Source of the DNA: Variovorax sp. HW608
GTDB taxonomy: Bacteria > Pseudomonadota > Gammaproteobacteria > Burkholderiales > Burkholderiaceae_C
Assembly (NCBI RefSeq): GCF_900090195.1
Contig: NZ_LT607803.1
Location: 6,722,229-6,786,228 of the forward strand
DNA: 64,000 bases
Direction: 5' to 3'
Part shown: positions 1 to 64,000 of the stretch, in pieces
Numbering within the stretch: position 1 is the first letter of the stretch
Layout of the letters: every line of letters starts with the position of its first letter
Made by a program: the position numbers and the translations under genes
Notes under the pieces: generated by a model
The model's database searches: none
The model's input: the letters and a program-made list of their open reading frames with translations, nothing else
Told to the model about the DNA's origin: nothing

Positions 1-78
1 GGCCCGGTCTCGACCGAGGATCTGCGGGTCGCCTTGCGGCGCTATCGCTCGTTCCTGCACCGCCTGCTGTCGCTGTAG
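1..78 (+). CDS. 3' end of an unidentified CDS (partial)
   Basis: The first 78 bases are open in frame 1 and end in TAG. They encode 25 residues ending in YRSFLHRLLSL. The upstream part lies outside the window, so neither product nor start can be judged. The end is arginine- and leucine-rich and looks like the helical C-terminus of a soluble protein. It is convergent with the phosphatase gene that follows, with 33 bp between the two stops. Confidence 0.45.
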   Translation, partial: GPVSTEDLRVALRRYRSFLHRLLSL

Positions 79-111
79 CGGGGCTCGGCGGGGCTTCAGT
101 GGTCCTGCGTC

Positions 112-1794
112 CTAGCCTCGCCGCTCCTTCGACAGAACGACAGTCTCAAAGAGCTCGTAGTTCGGCGTTGGCGCCTTGTCGGCGCCGGGCGCATGGTAGT
201 AGCGGATGGTGATCGACGTCTTTCCGCCGTGCGTGCCCGGGTCGAGGTCGAAGACGGCGATGCCGTACCCGGTGCCGGTGTCGCGTCGCGCGGACCAGAT
301 GGCGTCTTCGACCGCGTCGGCGCCGGCGCGGATGTACACACCCGCCGAGGCGCCCGCCATCGGGCGATTCGACTTCGTGAAGACCTTGGCCTGCGGCTTT
401 CCGTTGGTTGCGTTCACGCCGTAGCTGTCCAGCGGCGCGCTGGTGCCGCCGCCGCCGAGGATCAGGTGAACCGTTCCGCGGCTGGTGTCGAAGCTGCCGT
501 CCGCGGGGTCGGCCGTGACGACCGGGTTCGGCTGGCAGGTGTCGACCGCGGCACCCGTCGCCGCATCCCGGCCGACCCCGTGGTTGCAACCGCGCACGGG
601 CCAGCTGCGCTCGTAGTCGTGGTCATGGCCGCAGACCACCAGATCGACGCCATAGCGGTCGAAAAGCGGCAGCCAGGTCTCCCGGATGCCCTTGTCGGAA
701 CCGTTGCCGGTTTTCGAGGAGCTGAGCGCATCCTGGTGCATCTGCACGACGATCCAGTCGATGTCGCCATCCCGCGCCCCGCGCGCCAGCGTCTCTTCGA
801 GCCAGCGCGTCTGCGCGCCGTTGCTGTAGCCACGGATGTACTTCGAGGTGCCGGCCTCGATCGGTGCATTGCCCGTGCTGGGCGCCGGTTGCAGCGCGGC
901 AGGGCCGGCGACGAACGGTCCGCCGTCCTGGTAGATCACGTCGTCGGCCGACAGGGAAATGAAGAGCACGCTGCCGACGCGGAAGCTGTACCAGCGGCCG
1001 GCGAACGGCGTTCCGTTGTCGGGCAGTGCGTAGCGCGTCAGGTACGACTCGAAGCCCTCTGCGCCGTTGTTGAACTCGATCTCGTGGTTGCCCGGGCACG
1101 GCATCCACGGACGCAGCGCCGCCGAGGCCTGGTTGTTCCTGCCGAAGTCCGCCCAGACCGAGGGCTGAGCGGCGGGATTGAGGTTCGCATAGCAGAGGTC
1201 GCCGTTGAGCAGATGGAAGAGCGGCTCGAAACGCTCCACGGCCTGCACCGCATACCGGCTTTGCAGCGACGAGAGAACCCAGCTCGTGACCGGGGTCGCG
1301 AGGTCGCCGTAGCTGGTCCAGCGGAAAGGCTGCCTGCCCCTGGGCGCGTTCCGGAAGCTGCCGACGAAGGGCTTGGCGTAGTTGCCGTCGTTGTCGGCCG
1401 TCACCGTGTAATGGACGGCCGCATTCGGCACAAGCTCGTCGAGAAGGGCGTGGTAGGTGAACACGGTCTGGCCGTTGAGCCCGTCGGTATAGGTCCGCTG
1501 GACCGCCAGGACCGTGCGCTCCCTGCCGGCGGAGTGCCCGAAGCGGACCCGCGGATTCACGGCCTGCGCCGCCGAGGCCCATGAGACATAGACGGCGGTG
1601 CACGCGTGATTGCCCCAGGTCAGGTGGATCTGCTCCGGCGTGCCGTCGGCCGTTGCCGCCGCGGCGTCCGTCGGCAGTGCCAGCGGCGATGCGGCAGCCG
1701 CCAGGCCCGCCGCGCCGGCGCCCTTGAAGAATCCGCGGCGGGAGATCGGCGCGCCTGCGTCGCTGGCGTCGTCGTTCGATGCGTGTTGAGTCAT
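112..1794 (-). CDS. Tat-exported purple acid phosphatase-like metallophosphoesterase
   Basis: 560-residue predicted periplasmic phosphoesterase. The N-terminus carries a twin-arginine signal (SRRGFFKG at about residues 18-25) followed by an Ala-rich hydrophobic stretch. Next comes a fibronectin-like beta domain (about 50-160), then the dinuclear-metal phosphoesterase core. All five core motifs are visible: YGDLA, GDLCY, GNHE, VVQMH and GHDHDYER, the set expected for purple acid phosphatases. The chosen ATG lies just before the Tat motif and is preceded by AGGAGGT. Earlier in-frame starts would run into the acyl-CoA ligase gene. It lies 83 bp downstream of that ligase on the same strand, so cotranscription is possible. 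The substrate is unknown. Confidence 0.88.
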   Translation of the reverse strand: MTQHASNDDASDAGAPISRRGFFKGAGAAGLAAAASPLALPTDAAAATADGTPEQIHLTWGNHACTAVYVSWASAAQAVNPRVRFGHSAGRERTVLAVQRTYTDGLNGQTVFTYHALLDELVPNAAVHYTVTADNDGNYAKPFVGSFRNAPRGRQPFRWTSYGDLATPVTSWVLSSLQSRYAVQAVERFEPLFHLLNGDLCYANLNPAAQPSVWADFGRNNQASAALRPWMPCPGNHEIEFNNGAEGFESYLTRYALPDNGTPFAGRWYSFRVGSVLFISLSADDVIYQDGGPFVAGPAALQPAPSTGNAPIEAGTSKYIRGYSNGAQTRWLEETLARGARDGDIDWIVVQMHQDALSSSKTGNGSDKGIRETWLPLFDRYGVDLVVCGHDHDYERSWPVRGCNHGVGRDAATGAAVDTCQPNPVVTADPADGSFDTSRGTVHLILGGGGTSAPLDSYGVNATNGKPQAKVFTKSNRPMAGASAGVYIRAGADAVEDAIWSARRDTGTGYGIAVFDLDPGTHGGKTSITIRYYHAPGADKAPTPNYELFETVVLSKERRG

Positions 1795-1877
1795 GTGACC
1801 TCCTGGTGCGGTGCATCCTAGGAGGCGCGCATGCTGTTTTGATGACACCGCTCCTGGCGGTGCCGCGACCCTTCTTT

Positions 1878-3572
1878 CTACTTCTTGCCGTTCTCCGCCT
1901 CCTGCAGCAGCCGCCACATCACCTTGCCGCTGCCGCTCTTGGGCAGCGCATCGACGAACTGCACCGCGCGCGGGATCTTGTAGACCGCCATGTTCTCGCG
2001 GCACCAGTCGATGATCTGCTGCTCGGTGGTGTCCTTGTGCGTCGGGCGCAGCACCACCACCGCCTTGACGGATTCGCCGCGATAGGCGTCCTTGGTGGCG
2101 ATGACACAGGCCTCCTGGATCGCGGGGTGCTTGAACATCAGCAGTTCGACCTCGGCCGGCCAGACCTTGAAGCCGCTCGCGTTGATCATGCGCTTCAGGC
2201 GGTCGGTCATGAAGAAGTAGCCGTCCTCGTCCATCCGGCCCATGTCGCCGGAGCGGAAGAAGCGCTTGCCCTCGAACTCGACGAAGGCGGCTGCCGTCGC
2301 ATCGGGCCGCTTCCAGTAGCCCTGGAAGACCTCGGGGCCGTGGGTGATGATCTCGCCCGATTCGCCGATGGGCATTTCCTGCAGCGTGTCGGGGTCGACC
2401 ACGCGCGAATCGGTGCTCATGTAGGGAATGCCCAGGCACTGCTGCTTCGGGTTCTCGAACGGATTCGCGTGCGACGGGGCCGCGGTCTCGGTCAGGCCGT
2501 AGCCTTCCTGGTACTTGAGGCCGAACTGCTCCAGGAGGCGCTGCGCGACCGCCTGCGGCATCGCCGCGCCGCCGCCGCCGATGTAGGTGAGGCTGCTCAG
2601 GTCGTAGTTCGCGAAGTTCGGGCTGGCCATCAGGTCGATGACCATGGTCGGTATGTTGGTCCAGCTCGTGACCTTGCGGCGCGAGATCAGCCGGCCGGCC
2701 GTATCGCGGTCCCAGCGCGGCATGATGACCAGCGTGCCGCCGAAGACGATGGTGGTGTGCATCACGCTCACCACGCCGGTGATGTGGAACATCGGCACCA
2801 CCGCCAGCACCACCGCCTCGGACGACCCCAGCCCCCAGATCTGGCCGGCGAAGGCGTTGTGGTTCAGGCTCGAATGGTGGTGGATGCAGCCCTTGGGCAG
2901 GCCGGTGGTTCCGCTGGTGTAGGGCAGGAGCGCCATGTCGTTGGCGCCGACCACGTGCTCCGGCGCGGGGTGGCCGGCGTTCATCGCGTCGGACCAGTGC
3001 ATCGTGGCGCCGCCCTGCAGCTCGGGCAGCGGATGCCGCGTCAGCAGCCAGTCGCGCCAGGCGGGCGGCGGGGCCTCGTCGCCGGTCACCTGCGGATCGA
3101 AGGTGTCGGTGAACTGCGTGACGATCATGTGCGCGAGCCGGTCCTTCGCCTCGAGCGCGTTGCTGGCCTTGGCCAGCTCGGGCGCGAGGTCGCCGGTGGT
3201 GATGGCGACCTTGGCGTCGGGATCGGTGATGTAGTGCTTGAGCTCCTCGGCCCGGTTCATGGGATTGACCGGCACCACCACCGCATTGGCGCGCAGGATC
3301 GCGAAGTGCGCGATCACGAGCTGCGGGCAGTTCTGCATGTCGAGGACCACGCGGTCGCCGCGCCTGACGCCCAGGGCGTGCAGCGTGCCGGCCAGGCGCT
3401 CGGTCTGCGCCGCGAATTCACGGTAGCTGATCTCGCGGCCGAAAAAGACCAGCGCGGGCTTGTCGGGGAAGCGCTCGGCGTTGGTCTTCAGGTTGTGCCA
3501 CAGCGAAGTGGCGGGGACGGTGATCGAGCGAGGCAGGCGCTGTGGCCAGAACTTGTAGTGCGGTCGTTCCAT
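1878..3572 (-). CDS. Long-chain fatty acid-CoA ligase (AMP-binding enzyme)
   Basis: 564-residue ANL-superfamily enzyme, expected to activate a carboxylic acid as acyl-AMP and transfer it to coenzyme A. Visible motifs are the P-loop YTSGTTGLPKG, the A5-like GYGLTETA, the A7-A8 region (SGDMGRMDEDGYFFMTDRLK) and the C-terminal catalytic lysine in PKSGSGKVMWR. Length is normal for the family. The protein lacks the extra N-terminal region of some FadD proteins, and the chain length of its substrate cannot be read from sequence. The start has no competing upstream ATG. It is divergent from osmC across 192 bp, which must hold both promoters. Confidence 0.9.
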   Translation of the reverse strand: MERPHYKFWPQRLPRSITVPATSLWHNLKTNAERFPDKPALVFFGREISYREFAAQTERLAGTLHALGVRRGDRVVLDMQNCPQLVIAHFAILRANAVVVPVNPMNRAEELKHYITDPDAKVAITTGDLAPELAKASNALEAKDRLAHMIVTQFTDTFDPQVTGDEAPPPAWRDWLLTRHPLPELQGGATMHWSDAMNAGHPAPEHVVGANDMALLPYTSGTTGLPKGCIHHHSSLNHNAFAGQIWGLGSSEAVVLAVVPMFHITGVVSVMHTTIVFGGTLVIMPRWDRDTAGRLISRRKVTSWTNIPTMVIDLMASPNFANYDLSSLTYIGGGGAAMPQAVAQRLLEQFGLKYQEGYGLTETAAPSHANPFENPKQQCLGIPYMSTDSRVVDPDTLQEMPIGESGEIITHGPEVFQGYWKRPDATAAAFVEFEGKRFFRSGDMGRMDEDGYFFMTDRLKRMINASGFKVWPAEVELLMFKHPAIQEACVIATKDAYRGESVKAVVVLRPTHKDTTEQQIIDWCRENMAVYKIPRAVQFVDALPKSGSGKVMWRLLQEAENGKK

Positions 3573-3764
3573 ACGGTCTCCAAACAGGCCGGAAGCCTAC
3601 GACGCCGCGCGGCAGTGCAGCATCGGGGAAGCCCCGAAATCGTCGCATGGGCGACTCCGAAAGATGCAATTTTTTGTTGACCGGCCGCCGGCGGCTGACA
3701 GACGACGCGGCCGATCTGCCGTACAACGGCAGGCTCCGTTCAACCCATTCGCGAAGGAGTTCAC

Positions 3765-4205
3765 ATGCCAGCAGACAAGCGCGCAACCGTTCACTGGGAA
3801 GGCGCCGGCAAGACCGGCAAGGGGCAGATCAGCACCGAGACCGGTGCGCTCAAGGACTACCCCTACGGATTCGCCAGCCGCTTCGAGGACGACAAGCGCG
3901 GCACCAATCCCGAGGAAATCCTCGGCGCCGCCCACGCCGGCTGCCTGACGATGGCGTTCGCGTTCGCGCTCGAAGGCGCGGGTTTCACCGCGAAATCGAT
4001 CGACACCAAGGCGGCGGTGCGCCTCGCGCAGGATGGCCCGGGCTTCAAGATCGACCGCATCCAGCTCGAACTGGAAGCCGCGATCCCGGGCATCGACGAA
4101 GCGAAGTTCCAGCAGCTCGCCGCCGGCGCGAAAGCCGGTTGCCCGCTGTCGAAGGCGCTGGCGAGCGTTCCGGAGATCACGCTGAAGGCGACACTCAAGA
4201 GCTGA
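3765..4205 (+). CDS. osmC: OsmC family peroxiredoxin
   Basis: 146 residues, the normal OsmC length. OsmC/Ohr proteins detoxify organic hydroperoxides with two reactive cysteines, and both are present: AHAGCLTMAF (about residue 60) and KAGCPLSKAL (about residue 125). The NPEEILGAAHAGC stretch is typical of OsmC rather than Ohr. An AAGGAG ribosome-binding site precedes the ATG by 7 bases. The 3' end overlaps the oppositely oriented Mut7-C gene by 11 bp. Confidence 0.9.
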   Translation: MPADKRATVHWEGAGKTGKGQISTETGALKDYPYGFASRFEDDKRGTNPEEILGAAHAGCLTMAFAFALEGAGFTAKSIDTKAAVRLAQDGPGFKIDRIQLELEAAIPGIDEAKFQQLAAGAKAGCPLSKALASVPEITLKATLKS

Positions 4206-4953
4206 GCCCGTCGCCTGGCGCCACCAGCTCGTCCACCATGGCGCGCATCCGCCGCCAATGCGAACCCTCCCAGAAGACGCGCCGGCACGTATCGCAGGTG
4301 CTGAAACGCTGGTAGCGTTCGCGCACCATCGCCGGCAAGGTCGAGGCGACCAGCGACTTGTCGATCTCGCGCAAGGGCGTGTTGCAGTCCAGGCATCGCG
4401 TGAAGGGCCGCACTCCGCGCGCGAGGTCGAGTCGACCAAAGACCTCGCGCAACTGTTGTGCAGACTGCAACGCATGCACGTAGCAGCCATGCGTGATGCC
4501 CCGGCGCTTGAGCAGCTCTCGATCTCGCGTCAGCACGATGCGTCCTTGCGCGCCAGAGATGCGCTCGATCTCTTCGTCACGAAAATGGTTGTCGTACAGC
4601 GTGTCGAACCCGGTCATGCGCAGCAAGTGCGCGAGGCCGCCCAGATGCGCGTCCGCGACGAAACGGGTCACGCGCAATGCACGCGCGCGAACGCGCAGCA
4701 CCGGCGTGATGTCGAGGGCTTCGAACTGCGGAAAGACGGCTACGCGGTCGCCGTCGCGCAGCAAGGTCTCGAAGCCGACCGACTCGCCGTTGACCAGGAC
4801 CAGTTCGACCTCGGTATGCGGTACGCCGAGCGCCTCGATCATGTGCTTGGTGGTCGCCATGCGCGCGCACCGGCAGCGGAACTCGCGTCCTCGCCGCTCA
4901 CGCGCGAGAAAGTCGTTCAGCTCCTCGTAGAACCGGAAGGTCGCCGTGACCAT
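4195..4953 (-). CDS. Mut7-C ubiquitin/RNase domain protein
   Basis: 252 residues. The N-terminal third (about 1-85) resembles the ubiquitin-like domain found with Mut7-C proteins (VELVLVNGESVGFETLLRDGDRVAVFP). The rest is the Mut7-C domain, a PIN-like fold with FVADAHLGGLAHLLRMTGFDT and acidic residues in FRDEEIERIS and LTRDRELL. It ends in a zinc-ribbon-like pair, CLDC and CDTC. The family is predicted to be a ribonuclease; target and role are unknown. A GTG directly before the ATG (4954-4956) is an equally possible start. It overlaps the end of osmC tail-to-tail. Confidence 0.85.
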   Translation of the reverse strand: MVTATFRFYEELNDFLARERRGREFRCRCARMATTKHMIEALGVPHTEVELVLVNGESVGFETLLRDGDRVAVFPQFEALDITPVLRVRARALRVTRFVADAHLGGLAHLLRMTGFDTLYDNHFRDEEIERISGAQGRIVLTRDRELLKRRGITHGCYVHALQSAQQLREVFGRLDLARGVRPFTRCLDCNTPLREIDKSLVASTLPAMVRERYQRFSTCDTCRRVFWEGSHWRRMRAMVDELVAPGDGLSS

Positions 4954-4987
4954 CACACTGCCGGTCAGCGCGTCCCGTCAGCTGCCG

Positions 4988-5467
4988 TCAGAGCTCCGCG
5001 GTCTTGGAGAAGGACCCGTGTGGCTGGGCGCGCATCAGCGCATGGAACTGCTCGTGCGACATCCGCAGCAGCTGCTCGTGGTCGCCACTTTCCATATAGA
5101 CAACGTCATTGGCTTCCAGTTCGTCATCGACGATGGTCGGCAGCCCCCATGCCATTCCGACTGCCGGTATCGCGCCGGGGTCGCAGTCATCGAACAGCTC
5201 TGCGATCCGGGCCTCGCCGGCCAGCTTCAGCCTGCGGCGACCGACAAAGCGCGAGAACTCCCCGAGCATGACCAATTTGTCGGCGGGAACGACGGCCATC
5301 ACGCAGCCTTCTTCGTCCTCGAGGATGACCGATTTGGCCAGTCGACCCGGGCTGACATTGGCGCAGCGTGCGGTCTCCAGGCTGCTATGGCTGTGTGCGT
5401 GCGTGGTGACCTCGTAGCGTGTGCCACGCTGGTCAAGATAGCTGGAAAGGTGGGAAGGAATGGACAT
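4988..5467 (-). CDS. YbaK/ProX-type aminoacyl-tRNA deacylase
   Basis: 159 residues matching the YbaK/EbsC editing domain, which hydrolyses mischarged tRNA (for example Cys- or Ala-tRNAPro). Family features are the lysine in GRLAKSVILEDEEG, the VVPADKLV strand and the GMAWGLPTIVDDEL segment. The ATG at 5467 was chosen because AAGGAGG lies 7 bases before it and the protein then has normal family length. Upstream in-frame starts only extend it into the Bug gene on the opposite strand. It is 34 bp from the Mut7-C gene on the same strand. The precise mischarged substrate cannot be told from sequence. Confidence 0.85.
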   Translation of the reverse strand: MSIPSHLSSYLDQRGTRYEVTTHAHSHSSLETARCANVSPGRLAKSVILEDEEGCVMAVVPADKLVMLGEFSRFVGRRRLKLAGEARIAELFDDCDPGAIPAVGMAWGLPTIVDDELEANDVVYMESGDHEQLLRMSHEQFHALMRAQPHGSFSKTAEL

Positions 5468-5587
5468 GGCAATCCTCCTTGTGCGAAAACACGGCGAGGT
5501 CGCCGTCCCGTCAGTTTGCTCCCAGCGGCTGGGGATCGCAAATCGGGCCCTGTTTATGATCCCTCGCGCAACGAGGAGACAGGCACC

Positions 5588-6553
5588 ATGAACATCGCCC
5601 GCAAGGCCATCGCGGCCGCAATGTGCATCGCGGCATCGGCCGCGGCCTTTGCGGCCTACCCCGAGAAGCCGATCAAGATCATCATCGGCTTCCCGGCCGG
5701 CGGGCCGCTCGACCAGCACGCCCGCCTGCTCGCCGACAAGCTGCAGGCGGCGCTGGGCCAGCCGATCATCATCGACTACAAGCCCGGTGCGGGCGGCTCC
5801 GTCGGCGCCGAGGCAGTGGCCAGGAGCCCGGCCGACGGCTACACGCTGATGCTCGCCAACACCGGTGTGGCAGTGATCAACGGCGCGCTCTACAGCAAGC
5901 TGCCCTACGACACGCTGAGGGACTTCACGCCGATCGCGCGCACCGCGATGCAGCCGCTCGCGCTGCTGGTAACGCCGTCGCTGCCGGTGGCGAACCTGCA
6001 CCAGTTCATCGATTACGCCCGCGCGCGGCCGGGGCAGATCAACTACGGCTCGGCAGGCAACGGCGGCATCAGCCACCTGGTGCCCGAGATGTTCAAGAAC
6101 GCGACCGGCATCTACATGGTCCATATCCCCTACCGCGGCAGCGCGCCGGCCTTCACCGACCTGATGGGCGGGCAGGTTCAGTTCATGGCCGAATCGATCC
6201 CGCAGGCGGCCAGCTACCACAAGCAGGGCAAGGTCCGCGCGATCGCCGTGACGAGCGCGAAGCGCAATCCCGCGCTGCCCGACGTGCCGACGGTGATCGA
6301 GTCCGGCGTGAAGGGCTTCGAGGTGGTCGGGTTCTACGGCTTCCTGGCGCCGGCCGGCACGCCCAGGGACGTGGTCGCCAAGCTCAGCGACGCCTTGCGC
6401 CAGGTGCTCACCAGCCCCGAGGTGCGCGACCGCATGGTGAGCCAGGGCGCCGACCCGGCCTTCATGGGCAGCGAGGAGTTCGCGAAGTTCCTCGCCACCG
6501 AAACGCCCCGCTGGGAGAAGGCGGTGAAGGCCTCCGGCGCCCGGATGGACTGA
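5588..6553 (+). CDS. Bug-family tripartite tricarboxylate transporter substrate-binding protein
   Basis: 321 residues with a clear Sec signal peptide ending near AFAAYPEKP. The mature protein has the Bug/TctC layout: PIKIIIGFPAGGPLDQHARLL near the N-terminus, KPGAGGSVGAEAVARSPADGYTL, and the INYGSAGNGG.SHL ligand loop. Bug proteins are periplasmic binding proteins for carboxylates and other small molecules, very numerous in Burkholderiales and often found without their membrane partners. No tctA or tctB is nearby, so this is an orphan. GAGGAGA lies 8 bases before the ATG. The ligand is unknown. Confidence 0.9.
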   Translation: MNIARKAIAAAMCIAASAAAFAAYPEKPIKIIIGFPAGGPLDQHARLLADKLQAALGQPIIIDYKPGAGGSVGAEAVARSPADGYTLMLANTGVAVINGALYSKLPYDTLRDFTPIARTAMQPLALLVTPSLPVANLHQFIDYARARPGQINYGSAGNGGISHLVPEMFKNATGIYMVHIPYRGSAPAFTDLMGGQVQFMAESIPQAASYHKQGKVRAIAVTSAKRNPALPDVPTVIESGVKGFEVVGFYGFLAPAGTPRDVVAKLSDALRQVLTSPEVRDRMVSQGADPAFMGSEEFAKFLATETPRWEKAVKASGARMD

Positions 6554-6616
6554 GCCGGCACAGCTCTTGCGTACGGTCGGCGGAGCAATTCCACCGACCT
6601 ATTCAGGAGCCATGCC

Positions 6617-7408
6617 ATGCAATTTTCCAAGCGCCGGTTCGCGGCGATCCTCGCCGCCGCCGCACTGCTCGCCACCGGCGCCGCGCACGCGCAGAACGCG
6701 CTCGACCACATCCTCAAGGCCAAGGTCATCAAGATCGCCGTGCCGACCGACTACCCGCCCTACGGCTCGGTCGACAAGACCATGACGCCGCAGGGCCTGG
6801 ACATCGAGATGGCGCAGCTCATCGCGAGCAAGCTCGGCACCAAGGTCGAGCTGGTGCCGGTCACCAGCGCCAACCGCATTCCCTATCTGCAGACGCGCAA
6901 GGCGGACCTCGTGATCTCCACGCTCGGCAAGAACGCGGAGCGCGAGAAGGTGATCGATTTCTCCGCCGCCTACGCGCCCTTCTTCCAGGCGGTTTATGCC
7001 TCGAAGAACCTCGGTATCAAGAGCTTCGCCGACCTGGGCGGCAAGAGCATCGCGGTGACGCGCGGCGCGATGGAAGACCAGGAGCTCGCCAAGGTCGCGC
7101 CTGCGAACGTCGACTACAAGCGCTTCGAGGACAACAACGCCACCATCGCCGCCTTCGTGGCCGGCCAGACGCAGACGCTCGCCACCAGCGCCGCGGTCGC
7201 GGGCGACATGATGCAGAAGAACCCGCAGCTCGGCGCCGAATACAAGCTGCTGCTCAAGGACAGCCCCTGCTTCATCGGCATCGCCAAGGGCGAGGACGCG
7301 CTGAAGGCCAAGGTCAACGAGATCATCGCCAACGCGAAGAAGGACGGCACGCTCGACGCCATGGCGAAGAAGTGGCTCGGCCGCCCGGCGGGCGACCTGC
7401 CGGTCTGA
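6617..7408 (+). CDS. Amino acid ABC transporter substrate-binding protein
   Basis: 263 residues of the family-3 periplasmic binding-protein type. The signal peptide is residues 1-23 or so (ILAAAALLATGAAHAQ). Core motifs are IKIAVPTDYPPYGSVD, GLDIEMAQLIASKLG and KADLVISTLGKNAEREKVIDFS. First gene of a four-gene importer cassette, followed 12 bp later by the first permease. The tight spacing of the set and the family of all four members point to a polar amino acid or opine-like ligand. The exact ligand cannot be assigned. Confidence 0.92.
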   Translation: MQFSKRRFAAILAAAALLATGAAHAQNALDHILKAKVIKIAVPTDYPPYGSVDKTMTPQGLDIEMAQLIASKLGTKVELVPVTSANRIPYLQTRKADLVISTLGKNAEREKVIDFSAAYAPFFQAVYASKNLGIKSFADLGGKSIAVTRGAMEDQELAKVAPANVDYKRFEDNNATIAAFVAGQTQTLATSAAVAGDMMQKNPQLGAEYKLLLKDSPCFIGIAKGEDALKAKVNEIIANAKKDGTLDAMAKKWLGRPAGDLPV

Positions 7409-7420
7409 CCGGTCCCTCGA

Positions 7421-8083
7421 ATGGGCATCGAATTCGACTTCGGCGCGGTTCTCGGCCAGTGGCCCCTGCTCGCCAGGGGCGTGCTGTGGACGCTCGGCCT
7501 GACCGCGATCGCAACGGTCATCGGCATGGTGGTCGGCATCGCCTGCGCCTGGGCGCGCGCCAGCGGACCGGCATGGCTGCGCTGGATCGTGGGCAGCTAC
7601 GTGGAACTGATCCGCAACACGCCGTTCATCGTGCAACTCTTCTTCATCTTTTTCGGGCTGCCGGCGGCGGGCTTCAAGCTCTCGCCCGAAGTCGCCTCGG
7701 TGATCGCGATGGTGATGAACCTCGGCGCCTACGCGACCGAGATCATCCGCGCCGGCATCGAGGCCACGCCGCGCGGGCAGATCGAGGCGGCCGTGAGCCT
7801 CGCGCTCAACCGGGTGCAGGTGTTCACGCGCGTGGTGCTGCCACCGGCGCTGAAGAAGGTGTGGCCCGCGATGGTGAGCCAGATCATCATCGTGATGCTC
7901 GGCTCGGCGGTGTGCAGCCAGATCTCGACCGAGGAGCTGAGCTACGCGGCGAACCTGATCCAGAGCCGCAACTTCCGCGCCTTCGAGGCCTTCATCATCG
8001 CGACGGCGATCTACCTCGCGCTGTCGGTGGCAGCCCGGCGGCTGCTCAACTGGGCCGGCCCGCGCTGGTTCTTCGGACGGTGA
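7421..8083 (+). CDS. Amino acid ABC transporter permease (HisM/GlnP type)
   Basis: 220 residues with about five membrane segments and the HEQM-family signature. The opening 'LLARGVLWTLGLTAIATVIG' is the typical first segment, and ELIRNTPFIVQLFFIFFGLP is the conserved cytoplasmic coupling region. The EAA-like loop that contacts the ATPase is GIEATPRGQIEAAVSLALN. It is followed 7 bp later by a second permease of the same family, so the pore is probably a heterodimer. Confidence 0.92.
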   Translation: MGIEFDFGAVLGQWPLLARGVLWTLGLTAIATVIGMVVGIACAWARASGPAWLRWIVGSYVELIRNTPFIVQLFFIFFGLPAAGFKLSPEVASVIAMVMNLGAYATEIIRAGIEATPRGQIEAAVSLALNRVQVFTRVVLPPALKKVWPAMVSQIIIVMLGSAVCSQISTEELSYAANLIQSRNFRAFEAFIIATAIYLALSVAARRLLNWAGPRWFFGR

Positions 8084-8090
8084 GGCGCGG

Positions 8091-8744
8091 ATGAACGATT
8101 TCTCCATCTGGGACATCCTGCGCAACCTGCTGATGGCGCTGCGCTGGACGGTCGTGCTGTCGCTGATCGCCTTCGTGGGCGGCGGCGCGGTCGGCGCGGC
8201 GCTGCTCTTCCTGCGGCTTTCGGGCGGGCGCGCGGCAGAGCGGCTGATCGGCGTCTATGTGCAGATCTTCCAGGGCACGCCGCTCCTGATGCAGCTCTTC
8301 CTCGCCTACTTCGGCATGGCGCTGTTCGGTGTCGATGTCTCGGCATGGGCCGCCGCGTCGGTGGCGCTGACGCTCTACACCAGCGCCTTTCTCACCGAGA
8401 TCTGGCGCGGCTGCGTGGCGTCGATCCCGAAGGGCCAGTGGGAGGCCGCCGGCAGCCTCGCGCTCGGTTTCGGCGAGCAGATGCGGCACGTGATCCTGCC
8501 GCAGGCGGTGCGCATCGCGGTCGCGCCGACGGTGGGCTTCCTGGTGCAGGTCATCAAGGGCACCGCGCTCGCATCGGTGATCGGCTTCGTCGAACTCACC
8601 AAGGCGGGCAGCATGATCTCGAACGCGACCTTCCGGCCGTTCGTGGTGTTCAGCTGCGTCGCCCTGCTCTATTTCGTGCTGTGCTTCCCCGTGAGCCTGT
8701 ACGCCAAGAATCTGGAGAGGAAATTCCATGGCGCTCGTCGCTGA
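8091..8744 (+). CDS. Amino acid ABC transporter permease, second subunit
   Basis: 217 residues, homologous in layout to the previous permease: [17 protein letters not shown] coupling region and EAA-like loop [21 protein letters not shown]. Around five hydrophobic segments. Its last 17 bases overlap the start of the ATPase gene, an arrangement consistent with translational coupling within one importer operon. Confidence 0.92.
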
Positions 8745-9510
8745 AGCTCCCGCGCCGGCAGCCGTGCCGGCCGCCGCGCCCATCGTGCGCATCACCGCGC
8801 TGCGCAAGTCCTACGGCAGCAACGAGGTGCTCAAGGGTATCGACCTCGACGTGAAGCGCGGCGAAGTGATCGCGATCATCGGCAAGAGCGGCTCGGGCAA
8901 GAGCACGCTCCTGCGCTGCATCAACGGCCTGGAGGTGTTCCAGGAAGGCTCGCTCACCGTCGACGGCAAGCCGCTCCTGCACGAGAGCGCGATGGCGATG
9001 CGCGACCTGCGCCAGCACGTGGGCATGATCTTCCAGAGCTTCAACCTGTTCCCGCATCTCTCGGTCGGCCGCAACGTGATGCTCGCGCCCACGCTGGTGA
9101 AAAAGCGCAGCCGCATGGAAGCCGCGTCGCAGGCGCGCAAGCTGCTCGCGCGCGTCGGGCTGGCCGAGAAGTTCGATGCGATGCCCGACCAGCTCTCGGG
9201 CGGCCAGCAGCAGCGCGTCGCGATCGCCCGTGCACTGGCCATGGAACCGGCCGTGCTGCTGTGCGACGAGATCACCTCGGCGCTCGATCCCGAACTGGTG
9301 GGCGAAGTGCTGCGCGTGGTCGAATCGCTCGCCGACGAAGGCATGACGCTGCTCATGGTGACGCACGAGATGAACTTCGCGCGCAAGGTGAGCGACCGCG
9401 TGATCTTCATGCACCAGGGCCGGGTGCACGAGATGGGAACGCCCGAGGCGCTGTTCGGCAACCCCCGGACGCCCGAATTGAAACAGTTCCTTTCGTCGCT
9501 GAACGACTGA
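8728..9510 (+). CDS. Amino acid ABC transporter ATP-binding protein (GlnQ/HisP type)
   Basis: 260 residues. Walker A is GKSGSGKST (about residues 51-59), the Q loop is [10 protein letters not shown], the signature is LSGGQQQR, Walker B is [12 protein letters not shown] and the switch histidine is in VTHEMNFA. An alanine/proline-rich extension of about 20 residues precedes the ATPase fold. It energises the two permeases encoded just upstream. AGGAAATTCC precedes the ATG inside the permease gene. Last gene of the importer set; a terminator-like hairpin follows. Confidence 0.93.
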
Positions 9511-9525
9511 GCGGCCGAACGGACC

Positions 9526-9543
9526 CGGGCGGGAACCCGCCCG
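9526..9543 (+). terminator. Hairpin after the amino acid ABC operon
   Basis: Perfect 8-bp inverted repeat CGGGCGGG-AA-CCCGCCCG, folding in practice as a 7-bp stem closed by a GAAC loop. It lies 16 bp after the ATPase stop codon and before the DUF1439 gene. The U-tract is weak (TCTGT), so it may only attenuate transcription. Confidence 0.45.
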
Positions 9544-9565
9544 TCTGTGGCAAGCTCGGAGCGGT

Positions 9566-10144
9566 ATGCGCTACCGCTCCCCCCTCCCATCCCGCCGTCT
9601 GGTGCTGCGCGCGCTGCTGGGCGCTGCGACGCTGCCCGCGTCGTTCGCGGCCATGGCCGGCTTCAACTTCTTCACCAGCGAATACACCGCGAGCCGCGAG
9701 GAACTGCAGGCACAGATCGCCAGGCACTTCCCGGTGCAGAAGCGCTATGCGGACATCTTCACCGTGAGCCTGAGCGATCCGCAGCTCGGACTCGACGGCG
9801 ACAAGAACCGCGCTGCGATCACCGCGGCGCTCACGATCACCAGCCCGCTGCTGCGCCCCTCGACCGTGCTGGGCGTTGTCTCGGTCAGCAGCGCGCTCAA
9901 GTACGATGCGCCCGCGCGCGCCCTGCGGCTGGACCAGCCCCAGGCGGAGCGGCTCGAACTGCAGGGCGTGACGGGCCGCGATGCCGAACGCCTGCAGCGG
10001 ATCGGCGCCGTCGTCGCGCAGGAACTGCTGCGCGACCAGCCCCTGCGCACCTTCACGGCCGAGGAGCTCACCGTTGGACGCAAGACTTACGAGATCGGAG
10101 CCATCACCGTGCAGAACGACGGCATCACCGTAGAGCTCAAATGA
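9566..10144 (+). CDS. DUF1439 domain protein (YceB-like)
   Basis: 192 residues with an export signal starting [23 protein letters not shown]. The signal has an RR pair, but the lipobox cysteine of E. coli YceB is absent. The mature part fits DUF1439, a one-domain fold related to lipid- or ligand-binding beta sheets: [26 protein letters not shown] at the front and TLGRKTYE-like ([11 protein letters not shown]) strands at the end. Function of the family is unknown. The stop overlaps the ATG of the glycerophosphodiesterase gene by 4 bp (ATGA), so the two are probably translationally coupled. Confidence 0.8.
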
Positions 10145-11118
10145 AGCTCACCGCGCTCATCGCGGCGACGGCGCTCATTGGCGGGTGCGCGGCGCCGGCA
10201 CCCACACCCCGGCCCGCCATCGACCTGCAGGCGCATCGCGGCGGTCGCGCGCTGATGCCGGAGAACACGCTCGCCGCGTTCTCGAATGCCATCGGCATGG
10301 GCGTGACCACGCTCGAGCTCGACATCGGCCTCACGGCCGACGACGTGGTGGTGATCTCGCACGACACGGTGCTGAACCCGGACCACACACGCAACGCGCA
10401 AGGCGATTTCCTGCCTGCGAAGGGACCGGCGATCCGCACGCTGACGATCGCGCAGCTTCAGACCTATGACGTGGGCCGCATCGACCCGCGCAGCGACTAC
10501 GGCAAGCCGTTCCCGAAGCAGCGGGTCCGCGACGGCGAACGCATTCCGACGCTGGCCTCGCTGTTCGAGCGCGTGCGCGCGGCGGGCGCGGACCAGGTGC
10601 GCTTCAACATCGAGACCAAGGTCGATCCCACGCGGCCCGACGAAACCGCGTCGCCCGAGCAGATGGTGCGGGCGCTGCTCGCCGAGATCGACAAGGCCGG
10701 CATGGCGCAGCGCGTGACCATCCAGAGCTTCGACTGGCGCACGCTCGCGCTGGTGCGCGATGCGGCGCCGCAGATCCAGCGCGCCTATCTCACGACCGCC
10801 CGCACGCTGAGCGACAGCCGCTGGACCGCGGGCCTGCGCTTCGAGGATTTCGGTTCCGCGCCGCGCCTCGTGAAAGCCGCGGCCGGGAGCGGTCCGGGCC
10901 AAGTCATCTGGTCGCCAGCGTTCAAGGACCTCACGCCCGATCTGCTCAAGGAAGCGCACGCGCTCGGCCTGCAGGTGTTGCCGTGGACCGTGAACGAGCG
11001 CGCGGACCTGATCCGGCTGATCGACTGGGGCGTGGACGGCATCATCACCGACGACCCGGCGATCCTTCGCGACGTGATGAGCGAGAAGAACATGCCGCTG
11101 CCGCCGCGCGGCCGCTGA
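10141..11118 (+). CDS. Glycerophosphodiester phosphodiesterase, predicted lipoprotein
   Basis: 325 residues. A short lipoprotein signal (LIAATALIGGC) puts the cysteine at about residue 17. The GDPD TIM-barrel follows with the catalytic pattern HRGG...PENT near residue 33, ELDIGLTADDVVVISHD with the metal-binding E.D and the second histidine, and FNIETKVDP. Expected reaction: glycerophosphodiester to glycerol-3-phosphate plus alcohol, at the outer face or in the periplasm. The start is set by the 4-bp ATGA overlap with the DUF1439 gene. It ends 4 bp from the convergent MerR-family gene. Confidence 0.9.
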   Translation: MKLTALIAATALIGGCAAPAPTPRPAIDLQAHRGGRALMPENTLAAFSNAIGMGVTTLELDIGLTADDVVVISHDTVLNPDHTRNAQGDFLPAKGPAIRTLTIAQLQTYDVGRIDPRSDYGKPFPKQRVRDGERIPTLASLFERVRAAGADQVRFNIETKVDPTRPDETASPEQMVRALLAEIDKAGMAQRVTIQSFDWRTLALVRDAAPQIQRAYLTTARTLSDSRWTAGLRFEDFGSAPRLVKAAAGSGPGQVIWSPAFKDLTPDLLKEAHALGLQVLPWTVNERADLIRLIDWGVDGIITDDPAILRDVMSEKNMPLPPRGR

Positions 11119-11122
11119 AGCC

Positions 11123-11602
11123 TCACACGTGGCGCGTGGCCCGCGCGCGCGGCGGGTCGGGCGGCGATTCGCGATCGGCGCGCGCGTGCAGCGTTCCGAT
11201 GATGTGGCACTCGGCATCGGTGCCGTCGCAGCAGTCGCGCAGCGCGATCAGGTCCTTTTCGAGCGAGCGCAACTCGCGCAGGCGCTCGCGCACATGGCCC
11301 AGGTGCGCATCGAGCGTCACGCAGGCGGCGTCGCAATCGGCCTTGCTGCGCAGGTCGAGCGCGAGCAGCGTGCGCACTTCGTCGAGCGACATGTCCATCG
11401 CCCGGCACAGGCGGATGAAGCGCAGCCGGTGCACGTCGGCATCGCTGTAGACACGGTAGCTGTTGTCGGCGCGCCCCTGCGGCGTGATCAGCCCTTCTTT
11501 TTCGTAGTAGCGGATATTCGCGGCGCTCACGCCGCTGCGCGCGGCGGCATCGCCGATGCGGTAGACGGCCCCGGCGGCCTGGCTTGCGTCCGGCATGGTC
11601 AT
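11123..11602 (-). CDS. cadR: Cd(II)/Pb(II)-responsive MerR-family regulator
   Basis: 159 residues from the chosen ATG. The N-terminal MerR helix-turn-helix (YRIGDAAARSGVSAANIRYYEKEGLI) is followed by RVYSDADVHRLRFIRLCRAMDMSLDEVRTLL. A metal-binding part then carries CDAAC and RDCCDGTDAECHII, close to the cysteine spacing of CadR/PbrR. No cadA-type efflux ATPase is adjacent; the divergent gene is an S58 peptidase, so the target promoter may lie elsewhere. Alternative starts are ATG at 11617 and 11596. None has a strong ribosome-binding site. Confidence 0.85.
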   Translation of the reverse strand: MTMPDASQAAGAVYRIGDAAARSGVSAANIRYYEKEGLITPQGRADNSYRVYSDADVHRLRFIRLCRAMDMSLDEVRTLLALDLRSKADCDAACVTLDAHLGHVRERLRELRSLEKDLIALRDCCDGTDAECHIIGTLHARADRESPPDPPRARATRHV

Positions 11603-11785
11603 ACTTCGGTCTGACATCGATGCCGCCGATGGTCGCAGCACGCGCGGATCACGGCAACTCGCGAACGGAATTTGTCCCGAGTTACACCGGACTTCTGTGG
11701 ATAACGTTGTGAGTTGCACGAGGACAGCAGGTGCTGCAGGTCCATTCCATGCGGGTTGCGGCTGAGTTGCCTGCAAATGAGGCAC

Positions 11786-12823
11786 ATGAACAACCATAAT
11801 CTTCGGATGCCCGATTCCTCCCTTTCCCCAGACCCGAACGGGGGCGCCATCACCGACGTCGCCGGCATCGAGGTCGGCCATTTCACCGACACGCGCCGCC
11901 CCACCGGCTGCACCGTGATCCTGGCCCGCGAGGGCGCGGTGGCCGGTGTGGACGTGCGCGGCGCCGCACCCGGCACGCGCGAGACCGATCTGCTCGCACC
12001 GGGCAACTTCGTGCAGCAGGTGCATGCGGTGCTGCTCGCCGGCGGCAGCGCCTGGGGCCTGGCCGCAGCCGACGGCGTGACGCGCTGGCTCGAGGAACGC
12101 GGCGTCGGCCTCGACGTGCGCTACGGAACGCTGCCGATCGTTCCGTCGGCCGTGCTGTTCGACCTGCCGATCGGCGATGCGCGCATCCGGCCCGATGCGG
12201 CGGCCGGCTATGCGGCGTGCCAAGCGGCCTCGTCGGTGGCACCCGCGGAAGGCAATGTCGGCGCCGGCAGCGGCGCGCTGGTGGGCAAGCTGTTCGGCGT
12301 GCATCGCGCAATGAAGGGCGGCATCGGCACCGCCTCGGTCACGGTCAACGGCGTCACGGTGGGCGCACTGGTCGCATGCAATGCGCTCGGCGACGTGGTC
12401 GACCCCGACACCGGCCAAGTCGTCGCCGGCGCCCGCACGGAGGACGGCCATGCCCTCCTCGACACGCGCCGCGCGCTGCTGCGCGGCGAGCTGCCGCAGC
12501 CGCTGCTCGCGGGCACCAACACCACGCTGGGCGTGGTCGCGACCGATGCGGTGCTGACCAAGGTCCAGGCGAACCGGCTCGCGACAGCGGCCCACGACGG
12601 GCTCGCGCGCGCGATCAATCCGGTGCACACGATGAGCGACGGCGACACCCTGTTCGCGCTCGCGACGGGCCGCGTGCCGCTGCAGGGCGACGCGCCGGGC
12701 ATGACGGTGCTGAGTGCACTGGCCGCCGAAGTGGTGGCGCGCGCGACCTTGCGCGCGGTGCGTGCGGCGCGCAGCGTGCGCACCGCCGAGGCTCACTTCC
12801 CCTCTGCGGCGGACCTCGCCTGA
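11786..12823 (+). CDS. P1/S58 family peptidase (DmpA-like)
   Basis: About 345 residues of the S58 (DmpA, L-aminopeptidase/D-esterase) family, N-terminal-nucleophile enzymes that autoprocess into two chains. Family features: GAITDVAGIEVGHFTDTRRPTGCTVI at the N-terminus, LLAGGSAWGLAAADGV, and GTNTTLGVVATDA, whose threonine/serine region is the expected cleavage and nucleophile site. In-frame starts at 11777, 11786 and 11807 are all possible. The 3' end overlaps the opposite small membrane-protein gene by 31 bp. Confidence 0.85.
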   Translation: MNNHNLRMPDSSLSPDPNGGAITDVAGIEVGHFTDTRRPTGCTVILAREGAVAGVDVRGAAPGTRETDLLAPGNFVQQVHAVLLAGGSAWGLAAADGVTRWLEERGVGLDVRYGTLPIVPSAVLFDLPIGDARIRPDAAAGYAACQAASSVAPAEGNVGAGSGALVGKLFGVHRAMKGGIGTASVTVNGVTVGALVACNALGDVVDPDTGQVVAGARTEDGHALLDTRRALLRGELPQPLLAGTNTTLGVVATDAVLTKVQANRLATAAHDGLARAINPVHTMSDGDTLFALATGRVPLQGDAPGMTVLSALAAEVVARATLRAVRAARSVRTAEAHFPSAADLA

Positions 12824-13020
12824 AGCAGCTTGCACGCCAGCGCGGGCAGGTACACCACGGCGATGAGCAGGACGACGCCGAAGCCGGCGCTCAGCAGCAG
12901 CTGGAAAGGCGACATGAGCGGAAACAGGTCCTGCGCCGCGATGAGCAGCAGCATCGACAGCGCAAGCGAGGCCACAAGCATCTTGCCCAGGAGCAGGAGA
13001 TGAGTCTTGAGGTTCGTCAT
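12793..13020 (-). CDS. Small two-helix membrane protein, unknown function
   Basis: 75 residues with two hydrophobic segments (about 10-30 and 38-60: MLVASLALSMLLLIAAQ and LLLSAGFGVVLLIAVVYLPAL). AGAGG lies 6 bases before the ATG at 13020. No family recognised. It overlaps the S58 peptidase gene tail-to-tail by 31 bp and is divergent from the TAXI gene across 157 bp. The hydrophobicity pattern and ribosome-binding site support it as a real gene. Confidence 0.6.
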   Translation of the reverse strand: MTNLKTHLLLLGKMLVASLALSMLLLIAAQDLFPLMSPFQLLLSAGFGVVLLIAVVYLPALACKLLQARSAAEGK

Positions 13021-13177
13021 GGTGCCTCTATTGGGCCCTGTGCGCTGCACTGCATCAATACGACGTGCGTCAGTGTCGAAGGCCTAGTCTTTCTGGCTGA
13101 ATGCGCTATGTCTTGCGCGCCGCCTGCGAGCGCTTTGTAACGAACGCTGCGTCAAACCCACAGAAAATGCCGAGCCC

Positions 13178-14548
13178 ATGCCTCAAGCCATCCGACTCTT
13201 TCTTCTCTCGATCCGCGATCTGATCGTCTCCGCCGGCCCGGTGGTCTTTCTCGTCATCGGTTTGCTCGTCGCCGCGTACTGGTGGCTCCAGCCGCAGCCG
13301 CCCAAGCACGTGACGCTGGCGACCGGCCCCGCGGGCAGCGCCTACGCGGCGTTCGGCAAGCGTTACTCGGACGCGTTCAGGTCCAGCGGCATCGAGGTGA
13401 TCCAGAGCCCGACCGACGGCTCACTCGACAACCTGCAACTGCTGCGCAGCGGCAAGGCCGACGTGGCGTTCGTGCGCGGCGGCAGCGCCGACCCGGCGAA
13501 GGACGAGGAAGCCGGCCTGATCTCGCTGGGCGGCCTGTTCTTCGAGCCGCTCTGGTTCTTCTACCGCACCGACGCGGCGCGCGAGATCGACCGCAAGGCG
13601 GCGAGGCTCACGTCGCTCACGCAGTTCAGGGACCTGCGCATCAACGTCGACAAGGCCGGCAGCGGCGTGCCGGACCTCATGGACAGGATGTTCCGCGCCA
13701 ACGACATGAATCCCGCGAAGCTGAACATCTCGCACCTCGAACAGCAGGCCGCCACCGAGGCGCTGTTGGGCGGGATGGTCGACGTGATCGTGCTGGCTTC
13801 GGCGCCGGAGTCGCCCCTGGTCCAGCAGTTGCTCCGCTCACCCGATATCCGGCTCATGGATTTCGTTCAGAGCGATGCGTACTCGCGTCGCTTCCCCTTC
13901 CTGCAGCCTGTGACGCTGCCGCGCGGCGTGGTCGACCTCTCCACCGACCTGCCCTCGCGCAACGTGACCTTGCTGGCCGCTGCGACCTCGCTGCTGGCAC
14001 GCGAAGAGACCCATCCGGCGATCCGGCAGCTCTTCGCGCAGAGCGCGCAGTCCATCCATGGCGGCGCGGGCTGGTTCAACCGCGCGCGCGAATTCCCGAA
14101 CACGCGCACCAGCGAGCTGCCGGTCAGTCCCGAAGGCGACCGTGCGATCAACGGCACACCGCCGTTCTGGCAGCGCTACCTGCCGTTCTGGGCCAGCAAC
14201 CTGATCGAGCGCATGTGGCTGGTGCTCGGCGGTCTGCTGGTCCTGATGCTGCCGCTCAGCCGCGTCGTGCCGCCGCTCTACCAGTTCCGGGTGCGGCGCC
14301 GGGTGTTCCGCTGGTATGCACGGCTGCGCGACGTCGAAAACAAGCTCGTGGCGCACAAGGGCGAGCGCGATGCGCTCCTGAAGGAGCTCGACGACCTCGA
14401 CCGCATGGTCAACAAGGTGGCGGTGCCGCTGTCGTACGCCGATGAGCTCTACGCCCTGCGCAACAACATCGATGCGGTCCGCAAGCGGGTGCTGGCAGGC
14501 GCGCCGCCGGCCGGCGGGGCCGCGATGCCCTCGTCCCGACCGGCCTGA
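13178..14548 (+). CDS. TAXI-family solute-binding protein, membrane-anchored, with C-terminal coiled coil
   Basis: 456 residues. An N-terminal transmembrane anchor (about 14-36, VSAGPVVFLVIGLLVAAYWW) precedes a TAXI-type TRAP binding domain: VTLATGPAGSAYAAFGKRYSDAF, GKADVAFVRGG, INVDKAGSGVPDLMDRM. A second membrane segment (about 345-367, MWLVLGGLLVLMLPLSRVV) is followed by a charged helical tail predicted to coil. TRAP permease genes are not present nearby, so it may act as a sensor or serve a remote permease. Its last 100 bp overlap the response-regulator gene on the other strand. Confidence 0.82.
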   Translation: MPQAIRLFLLSIRDLIVSAGPVVFLVIGLLVAAYWWLQPQPPKHVTLATGPAGSAYAAFGKRYSDAFRSSGIEVIQSPTDGSLDNLQLLRSGKADVAFVRGGSADPAKDEEAGLISLGGLFFEPLWFFYRTDAAREIDRKAARLTSLTQFRDLRINVDKAGSGVPDLMDRMFRANDMNPAKLNISHLEQQAATEALLGGMVDVIVLASAPESPLVQQLLRSPDIRLMDFVQSDAYSRRFPFLQPVTLPRGVVDLSTDLPSRNVTLLAAATSLLAREETHPAIRQLFAQSAQSIHGGAGWFNRAREFPNTRTSELPVSPEGDRAINGTPPFWQRYLPFWASNLIERMWLVLGGLLVLMLPLSRVVPPLYQFRVRRRVFRWYARLRDVENKLVAHKGERDALLKELDDLDRMVNKVAVPLSYADELYALRNNIDAVRKRVLAGAPPAGGAAMPSSRPA

Positions 14549-15378
14549 CTCGCGTTGCTAGGCCTTCGGACCGAACGCAGGCGGCGGTGCTCCTTCATCG
14601 CGGCGCTGACGGCGAGCCCGAACACGCTCTCGCGGATCGGCTTGGAGGCGAAGCGGAAGATCTGCACCCCGTCGAGCAGCCCCAGGATGCGATCGAAGTC
14701 GGATGGATTGGCCATCATCACGGTGGTCGTGGCCGGATGGTCCTCCTTCAGCACGCGGAACAGCTTGCCGACGTCCATGCCGCCGACCTGCGCTGTGCAC
14801 ACGACCACGCCGATCTCGTGTGCCGCCAGCAGTTCGAGCGCCCTGGGAATGCTGGCCGCGCTCCGGACCGCGAAGTGATCGCCGACGAGGCTCGCGATCG
14901 CGCGGCGGTCTTCGGCGTTCTCGTCGATCACGAGCACGCCCGACGGGCGATTCGCGGCGAGCGGTTGCGCCATGTCGACGCTCGCCGCGGCGTGCGTCGA
15001 CACGGCTCGCGCAGCGACCACGGCTTCGAGCACGGCGCGCTTGAGTTCCTCGGGATTCCAGGGCCTCTTCACGAAGCGGAAGACGTCGCCCGCCTTCAGC
15101 GAACCGACGAGCGCGGCGAGTTCCGCATAGCCCGCCACCAGCAGCCGGATCGTCGAGGGCGAGCGCCTTCGGACCTCCGCCAGCAACTCGGTGCCGCGCA
15201 TGACCGGCATCCGCTCGTCGCTCACGATCACGTCCACCGGGTGGGCATCGATGATCTCCAGGGCCGCGGCTCCGGAGCTCGCGGTGTACACCCTGTACGC
15301 GCCGCGGAACATCATGCTCACGAGATTGATGACCCTCGGGTTGTCATCGACGAACAGCAAACTGGCCTTGCTTTTCAT
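14449..15378 (-). CDS. Response regulator with two receiver domains, second degenerate
   Basis: 309 residues. The first receiver (about 1-120) is complete: acidic pair in FVDDNP, phosphoacceptor in VIVSDERMP and lysine in RFVKRPW. The second (about 145-260) has the acidic start (LVIDENAEDR) and the lysine (RFASKPI). However, the phosphoacceptor position reads VVVCTAQV, with Thr where Asp is expected, so it is probably not phosphorylated. No output domain follows; the C-terminal 40 residues are basic and low in complexity. Start ATG at 15378 follows AGAAGAGAAGAA. No partner kinase is adjacent. Confidence 0.82.
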   Translation of the reverse strand: MKSKASLLFVDDNPRVINLVSMMFRGAYRVYTASSGAAALEIIDAHPVDVIVSDERMPVMRGTELLAEVRRRSPSTIRLLVAGYAELAALVGSLKAGDVFRFVKRPWNPEELKRAVLEAVVAARAVSTHAAASVDMAQPLAANRPSGVLVIDENAEDRRAIASLVGDHFAVRSAASIPRALELLAAHEIGVVVCTAQVGGMDVGKLFRVLKEDHPATTTVMMANPSDFDRILGLLDGVQIFRFASKPIRESVFGLAVSAAMKEHRRLRSVRRPSNASQAGRDEGIAAPPAGGAPASTRLRTASMLLRRA

Positions 15379-15545
15379 TTCTTCTCTTCTCCCTTGCCGC
15401 GAAGGCCCTCGCCGGGCCCACGAGGCACGCGGTGACGGGAGAGGTCGCGACCGGAGAAATATAGCGTCCGGCCTCCGAATTGCCGTCGGCACTCGTCCTA
15501 CCGTCAGCCGGAAAAGTCTCTTTCGCCCGAGTGGGCTTCACGACG

Positions 15546-15549
15546 CTAG
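15546..15549. repeat. Target-site duplication CTAG, left copy
   Basis: CTAG directly precedes the left inverted repeat of the insertion sequence and recurs directly after the right inverted repeat at 17499-17502. Because CTAG is palindromic, an unduplicated GCTAGC boundary cannot be fully excluded. Confidence 0.6.
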
Positions 15550-15563
15550 CCCGAACTTTGGGC
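15550..15563 (+). repeat. IS left terminal inverted repeat
   Basis: CCCGAACTTTGGGC, matching the complement of the right end at 13 of 14 positions. Confidence 0.8.
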
Positions 15564-15572
15564 ACATGAAGT

Positions 15573-15612
15573 AGCTGGAACCCAAGCATGGCGCGGGTTC
15601 CAGCTATTTTTT
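15573..15612 (+). terminator. Intrinsic terminator inside the IS left end
   Basis: Perfect 11-bp inverted repeat AGCTGGAACCC / GGGTTCCAGCT (15573-15583 and 15595-15605) with an 11-nt loop. A flanking T-A pair extends the stem, and a run of six T on the + strand (15607-15612) follows. It lies between the left end and the transposase start, so it should stop rightward transcription entering from outside the element and keep transposase expression dependent on the element's own promoter. Confidence 0.75.
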
Positions 15613-15687
15613 GCCTCGTTTGTGTAGCCATGTAAATTGTGCAAATGCTTCTTGAATTTCGTCTATTGATGATCCATACATGAAGCC

Positions 15688-17427
15688 ATGTACATCGAGG
15701 CCGTCCCCAACCGCGACTCGCCCCCCGCGATCCTGTTGCGCGAGTCCTATCGCGAAGACGGCAAGGTGCGCAAGCGCACGCTGGCCAATCTGTCGAGCCT
15801 GAGTGCGGAGGTCATAGAGGGCTTGAAGGTGTTGCTGCGCGGGGGCGTGGCCGTGCCCGACGCGCAGGAGGTCTTCAGCATCGAGCGCAGCCTGCCCCAC
15901 GGCCATGTGGCCGCCGTGCTGGCGGCCGCGCGCCAATGCGACGCGCCGGCCTGGTTTGCCAGTGCGCCCGAGGACCTGCGCGCACTGTTGCTGGCCATGC
16001 TCGTCGCGCGCGTGCTCACGCCCGGCTCCAAGCTCGCGACCCATCGCATGCTGCACGACGACACCGCCACCCACTCGCTGGGCCGCGTGCTGGGTGTGGG
16101 TCAGTGCAGCGCCGATGATCTGTACCGTGCGCTGGACTGGCTGCACGGCGCGCAGCCGGCGATCGAGCGACGACTGGCGCGCAAGCATCTGGCCGGCAGC
16201 ACCTTGGTGCTGTACGACCTCACCTCGACCTGGCTGACGGGACGCTGCTGCGAGCTGGCCGCGCGCGGCCATTCGCGCGACGGCAAGCGCGACGATCCAC
16301 AGATCGTGTTCGGGCTGATCTGTACGCCCGAGGGGTGCCCGATCGCCGTCGAAGTGTTCGCCGGCAACACGGGCGACCCGGCCACGGTGGCCGAGCAGGT
16401 GGCCAAGCTCAAGCAGCGCTTTGGCATCGAACGCATCACGTGGGTGGGCGATCGCGGGATGCTGACCTCGGCACGCATCGAGCAGGTGCTCAAGCCGCAG
16501 GGCATGGACTGGATCAGCAGTCTGCGCGCGCCGCAAATCGCGCAGCTGGCCGCCGAGCTCGGGCCCTTCCAGCCGTCGCTGTTCGATGAGCGCAATCTCA
16601 TCGAAGTCAGCAGCGAGCACTTTCCCGGCGAGCGGCTCGTGGTGTGCCGCAACCCACTTCTGGCGGCCGAGCGCTCACGCAAGCGCGGCGAGTTGCTGGC
16701 GGCCACCGAGGCCGATCTGGGCAAGGTCGCCGCGGCCACGCAGCGTGCGCGCCAGCCGCTGCGCGGCGAGCAGGCCATCGCGTTGCGCGTGGGGCGCCTC
16801 ATCGACCGCTTCAACGTGGCCAAGCACTTCGAGCTCACGATCACCGAGACGACCTTCGCATTCCGGCGCAAGGCCGATTCGATTGCCAGCGAGACCGCGC
16901 TGGACGGTCTGTACGTGATCCGCACCAGCTTGAGCGCCCAGCAACTCGATGCGGCCGCGGCGGTGGCCGCCTACAAGAGCCTGGCCCAGGTGGAGCGCGC
17001 GTTCCGCTCGATGAAGACCGTGGACCTGCATGTGCGGCCGGTCTTCCACTACAACACCGAGCGTGTTCGCGCGCATGTCTTCCTGTGCATGCTCGCCTAC
17101 TACGTCGAGTGGCACCTGCGCGAGCGCCTGAAGCCTGTGCTGTTCGACGACGAGTTCCTCGAGCAGGCCCAAGGCCAGCGGGCTTCTCCGGTCGCCAAGG
17201 CGATGCGCTCCGAGCACGCCCGCGACAAGGACACATCCAAGCACGCCAGCGACGGATTACCGCTGCACAGCCTGCGCACGCTGCTGCAGGACCTGGCCAC
17301 GCTCGCCTACAACATCACCCACACGAGCCTGAACCCGAACGCCAAGATCGTCATCACCACGCGGCCCACGCCGCTGCAGGACAAGGCCTTCAAGCTGCTC
17401 GGCGCCAATCCCGCCTGTACCCAGTAA
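15688..17427 (+). CDS. IS1634-type transposase
   Basis: 579-residue DDE transposase of the IS4/IS1634 superfamily. The acidic triad is visible as LVLYDLTSTW (first Asp), ITWVGDRGMLT (second Asp) and AQVERAFRSMKTVDLHVRPVFH (Glu, with the Y-R-E-K-like signature context). The N-terminus (MYIEAVPNRDSPPAILLRESYR) is typical of IS1634 transposases. Full length with no frameshift. Its leader contains the intrinsic terminator described for the left end. No passenger genes. Confidence 0.92.
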   Translation: MYIEAVPNRDSPPAILLRESYREDGKVRKRTLANLSSLSAEVIEGLKVLLRGGVAVPDAQEVFSIERSLPHGHVAAVLAAARQCDAPAWFASAPEDLRALLLAMLVARVLTPGSKLATHRMLHDDTATHSLGRVLGVGQCSADDLYRALDWLHGAQPAIERRLARKHLAGSTLVLYDLTSTWLTGRCCELAARGHSRDGKRDDPQIVFGLICTPEGCPIAVEVFAGNTGDPATVAEQVAKLKQRFGIERITWVGDRGMLTSARIEQVLKPQGMDWISSLRAPQIAQLAAELGPFQPSLFDERNLIEVSSEHFPGERLVVCRNPLLAAERSRKRGELLAATEADLGKVAAATQRARQPLRGEQAIALRVGRLIDRFNVAKHFELTITETTFAFRRKADSIASETALDGLYVIRTSLSAQQLDAAAAVAAYKSLAQVERAFRSMKTVDLHVRPVFHYNTERVRAHVFLCMLAYYVEWHLRERLKPVLFDDEFLEQAQGQRASPVAKAMRSEHARDKDTSKHASDGLPLHSLRTLLQDLATLAYNITHTSLNPNAKIVITTRPTPLQDKAFKLLGANPACTQ

Positions 17428-17484
17428 GCCCACCCAGCCTCGCTGAACAAACTCAGCAGGATCAAGGGGTTGCGCTCATTCGAG

Positions 17485-17498
17485 GCTCAAAGTTCGGG
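17485..17498 (-). repeat. IS right terminal inverted repeat
   Basis: Reads CCCGAACTTTGAGC on the minus strand, one mismatch from the left repeat. Confidence 0.8.
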
Positions 17499-17502
17499 CT
17501 AG
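17499..17502. repeat. Target-site duplication CTAG, right copy
   Basis: Second CTAG flank. On the minus strand these bases contain the TAG stop of the sugar dehydrogenase gene, so the insertion kept that reading frame intact. Confidence 0.6.
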
Positions 17503-18722
17503 CGCTGCAGGCGCAGCAGCTTGCCGTTGGGGCTGTCGGTCAGCAGGTAGATCCAGCCATCGGGACCCTGCCGCACGTCGCGGATGCGCTCGTTGCGTTC
17601 TGCGAGCAGCCGCTCGCGCGAGCGCACGGTGTTGCCGTCGAGCCTGAGCCGCCACAGCGCCGTCCCCGCCAGCGCACCGATGAAGAGATTGCCCTTCCAT
17701 TCGGGCAGTGCATCGCCGGTGTAGAAGGCCATGCCGCTCGGCGCGATCGAGGATTTCGCGGTACCGGGCGTCCAGGTCGAGCCGTCGATCTTGTCCCAGT
17801 AGGTCAACGGCTGTTCCATGCCCGCCTTGGCGGTGCCCTCGCCGACCTGCGTCAAGGTGCCGTATTCCTGCCCGTAGCTGATGACCGGCCAGCCGTAGTT
17901 GCGGCCGGGCAGCACGAGGTTGACCTCGTCGCCGCCCTGCGGGCCGTGTTCGTCGATCCAGAGTTCGCCCGTCGAGGGATGCAGCGCGGCGCCTTGCGGA
18001 TTGCGATGGCCGTAGCTCCAGATCTCCGGCTGGGCGCCCGTCGTGCCGAGGAACGGATTGCCCGGCGCCGCCGCACCGTCGGTGGTGATCCGCACCACCT
18101 TTCCGTTGCCCCGCGAGAGATCCTGCGCGAAGCCGCGCTGCGTATCGAGCTGGCGCTCGCCCATGGTGACGAAGAGGTACCCGTTGCGGTCGAACACGAG
18201 ACGGGAACCGAAATGGGCCGTGCTTTCGACCTTCGGCGACTGCCGGTAGACGACCACGACATTGCGAAGGGCCATGCCGGCCGTATCGAGCTGCGCGCGC
18301 GCGACGGCGGTGCCGTTCAGACTGGGGTTCGTCGCATCGCTCTCGGCGAAGCTGAAATAGATGCGCCGGTTGTTCTCGAAATCGGGGTCCAGTGCCACGT
18401 CGAGCAACCCGCCCTGCCCGACGGCCGCGACGGCCGGAACACCGCTGAGCCGGTCGGCGCCGCCATTGGCCGGGCTGCCGTCGGCATTTCGCAATCGCAT
18501 CTGGCCGCCACGCTGCGTGACGAGCATGCGGCCATCCGGCAGGAAAGCCAGGGCCCACGGCGTATCGAGCCCCGTCGCCACTTCGACGACCTTGAAAGCT
18601 GGGGCAGCGGGCAAAGCGGCCGTCGACGGAGAGACGCTGGCACCGCCACCTGCCCCGCCTCCGCCCCCGCACGCCGAGAGGAGCACGAGCATTGCCGCGA
18701 ACCATCGACCCCTGGCCACCAT
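17499..18722 (-). CDS. PQQ-dependent sugar dehydrogenase family lipoprotein
   Basis: 407 residues. A lipoprotein signal (AAMLVLLSACGGGG) is followed by a glycine/serine linker, then a six-bladed propeller of the soluble glucose dehydrogenase/YliI (Asd) type. Typical motifs: GLDTPWALAFLPDGRMLVTQRGG, GGLLDVALDPDFENNRRIYFSFAE, SRLVFDRNGYLFVTMGER, GHRNPQGAALHPSTGELWIDEHGPQGGDEVN and NYGWPVISYG. Members oxidise aldose sugars with PQQ; some bind no cofactor. Likely outer-membrane or periplasmic. The stop codon sits at the edge of the adjacent insertion sequence, and the last codons appear unaltered. Confidence 0.9.
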   Translation of the reverse strand: MVARGRWFAAMLVLLSACGGGGGAGGGASVSPSTAALPAAPAFKVVEVATGLDTPWALAFLPDGRMLVTQRGGQMRLRNADGSPANGGADRLSGVPAVAAVGQGGLLDVALDPDFENNRRIYFSFAESDATNPSLNGTAVARAQLDTAGMALRNVVVVYRQSPKVESTAHFGSRLVFDRNGYLFVTMGERQLDTQRGFAQDLSRGNGKVVRITTDGAAAPGNPFLGTTGAQPEIWSYGHRNPQGAALHPSTGELWIDEHGPQGGDEVNLVLPGRNYGWPVISYGQEYGTLTQVGEGTAKAGMEQPLTYWDKIDGSTWTPGTAKSSIAPSGMAFYTGDALPEWKGNLFIGALAGTALWRLRLDGNTVRSRERLLAERNERIRDVRQGPDGWIYLLTDSPNGKLLRLQR

Positions 18723-18810
18723 GTCCGCTCCTTGACGGTTGCGCCGAGCTGGAATGGCGGGAGTGTGCGCCGAAACGGCGCGCCGGACGCCTCGGCCGGG
18801 CCGGCCCTGA

Positions 18811-20472
<1,662 letters not shown>

Positions 20473-20699
20473 GTCTATCTCTGCTCGATGATGGGGGACT
20501 GCACGGGGTGATCGGGAAACCAGCAACGAGCCTTGCGCGAGGTTCGATTGCGGATCTGCCTAAACTGGCAGGCGCTTGCTTGCTGCTGCAGCGCGATTTC
20601 CGACCGGGGTTTGGGGGTGAAGTCTACCGCAGGCCCCCTGGCTGCGTGGAATCCACGACCCAAACACCACGCAGGCGCTGCTATTCTCCGGCCCCATCC

Positions 20700-21964
20700 A
20701 TGAGCCCCACACCCGCACCCGACGCCTTCGACGAGGCCCGCGAGCGCTTCTTCGAGGGTCTCGCTGCCTTCCAGGCCGGCCGTTTCGCCGAGGCCGAACA
20801 GCGCTATCTGGCCTCACTGGCGCTGCTTCCGGGACGGGTCTCGACGCTGATCAACCTCGCCGCGACGCAACTCAGGCTGGCACGCCCGCAGGACGCGCTT
20901 GGCGTGATCGAGCAGGTCCTCGCCGCCGAGCCCGACAACGCGGAAGCCTGGTTCCACCGGGCCGACGCGCTCGGGCAACTGAACCGGCATCCGGAAGCGC
21001 TCGCGGGCTATGAAAAGGTGCTGCAGCTGGGCCTGCTACCGGCCGGAGAACCCTGGCTTCGCCATGGGCAGACGCTGCAGGCGCTCGGGCGGCCCGAAGA
21101 GGCGCTGGATTCGTACGATCGCGCGCTGGCGGCCGACCCCGCATCGCGCAGGCATGGACCAACCGCGGCAGCATCCTGCGCGAGATGAATCGCGGCGGCG
21201 AGGCGGCCGCTGCCTTCCGGCAGGCGCTGGCGCTCGGTGCCGATCCGGCATTGCACCGGTACTACCTGGCCTCGGTGTCGGGCGAAGAAGCCGCGCCATC
21301 GGCCGCGCCCGGCCACTATGTCGAAACCCTGTTCGACGACTATGCGAACGAATTCGACGCGCACCTGGTCGGCCTGCTCGGCTACCAGGCGCACGGCACG
21401 CTGGCCAGGCATCTCGCCGGCCTGGGCCGCGGCAGCTTCCGCTTCGCGCTCGATCTCGGCTGCGGAACGGGCCTGTGCGCGCCGCACCTCAAGCCGATGG
21501 TGCAGAAACTCACCGGCGTCGACCTGTCCCGGCAGATGATGGACAAGGCCAGCGCGCTCGGCCTCTACGAGCGCCTCGTGCACGCCGACATCGTGGACTA
21601 CCTGAAGGGCACGGACGAACGCTACGACCTCGTGACGGCGGCCGACGTCTTCATCTACGTCGGCGACCTCGCGCCGGTCTTTGCGGCGCTCGACCGGGCG
21701 CTGGCGCCGGGCGGCATCTTCTGCTTCTCGGCCGAATCCGCCGCGAGGGAGGATGCGGATTTCGAACTGCTGCCGAGCCTGCGCTATGCGCATTCGGAGC
21801 GCTACCTGCGCGGCCTCGCGGCACGTCACGGCTTGGATGTCGTGCGACTGGTGCACGCACCGATCCGCGACGACCAGCGCGAAGCGATCGCGGGCATGTT
21901 CGTCTATCTCCAGCGCCCCGAAAACCTCCGCCCGGGCGCCCCGATGCGACTCATGCGACAATAG
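20700..21964 (+). pseudogene. TPR-methyltransferase gene with a single-base frameshift
   Basis: The first part (20700 to about 21146) encodes tetratricopeptide repeats (FEGLAAFQAGRFAEAEQRYLASL, AEAWFHRADALGQLNRHPEALAGYEKVL, GRPEEALDSYDRALAADPAS). It then shifts frame and stops at 21188. The other frame continues the missing repeat (AWTNRGSILREMNRGGEAAAAFRQAL) and a SAM methyltransferase domain with FALDLGCGTGLCAPHLKPM and a full C-terminus to 21964. Restoring one G after the TCG codon ending at 21146 gives one protein of about 420 residues. An ATG at 21185 overlapping the TGA could allow restart of the methyltransferase half. Sequencing error, phase variation or true inactivation cannot be separated here. 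Confidence 0.82.
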
Positions 21965-22154
21965 CGGCTGCTGTCGGGTCCAGTTGCCCGCAGCGCCGGC
22001 TCTCCGCCGGGGACAAAGAAGGCCGTTTCGCTTCCGCTGAATCGGGCCTTCAGGCTCCCACCCCTGACCTTCATCCACCCTTACTGGCTCGGCGTCAACG
22101 AGGCGCCCGAGCGGTTGGATACCACTGCGCCGTGTAGGGCGCTTGTTGAATTCA
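21965..22154 (+). other. Leader region upstream of rhlE
   Basis: 190 bp without a recognised gene between the methyltransferase stop and the rhlE ATG. It contains a 7-bp inverted repeat GAAGGCC / GGCCTTC (22018-22024 and 22045-22051). Structured leaders are known in some cold-induced DEAD-box helicase genes; that role is only an inference here. Confidence 0.3.
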
Positions 22155-23912
22155 ATGAACTTTGACGATCTGAAGCTGGCTCCGGCCATCTTGAAAGCCG
22201 TGCGTGAGCAGGGCTACGAAAACCCCACCCCGATCCAGGCCCAGGCCATCCCGGCCGTCCTCGAAGGCCAGGACCTCCTCGGCGGCGCCCAGACCGGCAC
22301 CGGCAAGACCGCCGCCTTCACCCTCCCCCTGCTGCACAAGCTCTCGATGAGCCGCAGCGCCAACAACAAGTTCGGCGGCACCGGCGTGCGCGCTCTGGTG
22401 CTCACGCCCACGCGCGAACTCGCGGCACAGGTCGAAGAATCCGTCCGCGCCTACGGCAAGTACCTGCAGCTGAGCTCGACCGTGATCTTCGGCGGCGTCG
22501 GCATGAACCCGCAGATCGACCGCCTGAAGCGCGGCGTCGACATCCTCGTGGCCACGCCCGGCCGCCTGCTCGACCTGCAGCAGCAGGGCATGCTCGACCT
22601 CTCGACCGTGCAGATCCTCGTGCTCGACGAAGCCGACCGCATGCTCGACATGGGCTTCATCCACGACGTGCGCAAGGTGCTCGCGCTGGTGCCGAAGGAA
22701 AAGCAGAGCCTGCTGTTCTCGGCCACCTTCAGTGACGAGATCCGCGAACTCGCCGCCGGCCTCCTGCGCGATCCGCAGCACATCCAGGTCACGCCGCGCA
22801 ACACCACGGTGCAGCGCATCACGCAGGTGATCCACCCGGTCGGCCGCGGCAAGAAGAAGGCGCTGCTCGCGCACATCATCAACGAGCACGACTGGAGCCA
22901 GGTGCTGGTCTTCACCCGCACCAAGTTCGGCGCCAACAACGTGGCCGAATTCCTCACCAAGAACGGCATCGAGGCGATGGCGCTGCACGGCAACAAGAGC
23001 CAGAGCGCGCGCACGCAGGCGCTGGCCGGCTTCAAGAGCGGCACGATCCGCGCGCTGGTCGCGACCGACATCGCGGCGCGCGGCATCGACATCGACGAGC
23101 TGCCGCACGTCGTCAACTACGAAATCCCGAACGTCAGCGAGGACTATGTGCACCGCATCGGCCGCACCGGCCGCGCCGGCGCCAGCGGCGAGGCGGTGAG
23201 CCTGGTCTGCCTCGACGAAGAAGGCTTCATGCAGGAGATCGAGCGCTTCACCAAGCAGCAGATCCCGGTGAAGGTCATCGACGGCTTCGGCCCCGAGGAA
23301 GGCGAGCGCGCCGAACCGATCGCGATGGGCCGCCAGACCATCTGGGGCGGCGCCGGCCGTCCGCCGAGCCGCGAGGTGATGCAGGCCGCCGCCAAGGCCG
23401 CGCGGCAGGAAATGATGCAGCGCATCCGCGACAACAAGGCCGCGCAAGGCGAGCGCGGCGGCAACGGGCAGCGCCGCAACGGCGGCAATGGCGCCAATGG
23501 CCAGCCGCAAGGCCAGGGTGCACAGGCGAACCGCAATGCCAACGGCGGCCAGGGCGGCGGCCGTGGCCAGGGCGGACGCGGACAACAAGCTCCGCGCGGC
23601 CCGCAGGGCCCGGCGCGCAGCCCGCACCACGCGCCGGTGCATCACCATCACGCCCACGATCCCCACGAGGAGCGCCAGCCGCGCCACCACGGCAACAGCC
23701 ACAGCCCGACGCAGGCCGATGCGCTGGCCCACATGCGCGCCGAATCGATGTCGGCTGGCTCGGGCCAGCCCGATCCGCTGCGCACCAGCGTCGACAGCCT
23801 GGGCGGCCGTGGCAACCGCAACCGCGGTCGTCGCAGCGGCAACGGTGGTGGTGGCGGTGGCGGCAACCGCTCAGGCGGTGGTTTCGGCGGTGGCCGCTCG
23901 TTCGGCCGCTGA
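22155..23912 (+). CDS. rhlE: DEAD-box ATP-dependent RNA helicase RhlE
   Basis: 585 residues. The helicase core (about 1-375) has every family motif: MNFDDLKL start, Q motif [57 protein letters not shown] and [10 protein letters not shown]. RhlE proteins remodel RNA in ribosome assembly and decay. The remaining 200 residues form a low-complexity, basic Gly/Asn/Arg/Gln tail with a histidine-rich patch ([12 protein letters not shown]) and an RG-rich end, longer than the E. coli tail. ATG 22155 was chosen because MNFDDL is the usual start; a TTG at 22143 is less likely. Confidence 0.93.
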
Positions 23913-23990
23913 AGCGGACCCGCTGCGTGAGCCGTCCTGATTTGCGTTGACAGTCTGGACGGCAAATGGACCGGAGCCATCCGGCCAATG

Positions 23991-24025
23991 ACGCCCGGTG
24001 CAGTGCACTGGGCGTTTTGCATTTT
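23991..24025 (+). terminator. Intrinsic terminator downstream of rhlE
   Basis: Ten-base-pair stem ACGCCCGGTG / CACTGGGCGT (one G-U pair) with the loop CAGTG, followed by TTTTGCATTTT. It lies 78 bp after the rhlE stop in the same direction and directly before the SMR remnant, which would therefore not be read from rhlE. Confidence 0.75.
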
Positions 24026-24063
24026 CGACGACGGATGTGGCCGCTCGTCGTTGTCGGCGCCGA

Positions 24064-24306
24064 AGCCTCGCCCCGTCGGTGCTGGTCTGGGCCTCCTATG
24101 CGGCCGCAATCTGGCTCATGTCCATCGCAGTCAAGACCCTTGAAGTCGGCTTGGCCTATGCAGTGTGGGCGGGAACCGGAACCGCTTTGACCGCAGCACT
24201 TGGCATTCTGTGCTTTGGCGAATCGATGACGCCCCTACGGATGATCGGGATCGTCATGATCGTCTTCGGCGTCGTCGTGCTCAACCTCGATCCGCAGGGA
24301 TCCTGA
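24064..24306 (+). pseudogene. N-terminally truncated small multidrug resistance (SMR) transporter
   Basis: About 80 residues matching helices 2-4 of the EmrE/SugE family: PSVLVWASYAAAIWLMSIAV, LEVGLAYAVWAGTGTALTAALGILCFGE and RMIGIVMIVFGVVVLNL. The first helix with the essential membrane glutamate (Glu14 of EmrE) is missing. In its place are arginine-rich codons and the rhlE terminator. An ATG at 23998 keeps the frame open but lies inside the terminator stem. A 5' deletion is the simplest explanation; the product would not transport. Confidence 0.75.
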
Positions 24307-24324
24307 TGCGCACTGGACTCCTCG

Positions 24325-25395
<1,071 letters not shown>

Positions 25396-25417
25396 GTTGC
25401 TTCTTTCCCTGAACCGT

Positions 25418-26269
25418 TCAGCTCTTGACCGCGCCGGCGGTGATACCACCGACCATGTAGCGCTTGAATGCGTAATAGATCGCTGCCGGCGGCAGCGCGT
25501 AGATGAGGCCCGTCGCCATCAGCAGTTCCCACGGCGAATCGTCGGCCGCGAGGAAATTGCCGAGCGCGACGGCGAGCGTGACGCTGCGGTCGTTCGACAA
25601 GAGCAGGAAGGCATAGAGGTACTCGTTCCACGCCAAGAGCAGCGCATAGGTGCCGACAGCCACCAGCGAAGGCACCATCAGCGGCAGGTACACCAGACGG
25701 AACAGCTGCAGAGGCGACGCACCATCCATGCGCGCGGCTTCGTCGAGCTCGTAGGGCAGCTTGTCGGAGGCCTGCTTGAGCACCCAGATGCAGTACGGCG
25801 ACGCGATGGTCACCATCGCGAGGATCAGCGACCACTGACTGTTGAGCAGCCCGTAGTTGCCCATGGTCTTGTACATCGGCACCGCGAGGAAGGCGGCCGG
25901 AATGAAGTAGGTGAAGAGCGCCATGTTCATCACCGTGCGCCCTCCCCGCACCCTCAGCCGGCTGATCGCAAAGGCCGCGGTGGTCGCGACGAACAGGGTG
26001 ATCACGCCGACCGCCACCGCGATCAGCACCGAGTTGCCGAGTTGCACCCAGAAGTGATCGAGATAGAAATGCTTCTGGTGGAAGACGGTCGCGAAGTTGT
26101 CGAGGGTCGGCGAGTTCGGCCACAGCTTGCCGCTGGTCGCCTCGCCGCGCGGCGAGATCGCGAACAGCACCATGTGGTAGACCGGGATCAGCGTCCACAG
26201 CAGCACGGGAATGCCGATCAGCAGCAGCCTGGCCTCGTTGCCGACGGACTTGAGGGTCCAGCGTTTCAT
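25418..26269 (-). CDS. Sugar ABC transporter permease (MalG/UgpE type)
   Basis: 283 residues with six predicted membrane helices. The conserved EAA loop that docks on the ATPase is [28 protein letters not shown]. Start overlaps the stop of the preceding permease gene by 4 bp (ATGA). It forms the pore with its partner, encoded upstream. Confidence 0.92.
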
Positions 26270-27141
26270 TTCGAGAGCCTCTTCATCATGAGATAGACCA
26301 GCGGCAGCACCAGGGGCAATGCCACGACGATGGAAGCCATCGACAGGTCCACCTGGTCGAGCCGCAGATAGCGGATGCCGAGCGTCGCCAGCACGTGCGT
26401 CAAGTCGGCCGGCCCGCCGCCCGTGAGCAGATAGACGCTGTTGAAGTCACCGAGCGTCCAGATCATCGAAAGGATCAGCGAGGTGACGTAGAGCGTGCGC
26501 AGCGCCGGCCAGCTGATGAAGCGGAACTTCTGCCAGGTGCTCGCGCCGTCGACCGACGCAGCCTCGTACTGCTCGCTCGGGATCGCAAGGCGGCCGGCGA
26601 CCAGGATCAGCGTCCAGAACGGCAGCGATTTCCAGATGTGCATCAGCATCGCGAAGCCCAGCGCCAGCGTCGGATCGTTGAGCCAGTTCGGCCCATCGAG
26701 CCCGGTGAGGCGGAAGATGGTGCTGTTGATCACGCCCCACTCGGGATTGAGCATGAAGCGCACCGACAGGATCGTCGGGATCGAGGGCACCGCCCACGGC
26801 AGGATGAAGATGCCCGAGAGGATCTTGATCCACCAGCGCGACTGCACGAAGAAGCCCGACAGCACGAGCGCCACCACCATCTTGAGATTGATGGCGACGA
26901 TGAGAAAGACGATTGTGTTGATCACCGACCGGAAGAAGATCGGGTCGGCGACCAGGTGCTCGTAGCTCTGGGGATGGCGCGCCAGCCAGAGCCCGTAGCA
27001 CACCGGATAGAGCACGAAGACAAGGAACACCAGCAGGTAGGGAACGACCATCAGCCGCCCCCAGAACTGCCAGCGCCCCGACTTCGAAACCGGCGCCTCG
27101 GCGGCGCCTGGCGCCACGACGGCGCTTGCGGTGGAACTCAT
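26266..27141 (-). CDS. Sugar ABC transporter permease (MalF/UgpA type)
   Basis: 291 residues with six predicted membrane helices after a polar N-terminus of about 25 residues. The EAA loop reads YEAASVDGASTWQKFRFISWPAL. 26 bp after the binding-protein gene and overlapping the next permease by 4 bp, so all three belong to one operon. Confidence 0.92.
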   Translation of the reverse strand: MSSTASAVVAPGAAEAPVSKSGRWQFWGRLMVVPYLLVFLVFVLYPVCYGLWLARHPQSYEHLVADPIFFRSVINTIVFLIVAINLKMVVALVLSGFFVQSRWWIKILSGIFILPWAVPSIPTILSVRFMLNPEWGVINSTIFRLTGLDGPNWLNDPTLALGFAMLMHIWKSLPFWTLILVAGRLAIPSEQYEAASVDGASTWQKFRFISWPALRTLYVTSLILSMIWTLGDFNSVYLLTGGGPADLTHVLATLGIRYLRLDQVDLSMASIVVALPLVLPLVYLMMKRLSK

Positions 27142-27167
27142 GGCTGGCTACCCCTTGACTCAGTGTC

Positions 27168-28547
27168 TCAGCGCGCGGCGACGGTCTTGATGCGCTCGAT
27201 CATCTCGTCGACCGCCTTGTCCACCGGCACCTTGTCGCTCACGATGCGGTTCATCGCCTTGGCCCAGACGTTCTCGTTGTTGAGGATGGTGAACTTGTAG
27301 TTCTTGGTGAATTCGAAAGTCACCGTGCCGGCCGCGTACTGGTTGTAGACCGACTTGCGATGCGGGTCGGCCTGCCAGAACGCGCTCGCCTGCCCCGCCT
27401 TGGTGACAGGGAACCAGCGGCCCAGCGCCCCCTCGACGTAGGGCGTGAGGTTCTCCTCCTGCAACAGGAAGGACACGAACTCCTTCGCGCGCTGCTTGTT
27501 CTTCGCGTCCTTGAACACCACGCCGGTCTTCACGGCCGTGCGATAGACCATATTGCTGCCGTCGGGCTTCGCGGGGAAGCCGGCGGTGCGGATGCGCTCG
27601 GTGTAGTTCTTCTTCGCCTCTTCGCGCTGCTCGGGTGTGAGCGACGGGTTGTTCGAATCATCGAGCCACTTCGCGGCGATCGAGATGGTCGCGTTGTGCG
27701 TCATCACCGTGGTCTTGTTGTGGAAGGCGACGTTGTTGTCCGGGTCCTTCCAGCTCGTGGAGGACGGCGGCGTGCAGCCCTTCTGGTAGGGCGCGACGTA
27801 ATCGGTCATCGCGCTGATCAGCCCTGCGCGCACCGCCGGATCGTCGACCAGCAGCTTGCCGCTGTCGTTCACCATCTTCACGTTGTAGGCATCGGCGAAG
27901 GTCAGGAACGAATAGAACGCGTCGCTCGAATCCACGCCCATCGGCATGCCGATGCCGAAGGTGCGCTTGCCGGTCTTCTGCCGGCTGGCGGGCTGCGCCT
28001 TCTCGCACCAGAAGGACCAGTACTCCTTCCAGGTCGTCGGAATGTCCGATTCCTTGAAGCCCGCATCGGCCAGCATGTCGATCCAGTAGTTGATGTGCAT
28101 CGTCTGCTGCTTGATCGGGAAGGCGTAGTAGGCCTTCGACTTCGTCTGGTCGTTGTAGAGGAAGGTGGTCTCGACCGTGTTCGGCGCGAAGCGGTTCACC
28201 ATCGGCGAGATCACGCTGCTGATGTCCTCGAGCTTGCCGTCGAAGGCCCACTTGCCGGTGACCTGGAAGTCATACACGTCGGCATAGGCCACATCCGGCG
28301 GGCTGCCGGAATCGAGCGCCGAAACAGTCTTCGGGATCATGTCCTGCACCGGATATTGCGACAGCTCGACCTTGACGCCCTTGTGCTTCTCCTCGAACTT
28401 CTTGATGGCGGCGTAAAGCGCATCGTCCTCGGCCTTGTAGAAGCCCTTGACCCACCAGACGGTGAGCTTCTCCTGCGCCGACGCCTGGCCGGCGACGCCG
28501 AGGCCCATCGCCATCAGGACCGGGACCATCAATGCCTTCAGTTTCAT
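27168..28547 (-). CDS. Extracellular sugar-binding protein of ABC importer
   Basis: 459 residues, family-1 (MalE-like) binding protein. Signal peptide about 1-24 (LKALMVPVLMAMGLGVAGQASAQ). The mature part begins EKLTVWWVKGFYKAEDDALYAAIKKFEEKHKGVKVEL and carries GSPPDVAYADVYD. It is larger than typical MalE by about 60 residues. AAGGAGA lies upstream of the ATG. Together with a DgoR-like regulator and a 2-hydroxyacid dehydrogenase, a sugar or sugar-acid ligand is likely; the exact one is unknown. Confidence 0.9.
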   Translation of the reverse strand: MKLKALMVPVLMAMGLGVAGQASAQEKLTVWWVKGFYKAEDDALYAAIKKFEEKHKGVKVELSQYPVQDMIPKTVSALDSGSPPDVAYADVYDFQVTGKWAFDGKLEDISSVISPMVNRFAPNTVETTFLYNDQTKSKAYYAFPIKQQTMHINYWIDMLADAGFKESDIPTTWKEYWSFWCEKAQPASRQKTGKRTFGIGMPMGVDSSDAFYSFLTFADAYNVKMVNDSGKLLVDDPAVRAGLISAMTDYVAPYQKGCTPPSSTSWKDPDNNVAFHNKTTVMTHNATISIAAKWLDDSNNPSLTPEQREEAKKNYTERIRTAGFPAKPDGSNMVYRTAVKTGVVFKDAKNKQRAKEFVSFLLQEENLTPYVEGALGRWFPVTKAGQASAFWQADPHRKSVYNQYAAGTVTFEFTKNYKFTILNNENVWAKAMNRIVSDKVPVDKAVDEMIERIKTVAAR

Positions 28548-28622
28548 ACAGCTGTCTCCTTCTTGTGATTGGGATTGGCTCGGTGCACGAGCACAGGTTG
28601 GAAGAAAGGAATCCCGGCCGCC

Positions 28623-29369
28623 TCAAGCGGCTTTTAGTCTCGGCGGGGGCCGGCCGAGACGCGGCAGGCGGCGGTGCGAGGCGAGCACTTCCTCGATGTC
28701 CTCGCGCGCACCGTCGATCAGCTTGATGATGGCCCGCTCCGCCCGCGCGGGGTTGTGCGCGATCACCGCGTCGAGCACCGCGCGGTGCATCGGCAACGAG
28801 AGCGCGGGGCCGTCCTTCTTGACGGTGGAAATCTCGAAGCTGGTGCGCAGCAGCGCATGCAGCGCCTTGCTCATCTGCGCGAGCATGCGGTTGTGCGCGC
28901 CGCGCAGCAGGCCGTGATGGAAGCGCAGGTCGAAGGTGACGTAGTCGCCGCCGAATTCGACCGCATGCTTCATGCCGGCGAAAGCGGCTTCGATCTCCGC
29001 GATGTCCTCGGCCGTCGCGCGCTCGGCGGCGAGCCGCACCGCCCAGGGCTCCACCGCGCGGCGCAGGTCCTGCAGGTCGCGCAGGAACTCCGGCGTGAGC
29101 CCCGCACGGGCCTGCCAGGTGATGACGTCCGGGTCGAACCAGTTCCACTGGTCGTCGGGCAGCACGCGCGTGCCGACCTTGGGCCCGGTCACGATGAGGC
29201 CCTTGGCGACCAGCGATTTCACGGCCTCGCGCACCACCGTGCGGCTGACGCCGAACTCCTCGCACAGCAGCGGCTCGGAAGGCATCGGCGCACCGATCGC
29301 GTAGCGGCGCGAGACGATCGTCTCACCCAGCAGATCCAGCGTGCGGCGGCCGTGGGTGCTCTTGGTCAT
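28623..29369 (-). CDS. FadR/GntR-family regulator, DgoR-like
   Basis: 248 residues. N-terminal winged helix (LLGETIVSRRYAIGAPMPSEPLLCEEFGVSRTVVREAVKSLVAKGLI) and C-terminal FCD ligand domain with metal-binding residues in FDLRFHHGLL and LPMHRAVLDAV. The WNWFDPDVITWQ linker is close to that of E. coli DgoR, repressor of galactonate genes. Lies between the dehydrogenase gene (10 bp gap) and the binding-protein gene. It probably represses this operon; a candidate operator lies at 30388-30413, ahead of the first gene. Confidence 0.88.
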   Translation of the reverse strand: MTKSTHGRRTLDLLGETIVSRRYAIGAPMPSEPLLCEEFGVSRTVVREAVKSLVAKGLIVTGPKVGTRVLPDDQWNWFDPDVITWQARAGLTPEFLRDLQDLRRAVEPWAVRLAAERATAEDIAEIEAAFAGMKHAVEFGGDYVTFDLRFHHGLLRGAHNRMLAQMSKALHALLRTSFEISTVKKDGPALSLPMHRAVLDAVIAHNPARAERAIIKLIDGAREDIEEVLASHRRLPRLGRPPPRLKAA

Positions 29370-29379
29370 GCGGCGCTCT

Positions 29380-30348
29380 TCAGGCGTCGACCGGGGTCAA
29401 GAGCGGCGCACCGGTGAAGTGCGCGCGCAGGTTGTCGAAGGTGAGCCGGCCCATCGCCTCGCGCGTCTGTCGCGTGCCGCTGCCGATGTGCGGCGTGAGC
29501 ACCACGTTGGACATCTCGCGCAGCGCCTCGGGTACCTGCGGCTCGTTCGCGAACACGTCGAGCGCCGCGCCGGCAATGACGCCGCCCCGCAAGGCCTCGA
29601 TCAGCGCGGGCTCGTCGACCACGCTGCCGCGCGCGACGTTGACCAGATAGCCCTCCGGCCCGAGCGCCTTGAGGACGCGCGCATCGATCATGCCCCGCGT
29701 GGCGGCACCGCCCGGCGTGATGACGATGAGGAAATCCACCGCCGACGCGAGCGAGGCGGCGTCGGGGTAGTAGGTGTAGTTGACGTTGCCGCGCGGTGAA
29801 CGCGCCGTGTAGGCGATGTCCATCCCGAACGCGCCGGCGCGATGCGCGATGGCCTGCCCGATGCGGCCCATGCCGACGATGCCGAGGCGGCTGCCCGTGA
29901 CCTTGCGAGCGAGCGCGATCGGTCCCTTCGGCCATTCGTTGCCGCGCACGAAGCGATCCGCCTGCGGAATGCGGCGTGCGACCGCGAGCATCAGGCCGAT
30001 CGCGAGATCGGCCACGTCGTCGTTCAGCACCTCGGGGGTGTTGGTGACCGGCACGCCGCGCTCGTGCGCGGCGGCGACGTCGATGCCGTCGTAGCCCACG
30101 CCGAACACCGAGATGACTTCGAGCGCGGGCAACTGCGCGATCAGTTCGCGCGGGACCTTGGCTTCACCGTTGGCGACCACGCCGCGGATGCGCGGCGCCA
30201 CTTCGGCGAAGGCCGCCGGGTCGCTCACATGGATGCGGTCGTGCACCGTGTACTCGCGGCAGAGGGCCTCCATGAGGAAAGGCATCAGGGGCGCGACGGC
30301 CAGCAGCTCGGGGCGAGCGGTAGCGTTCGAAGCACTGGTCCCTGTCAT
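29380..30348 (-). CDS. D-isomer-specific 2-hydroxyacid dehydrogenase
   Basis: 322 residues. NAD-binding motif GIVGMGRIGQAIA (about 155), substrate-loop FGVGYDGIDVAAA, catalytic Arg in LVNVARGSVVDE, Glu in ANEPQVPE and His in LTPHIGSGT. The family reduces 2-oxo acids such as hydroxypyruvate, glyoxylate or 2-ketogluconate. As first gene of the sugar-importer operon it may reduce a keto sugar acid or its breakdown product. AGAGGGG lies upstream of ATG 30348. Confidence 0.9.
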   Translation of the reverse strand: MTGTSASNATARPELLAVAPLMPFLMEALCREYTVHDRIHVSDPAAFAEVAPRIRGVVANGEAKVPRELIAQLPALEVISVFGVGYDGIDVAAAHERGVPVTNTPEVLNDDVADLAIGLMLAVARRIPQADRFVRGNEWPKGPIALARKVTGSRLGIVGMGRIGQAIAHRAGAFGMDIAYTARSPRGNVNYTYYPDAASLASAVDFLIVITPGGAATRGMIDARVLKALGPEGYLVNVARGSVVDEPALIEALRGGVIAGAALDVFANEPQVPEALREMSNVVLTPHIGSGTRQTREAMGRLTFDNLRAHFTGAPLLTPVDA

Positions 30349-30387
30349 GCGTTTGTCCCCTCTGCCGCCATCGGGCAATGATGTCGA

Positions 30388-30413
30388 TCGAATCATATGA
30401 TGATTGAATTCGA
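30388..30413. promoter_or_regulatory. Candidate GntR operator upstream of the sugar importer operon
   Basis: Nested dyads in an A+T-rich island: AATCAT-ATG-ATGATT (30391-30405) inside TCGAAT...ATTCGA (30388-30393 and 30408-30413). It lies 40 bp before the start of the first operon gene. Position and symmetry suit the DgoR-like regulator encoded second in the operon; binding itself is inferred. Confidence 0.5.
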
Positions 30414-30458
30414 CGCCCGGCAGGACAAACCCTGATGGCCAGGGACAGCGCCTGGGCC

Positions 30459-31955
30459 CTATGCGGCGCCGGACAATGAGGCACGCACCACGAAGCGGCC
30501 CGCGCGCGCGCCGGTCGCGCGGCCCGATGCCGTGTAGCTCAGCGCGCCGTTGACCCAGACCCGCTCGATGCCCTCGCTGAACTGCCGCGGCTGCTCGAAG
30601 GTCGCGCCGTCCTTCACACGCAGCGGATCGAACACCACCACGTCGGCCATGTAGCCCGCCTTGAGCAGCCCGCGTCCACCGATGCGGAAACGCGCGGCCG
30701 ACATGCCGGTCATCTTGTGGATCGCCTCCTCGAGACGCAGCAGGCCCTTCTCGCGCCAGTAGCTGGCCAGCACGCGCGGGAACGCACCCCACAGGCGCGG
30801 ATGCGGTCGCTCGTCGTGCGGCAGGCCGTCGGAGCCGATCATCGAGAGCGGGTGCGTGACCACGCGCTGCACGTCGTCCTCGCGCATCTGGAAGTAACAG
30901 GCATTGCCGGGCTTCAGGCGCACGGCAGCTTCCTGCTGCGACACGCCCCACTCCTTCGCGATGTCCGCCAGGTAGCGGCCGCCCATTTCGGGATGCGGCT
31001 CGCTGCCGGTGATGAGGACGTCGATGATCCCGTCGACCAGATCCTCGCGCAGCACGGTCGAACCCGCGGTATAGGGATAGACGTCCATGCCGATCTCCTG
31101 GCCGCGCGCCAGTTGCTCGATCAGCGGCAGGGTCTCGCGCGTGCGTCCCCAGTTGTCGGGGCCCGCGCACTTGTGGTGCGAGATGACGAGCGGCAAGCCG
31201 GACTGGCGCGCGGTCAGCGCCGCCTCCTGGAGCGCCGGAAGAATGCCCGCGAGTTCATCGCGGATGTGCGTGGCGTACACCCCGCCGTTGCGCGCCGCCA
31301 CGCTCGCCACGGCCACGAGCTCATCGAGGTCCGCGGCATACGCCTCCTCGTAGAACACGCCGGAAGACAGGCCCAATGCGCCCGCGTCCATGGCCTCCTG
31401 CATGTCCGCCGCCATGGCCACGCGCTCGCGCGCGTCGGCCGCACGATCCAGCGAAGCCATGTGGCGCATGCGCAGCGCGGTATGCCCGAGCAGCGCGGCG
31501 ACATTGACACCGGGACGCGCGGCATTCACCGCATCGGCATAGGCGCGCATCGTGGGATGACGGAACTGCTCGCGCCCCAGCAGCGACAGCGGGGCCAGCG
31601 GCGCCTGCGTCACCACCGGCGCCAGCGAGATGCCGCAGTTGCCGACGATCACCGTGGTCACGCCCTGCGAAAGCTTGGGCAGCATGTCCGGTTTCTCGAT
31701 CGCGGCGGCGTCATCGTGCGTGTGCACGTCGATGAAGCCCGGCGCGACGACCATGCCGGTGCAATCGATCTCCTCCACGCCGCCGCCGGCGCGCAGCTCG
31801 CCGAGCATCTGCGGCGGCGTCTGCCCGGGCGCCGCGACCGATGCGATGCGCTCGCCCACGAGCAGCACGTCGCCCGTCCATCCGGGCGTGCCGCCGCCGT
31901 CGACGATCTGGCCGCCCGTGAGGAGCGTGCCGGGTCCGTTGTCTTTCATCGTCAT
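30459..31955 (-). CDS. N-acyl-D-amino-acid deacylase (D-aminoacylase)
   Basis: 498-residue amidohydrolase. The metal site is complete: GFIDVHTHDD, the cysteine ligand in GNCGISLAP, HHKCAG and the catalytic aspartate in SDGLPHDERPHPRLWG. Releases free D-amino acids from N-acyl-D-amino acids in the cytoplasm. The ATG overlaps the stop of the RpiR gene by 4 bp (ATGA), placing it last in the operon with the peptide importer and the D-amino-acid deaminase. D-glutamate/aspartate-specific variants cannot be excluded. Confidence 0.92.
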   Translation of the reverse strand: MTMKDNGPGTLLTGGQIVDGGGTPGWTGDVLLVGERIASVAAPGQTPPQMLGELRAGGGVEEIDCTGMVVAPGFIDVHTHDDAAAIEKPDMLPKLSQGVTTVIVGNCGISLAPVVTQAPLAPLSLLGREQFRHPTMRAYADAVNAARPGVNVAALLGHTALRMRHMASLDRAADARERVAMAADMQEAMDAGALGLSSGVFYEEAYAADLDELVAVASVAARNGGVYATHIRDELAGILPALQEAALTARQSGLPLVISHHKCAGPDNWGRTRETLPLIEQLARGQEIGMDVYPYTAGSTVLREDLVDGIIDVLITGSEPHPEMGGRYLADIAKEWGVSQQEAAVRLKPGNACYFQMREDDVQRVVTHPLSMIGSDGLPHDERPHPRLWGAFPRVLASYWREKGLLRLEEAIHKMTGMSAARFRIGGRGLLKAGYMADVVVFDPLRVKDGATFEQPRQFSEGIERVWVNGALSYTASGRATGARAGRFVVRASLSGAA

Positions 31956-32854
31956 GTTTCTTCGTCAGTGGCCTCAGTGGCGCCGGAGTATTCGGCGCTG
32001 TCGAAGCCATGCTTGTGCAGCAACTGCTTGAACTGCTGGAGGCCGCGCGTGACGGACGGCCCGAGTTTCTGTGCCAGGCGCACCATCAGGATCTCGATGA
32101 CCACGAGATGTGCGAGGTAGGCCTCGGTGCCGACGCGCATCACCGCGTCCTGCGGCACCGAGACGCCGATCACGAGATCGGCGATCTCGGCCAGCTGCGT
32201 GTCGGGCTGCGTCAGCGCGATCACCGTCGCGCCCTGCGAACGCGCGAAGCGGGCCGCCTCCAGCGTGTAGGGCATGCGCCCCACGTGCGAGATCACGAAG
32301 GCCACGCCTTCGGGGCCGAGCGTGCTCGCCGACACGAGCTGCTGGTGCGCGTCGAAGATCGCGTTGGACGTGCACCCCAGGCGGAACAGCCGGCTCTGCA
32401 GCTCGCTTGCCATGAAGGTGGAAGCGGCGCCCACCGAATAGCAGTCGATGCGCTTGGCCGCAGCGAGCCGGGTCGCGACCTGGTCGAGCACATCGACGTC
32501 GATGCGGCGCCCGAGCTCGGTCAGCGACGACACGGCCGCATGGATGATCTTGCTGGCCACGTCGCTTGCGCTGTCTTCCGCCAGCACGCTGCGGTGCAGG
32601 TAGGAGCCGGTCACTGCGAGGTCCTGCGCCAGTGCGAGCATGAACTCGCGCACCGAATCGAAGCCGAAGGCACGGCAGGTGCGCACGATGGTCGGCATCG
32701 ACACGCCGGCCTGCTGCGCGAGCTGCTCCACCGTTGCGGCCACCGCTGCGCGGGGATCTTCGAGCACGACCTGCACCACGCTGCGCTGCGCCGCCGGGAG
32801 TCCGGCCATGCTTTCGCGCAGGCGCTGCAGCAGGGAACTGTTCATCGCGCTCAT
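31952..32854 (-). CDS. RpiR/MurR-family transcriptional regulator
   Basis: 300 residues. N-terminal RpiR helix-turn-helix (ATVEQLAQQAGVSMPTIVRTCRAFGFDSVREFMLALAQDLA) and C-terminal SIS domain (IDCYSVGAASTFMASELQSRLFRLG; VAFVISHVGRMPYTLEAARFARSQGATVIALTQ), which in relatives binds phosphosugars or related ligands. Lies between deacylase and deaminase genes with 4- and 1-base overlaps. Probably controls this operon and the divergent ridA operon through the dyad-rich region at 39681-39796. Confidence 0.9.
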   Translation of the reverse strand: MSAMNSSLLQRLRESMAGLPAAQRSVVQVVLEDPRAAVAATVEQLAQQAGVSMPTIVRTCRAFGFDSVREFMLALAQDLAVTGSYLHRSVLAEDSASDVASKIIHAAVSSLTELGRRIDVDVLDQVATRLAAAKRIDCYSVGAASTFMASELQSRLFRLGCTSNAIFDAHQQLVSASTLGPEGVAFVISHVGRMPYTLEAARFARSQGATVIALTQPDTQLAEIADLVIGVSVPQDAVMRVGTEAYLAHLVVIEILMVRLAQKLGPSVTRGLQQFKQLLHKHGFDSAEYSGATEATDEET

Positions 32855-34125
32855 CAGAAACGGGTACTGATGGCGCCGGTCACGGCCAGGTCGTCATCCA
32901 CCAGCGCCAGCCAGCGCCACTTGTCGAAGGTGGTGCACGGATGCGAGATGCCGAGCGCCACGCGATCGCCGACCTGCGGCACCGTGCCGTCCGGATCGAA
33001 GCGCAGGTAGGCATGCTGGTCGTTGAGCGCGCTGATCTTCCAGTCGGCCGGCACTGCGGCCGCGATGCGCGCGCCGCGCGGCGCATGCCGCACCGGGATC
33101 GGCATCTCGATGTCGTAGGAGATGTCGCGCCGGCCGCAGGTCAGGAGCGCGAGTCCCGGCTCGGGTACGGATTGCACGAGCGACCAGACCTCGAGCGCCG
33201 CGCGCAGCGAGCTGTCCAGCCCTTCGCGCTGCTCCACCTGCTTGAGGAAGCGTGCGTAAGTGCCGTTGTCATGCGTGATGTAGCAGCCCGAGCGCAGCAC
33301 GCCCTGCATGGGCCGCGACAACCCTTGCGCGCGCAGCAGCGGGATCACGAGATCGAATACCGCGGAGCCCCCGGCCGTGAGCAGCGGCGTGTCCTCGCCG
33401 AAGAGTTGCTCCGCATCGCAGCGCCGCGCGACTTCGAGCACGCGCTCCACCAGCGCCGTGACTTCGCGCGCGTCGTGCTCGCTGTCGCAGCGCGCGAGGC
33501 CGCCTTCATAGCATTCGATGCCGCCGAGCCGGACGACGGGCGATTGCGAGATCGCCCTTGCGAGTTCGAGCGCCTCGCCCAGCGTGCGGCAACCGGTGCG
33601 CTGGCCCGGAATGCCGATCTCGATCAGCACGTCGAAGGTGCGATGCGACTGCCGGCGCGCGGCCCAGTCCTCGATGAGCGCCAGTTGCGCGAGCGAGTCG
33701 ACCAGGAACCACACGCGCAGGTCGTTGTGCCCCGCGAGCAGCATGTCCAGGCCGTCGAGGTCGGCATCGCCCAGCACCTGGTTGGCGATGATGCAGCGTC
33801 GCGCCCCTGCCTCGACACCCACTGCGAGCTGATAGATGGTGGCGAAGGTCAGGCCCCAGGCGCCGCCGGCGAGCTGCTGCTCGAACAGCTCGGGCGACAT
33901 CGTGGTCTTGCCGTGCGGCGCCAGCAGCACGCCCTTGCGCCGTGCGTAGTCCTGCATCCAGGCGATGTTGTGCGCGAGCGCGGAGCGATGGACGACGGCC
34001 AGCGGATAGGCGAGGTCGTCGGCGAGCACGTGCCAGCCCTTGCTGCCGAGGTCGGCGGCGCGGCAGGGAGCGGCCTCCAGCGGGTAGCTCTTGCTGCGGT
34101 GGTCGAGGATCAGCTCTTCGTTCAT
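32854..34125 (-). CDS. PLP-dependent D-amino-acid deaminase (D-serine dehydratase-like)
   Basis: 423-residue fold-type III PLP enzyme. The Schiff-base lysine is in LLAPHGKTTMSPELF (about residue 72). The C-terminal zinc pair of the eukaryotic-type D-serine dehydratase/D-threonine aldolase group is present in HPCTTFDKW. Expected reaction: D-serine or related D-3-hydroxy amino acid to 2-oxo acid plus ammonia through an enamine/imine. The divergent ridA gene would hydrolyse that intermediate. 13 bp after the importer ATPase gene on the same strand. Confidence 0.88.
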   Translation of the reverse strand: MNEELILDHRSKSYPLEAAPCRAADLGSKGWHVLADDLAYPLAVVHRSALAHNIAWMQDYARRKGVLLAPHGKTTMSPELFEQQLAGGAWGLTFATIYQLAVGVEAGARRCIIANQVLGDADLDGLDMLLAGHNDLRVWFLVDSLAQLALIEDWAARRQSHRTFDVLIEIGIPGQRTGCRTLGEALELARAISQSPVVRLGGIECYEGGLARCDSEHDAREVTALVERVLEVARRCDAEQLFGEDTPLLTAGGSAVFDLVIPLLRAQGLSRPMQGVLRSGCYITHDNGTYARFLKQVEQREGLDSSLRAALEVWSLVQSVPEPGLALLTCGRRDISYDIEMPIPVRHAPRGARIAAAVPADWKISALNDQHAYLRFDPDGTVPQVGDRVALGISHPCTTFDKWRWLALVDDDLAVTGAISTRF

Positions 34126-34138
34126 GTCGGGTTCCTTC

Positions 34139-35124
34139 TCAGAGATCGTCGCGCCAGCAGGCGTGCCAGTGGCCGGGCTGCACTTCGCGCAGCCGCATGT
34201 CGGCGCTTGCGCAGCGTTCCTCGGCCATCGGGCAGCGCGTGCGGAAGACGCAGCCCGAGGGCGGGTTCGCCGGGCTCGGCAGGTCGCCCTGCAGCAGCGG
34301 CACCACGCGACGCTGCGCCGGATCGGGGATCGGCGCCGCCGCCAGCAAGGCGCGCGTGTACGGGTGCCGGGGGTTCGCGTAGAGCGACTCGGTCGGCGCG
34401 ATCTCCATCACGCGGCCCAGGTACAGCACGACGACACGGTCGCACAGGTATTCGACCACATCGAGGTCGTGCGAGATGAACAGCAGCGTGAGGCCGAGCT
34501 GCTCCTTCAGCTCGCCCAGCAGGTTGACCACCTGCGCCTGGATCGACACGTCGAGCGCCGACAGCGGCTCGTCCGCGACGATGAATTGAGGCTCGACCGC
34601 CAGCGCCCGCGCGATGCCGATGCGCTGCCGCTGGCCGCCCGAGAACTCGTGCGGATAGCGGTCCGCATGCTCCGGCCGCAGGCCCACCTGCTGCAGCAGT
34701 TGCTCGATGCGCGGCTTGCGCGCACTGCCTTTGGCCAGCCCGTGCGTATCGAGCGCCTCGCCCAGCACGTCGCGGATGCGCATGCGCGGGTTGAGGCTGG
34801 CATAGGGGTCCTGGAAGATGATCTGGATCTTCGAGCGCAACGGGCGGAACTGCGACTGCGACAGCTCCGCCAGGTTGCGCGGCGCCGCATCCGACCCGCC
34901 CTGCTGGTAGAGCATCTCGCCGTCGGTCGGGTCCACGAGGCGCGTGAGCAGGCGGCCGATGGTGCTCTTGCCCGAGCCCGATTCGCCGACCAGCCCCAGC
35001 GTCTCGCCCTTGCGGATGCTGAAGCTCACGTCGTCCACCGCGCGCACGGGATGGCTGCCCTTGCCGAAGTACTTGCGCAGGTTGCGGACTTCGAGCAGGT
35101 TGTCATGGGCGAGGCTTGCCGTCG

Positions 35125-35128
<4 letters not shown>
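34139..35128 (-). CDS. Peptide ABC transporter ATP-binding protein (DppF type)
   Basis: 329 residues. Walker [11 protein letters not shown] loop [12 protein letters not shown], signature FSGGQRQR, Walker [13 protein letters not shown] and a C-terminal oligopeptide-transporter extension whose cysteines ([16 protein letters not shown]) suit the Fe-S or metal-binding end of DppF/OppF proteins. ATG 35128 overlaps the stop of the DppD-type gene by 4 bp. Confidence 0.92.
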
Positions 35129-36182
<1,054 letters not shown>

Positions 36183-36186
<4 letters not shown>

Positions 36187-36248
36187 TCGATTACCTCCGT
36201 GCTTCGCACTGCGGTGCGAGCGCCTTCGGGCGGCCGGGCGGCGCTCAT
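36183..36248 (-). repeat. 66-nt intercistronic repeat, copy 1, with 21-residue micro-ORF
   Basis: Fills the entire gap between the DppC- and DppD-type genes. The micro-ORF starts with an ATG overlapping the DppC TGA (ATGA), begins [15 protein letters not shown] and ends STEVIE. Its TGA overlaps the DppD ATG. Within it lie two potential RNA hairpins, GAGCGCC/GGCGCTC and CGCAC-CGCA-GTGCG, then GGAGGT six bases before the DppD start. The first 45 or so bases are shared with copies at 45440-45505 and 48994-49059. Confidence 0.85.
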
Positions 36249-37111
36249 GCCGCTTTCCTCAGCTTGGGATCGAGCATGTCGCGCACGCCGTCGCCCAGGA
36301 TCTGCAGCGACAGCGCGGTCAGCACGATCGCGAGGCCGGGGCAGAAGATGGTCCAGAAGGCCTTGTCGGCGTATTCGAGGCTGCCGGCGATCATGGTGCC
36401 CCAGGTCGGGATGTCCGGCGGCACGCCGACGCCGAGGAACGAAAGCCCCGCCTCGGCCAGGATCGCGTAGGCGAAGATGAAGGTCACCTGCACGAGGATC
36501 GGCGACATCAGGTTCGGCAGGATGTGCTTGCGCAGGATGCGCGGCGTGCGCACGCCGAGGGCCCGCGCTGCATCGACGAACAGCAGTTCGCGCAGCACCA
36601 GCGTGGTGGCGCGCACCACCCGCGCCACGCGCGGCGTATAGACGATCACCAGCGCCAGCATCACGTTCCACAGCGAAACGCCGAGGATCGACACCAGCGC
36701 GATGCCCAGCAGGATGTCGGGGAAGGACATCATCGCGTCGACGATGCGCATCAGCGGCGCGTCGAGGCGGCGGAAGAAGCCGGCGAGCATCCCGAGCAGC
36801 GTGCCGCAGAGCACGGCGCCGGCGGCGGTGATGAAGCCGATCAGGAGCGAATAGCGCGCGCCGTGCACGATGCGCAGCATCACGTCGCGGCCGAGCTCGT
36901 CGGTGCCCGCCCAATGCTCCCAGGAAGGTGCGTGCAGCCGCTGGCTGATCTCGATCGCGCCGGGGTCCGCGTCCGAGACCCACGGGAGGATCACCGCCAC
37001 GCCCACCACCAGCAGCAGCACCAGCGCCGACGCGAGCACGATCCGGCGCATGAACAGGCGGCTCGCCATCGGCAGCAGACTGGCGACAAAGGATGAGACG
37101 GCCGCTTTCAT
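36245..37111 (-). CDS. Peptide ABC transporter permease (DppC type)
   Basis: 288 residues with an N-terminal membrane anchor, the DppC/OppC N-domain ([27 protein letters not shown]) and five more helices. The EAA-type loop is [23 protein letters not shown]. Its start overlaps the DppB-type stop by 4 bp. The last codon is followed by TGA within ATGA of the micro-ORF repeat. Confidence 0.92.
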
Positions 37112-38058
37112 TTGGACTCCAGCCGGATGCGCGGATCGACCAGCGTGTAGATGAAGTCGATGCCGAGGTTGATGAACACGTAGATGGCCGCGATGACGAG
37201 CAGCGTGCCCTGGATCACCGGGTAGTCGCGCCGCAGCACCGCGCGCACCACCAGGTTGCCGACGCCGGGCAGGTTGAACACCGTCTCGGTCACCACGGTG
37301 CCGCCGATCATCAGCGCGAGCGTGAGGCCGAGCACCGTGACGATCGGCACCAGCGCGTTGCGCAGCACGTGGTGGACCATGATCACGCGCTCGGGCAGGC
37401 CCTTGGCGCGTGCGGTGCGCACGTAGTCCTCGCCGAGGATGTCGAGCACCGAGGCGCGCGTGAAGCGGATGATCAGCGCCGAGTTGAGCAGCCCCAGCAC
37501 CAGCGCGGGCAACAGCAGGTGATGCAGCCGCTCGTGCAGCGTTGCGCTCGGATCGCCGTAGCCCGATGCCGGGAACCACCCGAGCTTGACCGCGAAGAAC
37601 TGGATCAGGATCAGGCCGAGCCAGAAGCTCGGCACGCTCGCGCCGAGCATCGCGACGCTGCTGACGGCCTGGTCGGCCGCGCTGCCGCGCCAGACGGCCG
37701 CCGCCATGCCGGCCGGAATGCCGATCAGCGCCGCGATGAACACCGCGAAGAGCGCGAGGAACAGCGTCGGCTCGGCACGCTCCAGCAGCGCCTGCGCCAC
37801 GGGGCGCTGCAGGAACAGCGACTGCCCCAGGTTGCCGTGCAGCAGCTCGCCGACCCACAGCACGAACTGCGTCGGCAGCGGCTTGTCGAGCCCGTATTGC
37901 ACGCGGGCCGCGGCGATGTCGGCGGCGGTGGCCTGATCGCCGAGCAGCAGCGCAACGGGATCACCGGACGCGAGGCGCGTCAGGGTGAAGACCAGCACCG
38001 CGACGATCGCGAGCACCGCCAGGGCCCCGGCCAGGCGGGTGAGCAGGAAGCGCAGCAT
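37108..38058 (-). CDS. Peptide ABC transporter permease (DppB type)
   Basis: 316 residues with six predicted helices. Family marks: MLRFLLTRLAGALAVLAIVAVLVF start, LGLDKPLPTQF-like periplasmic loop (YGLDKPLPTQFVLWV), GNLGQSLFLQRPV and the EAA loop RTARAKGLPERVIMVHHVLRNAL. Follows the binding-protein gene by 17 bp. Confidence 0.92.
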   Translation of the reverse strand: MLRFLLTRLAGALAVLAIVAVLVFTLTRLASGDPVALLLGDQATAADIAAARVQYGLDKPLPTQFVLWVGELLHGNLGQSLFLQRPVAQALLERAEPTLFLALFAVFIAALIGIPAGMAAAVWRGSAADQAVSSVAMLGASVPSFWLGLILIQFFAVKLGWFPASGYGDPSATLHERLHHLLLPALVLGLLNSALIIRFTRASVLDILGEDYVRTARAKGLPERVIMVHHVLRNALVPIVTVLGLTLALMIGGTVVTETVFNLPGVGNLVVRAVLRRDYPVIQGTLLVIAAIYVFINLGIDFIYTLVDPRIRLESK

Positions 38059-38075
38059 GACGAGGGTCCGTGGCT

Positions 38076-39680
38076 TTACTTGGCGAGGCCGGTGTTCCAG
38101 AAGAACGGCCAGATCGCCGGCGTATACCCCTCCAGCTTGGCCGAGCGCGCGGACAAGCTGTTGAACTTGCCGACCTCGATGAACGGCACTTCGTCATACA
38201 CCGTCTGCTGCACCTGGCCCCACAGCGCGCCGCGCTTGGCGACGTCGCTTTCGTGGTTGAAGGCGGCCAAGGTCGACTTCTTGGCCGGCGTTTCCCACCA
38301 GCCCGGCGCGCCGTCGCCCAGCTGCGGCGGCGAGAGCATCGGCTCGGGGAAGAGGCCCGAATGCGTGAAGTACACGTCCCACAACTTGGCATCGTTGCGC
38401 CGCTGCACCAGCGTGGCCCAGTCCACCACCTGCAGGTCAGTCTTGAAGCCGGCCTTCTTGAGCTGCTCGGACATCACGAGCGCCATGTTGTAGTGGAACT
38501 CGTACTGGCGGCTCGCCATGATGCGGATCGGCTGGCCGTTGTAGCCGGCCTTGGCGGCAGCCTCCTTGGCCGACTGCGGGTTGCGCGTGTTGTAGGCGTT
38601 GCTGCCCGCGGTCGAGAAGTACGGCGTGCCCTTCGGGAAGAAGTTGGGCTCGACGACGAAGAAGCGGTTGTCGCCGAAGCCGGCAGCCATCAGCTCGCCC
38701 TGCCCCACCGCGGTCTGCACCGCGCGGCGCAGCGGCTGCGATGCCAGCACGCCTTCCTTGGTGTTGAACACGATGTAGGGGAAGCCGAAGTTCTTCGTCA
38801 CGATCGGCACGACTGCTGGCGCGCCCTTGTCGATGCGGCCTGCAGACTCGACGGGCAGCAGGTCGGCGTACTGGAACTGGCCCGACAGCGCGCCTTCGAC
38901 GCGCGTGTTCGCGTTTGGCACGGGCACGAAGCGCAGCTCGTCCAGCAGGGCTTCGCGGCGGCCCGCGTAGCCGCTCGGCGCCTCCTTGCGCGGCGAGTAG
39001 CCTTCATAGCGCACCAGCACCGTGAACTGGTCGGGGCGGCGCTCCTTGAACTTGTAGGGGCCGGTGCCGATGAAGTCCTTCAGCTGCGGCGCGATGCTTT
39101 CCTTGGCCATGATCGCCGCCATGCCGCTGGGCAGCGCCAGCTGCGCGAGCAGGGGTGCGTACGGTGCATTGAGCTTGATCTCCACCGTGAGCGGGCCCTT
39201 GGCGGTCAGCGAGGCGACTTCCTTGCCCACTGCCTTGCCGCGCGGCGACAGCTCCATCCAGCGCTGCAGCGACGCGACCACGTCATCGGCGTTCAACTCG
39301 CGTCCGTTGTGGAACTTCACACCCTTGCGCAGCGCGATGGTGTAGGTCAGGCCGTCCTTCGAGACCACCGGCATGCCTTCGGCCAGCATCGGCGCGATGT
39401 TCCAGTTCGCATCGAAGGTATAGAGTGGCTCGTAGACGTGCTGCATGATCGTGCCGACGAGGTCGGCGGTGCTGATCATGGGGTCGAGGCCCTGCGGCTC
39501 GCCGACCATCGCCAGATTGGCCGCTCCGCCCTTCGGAGGTTCGGCGAACGCGGCCCCGGGCAGGAGGCCCAGCGCAAGCACGGCGGCGGCTGCGCCCGCG
39601 AATGCCCGCCAACGCGGCGCGCGCACCGTGCTGGGAGAAGAAAAACCAGATGTCGGTACAGTGGTGGCGGTCATTTGCAT
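38076..39680 (-). CDS. Peptide ABC transporter substrate-binding protein (SBP family 5)
   Basis: About 534 residues. A long N-region precedes the signal peptide (AAAVLALGLLPGAAFAEPP). Mature family-5 motifs: EPQGLDPMISTADLVGTIMQHVYEPLYTFD, LRKGVKFHNGRELNADDVVASLQRW, GTGPYKFKE and the C-terminal FTHSGLFPEPMLSPPQ. Starts at 39692, 39680 and 39674 are all possible; 39680 was preferred because AGGG lies 5 bases before it. First gene of the leftward operon. Its linkage to D-amino-acid enzymes suggests peptides or acylated amino acids as ligand. Confidence 0.88.
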   Translation of the reverse strand: MQMTATTVPTSGFSSPSTVRAPRWRAFAGAAAAVLALGLLPGAAFAEPPKGGAANLAMVGEPQGLDPMISTADLVGTIMQHVYEPLYTFDANWNIAPMLAEGMPVVSKDGLTYTIALRKGVKFHNGRELNADDVVASLQRWMELSPRGKAVGKEVASLTAKGPLTVEIKLNAPYAPLLAQLALPSGMAAIMAKESIAPQLKDFIGTGPYKFKERRPDQFTVLVRYEGYSPRKEAPSGYAGRREALLDELRFVPVPNANTRVEGALSGQFQYADLLPVESAGRIDKGAPAVVPIVTKNFGFPYIVFNTKEGVLASQPLRRAVQTAVGQGELMAAGFGDNRFFVVEPNFFPKGTPYFSTAGSNAYNTRNPQSAKEAAAKAGYNGQPIRIMASRQYEFHYNMALVMSEQLKKAGFKTDLQVVDWATLVQRRNDAKLWDVYFTHSGLFPEPMLSPPQLGDGAPGWWETPAKKSTLAAFNHESDVAKRGALWGQVQQTVYDEVPFIEVGKFNSLSARSAKLEGYTPAIWPFFWNTGLAK

Positions 39681-39796
39681 CGTGGCCCTCATGAGTAATA
39701 ACATTACATCGGTGATCCTATTTTGCGAAACTATCCACGTCAAAATAGGGTTTACCCTAGGAATCAATGTAATTTCTTTACAAACATCACCAGATC
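39681..39796. promoter_or_regulatory. Divergent promoter region with nested dyads
   Basis: 116-bp A+T-rich gap between two divergent operons. Three inverted repeats are nested or interleaved: ATTACAT / ATGTAAT (39703-39709, 39767-39773), CCTATTTTG / CAAAATAGG (39717-39725, 39741-39749) and TAGGG-TTTA-CCCTA (39746-39759). These are good candidate sites for the RpiR regulator encoded in the leftward operon. Individual -35/-10 boxes are not clear enough to name. Confidence 0.6.
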
Positions 39797-40189
39797 ATGT
39801 CCCACGTTGAAATGCTCGGCCAGTCGCCGATCGCCTCCGATCGCCAGGCACGCCCCCTGTCGCCCGCCACCCGTGCAGGCGATTTCGTCTTTGTCTCGGG
39901 CCAGGTCCCCACGGATGACCAGGGCCAGGTGATCGTCGGCGGCATCGAGGAGCAGACGCGCCAGGTCTTCAAGCGCATCGAGGATGCGCTCGCGCTCGCG
40001 GGCTGCACGCTCTCGGACATCGCCAAGGTCAGCGTGTGGCTGAACGACGCGCGCGATTTCGGCAGCTTCAACCGCGTGTACATGGAGTGCCTGGGCGACC
40101 ATCGCCCGGCACGCTCGACGGTCGAGTCGCGGCTGATGATCGACGCCAAGGTCGAGATCGACGTCACCGCGTACAAACCGCGCGGCTGA
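39797..40189 (+). CDS. ridA: RidA-family 2-iminoacid deaminase
   Basis: 130 residues of the RidA/YjgF/UK114 family: GDFVFVSGQVPTDDQG, EEQTRQVFKRIEDALALAGCTLSDIAKVSVWL and the active-site arginine in DHRPARSTVES. RidA hydrolyses reactive enamines and imines (for example 2-aminoacrylate) released by PLP deaminases. That fits its position opposite the D-amino-acid deaminase operon. Lysine replaces the usual tyrosine near the N-terminus in places, so a RidA subfamily rather than archetypal RidA is possible. Confidence 0.85.
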   Translation: MSHVEMLGQSPIASDRQARPLSPATRAGDFVFVSGQVPTDDQGQVIVGGIEEQTRQVFKRIEDALALAGCTLSDIAKVSVWLNDARDFGSFNRVYMECLGDHRPARSTVESRLMIDAKVEIDVTAYKPRG

Positions 40190-40208
40190 CCCCCAAGGAG
40201 GCGACATC

Positions 40209-40331
40209 ATGAGCCGCCCGGCCGTTCCGAAGGCGAATCCCGAAGCGCCGCTGCGCGAGGGTAGTCCAATGAGCCGCCGCGCCGCCCCAAGGCGAATACC
40301 GCAGCGCTGTTGCGCGGAGGTCATCCAATGA
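40209..40331 (+). repeat. Double-copy variant of the intercistronic repeat with 40-residue micro-ORF
   Basis: Two diverged tandem units (from ATGAGCCGCCCGGCCG at 40209 and ATGAGCCGCCGCGCCG at 40269), each ending in a ribosome-binding-like site (GAGGGT, GGAGGT) before the next ATGAGC. Read from the first ATG, preceded by AAGGAGG, the frame is open for 40 codons. Its TGA overlaps the dgoK ATG (ATGA). It resembles the 66-nt repeat found elsewhere but is more diverged and lacks ATGA overlap with ridA, whose stop is 19 bp upstream. Confidence 0.65.
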
Positions 40332-41230
40332 GCCATACCCGCCTTGTCGCCGTCGACTGGGGTACGAGCTCCCTTCGGGGTGCACTGCTCGAGCCCGACG
40401 GGCGCGTCGTCGAGGAGCAGAGCCATGCGCGCGGCATCCTCACCGTCAAGAATGGCGGCTTCACGGAGGTGTTCGAAACCCTCTTCGCCGACTGGATGCG
40501 GCCGCCGGGCACGCGCTGCCTGATCTCGGGCATGGCGGGCAGCAAGCAGGGGTGGGTCGAGGCGCCCTACTGCGCCTGCCCCGCGGGCCTTGCCGAAGTG
40601 CGCAGCAAGATCATGGAGATCGAACCCGGCCGCATCTCGATCGTGCCGGGCCTTAGCGACACGCACGACGGCGTGCCCGACGTGATGCGCGGCGAGGAGG
40701 TGCAGATCCTCGGTGCGATGGTGCTCACCAACCTGCGCGACGGGCTCTTCGTGCTCCCCGGCACGCACAACAAGTGGGCCCGCGTGAAGAACGGCATGGT
40801 CACGGGCTTTCGCACCTTCATGACCGGCGAGTTCTACGCGCTGCTGAGCCAGCACTCGATCCTCTCGCGCACGCTCGACACCTCGGCCGCACTCGACGAG
40901 GCTGCGTTCCTTCAGGGCGTGACCCAGTCCGACAACGGACAGGGCCTGCTGCACAACGCCTTCGGCGCCCGGACGCTCTCGCTTTTCGACCGCATGCCGG
41001 CGCGCGAACTGACGAGCTACCTGTCGGGCGTCCTGATCGGCGAGGAACTGCGCACCCAGTCCCTGCATGCGGCCGGCGAGGTGGTGCTGATCGGCACGCC
41101 GGCGCTCACGCAGCGCTACATGCTCGCGCTGCAGGCATCGGGCATCAAGGCGCGGACGCTGGGCTCCGAAGCCACCTGGGCCGGCCTGCACGCGCTCCAC
41201 GCACCCAATCCAACCCAACGCAAGCAATGA
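40328..41230 (+). CDS. dgoK: 2-dehydro-3-deoxygalactonokinase
   Basis: 300 residues of the DgoK family (sugar-kinase/Hsp70/actin fold). N-terminal phosphate motif VAVDWGTSSLRGALLEPDG; family segments LISGMAGSKQGWVEAPYC, MRGEEVQILGA and VLPGTHNKWARVKNGMVTGFRTFMTGE. Phosphorylates 2-dehydro-3-deoxy-D-galactonate at C6 in the De Ley-Doudoroff route. ATG 40328 was chosen because GGAGGT lies 7 bases upstream and MSHTRLVAVDWG is the natural start. Followed by dgoA with a 4-bp overlap. Confidence 0.9.
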   Translation: MSHTRLVAVDWGTSSLRGALLEPDGRVVEEQSHARGILTVKNGGFTEVFETLFADWMRPPGTRCLISGMAGSKQGWVEAPYCACPAGLAEVRSKIMEIEPGRISIVPGLSDTHDGVPDVMRGEEVQILGAMVLTNLRDGLFVLPGTHNKWARVKNGMVTGFRTFMTGEFYALLSQHSILSRTLDTSAALDEAAFLQGVTQSDNGQGLLHNAFGARTLSLFDRMPARELTSYLSGVLIGEELRTQSLHAAGEVVLIGTPALTQRYMLALQASGIKARTLGSEATWAGLHALHAPNPTQRKQ

Positions 41231-41868
41231 CCGCTCCGCACGACAAATTCACCGCCGCCATGCGGCAGCTTCCCCTCGTCGCCATCCTTCGCGGCCTGAC
41301 GCCCGAAGAGGCGCCCGCCGTCGGCGACGCCATCGTCGAATCGGGCTTCCGGCTGCTCGAGGTGCCGCTCAATTCGCCGCGTCCGCTCGAAAGCATTGCG
41401 CTCCTGGCCGGGCGATTTCCGCAGGCGCTGGTCGGCGCGGGAACGGTGCTGACCGCGCAGGAAGTGCGGGCCGTGCACGCCGTCGGCGGCGAGCTGATCG
41501 TGGCGCCGAATTTCAACGCCGAGGTGGTCGCCGAAGCGAAGCGCCTCGGACTCGTGAGCCTGCCCGGCGTGATGACGCCGACCGAGGCCTTCGGCGCACT
41601 CGCGGCGGGCGCGACCGGGCTCAAGTTGTTTCCGGCCGAGCTGGCGTCGCCGGCGGCGGTCAAGGCACTGCTCGCGGTGCTGCCCAAGGGCACGCCGCTG
41701 ATGCCGGTCGGCGGCATCACGCCCGACAACATGGAAGCCTGGCGAGCCGCTGGCTCCGCGGGCTTCGGCATCGGCTCGGCGCTGTACAAACCCGGCAAGA
41801 GCGCGGCGGCGGTGCGTGAGGATGCGCAGCGTTTTGTCGCGGCCTTCGGCGGCGCGCTGCGCGCCTGA
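41227..41868 (+). CDS. dgoA: 2-dehydro-3-deoxy-6-phosphogalactonate aldolase
   Basis: 213-residue KDPG/KDPGal aldolase-family TIM barrel. LVAILRGLTPEEAPAVGDAIVESGFRLLEVPLNSPRPLESI has the catalytic Glu and the LNSP feature usual for DgoA. The Schiff-base lysine is in TGLKLFPAE, and PVGGITPDNM binds phosphate. Cleaves KDPGal to pyruvate and glyceraldehyde-3-phosphate. Starts within the dgoK stop (ATGA). Convergent with the Gcr gene, 12 bp between stops. Confidence 0.92.
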   Translation: MTAPHDKFTAAMRQLPLVAILRGLTPEEAPAVGDAIVESGFRLLEVPLNSPRPLESIALLAGRFPQALVGAGTVLTAQEVRAVHAVGGELIVAPNFNAEVVAEAKRLGLVSLPGVMTPTEAFGALAAGATGLKLFPAELASPAAVKALLAVLPKGTPLMPVGGITPDNMEAWRAAGSAGFGIGSALYKPGKSAAAVREDAQRFVAAFGGALRA

Positions 41869-41880
41869 ACGCCTGAACGC

Positions 41881-43971
41881 CTAGCCGGCGCGCTGCTGAC
41901 CGAGCCCCGGCCAGACCAGATCCATCGGCCGGCTTCGCACGCGGCGCCACACGCCCTCGTACAACGAGCGCACATGCGCGCGCCGCAGGTCGCGCGAGCG
42001 GATCGCCATGTGGAAGGCGAGCGCGAAACTCACCGCCACGTTCAGCACCGCCATGCTGCACACGCCGGCCACCGCCCACCACAATGCGGCGGAGCGCAAG
42101 CTGTCCGTGCCGAGCACGCCGAGCGCCACGCCGATCGAGCCCGCGCTCAGCGTCACGTGGCGAACGTCGAAGCTGAAGGCAAAGGCTGAAAGAAGCGCCG
42201 GCACCAAACCCAGCATCAGCCCGAGCGAGATGTTGCCCGCCACGCCCGCGATGTTCGAGCGCCAGAACGCCGCCAGCCGCGCCGCGCCCGCCACGCCGAG
42301 CGTCAGCCGCAGTCGGCGGTTGTGCTCGAGCGCGTCGCCGACCCGGTGCAGCATGAACCAGTTGTCCACCCAACCCGCGAACAGGCTCGACGACCACAGC
42401 AGCACGCCGGTCAGCGCGGCATAGATCGGCGTCGGCCCGACGAGCGAGAACGATTCGAGCGTCGCCTGTGCCTTCGCGGGCGAAACGATGTCGGCGTCGA
42501 ACACCTGGCGCATGAGCAGCTGGAAGCCGAGGCACACCGGAACGACCATCATCACGTTCCCGAGCACCGCCGCCGCCTGCGTGCGGATCAGCGCGAACAC
42601 CGAGGCGACGAACTCGTCCATGCCCTGCGGTGTGCCGGCCCCGTCGAGCTCGCGCGCGAGCGTCGGTGCGGTCATCGCAGGCTGCTTGGTGGCGAGCGAG
42701 AAATGCAGGAAGTGGATCAAGAGAAAGCTCGCCGCGTAGTTGATGCCCGCGAGCAGTCCTTCGAGCATCGAAGGCAGGTACGCGCCGGTGATCGCGAACT
42801 TGATGCACACCGTCATCACCGTCACGAGCCCGCCGCCGGCTGCCATGCGCAGCATCTTCAGGTAGTCCTGGCGGTCGCGGGCAATGTAGTGCTCGCCGGT
42901 GTCCGCGTTGTATTCGACCACCTTGCGCGCGAGCAGCGAAACGTTGCTGTTCAGCAGGTGCGACACGCTGCGGCTTTCCTGGTTGGCCTTGACGAGCTCC
43001 GCGGCAAGCCGGGACACGGCACGCATGTCATCCGATGCCATCCAGGCGTCCAGGAGATGCTCGGTGCGCGTGATGCGCATCCGCATGCGCTCCACCTGGA
43101 ACACGATGTCGACGCTGACGCCGTTGCGGTAGAGATTGGCGAACACGTCGTCGGTGGCGATGCGGCACTGGTCGAGCACCAGCCGCAGGTAGTTGACCTC
43201 GCGCAGCAGCTGCGCGGGCTCCGCGCCCTCTTCCACCGCCCGGTGCGCGGCCTCGACCGCGAGCATCGCACGCGTGAGACGGTAGAACGGCTGCGATTCG
43301 GTCGCCACGCGCGCATCCGCGTCGCCGAGCCGGCTGCGCACCAGTTGCGACATGCCGGTCGAGCTGACCTGGCAGCTCAGGTTATGAAGCGCGGCCAGCA
43401 GGTCGAGCGAGAACGCACCGGTGCGCCGCGCGTCGTCCGCTTCATCGTGCCGGAACAGCGCGTGGAGGCGGTCGAGCAGTTCGATGGGCAGCGCGTCGAT
43501 CCACTCGGCGTCATGGTTGGAGGTGAACATCAGCGTGAACAGCGCCCCGAGTTCGCGCCGGTTCGGCGCCGGCGGAATCATCAAGGTCTGCACCCGCTCG
43601 ACCAGCGCGCCGACGAAGCCCGAATGGACCGGCATGCCGGCATCGCACAGCAGCGACATGCCATCGCTCTCGCGCAGCACCGCGCGCAGGATCCCGGCGA
43701 CGTTCGCCCTCCACGCTGGATTGCGATCGAGCACGTTCAGCAGGTAGCGCAGGCGCGTGTGTTCCGCGAAGCTGCGCGCCGCCGATCCGTCGGCGCTGTC
43801 GCCCTGCAGTGTGCCCGAGCGGCGGATCCAGTGCGCCAGTTCGATCAGCCACTCGCTGCGTGCCGTGTAGGACGCGCCTGCATCGGCCATGGCCAGCAGG
43901 ACGTCGAGCTGGTGACTGGCGCTGCGCGCGGCGCGCCAGTTCTTGACGAAGGCTGTGAGCGTACGAAGCAT
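41881..43971 (-). CDS. Gcr-type 'site-specific recombinase' family membrane protein
   Basis: 696 residues matching the family named after Neisseria Gcr and annotated 'site-specific recombinase'. The N-terminal half is helical and soluble (LLAMADAGASYTARSEWLIELAHWIRRSG; LREVNYLRLVLDQCRIATDDVFANLYRNGVSVDIVFQVERM). The C-terminal half contains several strongly hydrophobic segments (VFALIRTQAAAVLGNVMMVVPVCLGF, PIYAALTGVLLWSSSLFAGWVDNWF, AALWWAVAGVCSMAVLNVAVSFALAF). No tyrosine- or serine-recombinase catalytic pattern is visible, so the family name should not be read as function. ATG 43971 gives MLRTLTAF. Confidence 0.8.
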   Translation of the reverse strand: MLRTLTAFVKNWRAARSASHQLDVLLAMADAGASYTARSEWLIELAHWIRRSGTLQGDSADGSAARSFAEHTRLRYLLNVLDRNPAWRANVAGILRAVLRESDGMSLLCDAGMPVHSGFVGALVERVQTLMIPPAPNRRELGALFTLMFTSNHDAEWIDALPIELLDRLHALFRHDEADDARRTGAFSLDLLAALHNLSCQVSSTGMSQLVRSRLGDADARVATESQPFYRLTRAMLAVEAAHRAVEEGAEPAQLLREVNYLRLVLDQCRIATDDVFANLYRNGVSVDIVFQVERMRMRITRTEHLLDAWMASDDMRAVSRLAAELVKANQESRSVSHLLNSNVSLLARKVVEYNADTGEHYIARDRQDYLKMLRMAAGGGLVTVMTVCIKFAITGAYLPSMLEGLLAGINYAASFLLIHFLHFSLATKQPAMTAPTLARELDGAGTPQGMDEFVASVFALIRTQAAAVLGNVMMVVPVCLGFQLLMRQVFDADIVSPAKAQATLESFSLVGPTPIYAALTGVLLWSSSLFAGWVDNWFMLHRVGDALEHNRRLRLTLGVAGAARLAAFWRSNIAGVAGNISLGLMLGLVPALLSAFAFSFDVRHVTLSAGSIGVALGVLGTDSLRSAALWWAVAGVCSMAVLNVAVSFALAFHMAIRSRDLRRAHVRSLYEGVWRRVRSRPMDLVWPGLGQQRAG

Positions 43972-44039
43972 GCAGGGGCGCAGATGATAACTGCGGCCCG
44001 GCGACGCATCCCCTCTCGGAAGAACCTGGGCAATCGAAT

Positions 44040-45443
44040 TCAGGAAGGCTGGATGCGGCGCAGCAGCCCGGCCGTGGTGCGCGGCCAGCCGACGCGGCCG
44101 AACCACGCGCCGCCGGCGATGGCCGAGGCGATCACGACGCCATAGATCACGAGTGCCGCACCCTGCGCGATGAACACGTCGACCAGCTCGCCGCCCCAGC
44201 GCAGCGCGAGCCAACCGCCGAGCCCGGCGACGATCAGCCGGGCGATGTTGCCGAGCACCGGCCACAGCAGGCGGCCGGCGCCCTGCGAGGCGAAATACAG
44301 CACCAGCCCGACGCCGAAGAAGCCATAGAACGGTCCGACCGCGCGCAGGTACTGCGAGCCCGCGTCGAGCATCGCGGGATCGCTGCCGAACAGCATCAGC
44401 CACTGGCGCGGGAACAACGCGGCCGCGAGGCCCACCGATCCCGCCAGGACGAAGGCGATCGCAGCGCCGGTCCATGCCGCGCGCAAGGCACGCTCGCGCC
44501 GGCCCGCGCCGATGCAGGTGCCGATCATCGCCAGGAGCGGCGCCCCGAGGCCGAAGACCAGCGGCACCAGCAGATACTCGAGCCGCGAGGCGGTGCCGTA
44601 GCCCGCGATCGCACCCGGGCCGAAGTGGCCGCACAGCGCGGTCGCGATGCCGATCGACAGATTGGTCGCCACCGTCGACACCGCGCCCACGAGGCCGACG
44701 CGCAGGATGTCGCGCATGAGCGGCCACTGCAAGCGCGCATGCGCCCATGACGGCTTCAGCAGGCTGCGATCGGAACGCAGGTAGAGCCACAGCGCGATCG
44801 ACCCGCCGAGGTAGTAGACCAGCAGCGCGACTGCCCCGCCCGCGATGCCCAGGCCGGGGATCGGACCCCAGCCGAAGATCAGCAACGGCGAGAGCGGAAT
44901 CAGCATGAATACGCCCGCCACGGTCACGTTCGCCGGCACCGCCATGTTGCCGGTGCCGCGCAGCACCGCGGCGAGCGAATTGAAGATCCACACCAGCACC
45001 GCCCCCGCGAAGACCACGTCGGCATAGCGCAGCGCCGCTTCGAGCGAAGCACCCGAGCCGCCCATCAGCGTGAAGAGCCAGCGCCCACCGATGAGCAGCG
45101 CGAGCATGAAGACGACGCCGAAGCCGATCGCGATCGCGATCGCGTGCAGCACCAGCGCATCGGCCACATCGCGCCGCCGCCCACCCAGCGCGCGCGCGAT
45201 GGACGATGCGATGCCGCCGCCCACTGCGCCGGCCGAGGTCATCTGCATCAGCATCACCACCGGGAACACCAGCGCCATGCCCGCGAGCGCCTCGGTGCCG
45301 AGCTTGCCGACGAAGTAGGTCTCGATCAGGCCGACCGCGGCCTGCGCGACCATCACCAGCACGTTCGGGAACGCGAGGCGCAGCAATGTGGGAACGATCG
45401 GCGCTTCGAGCAGCAGCCGGGTTCGCGCGTCCAGGCCGCTCAT
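44040..45443 (-). CDS. MATE-family efflux transporter
   Basis: 467 residues with twelve predicted helices in two homologous halves: LLRLAFPNVLVMVAQAAVGLIETYFVGKLGTEALAGMALVFP and ILRVGLVGAVSTVATNLSIGIATALCGHFGPGAIAGYGTASRLEY. MATE proteins export cationic drugs or metabolites using Na+ or H+. Its ATG overlaps the stop of the second micro-ORF repeat, which bridges it to the MFS gene upstream. Confidence 0.9.
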   Translation of the reverse strand: MSGLDARTRLLLEAPIVPTLLRLAFPNVLVMVAQAAVGLIETYFVGKLGTEALAGMALVFPVVMLMQMTSAGAVGGGIASSIARALGGRRRDVADALVLHAIAIAIGFGVVFMLALLIGGRWLFTLMGGSGASLEAALRYADVVFAGAVLVWIFNSLAAVLRGTGNMAVPANVTVAGVFMLIPLSPLLIFGWGPIPGLGIAGGAVALLVYYLGGSIALWLYLRSDRSLLKPSWAHARLQWPLMRDILRVGLVGAVSTVATNLSIGIATALCGHFGPGAIAGYGTASRLEYLLVPLVFGLGAPLLAMIGTCIGAGRRERALRAAWTGAAIAFVLAGSVGLAAALFPRQWLMLFGSDPAMLDAGSQYLRAVGPFYGFFGVGLVLYFASQGAGRLLWPVLGNIARLIVAGLGGWLALRWGGELVDVFIAQGAALVIYGVVIASAIAGGAWFGRVGWPRTTAGLLRRIQPS

Positions 45444-45505
45444 CGAGAACCTCCGTGCTGCCGCACTGCGGTGCGAGCGCCTTCGGGTGGCCGGGCGGCG
45501 CTCAT
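45440..45505 (-). repeat. 66-nt intercistronic repeat, copy 2, with 21-residue micro-ORF
   Basis: Bridges the MFS and MATE genes with ATGA overlaps at both ends. The micro-ORF begins [15 protein letters not shown] and ends QHGGSR. Relative to copy 1 it has one G-to-A change, one added base before GGAGGT and one fewer after it. Total length and both overlaps are kept while the frame of the last six codons changes. Confidence 0.85.
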
Positions 45506-46752
45506 GCCGGCTTCGCCACCAGCGCCGGCCGCGATTCGCGGATCGGCAGGTTGACCAGTGCGGCACCCGCAGCCAGCGCGATGTCGATGTACCAGACGAT
45601 GTCGTAGCTGCCCGTGGCCTGGAACACGTAGCCGCCCAGGAACGCACCGAGGAAGCCGCCGATCTGGTGCGCCAGCATCACGATGCCGAACAGCATCGCC
45701 ATATTGGCCGGGCCGAACATCTTCGCGACCAGTCCCGCGGTCGGCGGCACGGTAGAGAGGAAGGTCACCCCCATCACCGCCGCGAAGACCAGCATCACCG
45801 CCGGCGTCTTGGGTGCGAGCAGGAAGACCAGCACCGCGAGTCCGCGCGCGGCGTACACCAGCGCGAGCAGCGACTTCATGCGCCAGCGGCCGACCGCCCA
45901 GCCCATCATGAGACTGCCGACGATGTTGAAGAGGCCGATCATGGCCAGCGCCCAGCCGCCGATCTCGGGCGGGAGCCCGCAGGCAGCGACCACGCCGGGC
46001 AGGTGGGTCGCGAGGAATGCGACGTGGAAGCCGCAGACGAGGAAGCCCAGGCTCAGGTAGCGGTAGCTCGGCGTGCCGATGGCCTGGCCGACCGCCTGGC
46101 GCGCGGTGAGCGGACTCGCGCCCTTGCTGGCCGTCTGCGCGGCGAGCGCGTTCGAATTGCCCTTGAGCACGAAGACCGCGGGCAGCGCCACGAGGATCAG
46201 CACCGCGAGCCACTGCATCGCACTGGCCCAGCCGACCGCCGCCATCAGGCCGATCGCGATCGGCGCCATGGCGAACTGGCCGAAGGAGCCGCCCGCATTC
46301 ACCACGCCGGTCGCGAGGCCGCGCCTGTGCAGCGGCACCAGCCGCATGGTCGCCGCCATGAGCACCGAGGGACCGGCCATGCCCGCACCGCCTGCCGCCA
46401 GCACGCCGATCGCCAAAATGAGGCCTGCGGTCGTCGTCATCAGCGGCGTGATGAAGGTGCCGAGCGCCACCAGCAGAACGCCGATGAAGAGCACCCGTCC
46501 GGTGCCGATGCGGTCCGCCACCGCGCCCGCGAAGGGTTGCGTCAGGCCCCACCACAGCTGCCCGAATGCGAAGGCCAGGCTGATGCTGCCCAGACCCAGC
46601 CCGGTCGAGGTGTTGAGCGACGAGAGGAAGAGGCCCATCGTCTGCCGCACGCCCATCGTCAGCGCAAAGGTGCCCGCGGCGGCGAGCAGCACCAGCCAGA
46701 CGGCATGGCCCGTGGCGGAGGTAGTCGTGTCGGCAGCGGCGCGGTCAGTCAT
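45502..46752 (-). CDS. Major facilitator superfamily transporter
   Basis: 416 residues with twelve predicted helices. Features: GVRQTMGLFLSSLNTSTGLGLGSISLAFAFGQLWWGLTQPFAGAVADRIGTGRVL with the helix 2-3 motif, RRGLATGVVNAGGSFGQFAMAPI, and an oxalate/formate-antiporter-like overall pattern. Substrate unknown. Its start overlaps the end of the marR-type gene by 8 bp, so that regulator probably controls it. Confidence 0.9.
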   Translation of the reverse strand: MTDRAAADTTTSATGHAVWLVLLAAAGTFALTMGVRQTMGLFLSSLNTSTGLGLGSISLAFAFGQLWWGLTQPFAGAVADRIGTGRVLFIGVLLVALGTFITPLMTTTAGLILAIGVLAAGGAGMAGPSVLMAATMRLVPLHRRGLATGVVNAGGSFGQFAMAPIAIGLMAAVGWASAMQWLAVLILVALPAVFVLKGNSNALAAQTASKGASPLTARQAVGQAIGTPSYRYLSLGFLVCGFHVAFLATHLPGVVAACGLPPEIGGWALAMIGLFNIVGSLMMGWAVGRWRMKSLLALVYAARGLAVLVFLLAPKTPAVMLVFAAVMGVTFLSTVPPTAGLVAKMFGPANMAMLFGIVMLAHQIGGFLGAFLGGYVFQATGSYDIVWYIDIALAAGAALVNLPIRESRPALVAKPA

Positions 46753-47209
46753 CGAGTTCCCCTTCGCGGGTTTCGTCGGTGGCCTGCAGCACCGCGATGC
46801 TTTCGTCGATCAGCGCGTGAAGCGCAAGCACGCGCTCCACACCGAGCAGTTGATTGAGCTGCTCCTGCGCGCAGCGCCAGTGGCGCTGGGCCTCGCTGCG
46901 CTTCTTGCGGCCTTCGTCGGTGATCTCGACGAGGCGGCTGCGCGCATCGGGGCCCTCCCCCTGCACGAGCCACCCTTCGGCCATCAAGGGCTTGAGGTTG
47001 CGCGTGAGTGTCGATGCATCGACACCCATGGCCTGCGCCAGATCCACCGGACGGATCGGGCCCAGATGCAGCACGTGCGACAGCAGCGAGTACTGCGTGG
47101 TCTTGAGGCCGCTCTTGGCGACTTCCGCGTCATACAGCCGCGCCACCTGCCGCATCAGGTGACGCAGCTTGAAATTGGTGCAGCCCCGGGGCTTTGCGAT
47201 AGCATTCAT
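46745..47209 (-). CDS. MarR-family transcriptional regulator
   Basis: 154 residues from ATG 47209. Winged helix: LKTTQYSLLSHVLHLGPIRPVDLAQAMGVDASTLTRNLKPLMAEGWLVQGEGPDARSRLVEITDEGRKK. An upstream ATG at 47233 lies inside the operator palindrome and is less likely. Divergent from the thioesterase gene and cotranscribed with MFS, probably also MATE. A 20-bp perfect palindrome sits 4 bp upstream of its start. Confidence 0.9.
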   Translation of the reverse strand: MNAIAKPRGCTNFKLRHLMRQVARLYDAEVAKSGLKTTQYSLLSHVLHLGPIRPVDLAQAMGVDASTLTRNLKPLMAEGWLVQGEGPDARSRLVEITDEGRKKRSEAQRHWRCAQEQLNQLLGVERVLALHALIDESIAVLQATDETREGELDD

Positions 47210-47213
47210 GCCG

Positions 47214-47233
47214 ATGATTGTAGCTACAATCAT
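47214..47233. promoter_or_regulatory. Perfect 20-bp palindrome, candidate MarR operator
   Basis: ATGATTGTAGCTACAATCAT is fully self-complementary. It lies between the divergent marR-type gene (start 47209) and the thioesterase gene (start 47262). Size, symmetry and position match MarR-family operators, so autoregulation and control of both directions is likely. Binding is inferred. Confidence 0.75.
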
Positions 47234-47261
47234 TGTATATGCACCTTTTAGGGAACTGTCG

Positions 47262-47798
47262 ATGACCCCAGCAGAACAACTCGCCGCCTGGATCGCGGAG
47301 GAACAAGCCGTCACGGAGCGCCTCGACGCCGGCCCGGGCCCCGGGCTCGCGCGCCCGGACCAGGTCGTCGGCAAGACCGGCCTCGAGATGATGCAGGCCA
47401 TGATTCGCGCGGAGATCCCCTACGCGGCGATCGCGAAGACGATGAATTTCCAGATCATCGAAGTCAGCCCCGGCCGCGCGGTGTTCCAGGGCAAGCCGCT
47501 GCCGCAGCACCTGAATCCGCTCGGCACCATCCATGGCGGCTGGTTCGCCACGCTGCTCGACTCGGCCCTCGGCTGCGCGGTCCACACCATGATGCCGGCG
47601 GGCCGCGCCTACACCACCGCCGAGTTGGGCGTGAATCTCGTCAAGGCCCTGACGCCCAGGGTCGAGCGTGTGCGCGCCGAGGGCAAGGTGATCCACTGCG
47701 GCCGCCAGCTCGCCACCGCCGAAGCACGCCTTGTCGGCCCGGACGGCACGCTCTACGCGCACGCCACCACCACCTGCCTGGTCTTCGAGATGCGCTGA
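47262..47798 (+). CDS. PaaI-type hotdog thioesterase
   Basis: 178 residues. An N-terminal extension of about 45 residues precedes the hotdog fold with the catalytic-region motif LNPLGTIHGGWFATLLDSALGCAVHTMM and a closing AEARLVGPDGTLYAHATTTCLVFE. Likely hydrolyses an aromatic or short acyl-CoA. Divergent from the MarR regulator over a shared operator, which may control it. Confidence 0.87.
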   Translation: MTPAEQLAAWIAEEQAVTERLDAGPGPGLARPDQVVGKTGLEMMQAMIRAEIPYAAIAKTMNFQIIEVSPGRAVFQGKPLPQHLNPLGTIHGGWFATLLDSALGCAVHTMMPAGRAYTTAELGVNLVKALTPRVERVRAEGKVIHCGRQLATAEARLVGPDGTLYAHATTTCLVFEMR

Positions 47799-47837
47799 CC
47801 TTCGCCGGACGCGACAATCGCCGGTCAGCAACATCTG

Positions 47838-48263
47838 ATGGCGAGCCACGAAATGCGAATCCTCCACACCATGCTGCGCGTCGGCAACCTCCAGCGCTCG
47901 ATCGACTTCTACACCCAGGTGCTCGGCATGCAACTGCTGCGCACGTCGGAGAACCCCGAGTACAAGTACAGCCTCGCCTTCGTCGGCTACGAGGGCAACC
48001 CGGCGCAGGCCGAGATCGAGCTGACCTACAACTGGGGCACCGAAAGCTACGAGCTCGGCACCGCCTACGGCCACATCGCGCTCGGCGTGCCCGATGCGCA
48101 TGCGGCCTGCGAGAAGATCAAGGCCGCGGGCGGCAACGTCACGCGCGAAGCGGGGCCGGTGAAGGGCGGCACCACGGTGATCGCGTTCGTGACGGATCCG
48201 GATGGCTACAAGATCGAACTGATCCAGCGCGCGGAAGGCGCGGCGGGCGCCGGATTGCGCTAG
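47838..48263 (+). CDS. gloA: Lactoylglutathione lyase (glyoxalase I)
   Basis: 141 residues, very close to E. coli Glo[61 protein letters not shown] and [11 protein letters not shown]. The metal ligands H (LHTM), E (IELTYNWG), H (YGHIAL) and E (KIELI) are present. Isomerises the methylglyoxal-glutathione hemithioacetal. The E. coli-like start would be the ATG at 47853; the ATG at 47838 adds five residues. Confidence 0.95.
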
Positions 48264-48271
48264 GTGTGCGT

Positions 48272-48997
48272 TCAGCAGCCCAGCAGATCCGCGAGATGCT
48301 CGATGCTGCGCGCGTGCAGGTTGTTGTCCGGCTCCGGCGAAACATCCTTCGGCCGCGAAGGACCGAACTCCAGAGGCCGCTCGATGTAGGCGGTGCGCAG
48401 CCCGCAGGTGCGTGCGGCTGCGAGGTCGTCATGGTGCGCGGCGGCGAGCATCACCTGCCCCGGCGACACATCGAACACCGCCGCGACGCCGAGGTAGGTG
48501 CGCGGATCGGGCTTGTAGGCCTTGAAGACCTCGGCCGACAGCACGCAATCCCACGGCAGGCCGGCGTTCTTCGCCATCTCGGTCAAGAGGCCGATGTTGC
48601 CGTTCGAGAGCGAGCAGATGATGAACTTGCGCCTGAGCCGCGCGAGGCCCGGGACGCAATCCGGCCACGCGGGCAGCCGGTGCCAGGCCTTGTTGAGATC
48701 GCGCTTGCGGGCCGCGTCGAGATCCTCGATGCCGAAGTCGTGCAGCACACCGCCGAGGATGCCCATGTGCAGTTCGTCGAGCAGCGTGAAGCCGCCCTCG
48801 CCCGCCGCGAGGCGCTCCATCACGCCCTTCATCGCCGGCTGGTAGCCCGCGCGCCATGCCAGCGCGAACGCACCGCCATCGATGCTAGGGAGGATGCGCT
48901 CGGCCTCGGCCGCGATGCCCGAGTACCAGTCGACCACCGTCCCGAAGACGTCAAAGGCGATGACCTTCAGGTCGCTCGCGTCGACGCTTGTGTTCAC
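48272..48997 (-). CDS. HAD-superfamily haloacid dehalogenase type II-like hydrolase
   Basis: 241 residues. Nucleophile motif IAFDVFGTVVDW (Asp), SLSNGNIGLL (motif II), Lys in AYKPDPRTYLGVA and a terminal motif AAAHHDDLAAARTCGLRTAYIERP. This matches L-2-haloacid dehalogenases and related phosphatases. The start is GTG 48997, because the stop of the third micro-ORF repeat overlaps it as GTGA and GGAGGT lies upstream. Probably cotranscribed with edd and eda. Confidence 0.88.
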   Translation of the reverse strand: MNTSVDASDLKVIAFDVFGTVVDWYSGIAAEAERILPSIDGGAFALAWRAGYQPAMKGVMERLAAGEGGFTLLDELHMGILGGVLHDFGIEDLDAARKRDLNKAWHRLPAWPDCVPGLARLRRKFIICSLSNGNIGLLTEMAKNAGLPWDCVLSAEVFKAYKPDPRTYLGVAAVFDVSPGQVMLAAAHHDDLAAARTCGLRTAYIERPLEFGPSRPKDVSPEPDNNLHARSIEHLADLLGC

Positions 48998-49059
48998 CAG
49001 GAAACCTCCGCGCTTCGCACTGCGGTGCGAGCGCCTTCGGGCGGCCGGGCGGCGCTCAT
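48994..49059 (-). repeat. 66-nt intercistronic repeat, copy 3, with 21-residue micro-ORF
   Basis: Bridges eda and the HAD gene. ATG overlaps the eda TGA (ATGA); the micro-ORF begins [15 protein letters not shown] and ends SAEVSW. Its TGA overlaps the HAD start as GTGA. It matches copy 1 base for base up to AGC before the ribosome-binding site, then differs by one A-to-G before GGAGGT. Confidence 0.85.
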
Positions 49060-49681
49060 CGCGCGAGCTGGCTCGCTTCTCGGGCGAGCGCCTCGATGCG
49101 CGACCAGTCGCCGGCGGCGATCGCATCGGTCGGCACGATCCACGAGCCGCCGACGCAAGCGACATTCGACAGGGCAAGAAACTCGGGCGCATTGCCCGCA
49201 TGGATGCCGCCGGTGGGGCAGAACTTCACGTCGCCGAACGGCCCCTGCCATGCCTTGAGCATCGCGAGGCCGCCCGCCTGCACCGCCGGGAAGAACTTGA
49301 GTTCGGTGAAGCCGTCTTCCTGGGCCAGCATGATTTCGCTGCCGGTCGCGACGCCCGGCAAAAGCGGCAGGCCGAGGTCGTGGCACGCCTTGCCGACCGC
49401 GCGCGTGTAGCCCGGGCTGACGCCGAACTTCGCGCCTGCGAGCGCCGAGGCCTGGGCATCGGCCGCGCTGCGGATGGTGCCGGCGCCGGCCACCGCCTCT
49501 GGCACTTCCTTGGCGATGAGTTCGATGCATTCGAGTGCCTCGCGCGTGCGCAGCGTCACCTCGAGCATGCGGATGCCGCCGGCCACGAGTGCGCGCGCCA
49601 GCGGCACCGCGTCCTTCACGTCATGCAGCACGATCACGGGGATCACCGGTGCATCGCGCATCACGTCGAGCGCGGTCAAAT

Positions 49682-49691
<10 letters not shown>
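49056..49691 (-). CDS. eda: 2-dehydro-3-deoxy-phosphogluconate (KDPG) aldolase
   Basis: 211 residues. [40 protein letters not shown] holds the catalytic Glu, the Schiff-base lysine is in [14 protein letters not shown], and [15 protein letters not shown] binds phosphate. Cleaves KDPG to pyruvate and glyceraldehyde-3-phosphate in the Entner-Doudoroff pathway. Start overlaps the end of edd by 10 bp. It differs in sequence from the dgoA product and keeps the VTLRT element of Eda rather than LNSP. Confidence 0.94.
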
Positions 49692-51520
<1,829 letters not shown>

Positions 51521-51618
51521 GGGATATGTCGCATTGCCGAGGAGCTGGCACGTGTTGGCGGCCGGAAGTGCATGGTATCAAGCCCGAATGAAACAGCCGG
51601 CTCCGCGGTATTCCTGCA

Positions 51619-52158
51619 TCAATCGATGAGCTTGACCTCGACGCGCCGCGCCTCGGCGTTGTTGCCCGAGCCGGTGGTGACTGCGGGCCGTTCCATCTGC
51701 ACCTTGTCGGGCGGGCAGCCGAGGCCGACGAGCACGTCGCGGACCGTCTGTGCGCGCCTCTTGGCGAGCTCCTCGTTGAGCGCCGCGTCGCCGGTGGTGT
51801 CGTGGAAGCCGGACACCAGTGCCTTCTTGCCGCCCTCGACGCCCTTGAGCACGATGGCCAGCGCCTCGGCCGCGCCGGGTGCGATGTCGGCGCTCGCGGT
51901 GGCGAAGTAGAAGTTCACCACGCCCCCCGCGACGCGGATGCTCGCGCCCTCGGGAATCACGACCATCACGGTCTCGGTCACCACGGCCACGGTCGTCGCC
52001 GGCGCCGCCGCGGCCGCGGGCTGAGCCGGCACGGCCGCGTTGTGGCTCCTCGAATAGAGCACGATGCCCATGACAAACAGGATCACCAGCGCAATCAGGC
52101 CAAGCACGAAGGCAAGGATGAAGTTCTGTTGGCTCTCGTCGTTGCTGGTCGCAGACAT
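51619..52158 (-). CDS. OmpA-domain membrane protein
   Basis: 179 residues. One transmembrane helix (about 12-35, FILAFVLGLIALVILFVMGIVLY) is followed by an Ala/Pro linker and a C-terminal OmpA-like peptidoglycan-binding domain (VNFYFATASADIAPGAAEAL, VSGFHDTTGDAALNEELAKRRAQTVRDVLVGLG). The inner-membrane anchor with OmpA domain suggests it tethers or senses the cell wall. GGAGA lies upstream of ATG 52158. Divergent from the ChaC-like gene with only 42 bp between starts. Confidence 0.85.
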   Translation of the reverse strand: MSATSNDESQQNFILAFVLGLIALVILFVMGIVLYSRSHNAAVPAQPAAAAAPATTVAVVTETVMVVIPEGASIRVAGGVVNFYFATASADIAPGAAEALAIVLKGVEGGKKALVSGFHDTTGDAALNEELAKRRAQTVRDVLVGLGCPPDKVQMERPAVTTGSGNNAEARRVEVKLID

Positions 52159-52200
52159 GGGCGGATCTCCATAGTTGAGGGGCCGGTAAATAATGGTGCG

Positions 52201-52923
52201 GTGAACCATGACCGCGAAATTGTAGGTGTCGCCCCCGAGCCGCCGAAGGGCGATCCGGGTCCTCCAGGGCTCGATCCGCTGCCCACGCCCCTGCGCGATC
52301 CCAAGCCGATGCTCGATCGCGTGATCGACGAATGGGGTGGTCACCAGGACCTTTGGCTCTTCGGCTACGGCTCACTGATCTGGCGGCCCGAGTTCGGCTT
52401 CATCGAGCGTCATCCGGCGCGCGTGCACGGCTGGCATCGTGCGCTCAAGATGTGGAGCCGGGTGAACCGCGGCACGGTCGACAACCCGGGCCTGGTGTTC
52501 GGGCTGCTGTCGGGCGGCAGTTGCCGCGGCATGGTGTTCCGCGTGCCGGCGGCCAACGGGCTCGAAACGCTCGGCCGCCTCTGGCTGCGCGAGATGCCCA
52601 CGGGCGTCTACGACCCGCGCTGGCTCGAATGCGTCACGCCGCATTGCAAGGTCAAGGCGCTCGCCTTCACGCTGTCGAGGCTCAGCCCCAACTTCACCGG
52701 CGAACTCAGCGACGAACGCTACCGCCACATCTTCGCGAGCGCGGTCGGGCGCTACGGCAGTTCGTTCGACTACGCGCAGCAGACCTTGCTGGAACTCAAG
52801 CGGCACTCGATCCACGACGCTGCATTGGCGCGCCTGGTCAGGCTGGCCGAAAACCGATTGTCGGCCGAGGCCGATGGCGGAAAGCCGCCGTCTCCGCTAT
52901 ACCGTCCAAAGTCCCGAACCTGA
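52201..52923 (+). CDS. ChaC-like gamma-glutamylcyclotransferase
   Basis: 240 residues from GTG 52201, or 204 from ATG 52309. The signature LWLFGYGSLIWRPEF is the ChaC substrate loop; YDPRWLECVT and the C-terminal helical part follow. ChaC enzymes degrade glutathione to 5-oxoproline and Cys-Gly. The first 36 residues are proline-rich (PEPPKGDPGPPGLDPLPTPL) and outside the domain, so the shorter form may be correct. Confidence 0.85.
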   Translation: MNHDREIVGVAPEPPKGDPGPPGLDPLPTPLRDPKPMLDRVIDEWGGHQDLWLFGYGSLIWRPEFGFIERHPARVHGWHRALKMWSRVNRGTVDNPGLVFGLLSGGSCRGMVFRVPAANGLETLGRLWLREMPTGVYDPRWLECVTPHCKVKALAFTLSRLSPNFTGELSDERYRHIFASAVGRYGSSFDYAQQTLLELKRHSIHDAALARLVRLAENRLSAEADGGKPPSPLYRPKSRT

Positions 52924-52943
52924 TCAACATTCAAGGAGCTCCC

Positions 52944-53480
52944 ATGTCCCGCCCTATCATCGCCCTCGCTGCCACCCTCGTTGCCGCCGGCACGCTCACC
53001 GCCTGCGGCACCATGGGCCAGGGCGCGGGGGCCACGGCCGCGCTCGCACCGACCGGCGCGATCTCGCCGAATCCGACCATGGGCAAGGTGAGCTTCACGC
53101 CGCTGGACCATGGCGTGCGCGTGTCCGGCGAAGTGCGCGGACTCCCGCCGGGGACGGAACACGGCTTCCACATCCATGAAAAGGGCGATTGCGGCGACAA
53201 CGGCAATGCCTCGGGCGGCCACTTCAACCCTTTGGGCGGCACGCACGGAAAGTTCGCCGCCCCCGGCAGCCATGCCGGGGAGTTGCCGAGCCTCGTGGCG
53301 GATGCGAGCGGCATGGCGCGCTTCAGCGTCGAGGTGCATGCCATCTCCCTGACCGAAGGCGCCGCCAACAACGTGGTCGGCCGCGCGGTCGTGGTGCATC
53401 GCGACCGCGACGACTTCACGACGCAGCCGGCCGGCAACTCCGGCCCGCGCGTCGCCTGCGGCGTGATCAGCCGCGGCTGA
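52944..53480 (+). CDS. sodC: Cu/Zn superoxide dismutase, predicted lipoprotein
   Basis: 178 residues. Lipoprotein signal ending LTACGT (Cys about residue 21). Copper ligands HGFHIHE, bridging His in GGHFNP, zinc histidines in GGTHG and GSHAG, Cu His in VVVHRDRDD and the active-site arginine in GPRVACGVI. The zinc-ligand aspartate that usually follows HAG (HAGD) is glutamate here (HAGELP). AAGGAG lies 6 bases before the ATG. Overlaps the next gene's end by 14 bp on the other strand. Confidence 0.92.
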
Positions 53481-54045
53481 GCCGCTCCCGCAGCAGGGCT
53501 TCGGCGCGCGCCAACTCTTCGGGCGTGTCGATGTCGGTGACGATGCCGATGTCGTCGAGCTCGAGTTCGGCGACCTGCCCCGCTTCGCGCAGGGCGCGCA
53601 GCACCGGCGCCGCGCCCGGGTTGCCCGACAAGGCAGCAAGCCGGGGTCCGCACGGCGCCGCAAATCCGACCGGGTGCCCGCGCACGCCGCGATAGCTCGG
53701 CTGCGCCGCCTGCACCGCGCCCTGCAATGCCTGCGCCACCGCCCGCAGCGTCGCGGGCTGGACCAGCGGCAGATCGGCCGGCAGGATCAGCCATCCTTGC
53801 GCCTCCGCCGTCGCGCGCACGGCAGCGGCGATCGAATCGCCCATGCCCGGATGCCCGGCGTCTTCCAGATGCCACGGCAGGCCGCTCGCGCGCACGGCAG
53901 CCAGCGTGTGCTCCAGCACCGTCGCCCCGGCCAGCGGCGCGTGCAGCTTGTGGCCGGCGCCGCCCGCGGCGCGGAACCGCTCGCCGCGACCCGAGGCGAG
54001 GACGATGACAGTGGGCAGGCTGGACGGCGGGGATGCGGCATTCAT
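53467..54045 (-). CDS. MobA-like nucleotidyltransferase
   Basis: 192 residues of the molybdenum-cofactor guanylyl/cytidylyltransferase-like group. Nucleotide loop [14 protein letters not shown] (usually LAAGxGxRF/M), the metal-site region [28 protein letters not shown] and the C-terminal [11 protein letters not shown]. The closest known roles are MocA/NBP-type cofactor synthesis for molybdenum hydroxylases; none is encoded in this window. Overlaps sodC tail-to-tail by 14 bp. Confidence 0.83.
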
Positions 54046-54078
54046 GCCGCGCAGTATCTCCTCCTGGCTTGCGCAACA

Positions 54079-54738
54079 ATGGCCCCCATGATCAGCTCCC
54101 CAAAAGAAGCGCTGGCCGCGCTGCGCAAAAGCTATGAGCGTGCCGAACTCGACGAAGGCAGCAGCGCCGCCGACCCGCTGAAGCAATTCGAGCGCTGGCT
54201 CGCCGAGGCCATCGACGCCAAGCTGCCCGAGCCGAATGCGATGACGCTCGCCACCGTCAGCGGCGACCTGCGCCCTTCCACCCGCATCGTGCTCATCAAG
54301 GGCTACGACGAGCGCGGCATCGTCTGGTACACCAACTACCAGAGCCGCAAGGGGCAGGACCTCGCCGGCAATCCCTTTGCCGCGCTGCAGTTCCACTGGG
54401 TCGAGCTCGAGCGCGTGGTGCGCATCGAGGGCCGGGTCGAGCGGGTCAGCGATGCCGAAAGCGACGCCTACTTCGCGAGCCGTCCGCTCGATTCGCGCAT
54501 CGGCGCCTGGGCGAGCCCGCAGAGTGAAGTCATCAGCGGCCGCGACGTGCTGGTGAAGAACGCCGCCGTCTACGCGGCCAAGCACCTGCTCTCGCCGCCA
54601 CGCCCGCCGCACTGGGGCGGCTTCCGGCTCGTGCCGGACCGCTGGGAGTTCTGGCAGGGCCGCAAGAGCCGGCTGCACGACCGGCTGCGCTATCGGCTCG
54701 AAGGCGGCGAGTGGGTGCGGGAGCGGCTCGCGCCCTGA
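54079..54738 (+). CDS. pdxH: Pyridoxamine 5'-phosphate oxidase
   Basis: 219 residues. FMN/PLP-binding pattern: [80 protein letters not shown] and the C-terminal [24 protein letters not shown]. Makes pyridoxal phosphate from pyridoxamine or pyridoxine phosphate, feeding PLP enzymes such as the D-amino-acid deaminase in this window. ATG 54079 precedes a second ATG at 54088. Confidence 0.95.
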
Positions 54739-54744
54739 GGCGGC

Positions 54745-55704
54745 TCAGAGCCGGCCCGCCAGCGCCATCACCACCGTCAGCGTGACCAGCGCCAGCGCCG
54801 TCGAAACCACCACGCTCGCCGTCACCAGTTCTTCCGCCGTGCGGTAGCGCTGCGAGAACAGGAAGACGTTCGCGCCGATCGGCAGCGCGGCCGCGACCAC
54901 CATCACGGTCAGCGGCAATCCGCGCAGCCCGAGCATCCATCCGAGCGCGGCGACCAGCAGCGAGTGGACCAGGTTCTTGATCAGCGCCTGCCCCAGCGCG
55001 CCGCGCCAGTGCCTGCCCACCGGGGTCAGCGCCAGCGTGATGCCCACCATGACCAGCGCCACCGGGCTGAACGCGCCGCCGAGCAGCCCGATCGTCATGT
55101 CGATGGCATCGGGCATGCGCAGGCCCGATTGGGCGAACAGCAGCCCCGCCACGATCGGGAGGGGCACCGGATGGATGATCGCGTTGTAGAGCGCCCGCCC
55201 GACGATGCGCATGATCGGGCGCCTCGCCTCGCCGCTCGCCGAGGCCTGCTCGTGCGCCACGGCAAGCTCCAGGACCACCGTGGCGCTGGTCAACAGCACC
55301 AGCGAGTGCAGCGAGATGAGCGTGAGCAGCACCACCGTGCCCTCTGGCCCGTAGGCCAGTCCGATCAGCGCGATGCCGATCATCACGGTGTTGCTGTAGG
55401 TATTGGCGAGCGCGAGCACCGCCGCCGTGCGATTGAAGCCGCGCCAGAACAGCGTGCCTGCGAAGATGAGCCCCGCCGCGATGAAGTACGCGGCCACCGG
55501 GCGCAGGCTGAGCTGCTCGACGTGCACCATGCTCATCGAATGGAACAGCAGCGCCGGCGCCAGCAGCAGGAAGATCAGGTTCGACAGATCGCGCACCGCA
55601 CCGCCGCCGATCCAGCCTCGGCGCCCCGCCACGAAACCGACGGCAATGAGCAGGACAACGGGAAGCAGGGAGGAAAGGGCGGTCGCATTCACCGCCGCGA
55701 GCAT
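54745..55704 (-). CDS. AEC-family transporter
   Basis: 319 residues with about ten hydrophobic helices, of the auxin efflux carrier family: LLPVVLLIAVGFVAGRRGWIGGGAVRDLSNLIFLLLAPALLFHSM, ALANTYSNTVMIGIALIGLAYG and a C-terminal half ending FSQRYRTAEELVTASVVVSTALALVTLTVVMAL. Members export carboxylates or amino-acid-like compounds. ATG 55704 (MLAAVNATAL) was preferred to an upstream one. Convergent with pdxH, 6 bp apart. Confidence 0.88.
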   Translation of the reverse strand: MLAAVNATALSSLLPVVLLIAVGFVAGRRGWIGGGAVRDLSNLIFLLLAPALLFHSMSMVHVEQLSLRPVAAYFIAAGLIFAGTLFWRGFNRTAAVLALANTYSNTVMIGIALIGLAYGPEGTVVLLTLISLHSLVLLTSATVVLELAVAHEQASASGEARRPIMRIVGRALYNAIIHPVPLPIVAGLLFAQSGLRMPDAIDMTIGLLGGAFSPVALVMVGITLALTPVGRHWRGALGQALIKNLVHSLLVAALGWMLGLRGLPLTVMVVAAALPIGANVFLFSQRYRTAEELVTASVVVSTALALVTLTVVMALAGRL

Positions 55705-55735
55705 ATCCGCGCCCGCAAGGCGCAAGCCGCGCGGC

Positions 55736-56044
55736 TCACACCGTGGGCCAGCACTCGAACGCGGCCAAGCGGTCGAAGGGCCGCTGCACCTCTTTCACTT
55801 CGAGCGACGACACCCACGCACCCGGCACCCCCGTGCGCAGCCAGTCGCACATGTGCGCGATCTGGTTCGGCGAGCCCTGCAGCATGGCCTCGACCGAGCC
55901 GTCCAGCCGGTTGCGGACCCAGCCCGTGATGCCGAGCCCGCGGGCATGGCGCACGCAGGCCTGGCGATAGCCCACGCCCTGCACCCTGCCGACCACCCGG
56001 ATCAGGCGGCAGTCCACTGGGCCATTTCTTTCCGCAGATTCCAT
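55736..56044 (-). CDS. acyP: Acylphosphatase
   Basis: 102 residues. Phosphate loop VVGRVQGVGYRQACVRHA with the catalytic arginine (GYR) and the catalytic asparagine in GITGWVRNRLDGSVEAM. Hydrolyses carboxyl-phosphate bonds. ATG 56044 gives a family-like length with about ten extra N-terminal residues. 31 bp before the AEC gene on the same strand. Confidence 0.9.
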   Translation of the reverse strand: MESAERNGPVDCRLIRVVGRVQGVGYRQACVRHARGLGITGWVRNRLDGSVEAMLQGSPNQIAHMCDWLRTGVPGAWVSSLEVKEVQRPFDRLAAFECWPTV

Positions 56045-56133
56045 CGCCACGGCTCCTGCTCCGGATGAAGCCCGCAGCATCGTCGAACAGGGTCGCTGCG
56101 CCAAGTTTCAATTGGTGAGCGAGCCCGCCGCGA

Positions 56134-56682
56134 TCAGTCCTTGAGGTACTTCGCGAAGGTCTTCTGGAACTTCTCGACCTTGGGACCGACCACGAAGGCG
56201 CAGTACCCCTGGTTCGGGTTGTTCAGGAAATAGTCCTGGTGATAGGCCTCGGCGGCCTGGTAGTTGGCCAGCGGCTGCACCTCGGTCACGACGGGCGCGC
56301 GGTAGGTCTTGCTGTCGGCGATCTCGCGGATCACCTCCTCGGCCACCCGCTTCTGCTCGTCGTTCGTGTAGTAGATGCCGCTGCGGTATTGCGTGCCGAC
56401 GTCGTTGCCCTGCCGGTTGAGGGTGGTCGGGTCGTGCACCACGAAGAAGATCTCCAGGATCTCGTGCAGCGAGATCTCCTCGGGGTCGAACACCAGCTTG
56501 ACCACCTCGGCATGCCCGGTGCGGCCGGTGCAGACCTGTTCGTAGCTCGGGTTCACTGTCTGGCCGTTGCTGTAGCCCGATTCGACGTCGAGCACGCCGC
56601 GCACGCGGTCGAACACTGCCTCGGTGCACCAGAAGCAGCCGCCGCCAAGGACGATGGTTTCGGTTTGAGTGGGGTGGGTCAT
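56134..56682 (-). CDS. msrA: Peptide methionine-S-sulfoxide reductase
   Basis: 182 residues. Active-site GGGCFWC (catalytic Cys about residue 17), ESGYSNGQTVNPSYEQVCTGRTGHAEVVKLVFDP, FFVVHDPTTLNRQGNDVGTQYRSGIYY. Length and motifs fit MsrA without an MsrB fusion; an additional Cys in QGYCAFVV could resolve the disulfide. ATG 56682 was chosen because an upstream ATG would be inside a hairpin that also holds the CGGAG ribosome-binding site. Confidence 0.94.
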   Translation of the reverse strand: MTHPTQTETIVLGGGCFWCTEAVFDRVRGVLDVESGYSNGQTVNPSYEQVCTGRTGHAEVVKLVFDPEEISLHEILEIFFVVHDPTTLNRQGNDVGTQYRSGIYYTNDEQKRVAEEVIREIADSKTYRAPVVTEVQPLANYQAAEAYHQDYFLNNPNQGYCAFVVGPKVEKFQKTFAKYLKD

Positions 56683-56701
56683 GGGGTACTCCGAGTACCC
56701 C
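56683..56701 (-). promoter_or_regulatory. Hairpin holding the msrA ribosome-binding site
   Basis: Read on the minus strand, GGGGTACT-CGG-AGTACCCC is an 8-bp stem with a 3-base loop. It ends at the base before the msrA ATG. The only Shine-Dalgarno-like sequence, CGGAG, spans loop and stem, so folding should limit translation. A DNA operator function is the alternative. Confidence 0.5.
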
Positions 56702-56741
56702 ACATTGTGGCGGCTTGACGCGAACCAAGGCCCTCACTACA

Positions 56742-56763
56742 TTACTAACCCGCCAGTCATTAA
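56742..56763. promoter_or_regulatory. Imperfect dyad, candidate TetR operator
   Basis: TTACTAACCCG / CAGTCATTAA region, 22 bp, 7 of 11 positions symmetric. It lies 6 bp before the TetR gene start in an otherwise short intergenic gap. TetR-family pump regulators commonly bind such sites next to their own gene. Low symmetry keeps this tentative. Confidence 0.35.
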
Positions 56764-56769
56764 CGCCCC

Positions 56770-57444
56770 ATGCCCGCGCCCCGATTCCTCAGCGACAAGA
56801 TCTGTACCGTTCGCGCCAAGCGCGAACGTCGCAAGGAAGCCCGTCCTGGCGAGCTGCTCGAGGCGGCGCTCGACCTCTTCGTCGAAAAAGGCTTCGCGGC
56901 CACCCGTTCCGAGGAAGTCGCAGCCCGCGCCGGCGTCTCCAAGGGCACCCTCTTCCTCTACTTCCCGAGCAAGGAAGAGCTCTTCAAGGCAGTGGTGGTC
57001 GAGAACCTCGCCGGCCGCTTCACCGAGTGGAACCGCGAGTTCGATGAGTTCGAAGGCTCCACCATCGACATGCTGCGCTACTGCCTGCGCATCTGGTGGG
57101 AGCGCGTCGGATCGACCAAGGCATCCGGCCTCACCAAGCTCATGCTGAGCGAGGGCCGCAACTTTCCCGAACTGGCGGAGTTTTATCGCCGCGAGGTGGT
57201 CAAACCCGGTCACACGCTGCTGCGGCGCATCATCCGGCGCGGCGTCGACAGCGGCGAATTCGCGCCGGTCGACGTCGACAACGCCATCTACGCCGTCATC
57301 TCGCCCATGGTCTTCCTGATGCTGTGGAAACACTCCGCGCCCATCTGCGTCGATGGAGAATCCAACTTCGACCCCGAGAAATACCTCGCGATCCAGACCG
57401 ACATCGTGCTCAACGGGCTGTGCAAGCCCAAGGCGGCGGAATGA
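56770..57444 (+). CDS. TetR/AcrR-family transcriptional regulator
   Basis: 224 residues. TetR helix-turn-helix: RPGELLEAALDLFVEKGFAATRSEEVAARAGVSKGTLFLYFPSKEELFKAVV. A C-terminal ligand domain without recognisable specificity follows. Its stop overlaps the start of the membrane-fusion gene (ATGA), so the regulator is cotranscribed with the efflux pump it most likely represses. Confidence 0.92.
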   Translation: MPAPRFLSDKICTVRAKRERRKEARPGELLEAALDLFVEKGFAATRSEEVAARAGVSKGTLFLYFPSKEELFKAVVVENLAGRFTEWNREFDEFEGSTIDMLRYCLRIWWERVGSTKASGLTKLMLSEGRNFPELAEFYRREVVKPGHTLLRRIIRRGVDSGEFAPVDVDNAIYAVISPMVFLMLWKHSAPICVDGESNFDPEKYLAIQTDIVLNGLCKPKAAE

Positions 57445-58628
57445 AGCGCTCCATCAAATGGGTCGTCGTGGCCCTCATCCTCGTGCTCGTCGTCGGCGGG
57501 GTGCTGCGCGCGATCGGCGCGCGCAGGGCGCACCAGGCGGCCGCCGCGGCCAGCGCGAAGCCGGCTGAAACCGTGATCGAGCTTTCGGCCGCCGACGTGG
57601 TCCGCGCCAGGCGGCGCGAGCTCGCCGAAACGCACGCCGTCTCGGGCACGCTGCGGGCCGTCGATTCCGCGCAGGTCAAGGCCCGCGTGGCCGGCGAGCT
57701 CATCGGCCTCACGGTGCGCGAAGGCGACACGGTCAAGGCCGGGCAGGTCATCGCGCGCATCGATCCGATCGAATTCCACTCGCGCATGCGCCAGGCGCAG
57801 GAACAGGCCGACTCGGCTCGCGCCCAGGCCGAAGTCGCGCAGCGCAACTACGACAACAACCGGGCGCTGGTGGACCAGGGCTTCATCTCGCGCACCGCGC
57901 TCGACACCTCGCAGTCCAATCTCAATGCCGCGCTGGCAACGCACCGCGCCGCGCTGGCGGCGGTCGACGTGATGCGCAAGTCGCTCGACGACACGGTCCT
58001 GAAGAGCCCCATCAATGGACAGGTGTCACAGCGTTTCGCGCAATCCGGCGAGCGCGTGGGCATCGACGCCAAGGTGATCGAGGTGGTCGACCTCAGCCGC
58101 ATCGAAGTCGAAGCCACCCTGGCCGCGGCCGACTCGGTGGCGGTGCGCGTCGGCCAGCGCGCGACGCTGCAGATCGAAGGCGGCGGTGCGATCGACCCCC
58201 GAAGCGGCGAACGCAGCGTCGGTGCCACTGTCGTGCGCGTGAACCCCTCGGCCCAGGCGGGCAGCCGCAGCGTGCTCGTCTACCTCGAGCTCGATCGCAG
58301 CACCGGCTTCCGCCAGGGCCTGTTCGCGCAAGGCTCGATCGACGTCGGCCGCACCGACACGCTCGCCCTGCCCCTCACTGCCGTTCGCACCGACAAGCCC
58401 ACGCCCTACGTGCAGCTCGTGACCGAAGGCCGCATCGCGCACCGCCAGGTCGAGACCGGGCTGCGCGGACAGGCCGATGGGCAGGCAATGATCGCGGTGC
58501 GCGGCATCGACGAAGGCGCCGTGGTGGTGGCCGGCAGCGTCGGCACGCTGCGCGACGGCACCGCGGTGCGCCTCGCACCTGTGGCAGCCACCGGCGGCAC
58601 GCCGACGGCGGCCCGCACCGCGCCCTGA
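57441..58628 (+). CDS. RND efflux periplasmic adaptor (membrane fusion protein)
   Basis: 395 residues. N-terminal membrane anchor (WVVVALILVLVVGGVL), lipoyl-like beta hairpin (VSGTLRAVDSAQVKARVAGELIGLTVREGDTVKAGQVIARID), alpha-helical hairpin (QEQADSARAQAEVAQRNYDNNRALVDQGFISRTALDTSQSNLNAALATHRAAL), lipoyl return (LKSPINGQVSQRFAQSGERVG) and beta barrel. No lipobox cysteine. Links the RND pump to the TolC-type channel encoded downstream. Confidence 0.93.
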   Translation: MKRSIKWVVVALILVLVVGGVLRAIGARRAHQAAAAASAKPAETVIELSAADVVRARRRELAETHAVSGTLRAVDSAQVKARVAGELIGLTVREGDTVKAGQVIARIDPIEFHSRMRQAQEQADSARAQAEVAQRNYDNNRALVDQGFISRTALDTSQSNLNAALATHRAALAAVDVMRKSLDDTVLKSPINGQVSQRFAQSGERVGIDAKVIEVVDLSRIEVEATLAAADSVAVRVGQRATLQIEGGGAIDPRSGERSVGATVVRVNPSAQAGSRSVLVYLELDRSTGFRQGLFAQGSIDVGRTDTLALPLTAVRTDKPTPYVQLVTEGRIAHRQVETGLRGQADGQAMIAVRGIDEGAVVVAGSVGTLRDGTAVRLAPVAATGGTPTAARTAP

Positions 58629-58641
58629 GCGACGCAGCGCC

Positions 58642-61600
58642 ATGTGGTTCACCCGCGTCAGCCTGAAGAACCCCGTCTTCGCGACGATGCTCATGCTCGC
58701 GCTGGTCGTGCTGGGCGCGTTCTCGTACCAGCGCCTGCAGGTCGACCAGTTCCCGAACATCGACTTCCCGGTCGTGGTGGTCATCACCGAATACCCCGGC
58801 GCTTCGCCCGAGATCGTCGAGAGCGAAGTGACCAAGAAGGTCGAGGAAGGCGTCAACTCGATCGCCGGCATCAACGCCCTCACCTCGCGCAGCTACGAAG
58901 GCCAGTCGGTCGTCATCATCGAATTCCAGCTCTACGTCGACGGGCGCAAGGCGGCCGATGACGTGCGCGAGAAGGTCGCGTCGGCGCGGCCGCTTTTCCG
59001 CGACGAGGTGAAGGAGCCGCGCGTGCTGCGCTTCGATCCGGCATCGCGCGCCGTGTGGTCGGTGGCGGTGCTGCCCGAAGGGCAGAAGGACAAGCAACCG
59101 AGCGCGGTCGAGTTGACCAACTGGGCCGACCAGGTGCTGAAGAAGCGCCTCGAAAACGTCCGTGGCGTCGGCTCGGTCACACTGGTCGGCGGCACCAAGC
59201 GCGAGATCAACATCTATCTCAACCCGCAGGCGATGGAAGCCTTCGGCGTCAGCGCCACGCAGGTGGTCGACGCGGTGCGCAACGAGAACCAGGCGCTGCC
59301 GGTGGGCTCGGTGCGATCGCTGGAGCAGGACCGCGTGGTGCAGGTCGATGCGCGCATGGAGCGGCCCGAGGACTTCGGCCGCATCATCATCATGCGCAAG
59401 GGCGGCGCGCCGATCCGCGTCGACCAGGTCGCGACCGTCAAGGACGGCGCGCAGGAACTCGACAGCCTCGCGCTCTACAACGGCGAACGCACGCTCTTGC
59501 TGTCGGTGCAGAAGGCGCAGGACGAGAACACCATCCAGGTGGTCGACGGCCTCACCAAGGCCATCGCCGAGATCCAGCCGCAACTGCCCGCGGGCGTGAA
59601 GCTGCAGCCGATCGGCGATGCGTCGCGCCCCATTCGCGTCGCGGTGCAGAACGTGCGGCAGACGCTGATCGAAGGCGCGGCGCTCACCGTGCTGATCGTG
59701 TTCCTGTTCCTGAACTCGTGGCGTTCCACCGTCATCACCGGCCTCACGCTGCCGATCGCCTTGATCGGCACCTTCTGGTTCATGGCGATGTTCGGCTTCA
59801 CGATCAACATGGTCACGCTGATGGCGCTGTCGCTGTGCGTGGGCCTCCTGATCGACGACGCGATCGTGGTGCGCGAGAACATCGTGCGCCATGTGCAGAT
59901 GGGCAAGTTGCCCTACGCGGCATCGCTCGACGGCACGCAGGAGATCGGCCTCGCGGTGCTGGCGACCACGCTGTCGATCGTCGCGGTGTTCCTGCCCATC
60001 GGCTTCATGGAGGGCATCATTGGCAAGTTCTTCCACGAGTTCGGCATCACCATCGTGGCTGCGGTGCTGATCTCGATGTTCGTGAGCTTCACGCTCGATC
60101 CGATGATGTCGAGCATCTGGCACGACCCCTCGATCGACAGGCACGGCAAGCCCGGCGAAATGGCTGCGCAGGTCACCATGTACGACAAGACCATCGGCCG
60201 CGTGACCGGCTGGTTCGAGGCAGCGACCGAGCGGCTGGCCGAGGCTTACCAGTCGATCCTGCGCTGGGCGCTCAAGCACAAGCTGGCCACCGTGTTCGCA
60301 TCGATCGGCATCTTCGTCGGCAGCATCTTCATGGTGCCGCTGCTGGGCACCGAGTTCGTGCCGAAGGCGGACTATTCCGAAACCACGATCAGCTTCTACA
60401 CGCCGGTCGGCTCTGCGCTCGAAGTCACCGAGGCCAAGGCCCGGCAGGTCGAAGCGCTGCTGCGCGCGATGCCCGAGGTCCGCTACACGCTCACCACCAT
60501 CAACACCGGCGACGCGCAGGGCAAGATGTACGCGAGCATCTACGTGCGGCTGGTCGATCGCCGGGCGCGCACGCGCAGCGTCGACCAGATGTCGACGGTG
60601 CTGCGCGAGCGGCTGCGCACGATCCCGGGCATCACGGTCACGCACGTGGGCCTGCGCGACTCGGTCGGCGGCAACAAGCAGATCGAGTTCTCGCTCCAGG
60701 GCGCGGACCTGAACGAACTCGAGCGCCTCACGCAGAAGGTGCTGGACGCGATCCGCCCGATCCCCGGCCTGGTCGATCTCGACACCAGCCAGAAGCCCAA
60801 CAAGCCGACGGTGAGCGTCGTGGTGCGGCGCGATGCGGCGTCCGACCTCGGCCTCGGCGTGGCGCCGATCGCCGCCTCGCTGCGCACGCTGGTGGCCGGC
60901 ACCACCGTCGGCAACTGGCGCGCGCCGGACGACCAGACCTACGACGTCAACGTGCGCCTCGCGCCGGAAGTGCGCAACTCGCCCGAAGACCTCGCGCGGC
61001 TGCCCTTCATCAGCACCGCGATGGGCGCGAACGCCGACGGGTCGAGCCGCATCGTGCGCCTCGCGCAGGTGGCTGATGTTCGCGAATCCACCGGCCCGAA
61101 CCAGATCAACCGCCGCGCGCTTTCGCGCGAAGTCGCGATCACCGCCAACGTCGACGGCCGCTCGGCGGGCGAGGTGTCGGCCGACATCCGCAAGGCGCTC
61201 GCGGACATCGCCTTCCCGCCCGGCTACGGATGGCAGTTCAGCGGCTCGACCAAGAACATGCAGGAGTCGTTCGGCTACGCGGTCTCGGCGCTGGCGCTCG
61301 CGATCATCTTCATCTACATGATCCTGGCGAGCCAGTTCAAGAGCTTCCTGCAGCCGATGGCGCTCATGACCTCACTGCCGCTGACGCTGATCGGCGTCGT
61401 GCTGGCGCTGCTGGTCTTCGGCTCCACGCTCTCGATGTTCTCGATCATCGGCATCGTGATGCTGATGGGCCTTGTGACCAAGAACGCCATCCTGCTGGTC
61501 GATTTCGCGATCCGTTCGCGCGAGCCCGGCGTCGACGACCAGGGCAAGCCCGTGCCGGGACTGCCGCGCTCCGAAGCCCTGCTGCTCGCCGCCCGCGTGC

Positions 61601-61881
61601 GGCTGCGCCCGATCCTCATGACCACGTTGGCGATGATCTTCGGCATGGTGCCGCTGGCCTTCGCGATCAGCGAGGGCTCCGAACAGCGCGCGCCAATGGG
61701 CCAGGCAGTGATCGGCGGCGTCATCACCTCGTCGCTGCTGACGCTGGTCGTGGTGCCGGTCGTCTACTGCTACATGGACGACCTTGCGAACTGGGCGCGC
61801 CGCCTGTGGCACCGCCAGCCGAAGCCGGCCAGCGTCACGGCGGCGTCGGAGGCGCCCCCTAAAATGGAAGGTTTGTCCTGA
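58642..61881 (+). CDS. RND-family efflux transporter permease
   Basis: 1,079 residues with the AcrB layout: N-terminal helix ([20 protein letters not shown]), porter domain, six helices, second porter domain, six helices. The proton-relay aspartates are in [16 protein letters not shown], and the [30 protein letters not shown] segment holds the relay lysine. Substrates are unknown; the sequence is of the drug/hydrophobe branch rather than the metal-efflux branch. 13 bp after the adaptor gene; the pair belongs with the TetR gene. Confidence 0.94.
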
Positions 61882-61901
61882 GCCCCACCTAGGAAAAGCA
61901 C

Positions 61902-62591
61902 ATGAACGCCGCCACCCCTGATCTGGAGCACCTTCGCTTCAACATGATCGAACAGCAGATCCGTCCCTGGGATGTGCTCGATTTCGAGATCCTCGACCTC
62001 CTCGCCAAGATCCACCGCGAGGACTACGTGCCGCAGGCGCATCGCGCGCTGGCCTTCTTCGACATGGAGATTCCGCTCGAAGACGTCGCCACCGCCCGCG
62101 AGCCCGGCCAGTGCATGCTTTCCCCGAAGGTGGAAGCGCGCATGCTGCAGGACCTGCGCATCCAGAAGCACGAGACCGTGCTCGAGATCGGCACCGGCTC
62201 CGGCTTCATGGCCGCCCTGCTCGCGCAGCGCGCCGCGCAGGTGCTGACGCTCGAGATCGATTCCAAGCTGGCCTCGACCGCCGCCGAGACCCTGCGCCGC
62301 AACGGCGTGATGAATGTCGAGGTGCGCAACGCCGACGGCGCGCAACCGCTGCCCAGCGGCCCGACCTTCGACGTGATCGTCCTCAGCGGCTCGGTCGCGC
62401 GCATTCAGCAGGGCCTGCTCGGCTCGCTGAAGATGGGCGGCCGCCTCGCGGCGATCGTCGGCGACGAGCCGATGATGCGCGCCCACTTCGTCACCCGCGT
62501 CGGCGAAGGCAAGTGGGACACGGTGCAGCCCTGGGACACGGTCGCGCCGCGCCTCCTGAACTTCCCGGTGCCTTCGCGCTTCAACTTCTGA
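61902..62591 (+). CDS. pcm: Protein-L-isoaspartate O-methyltransferase
   Basis: 229 residues. N-terminal MIEQQIRPWDVLD and DYVPQAHRALAFFDMEIPL, SAM loop VLEIGTGSGFMAALLAQRA and VIVLSGSVARIQQGLLGSLKMGGRLAAIVGDEP. Members repair isoaspartyl damage by methylation. This branch, next to rhodanese and tolC, is common in Burkholderiales and its true substrate is less certain than that of E. coli Pcm. 20 bp after the pump gene. Confidence 0.9.
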   Translation: MNAATPDLEHLRFNMIEQQIRPWDVLDFEILDLLAKIHREDYVPQAHRALAFFDMEIPLEDVATAREPGQCMLSPKVEARMLQDLRIQKHETVLEIGTGSGFMAALLAQRAAQVLTLEIDSKLASTAAETLRRNGVMNVEVRNADGAQPLPSGPTFDVIVLSGSVARIQQGLLGSLKMGGRLAAIVGDEPMMRAHFVTRVGEGKWDTVQPWDTVAPRLLNFPVPSRFNF

Positions 62592-62607
62592 CCCACCTCT
62601 TTGTTTC

Positions 62608-62943
62608 ATGATCGATCAAATCCGCCCGGCCGAGCTTGCCGACTGGTTCGCCCGGAACCCCAGCGCGACGCCGGTCGTGCTGGATGTGCGCGAGCCCTGG
62701 GAACTGCAGACCGCCAGCGTCCAGCCCAAGGGCTTCACGCTCGCGACGATCCCGATGAACGAGATCCCGGCGCGCATCTCGGAGCTCAACGCCGACCAGC
62801 GCATCGCGTGCCTGTGCCATCACGGCGCGCGCAGCCTGCGGGTCGCGGCCTTCCTGGTGCAGAACGGCTTCACCGAGGTCGCGAACATCGCGGGCGGGAT
62901 CGATGCGTGGGCTGGCCACGACCCTTCCGTAAAACGGTATTGA
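62608..62943 (+). CDS. Single-domain rhodanese-like protein
   Basis: 111 residues. Domain starts VVLDVREPWELQ and has the active-site loop CLCHHGARS with the catalytic cysteine and the six-residue loop of sulfurtransferases, ending GFTEVANIAGGIDAW. Typically moves sulfane sulfur. 16 bp after pcm. Its TGA overlaps by one base the ATG of a short repeat-containing frame. Confidence 0.9.
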   Translation: MIDQIRPAELADWFARNPSATPVVLDVREPWELQTASVQPKGFTLATIPMNEIPARISELNADQRIACLCHHGARSLRVAAFLVQNGFTEVANIAGGIDAWAGHDPSVKRY

Positions 62944-63050
62944 TGCTCGGCTGCGCGCACTTCATGTCGCGCGCGCCAACCCCCGGCCGGGGGCAGCACC
63001 GGCGGACCGGCAAGCCGGTTCCGTGGGGTTTCTGGCCTGGAAGCTGCTGA
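62943..63050 (+). repeat. Palindrome-rich intercistronic element with 35-residue frame
   Basis: Lies in the 150-bp gap between the rhodanese and tolC genes. It holds two exact palindromes, CCCCCGGCCGGGGG and ACCGGC-AA-GCCGGT. A 35-codon frame (MLGCAHFMSRAPTPGRGQ...) runs from the ATG that overlaps the rhodanese stop (TGATG). Single copy in this window; I recall similar text in related genomes but cannot verify it. It could be a REP-like element or an attenuator before tolC. Confidence 0.5.
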
Positions 63051-63093
63051 ACCAACTGAACAAGAACCAAGCCACTGACTTCAAGGACGATTC

Positions 63094-64000
63094 ATGCCCG
63101 TTCCCAGGCCTCATCCCCTTTCGGCGGCGCTCGCGGCGATGTTCGCCGGCGCGCTCGCGCTGCCGGCCCATGGCCAGAGCCTGATCGATGTGTATGAATC
63201 GGCGCGAAGCTACGACGCGACGTACCAGGGTGCGCTCGCGCAATACGACGCGAGCGTTGCGCGGGCCGCGCAGGCCAAGGCGGGGATTCTTCCGCAGGTC
63301 GGCCTGTCGGCGAATGCGACCTCGACGGAGCAGGAGCTTTCGACCACCAACGCGAGCATCCGCCGCGGGCTCCCGTCGCAGACCGCCGGCATCAACGCGA
63401 CACAGCCGCTGTACCGCCCCGCCAACTGGGCCGCGTACGAGCAGAGCAAGCGGCAGGTCGACATGGCCCAGGACACGCTCACGCTCGCCGAGCAGGACCT
63501 GATCGTGCGCGTGAGCCAGGCCTATTTCGACGTGCTGTCGAGCCAGGACACGCTCGCGCTCGTGCGCGCGCAGAAGGTCGCGACGGCGGAGCAGCTCGCT
63601 TCGGCCAAGCGCAATTTCGAGGTCGGTACCTCGACCATCACCGACCAGCGCGAAGCGCAGGCCCGCTACGACCTCGTCATCGCGCAGGAGATCGCGGCCG
63701 AGAACGACCTGCAGGTCAAGAAGATCGCGCTCGACCAGCTCGTCGGCCGACCGGGCACCAACCCGATCCCGCTCGCCGGCCCTGTCGTTCTGCCGGCGGT
63801 GCTCCCGGCCGACATGGAAGCCTGGGTCTCCGAGGCCGATGCGACGCATCCGGCGATCCAGCAGGCCCGGCTCAGCGTCGACGTGGCTTCGCTCGAAGTC
63901 GACAAGGCGCGCGCCGGCCACAAGCCGACGCTCGACGCGCAGCTCGGCTACAACGCCACGAACAACCCAATGGGCACCACCACCAGCACCAGCACCGGCC
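63094..64000 (+). CDS. tolC: TolC-family outer membrane efflux protein (partial, runs off window)
   Basis: First 302 residues. Signal peptide ends near LALPAHGQSLIDVY. The TolC N-repeat follows: ESARSYDATYQGALAQYDASVARAAQAKAGILPQVGLSANAT, QPLYRPANWAAYEQSKRQVDMAQ, LIVRVSQAYFDVLSSQDTLALVRAQKVATAEQLASAKRNFEVGTSTITD. AAGGACGA precedes the ATG. It should form the outer-membrane channel for the RND pump encoded 1.2 kb upstream. The C-terminal half lies outside the window. Confidence 0.93.
   Translation, partial: MPVPRPHPLSAALAAMFAGALALPAHGQSLIDVYESARSYDATYQGALAQYDASVARAAQAKAGILPQVGLSANATSTEQELSTTNASIRRGLPSQTAGINATQPLYRPANWAAYEQSKRQVDMAQDTLTLAEQDLIVRVSQAYFDVLSSQDTLALVRAQKVATAEQLASAKRNFEVGTSTITDQREAQARYDLVIAQEIAAENDLQVKKIALDQLVGRPGTNPIPLAGPVVLPAVLPADMEAWVSEADATHPAIQQARLSVDVASLEVDKARAGHKPTLDAQLGYNATNNPMGTTTSTSTG

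Follow-up and report, generated by a model that had tools for sequence, protein, structure and literature searches.

The window analysed here, a stretch of 64,000 nucleotides from Variovorax sp. HW608, contains three type A copies of a short cassette on the minus strand, each located between two genes. Copy 1 (36183..36248) lies between the genes of an oligopeptide-type ABC permease (BPD_transp_1) and an ATPase (ABC_tran plus oligo_HPY), copy 2 (45440..45505) between an MFS (MFS_1) and a MATE (MatE) gene, and copy 3 (48994..49059) between a KDPG aldolase and a HAD-hydrolase gene. These domain assignments agree with the names DppC/DppD-type, MFS/MATE and eda/HAD that an earlier note, made from the letters alone, had given to the gene pairs. 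In each copy the left ATGA contains the TGA stop of the upstream gene together with the ATG of a micro-ORF, whose closing TGA is common to the start of the next gene (right ends ATGA, ATGA and GTGA for copies 1 to 3). The three 66-nt micro-ORFs with stop/start overlaps at both ends were thus confirmed on the minus strand. Their peptides have 15 N-terminal residues in common, followed by six residues that differ.

Within copy 1, a first hairpin with the arms GAGCGCC/GGCGCTC at the ends of 36218..36246 is followed by a second hairpin, GTGC-GAA-GCAC (36199..36209), which stands directly 5' of a Shine-Dalgarno (SD)-like GGAGGT for the downstream gene (36193..36198; all on the minus strand). All three were located in the sequence, and for both hairpins the equivalent helix covaries among copies (see below). 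The window additionally holds two cassettes of the related type D in tandem on the plus strand (40209-40331), which were absent from the earlier note. The first cassette of the pair (40209..40272) measures 60 nt to the next ATG, is in frame with that ATG and has AAGGAGG before its own ATG. In the second one (40269..40331) the next ATG follows after 59 nt; it belongs to a dgoK-like gene (PF05035) and shares bases with the closing TGA of the cassette. Presumably, the AAGGAGG before the first micro-ORF is the former SD of the dgoK-like gene, and the second cassette brings a new one.

A search of the whole genome (7.73 Mb, one contig) with copy 1 gave 24 matches at E<1e-8, so that the repeat in the window is not due to chance. 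The close copies form types A to C. Type D gave 56 matches in this genome, and the longer type E occurs about a dozen times, of which 11 copies were read. From the left start to the next start type A measures 62 nt, types B and C 65 nt, type D 59 or 60 nt and type E 86 nt. Except for the 60-nt form of type D all these lengths leave 2 modulo 3, such that the stop of the micro-ORF falls on the next start; the micro-ORF is 20-29 codons long. The length of exactly 66 nt stated in the earlier note holds for the three window copies and is, within the family, one among several lengths. Types A to D end in GGAGGT or a near variant about six bases 5' of the next start. In 30 fetched copies of type D the length was 60 nt in 12, 59 nt in 14 and neither in four; the micro-ORF of the 60-nt form continues into the following gene without a change of frame and does not close before it. 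For type E the next start followed at 86 nt as ATGA or GTGA in 8 of the 11 copies. This type, represented by L449, L450 (genome positions 7330834-7330958) and most of L451-L464, is 86 nt long with a 29-codon micro-ORF, occurs also in tandem and carries GTGGGGG at the expected SD position; in L459 the peptide frame shifts internally, but the overall length remains 86 nt.

Outside this genome, a type B query was positive in 90 of 100 congeneric genomes at E<=1e-3 and in 92 of 299 genomes (51 of 126 genera) of the taxonomic family at E<=1e-5. A draw from the class gave 2 of 276 genomes, this one and another of the same family, and none outside the family. Named records with the exact core were mostly Burkholderiales among the matches listed. 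A search of Rfam (window 36000-50000, E up to 5) returned no family at the cassettes and three weak hits elsewhere. In one Burkholderiales metagenome-assembled genome (JAEMQF; L050, L047 and L097) cassettes form arrays of up to five with periods of 64-66, in which a spacing of 64 or 66 disrupts the closed frame.

To characterize the position of the cassettes relative to genes, we collected copies of types A to C from many genomes with a profile. Its 298 hits were reduced by 40 repeats at the same place, 17 low scores and 8 hits near a locus end to 233 distinct hits, and by a further 34 tandem copies to 199 separate copies, a few of which are type-D-like. Coding frames of the flanks were called with a fourth-order codon model, which assigned 300 of 300 test pieces correctly, these pieces being drawn from its own training genes. 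The upstream gene ended at the left DTGA in 154 of the 199 copies, a gene started at the right end in 172, and both junctions were present in 138. Both flanks ran on the opposite strand at only one orthologous site (L041/L095/L052), while L019 and L146 had one flank called on the other strand. Another 18 copies showed no upstream coding signal in front of a downstream gene start, some of them behind another cassette, and 9 followed a same-strand gene read in another frame; the others had lost the left end or came with too little sequence. Type D behaved alike: where no further cassette lay on the respective side, it ended the upstream gene in 16 of 23 copies and started a gene in 13 of 21, the downstream flank being called on the other strand in L416 and L425. 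This agrees with the earlier description of a dispersed intercistronic element which points in operon direction, preserves both overlaps and supplies its own SD. Random orientation, location mostly outside operons and loss of the overlaps, by which that description would reduce to an ordinary palindrome, were looked for among the 199 copies and were not the rule, and the empty sites (below) likewise spoke for the description; nor did these copies show the REP/BIME trait of an extragenic palindrome in either orientation.

The start codons at the two ends were then compared with those of the genome. The left start was ATGA in 185 of the 199 copies, GTGA in 4, TTGA in 1, CTGA in 3 and disrupted in 6. 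Its first base is the wobble base of the upstream gene, and A makes up only 4.7% of third positions and 94 of the 1027 bases that precede a TGA stop without overlap. Part of this excess of A may come from the target site, since native -4 overlaps have A already in 141 of 176 cases. The right-end starts (143 ATGA, 32 GTGA, 5 TTGA) were similar to native usage (1397 ATG, 257 GTG, 35 TTG, n=1689). The distance between both starts was mostly 62 or 65; it equalled 2 modulo 3 in 168 of 183 measurable copies, and 163 of these 168 closed exactly on the next start. Lengths off the two modes were 2 modulo 3 in 8, 0 modulo 3 in 7 and 1 modulo 3 in 8 cases, three of the latter stemming from the reversed site. 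Because these off-mode lengths are without clear bias, the excess of 2 modulo 3 is partly a matter of shared descent.

Orthologous operons with and without a copy, a comparison that the earlier note had proposed, were examined in the window at copies 1 and 3. The site of copy 1 was empty in 29 of 29 fetched relatives, the nearest of which show a plain ATGA overlap: L180 (flanks 97 and 94% identical) and L181 read GC-ATGA-GCC without a cassette. The site of copy 3 was likewise empty in 29 of 29 relatives (L211 and L212 read CG-ATGA-G). Both insertions are therefore most likely this lineage's own. At the junction of copy 2, an ortholog in another species (L371) carries type B instead of type A, so that this slot is either older or was filled twice. 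Altogether the table of empty sites has 22 rows, corresponding to 20 distinct sites. The empty junction was a -4 overlap in 11 of the 20, and in 8 of 11 where both flanks were at least 80% identical, compared to a baseline of 176 of 1209 same-strand neighbour pairs (1.92 Mb of this genome, own gene caller). The other sites were TGATG, short gaps, long gaps or unclear, the start being poorly placeable in some of these nine (L141/L036, L352, L348). As not all empty sites are -4 overlaps, the common rule is insertion at a start codon, mostly where this start overlaps a stop. Different species carried different types at 8 of 18 orthologous junctions, a count which excludes a ninth flagged group, set apart by nothing but an unreadable label. 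A slot thus persists longer than the type that fills it, through conversion between copies or re-insertion.

Base pairing was analysed in alignment A1, which comprises 63 distinct 69-nt copies that were not chosen by a fixed 29-base pattern. Copies found with that pattern share the respective stretch by choice and were omitted from column and pair counts; of the 83 remaining references 63 are in A1, 19 in A2 and one (L007) was left out, and pairs were counted in A1 only. Hairpin 1 corresponds to columns 3-10 with 27-34 and hairpin 2 to columns 43-46 with 50-53. Together they were paired in 96.7% of cells, and 7 of their 12 pairs showed double changes, 24 in total. Some of these reflect common ancestry, as in the orthologs L351, L367, L368 and L370; shuffles gave a mean of 3.7 and slid versions at most 2. 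Hairpin 2, GTGC-GAA-GCAC, had double changes in 3 of its 4 pairs. Copying from arm to arm during replication could yield double changes in the absence of selection, hairpin 1 being the most prone to this. The covariation bears out the first of the two hairpins named in the earlier note, GAGCGCC/GGCGCTC, and replaces the second one, CGCAC-CGCA-GTGCG (no double changes in the 4 of its 5 pairs that were tested), by GTGC-GAA-GCAC beside the SD.

Among orthologous copies of the same type (31 pairs, not independent) the divergence was 0.031 for the cassette body, 0.101 for the linker and 0.213 for fourfold sites, which puts the body at 0.14 of the fourfold divergence. Gene conversion could likewise keep copies alike. 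Substitutions within the micro-ORF fell on codon positions 1, 2 and 3 in 32, 22 and 16 cases. As there is no third-position excess, the peptide is not what is kept, and selection on it was rejected. The peptide start noted earlier is indeed present in all three window copies and follows from their common nucleotides, with no codon-like constraint. The constraint appears to lie on RNA structure, SD and both overlaps rather than on the peptide.

Taken together, the sequence comparisons suggest that the cassettes are probably a MIRU-like family of short elements, mobile now or in the past, that insert at start codons, mostly at ATGA overlaps, and relay ribosomes from one gene to the next. MIRU stands for the mycobacterial interspersed repetitive units, which reportedly go back to Supply et al. 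in 1997. Since the repeat rebuilds a stop/start overlap and a ribosome-binding site, the neighbouring genes can stay coupled. A ribosome that finishes the upstream gene would re-initiate on the micro-ORF, pass both hairpins, terminate on the next start and restart there at the downstream gene with the help of the cassette SD. Translation of the operon would thereby stay intact after an insertion, and the downstream gene would obtain a self-contained initiation region. The cassette would be a natural analogue of, and counterpart to, the synthetic expression design known as 'bicistronic design'. If true, mycobacteria are not alone in having repeats that enter stop/start overlaps and restore them, and the occupied and empty operon pairs of these soil bacteria are natural material for testing whether micro-ORF coupling helps, harms or changes nothing.

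Such a relay is compatible with a purely selfish repeat, whose overlaps merely let the insertion survive with no gain for the host; the balance for and against this reading is even. It is favoured by the tandem arrays, by presence and absence between species and by the unrelated operons that were hit, and a review proposes such a use of the design for MIRUs (PMC12548453). Against it stand orthologous copies held at a small fraction of the fourfold divergence and slots that were kept while the type changed, though low divergence and kept slots would fit selection merely for expression of the downstream gene, too.

We regard as unlikely that the cassette is an element of RNA hairpins and SD with a role as a 5' leader, for independent ribosome entry or mRNA protection, in which the micro-ORF is incidental. 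At this GC content, chance alone would often leave some 20 codons open (about 70% by our own estimate), type D occurs in two frames, the substitutions within the micro-ORF show no third-position excess and 18 of the 199 copies have no upstream coding signal. An incidental micro-ORF is, however, difficult to combine with a left ATG that 185 of 199 copies retain although its A is a wobble base, and with the exact closure on the next start of 163 out of 168 micro-ORFs with a length of 2 modulo 3.

Clearly more improbable is an ordinary REP-type palindrome that is mobilised by a RAYT transposase. There is a likeness between hairpin 1 and the loop of intergenic repeats in the same genome, which also encodes one Y1 protein of RAYT size, but orientation and position of the cassettes are almost fixed. 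When two IS200/IS605-like genes and the RAYT-size gene were inspected by eye for a Y1 transposase link, no cassette-like flanks were seen, including beside the RAYT-size gene. Least probable of all is a translational switch in which translation of the micro-ORF would free an SD masked by a hairpin: in the RNAalifold structure the CC of ACCGCA and the GG of the SD are paired (columns 38-39 with 57-58), yet the mean SD accessibility was 0.35 for 73 copies, slightly higher than the 0.29 for shuffled cores and 0.28 for native GGAGG starts (n=126), and with an SD that is not predicted to be hidden the folding model makes delivery or insulation a more likely role than unfolding.

Apart from the cassettes, the genome contains an intergenic repeat, CTTGGGGCGGCCCGGC, at 25 places between 5.80 and 7.72 Mb. 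Its loop is conserved, and its outer stems vary among copies yet are complementary over 6-10 bases in several of them. The idea that other intergenic repeats also follow ATGA was dropped, as this was found for only 4 of 25 and 1 of 10. By eye, the right ends of the IS200/IS605-like elements in L240 and L241 look to lie directly 5' of an ATGA, a possible start of the next gene.

With the coupling cassette as the preferred reading we compared it to known systems. REPs lie outside genes and in either orientation. REP/BIME elements with RAYT are described as short palindromes (Nunvar et al. 2010, PMC2817692). The cassettes differ from these in being one-directional and in carrying an SD and both overlaps, while their hairpin 1 resembles the loop of the local intergenic repeat. 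In synthetic bicistronic designs the SD lies within the leader, and the stop of the leader overlaps the next start. There, a short leader ORF hands the ribosome to the next gene (PMC12548453, PMC5995908); in contrast to the cassettes this system is engineered and not a repeat. Termination-reinitiation at stop/start overlaps is the translation step assumed here, and it agrees with how the cassette ends, with its SD and with the retained start codon, whereas the system as covered in the accessible part of that work involves no repeat element (Huber et al. 2019, PMC6728339).

A published family of the same bacterial group is the Beta-proteobacterial repeat element, BRE (Hot et al. 2011, PMC3110155). 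It is found in Betaproteobacteria including Comamonadaceae, is usually intergenic, forms tandem copies and overlaps ORF ends by a few bases in some copies. By this description its length of 75-91 bp in Bordetella is close to the 86 nt of type E, and the accessible part of the account names neither coupling nor a micro-ORF and proposes no function (PMC3110155). Type E is possibly the published BRE or a relative of it.

The closest likeness is to the MIRUs. Like the cassettes, they are short dispersed repeats with an internal ORF that overlaps the neighbouring gene at either end (both junctions in 138 of 199 copies here), inserted at start codons or stop/start overlaps (11 of 20 empty sites at -4, and both window sites tested) and lying in operon direction (one reversed orthologous site among 199). 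MIRUs insert into DTGA sites and occur in tandem copies, as do the cassettes. According to the accessible part of a 2025 review, MIRUs of mycobacteria insert at start codons such that an internal ORF is coupled at -4, and the gene is probably little affected (PMC12548453). The earlier note knew of no described family with this design; on the strength of that review, MIRUs have it. Besides MIRUs no other precedent was found in the accessible literature. Features seen in the cassettes here are a strong SD, two covarying hairpins, several length types and the exchange of types at conserved junctions. It is conceivable, at slightly less than an even chance, that MIRU-like coupling cassettes are a general class with a separate origin in Burkholderiales, occupying fixed slots with exchangeable types and giving the downstream gene context-independent translation. 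As the cassettes sit in another phylum and are likened to MIRUs by design and not by sequence, we would describe them as a MIRU-like variant rather than file them as MIRUs.
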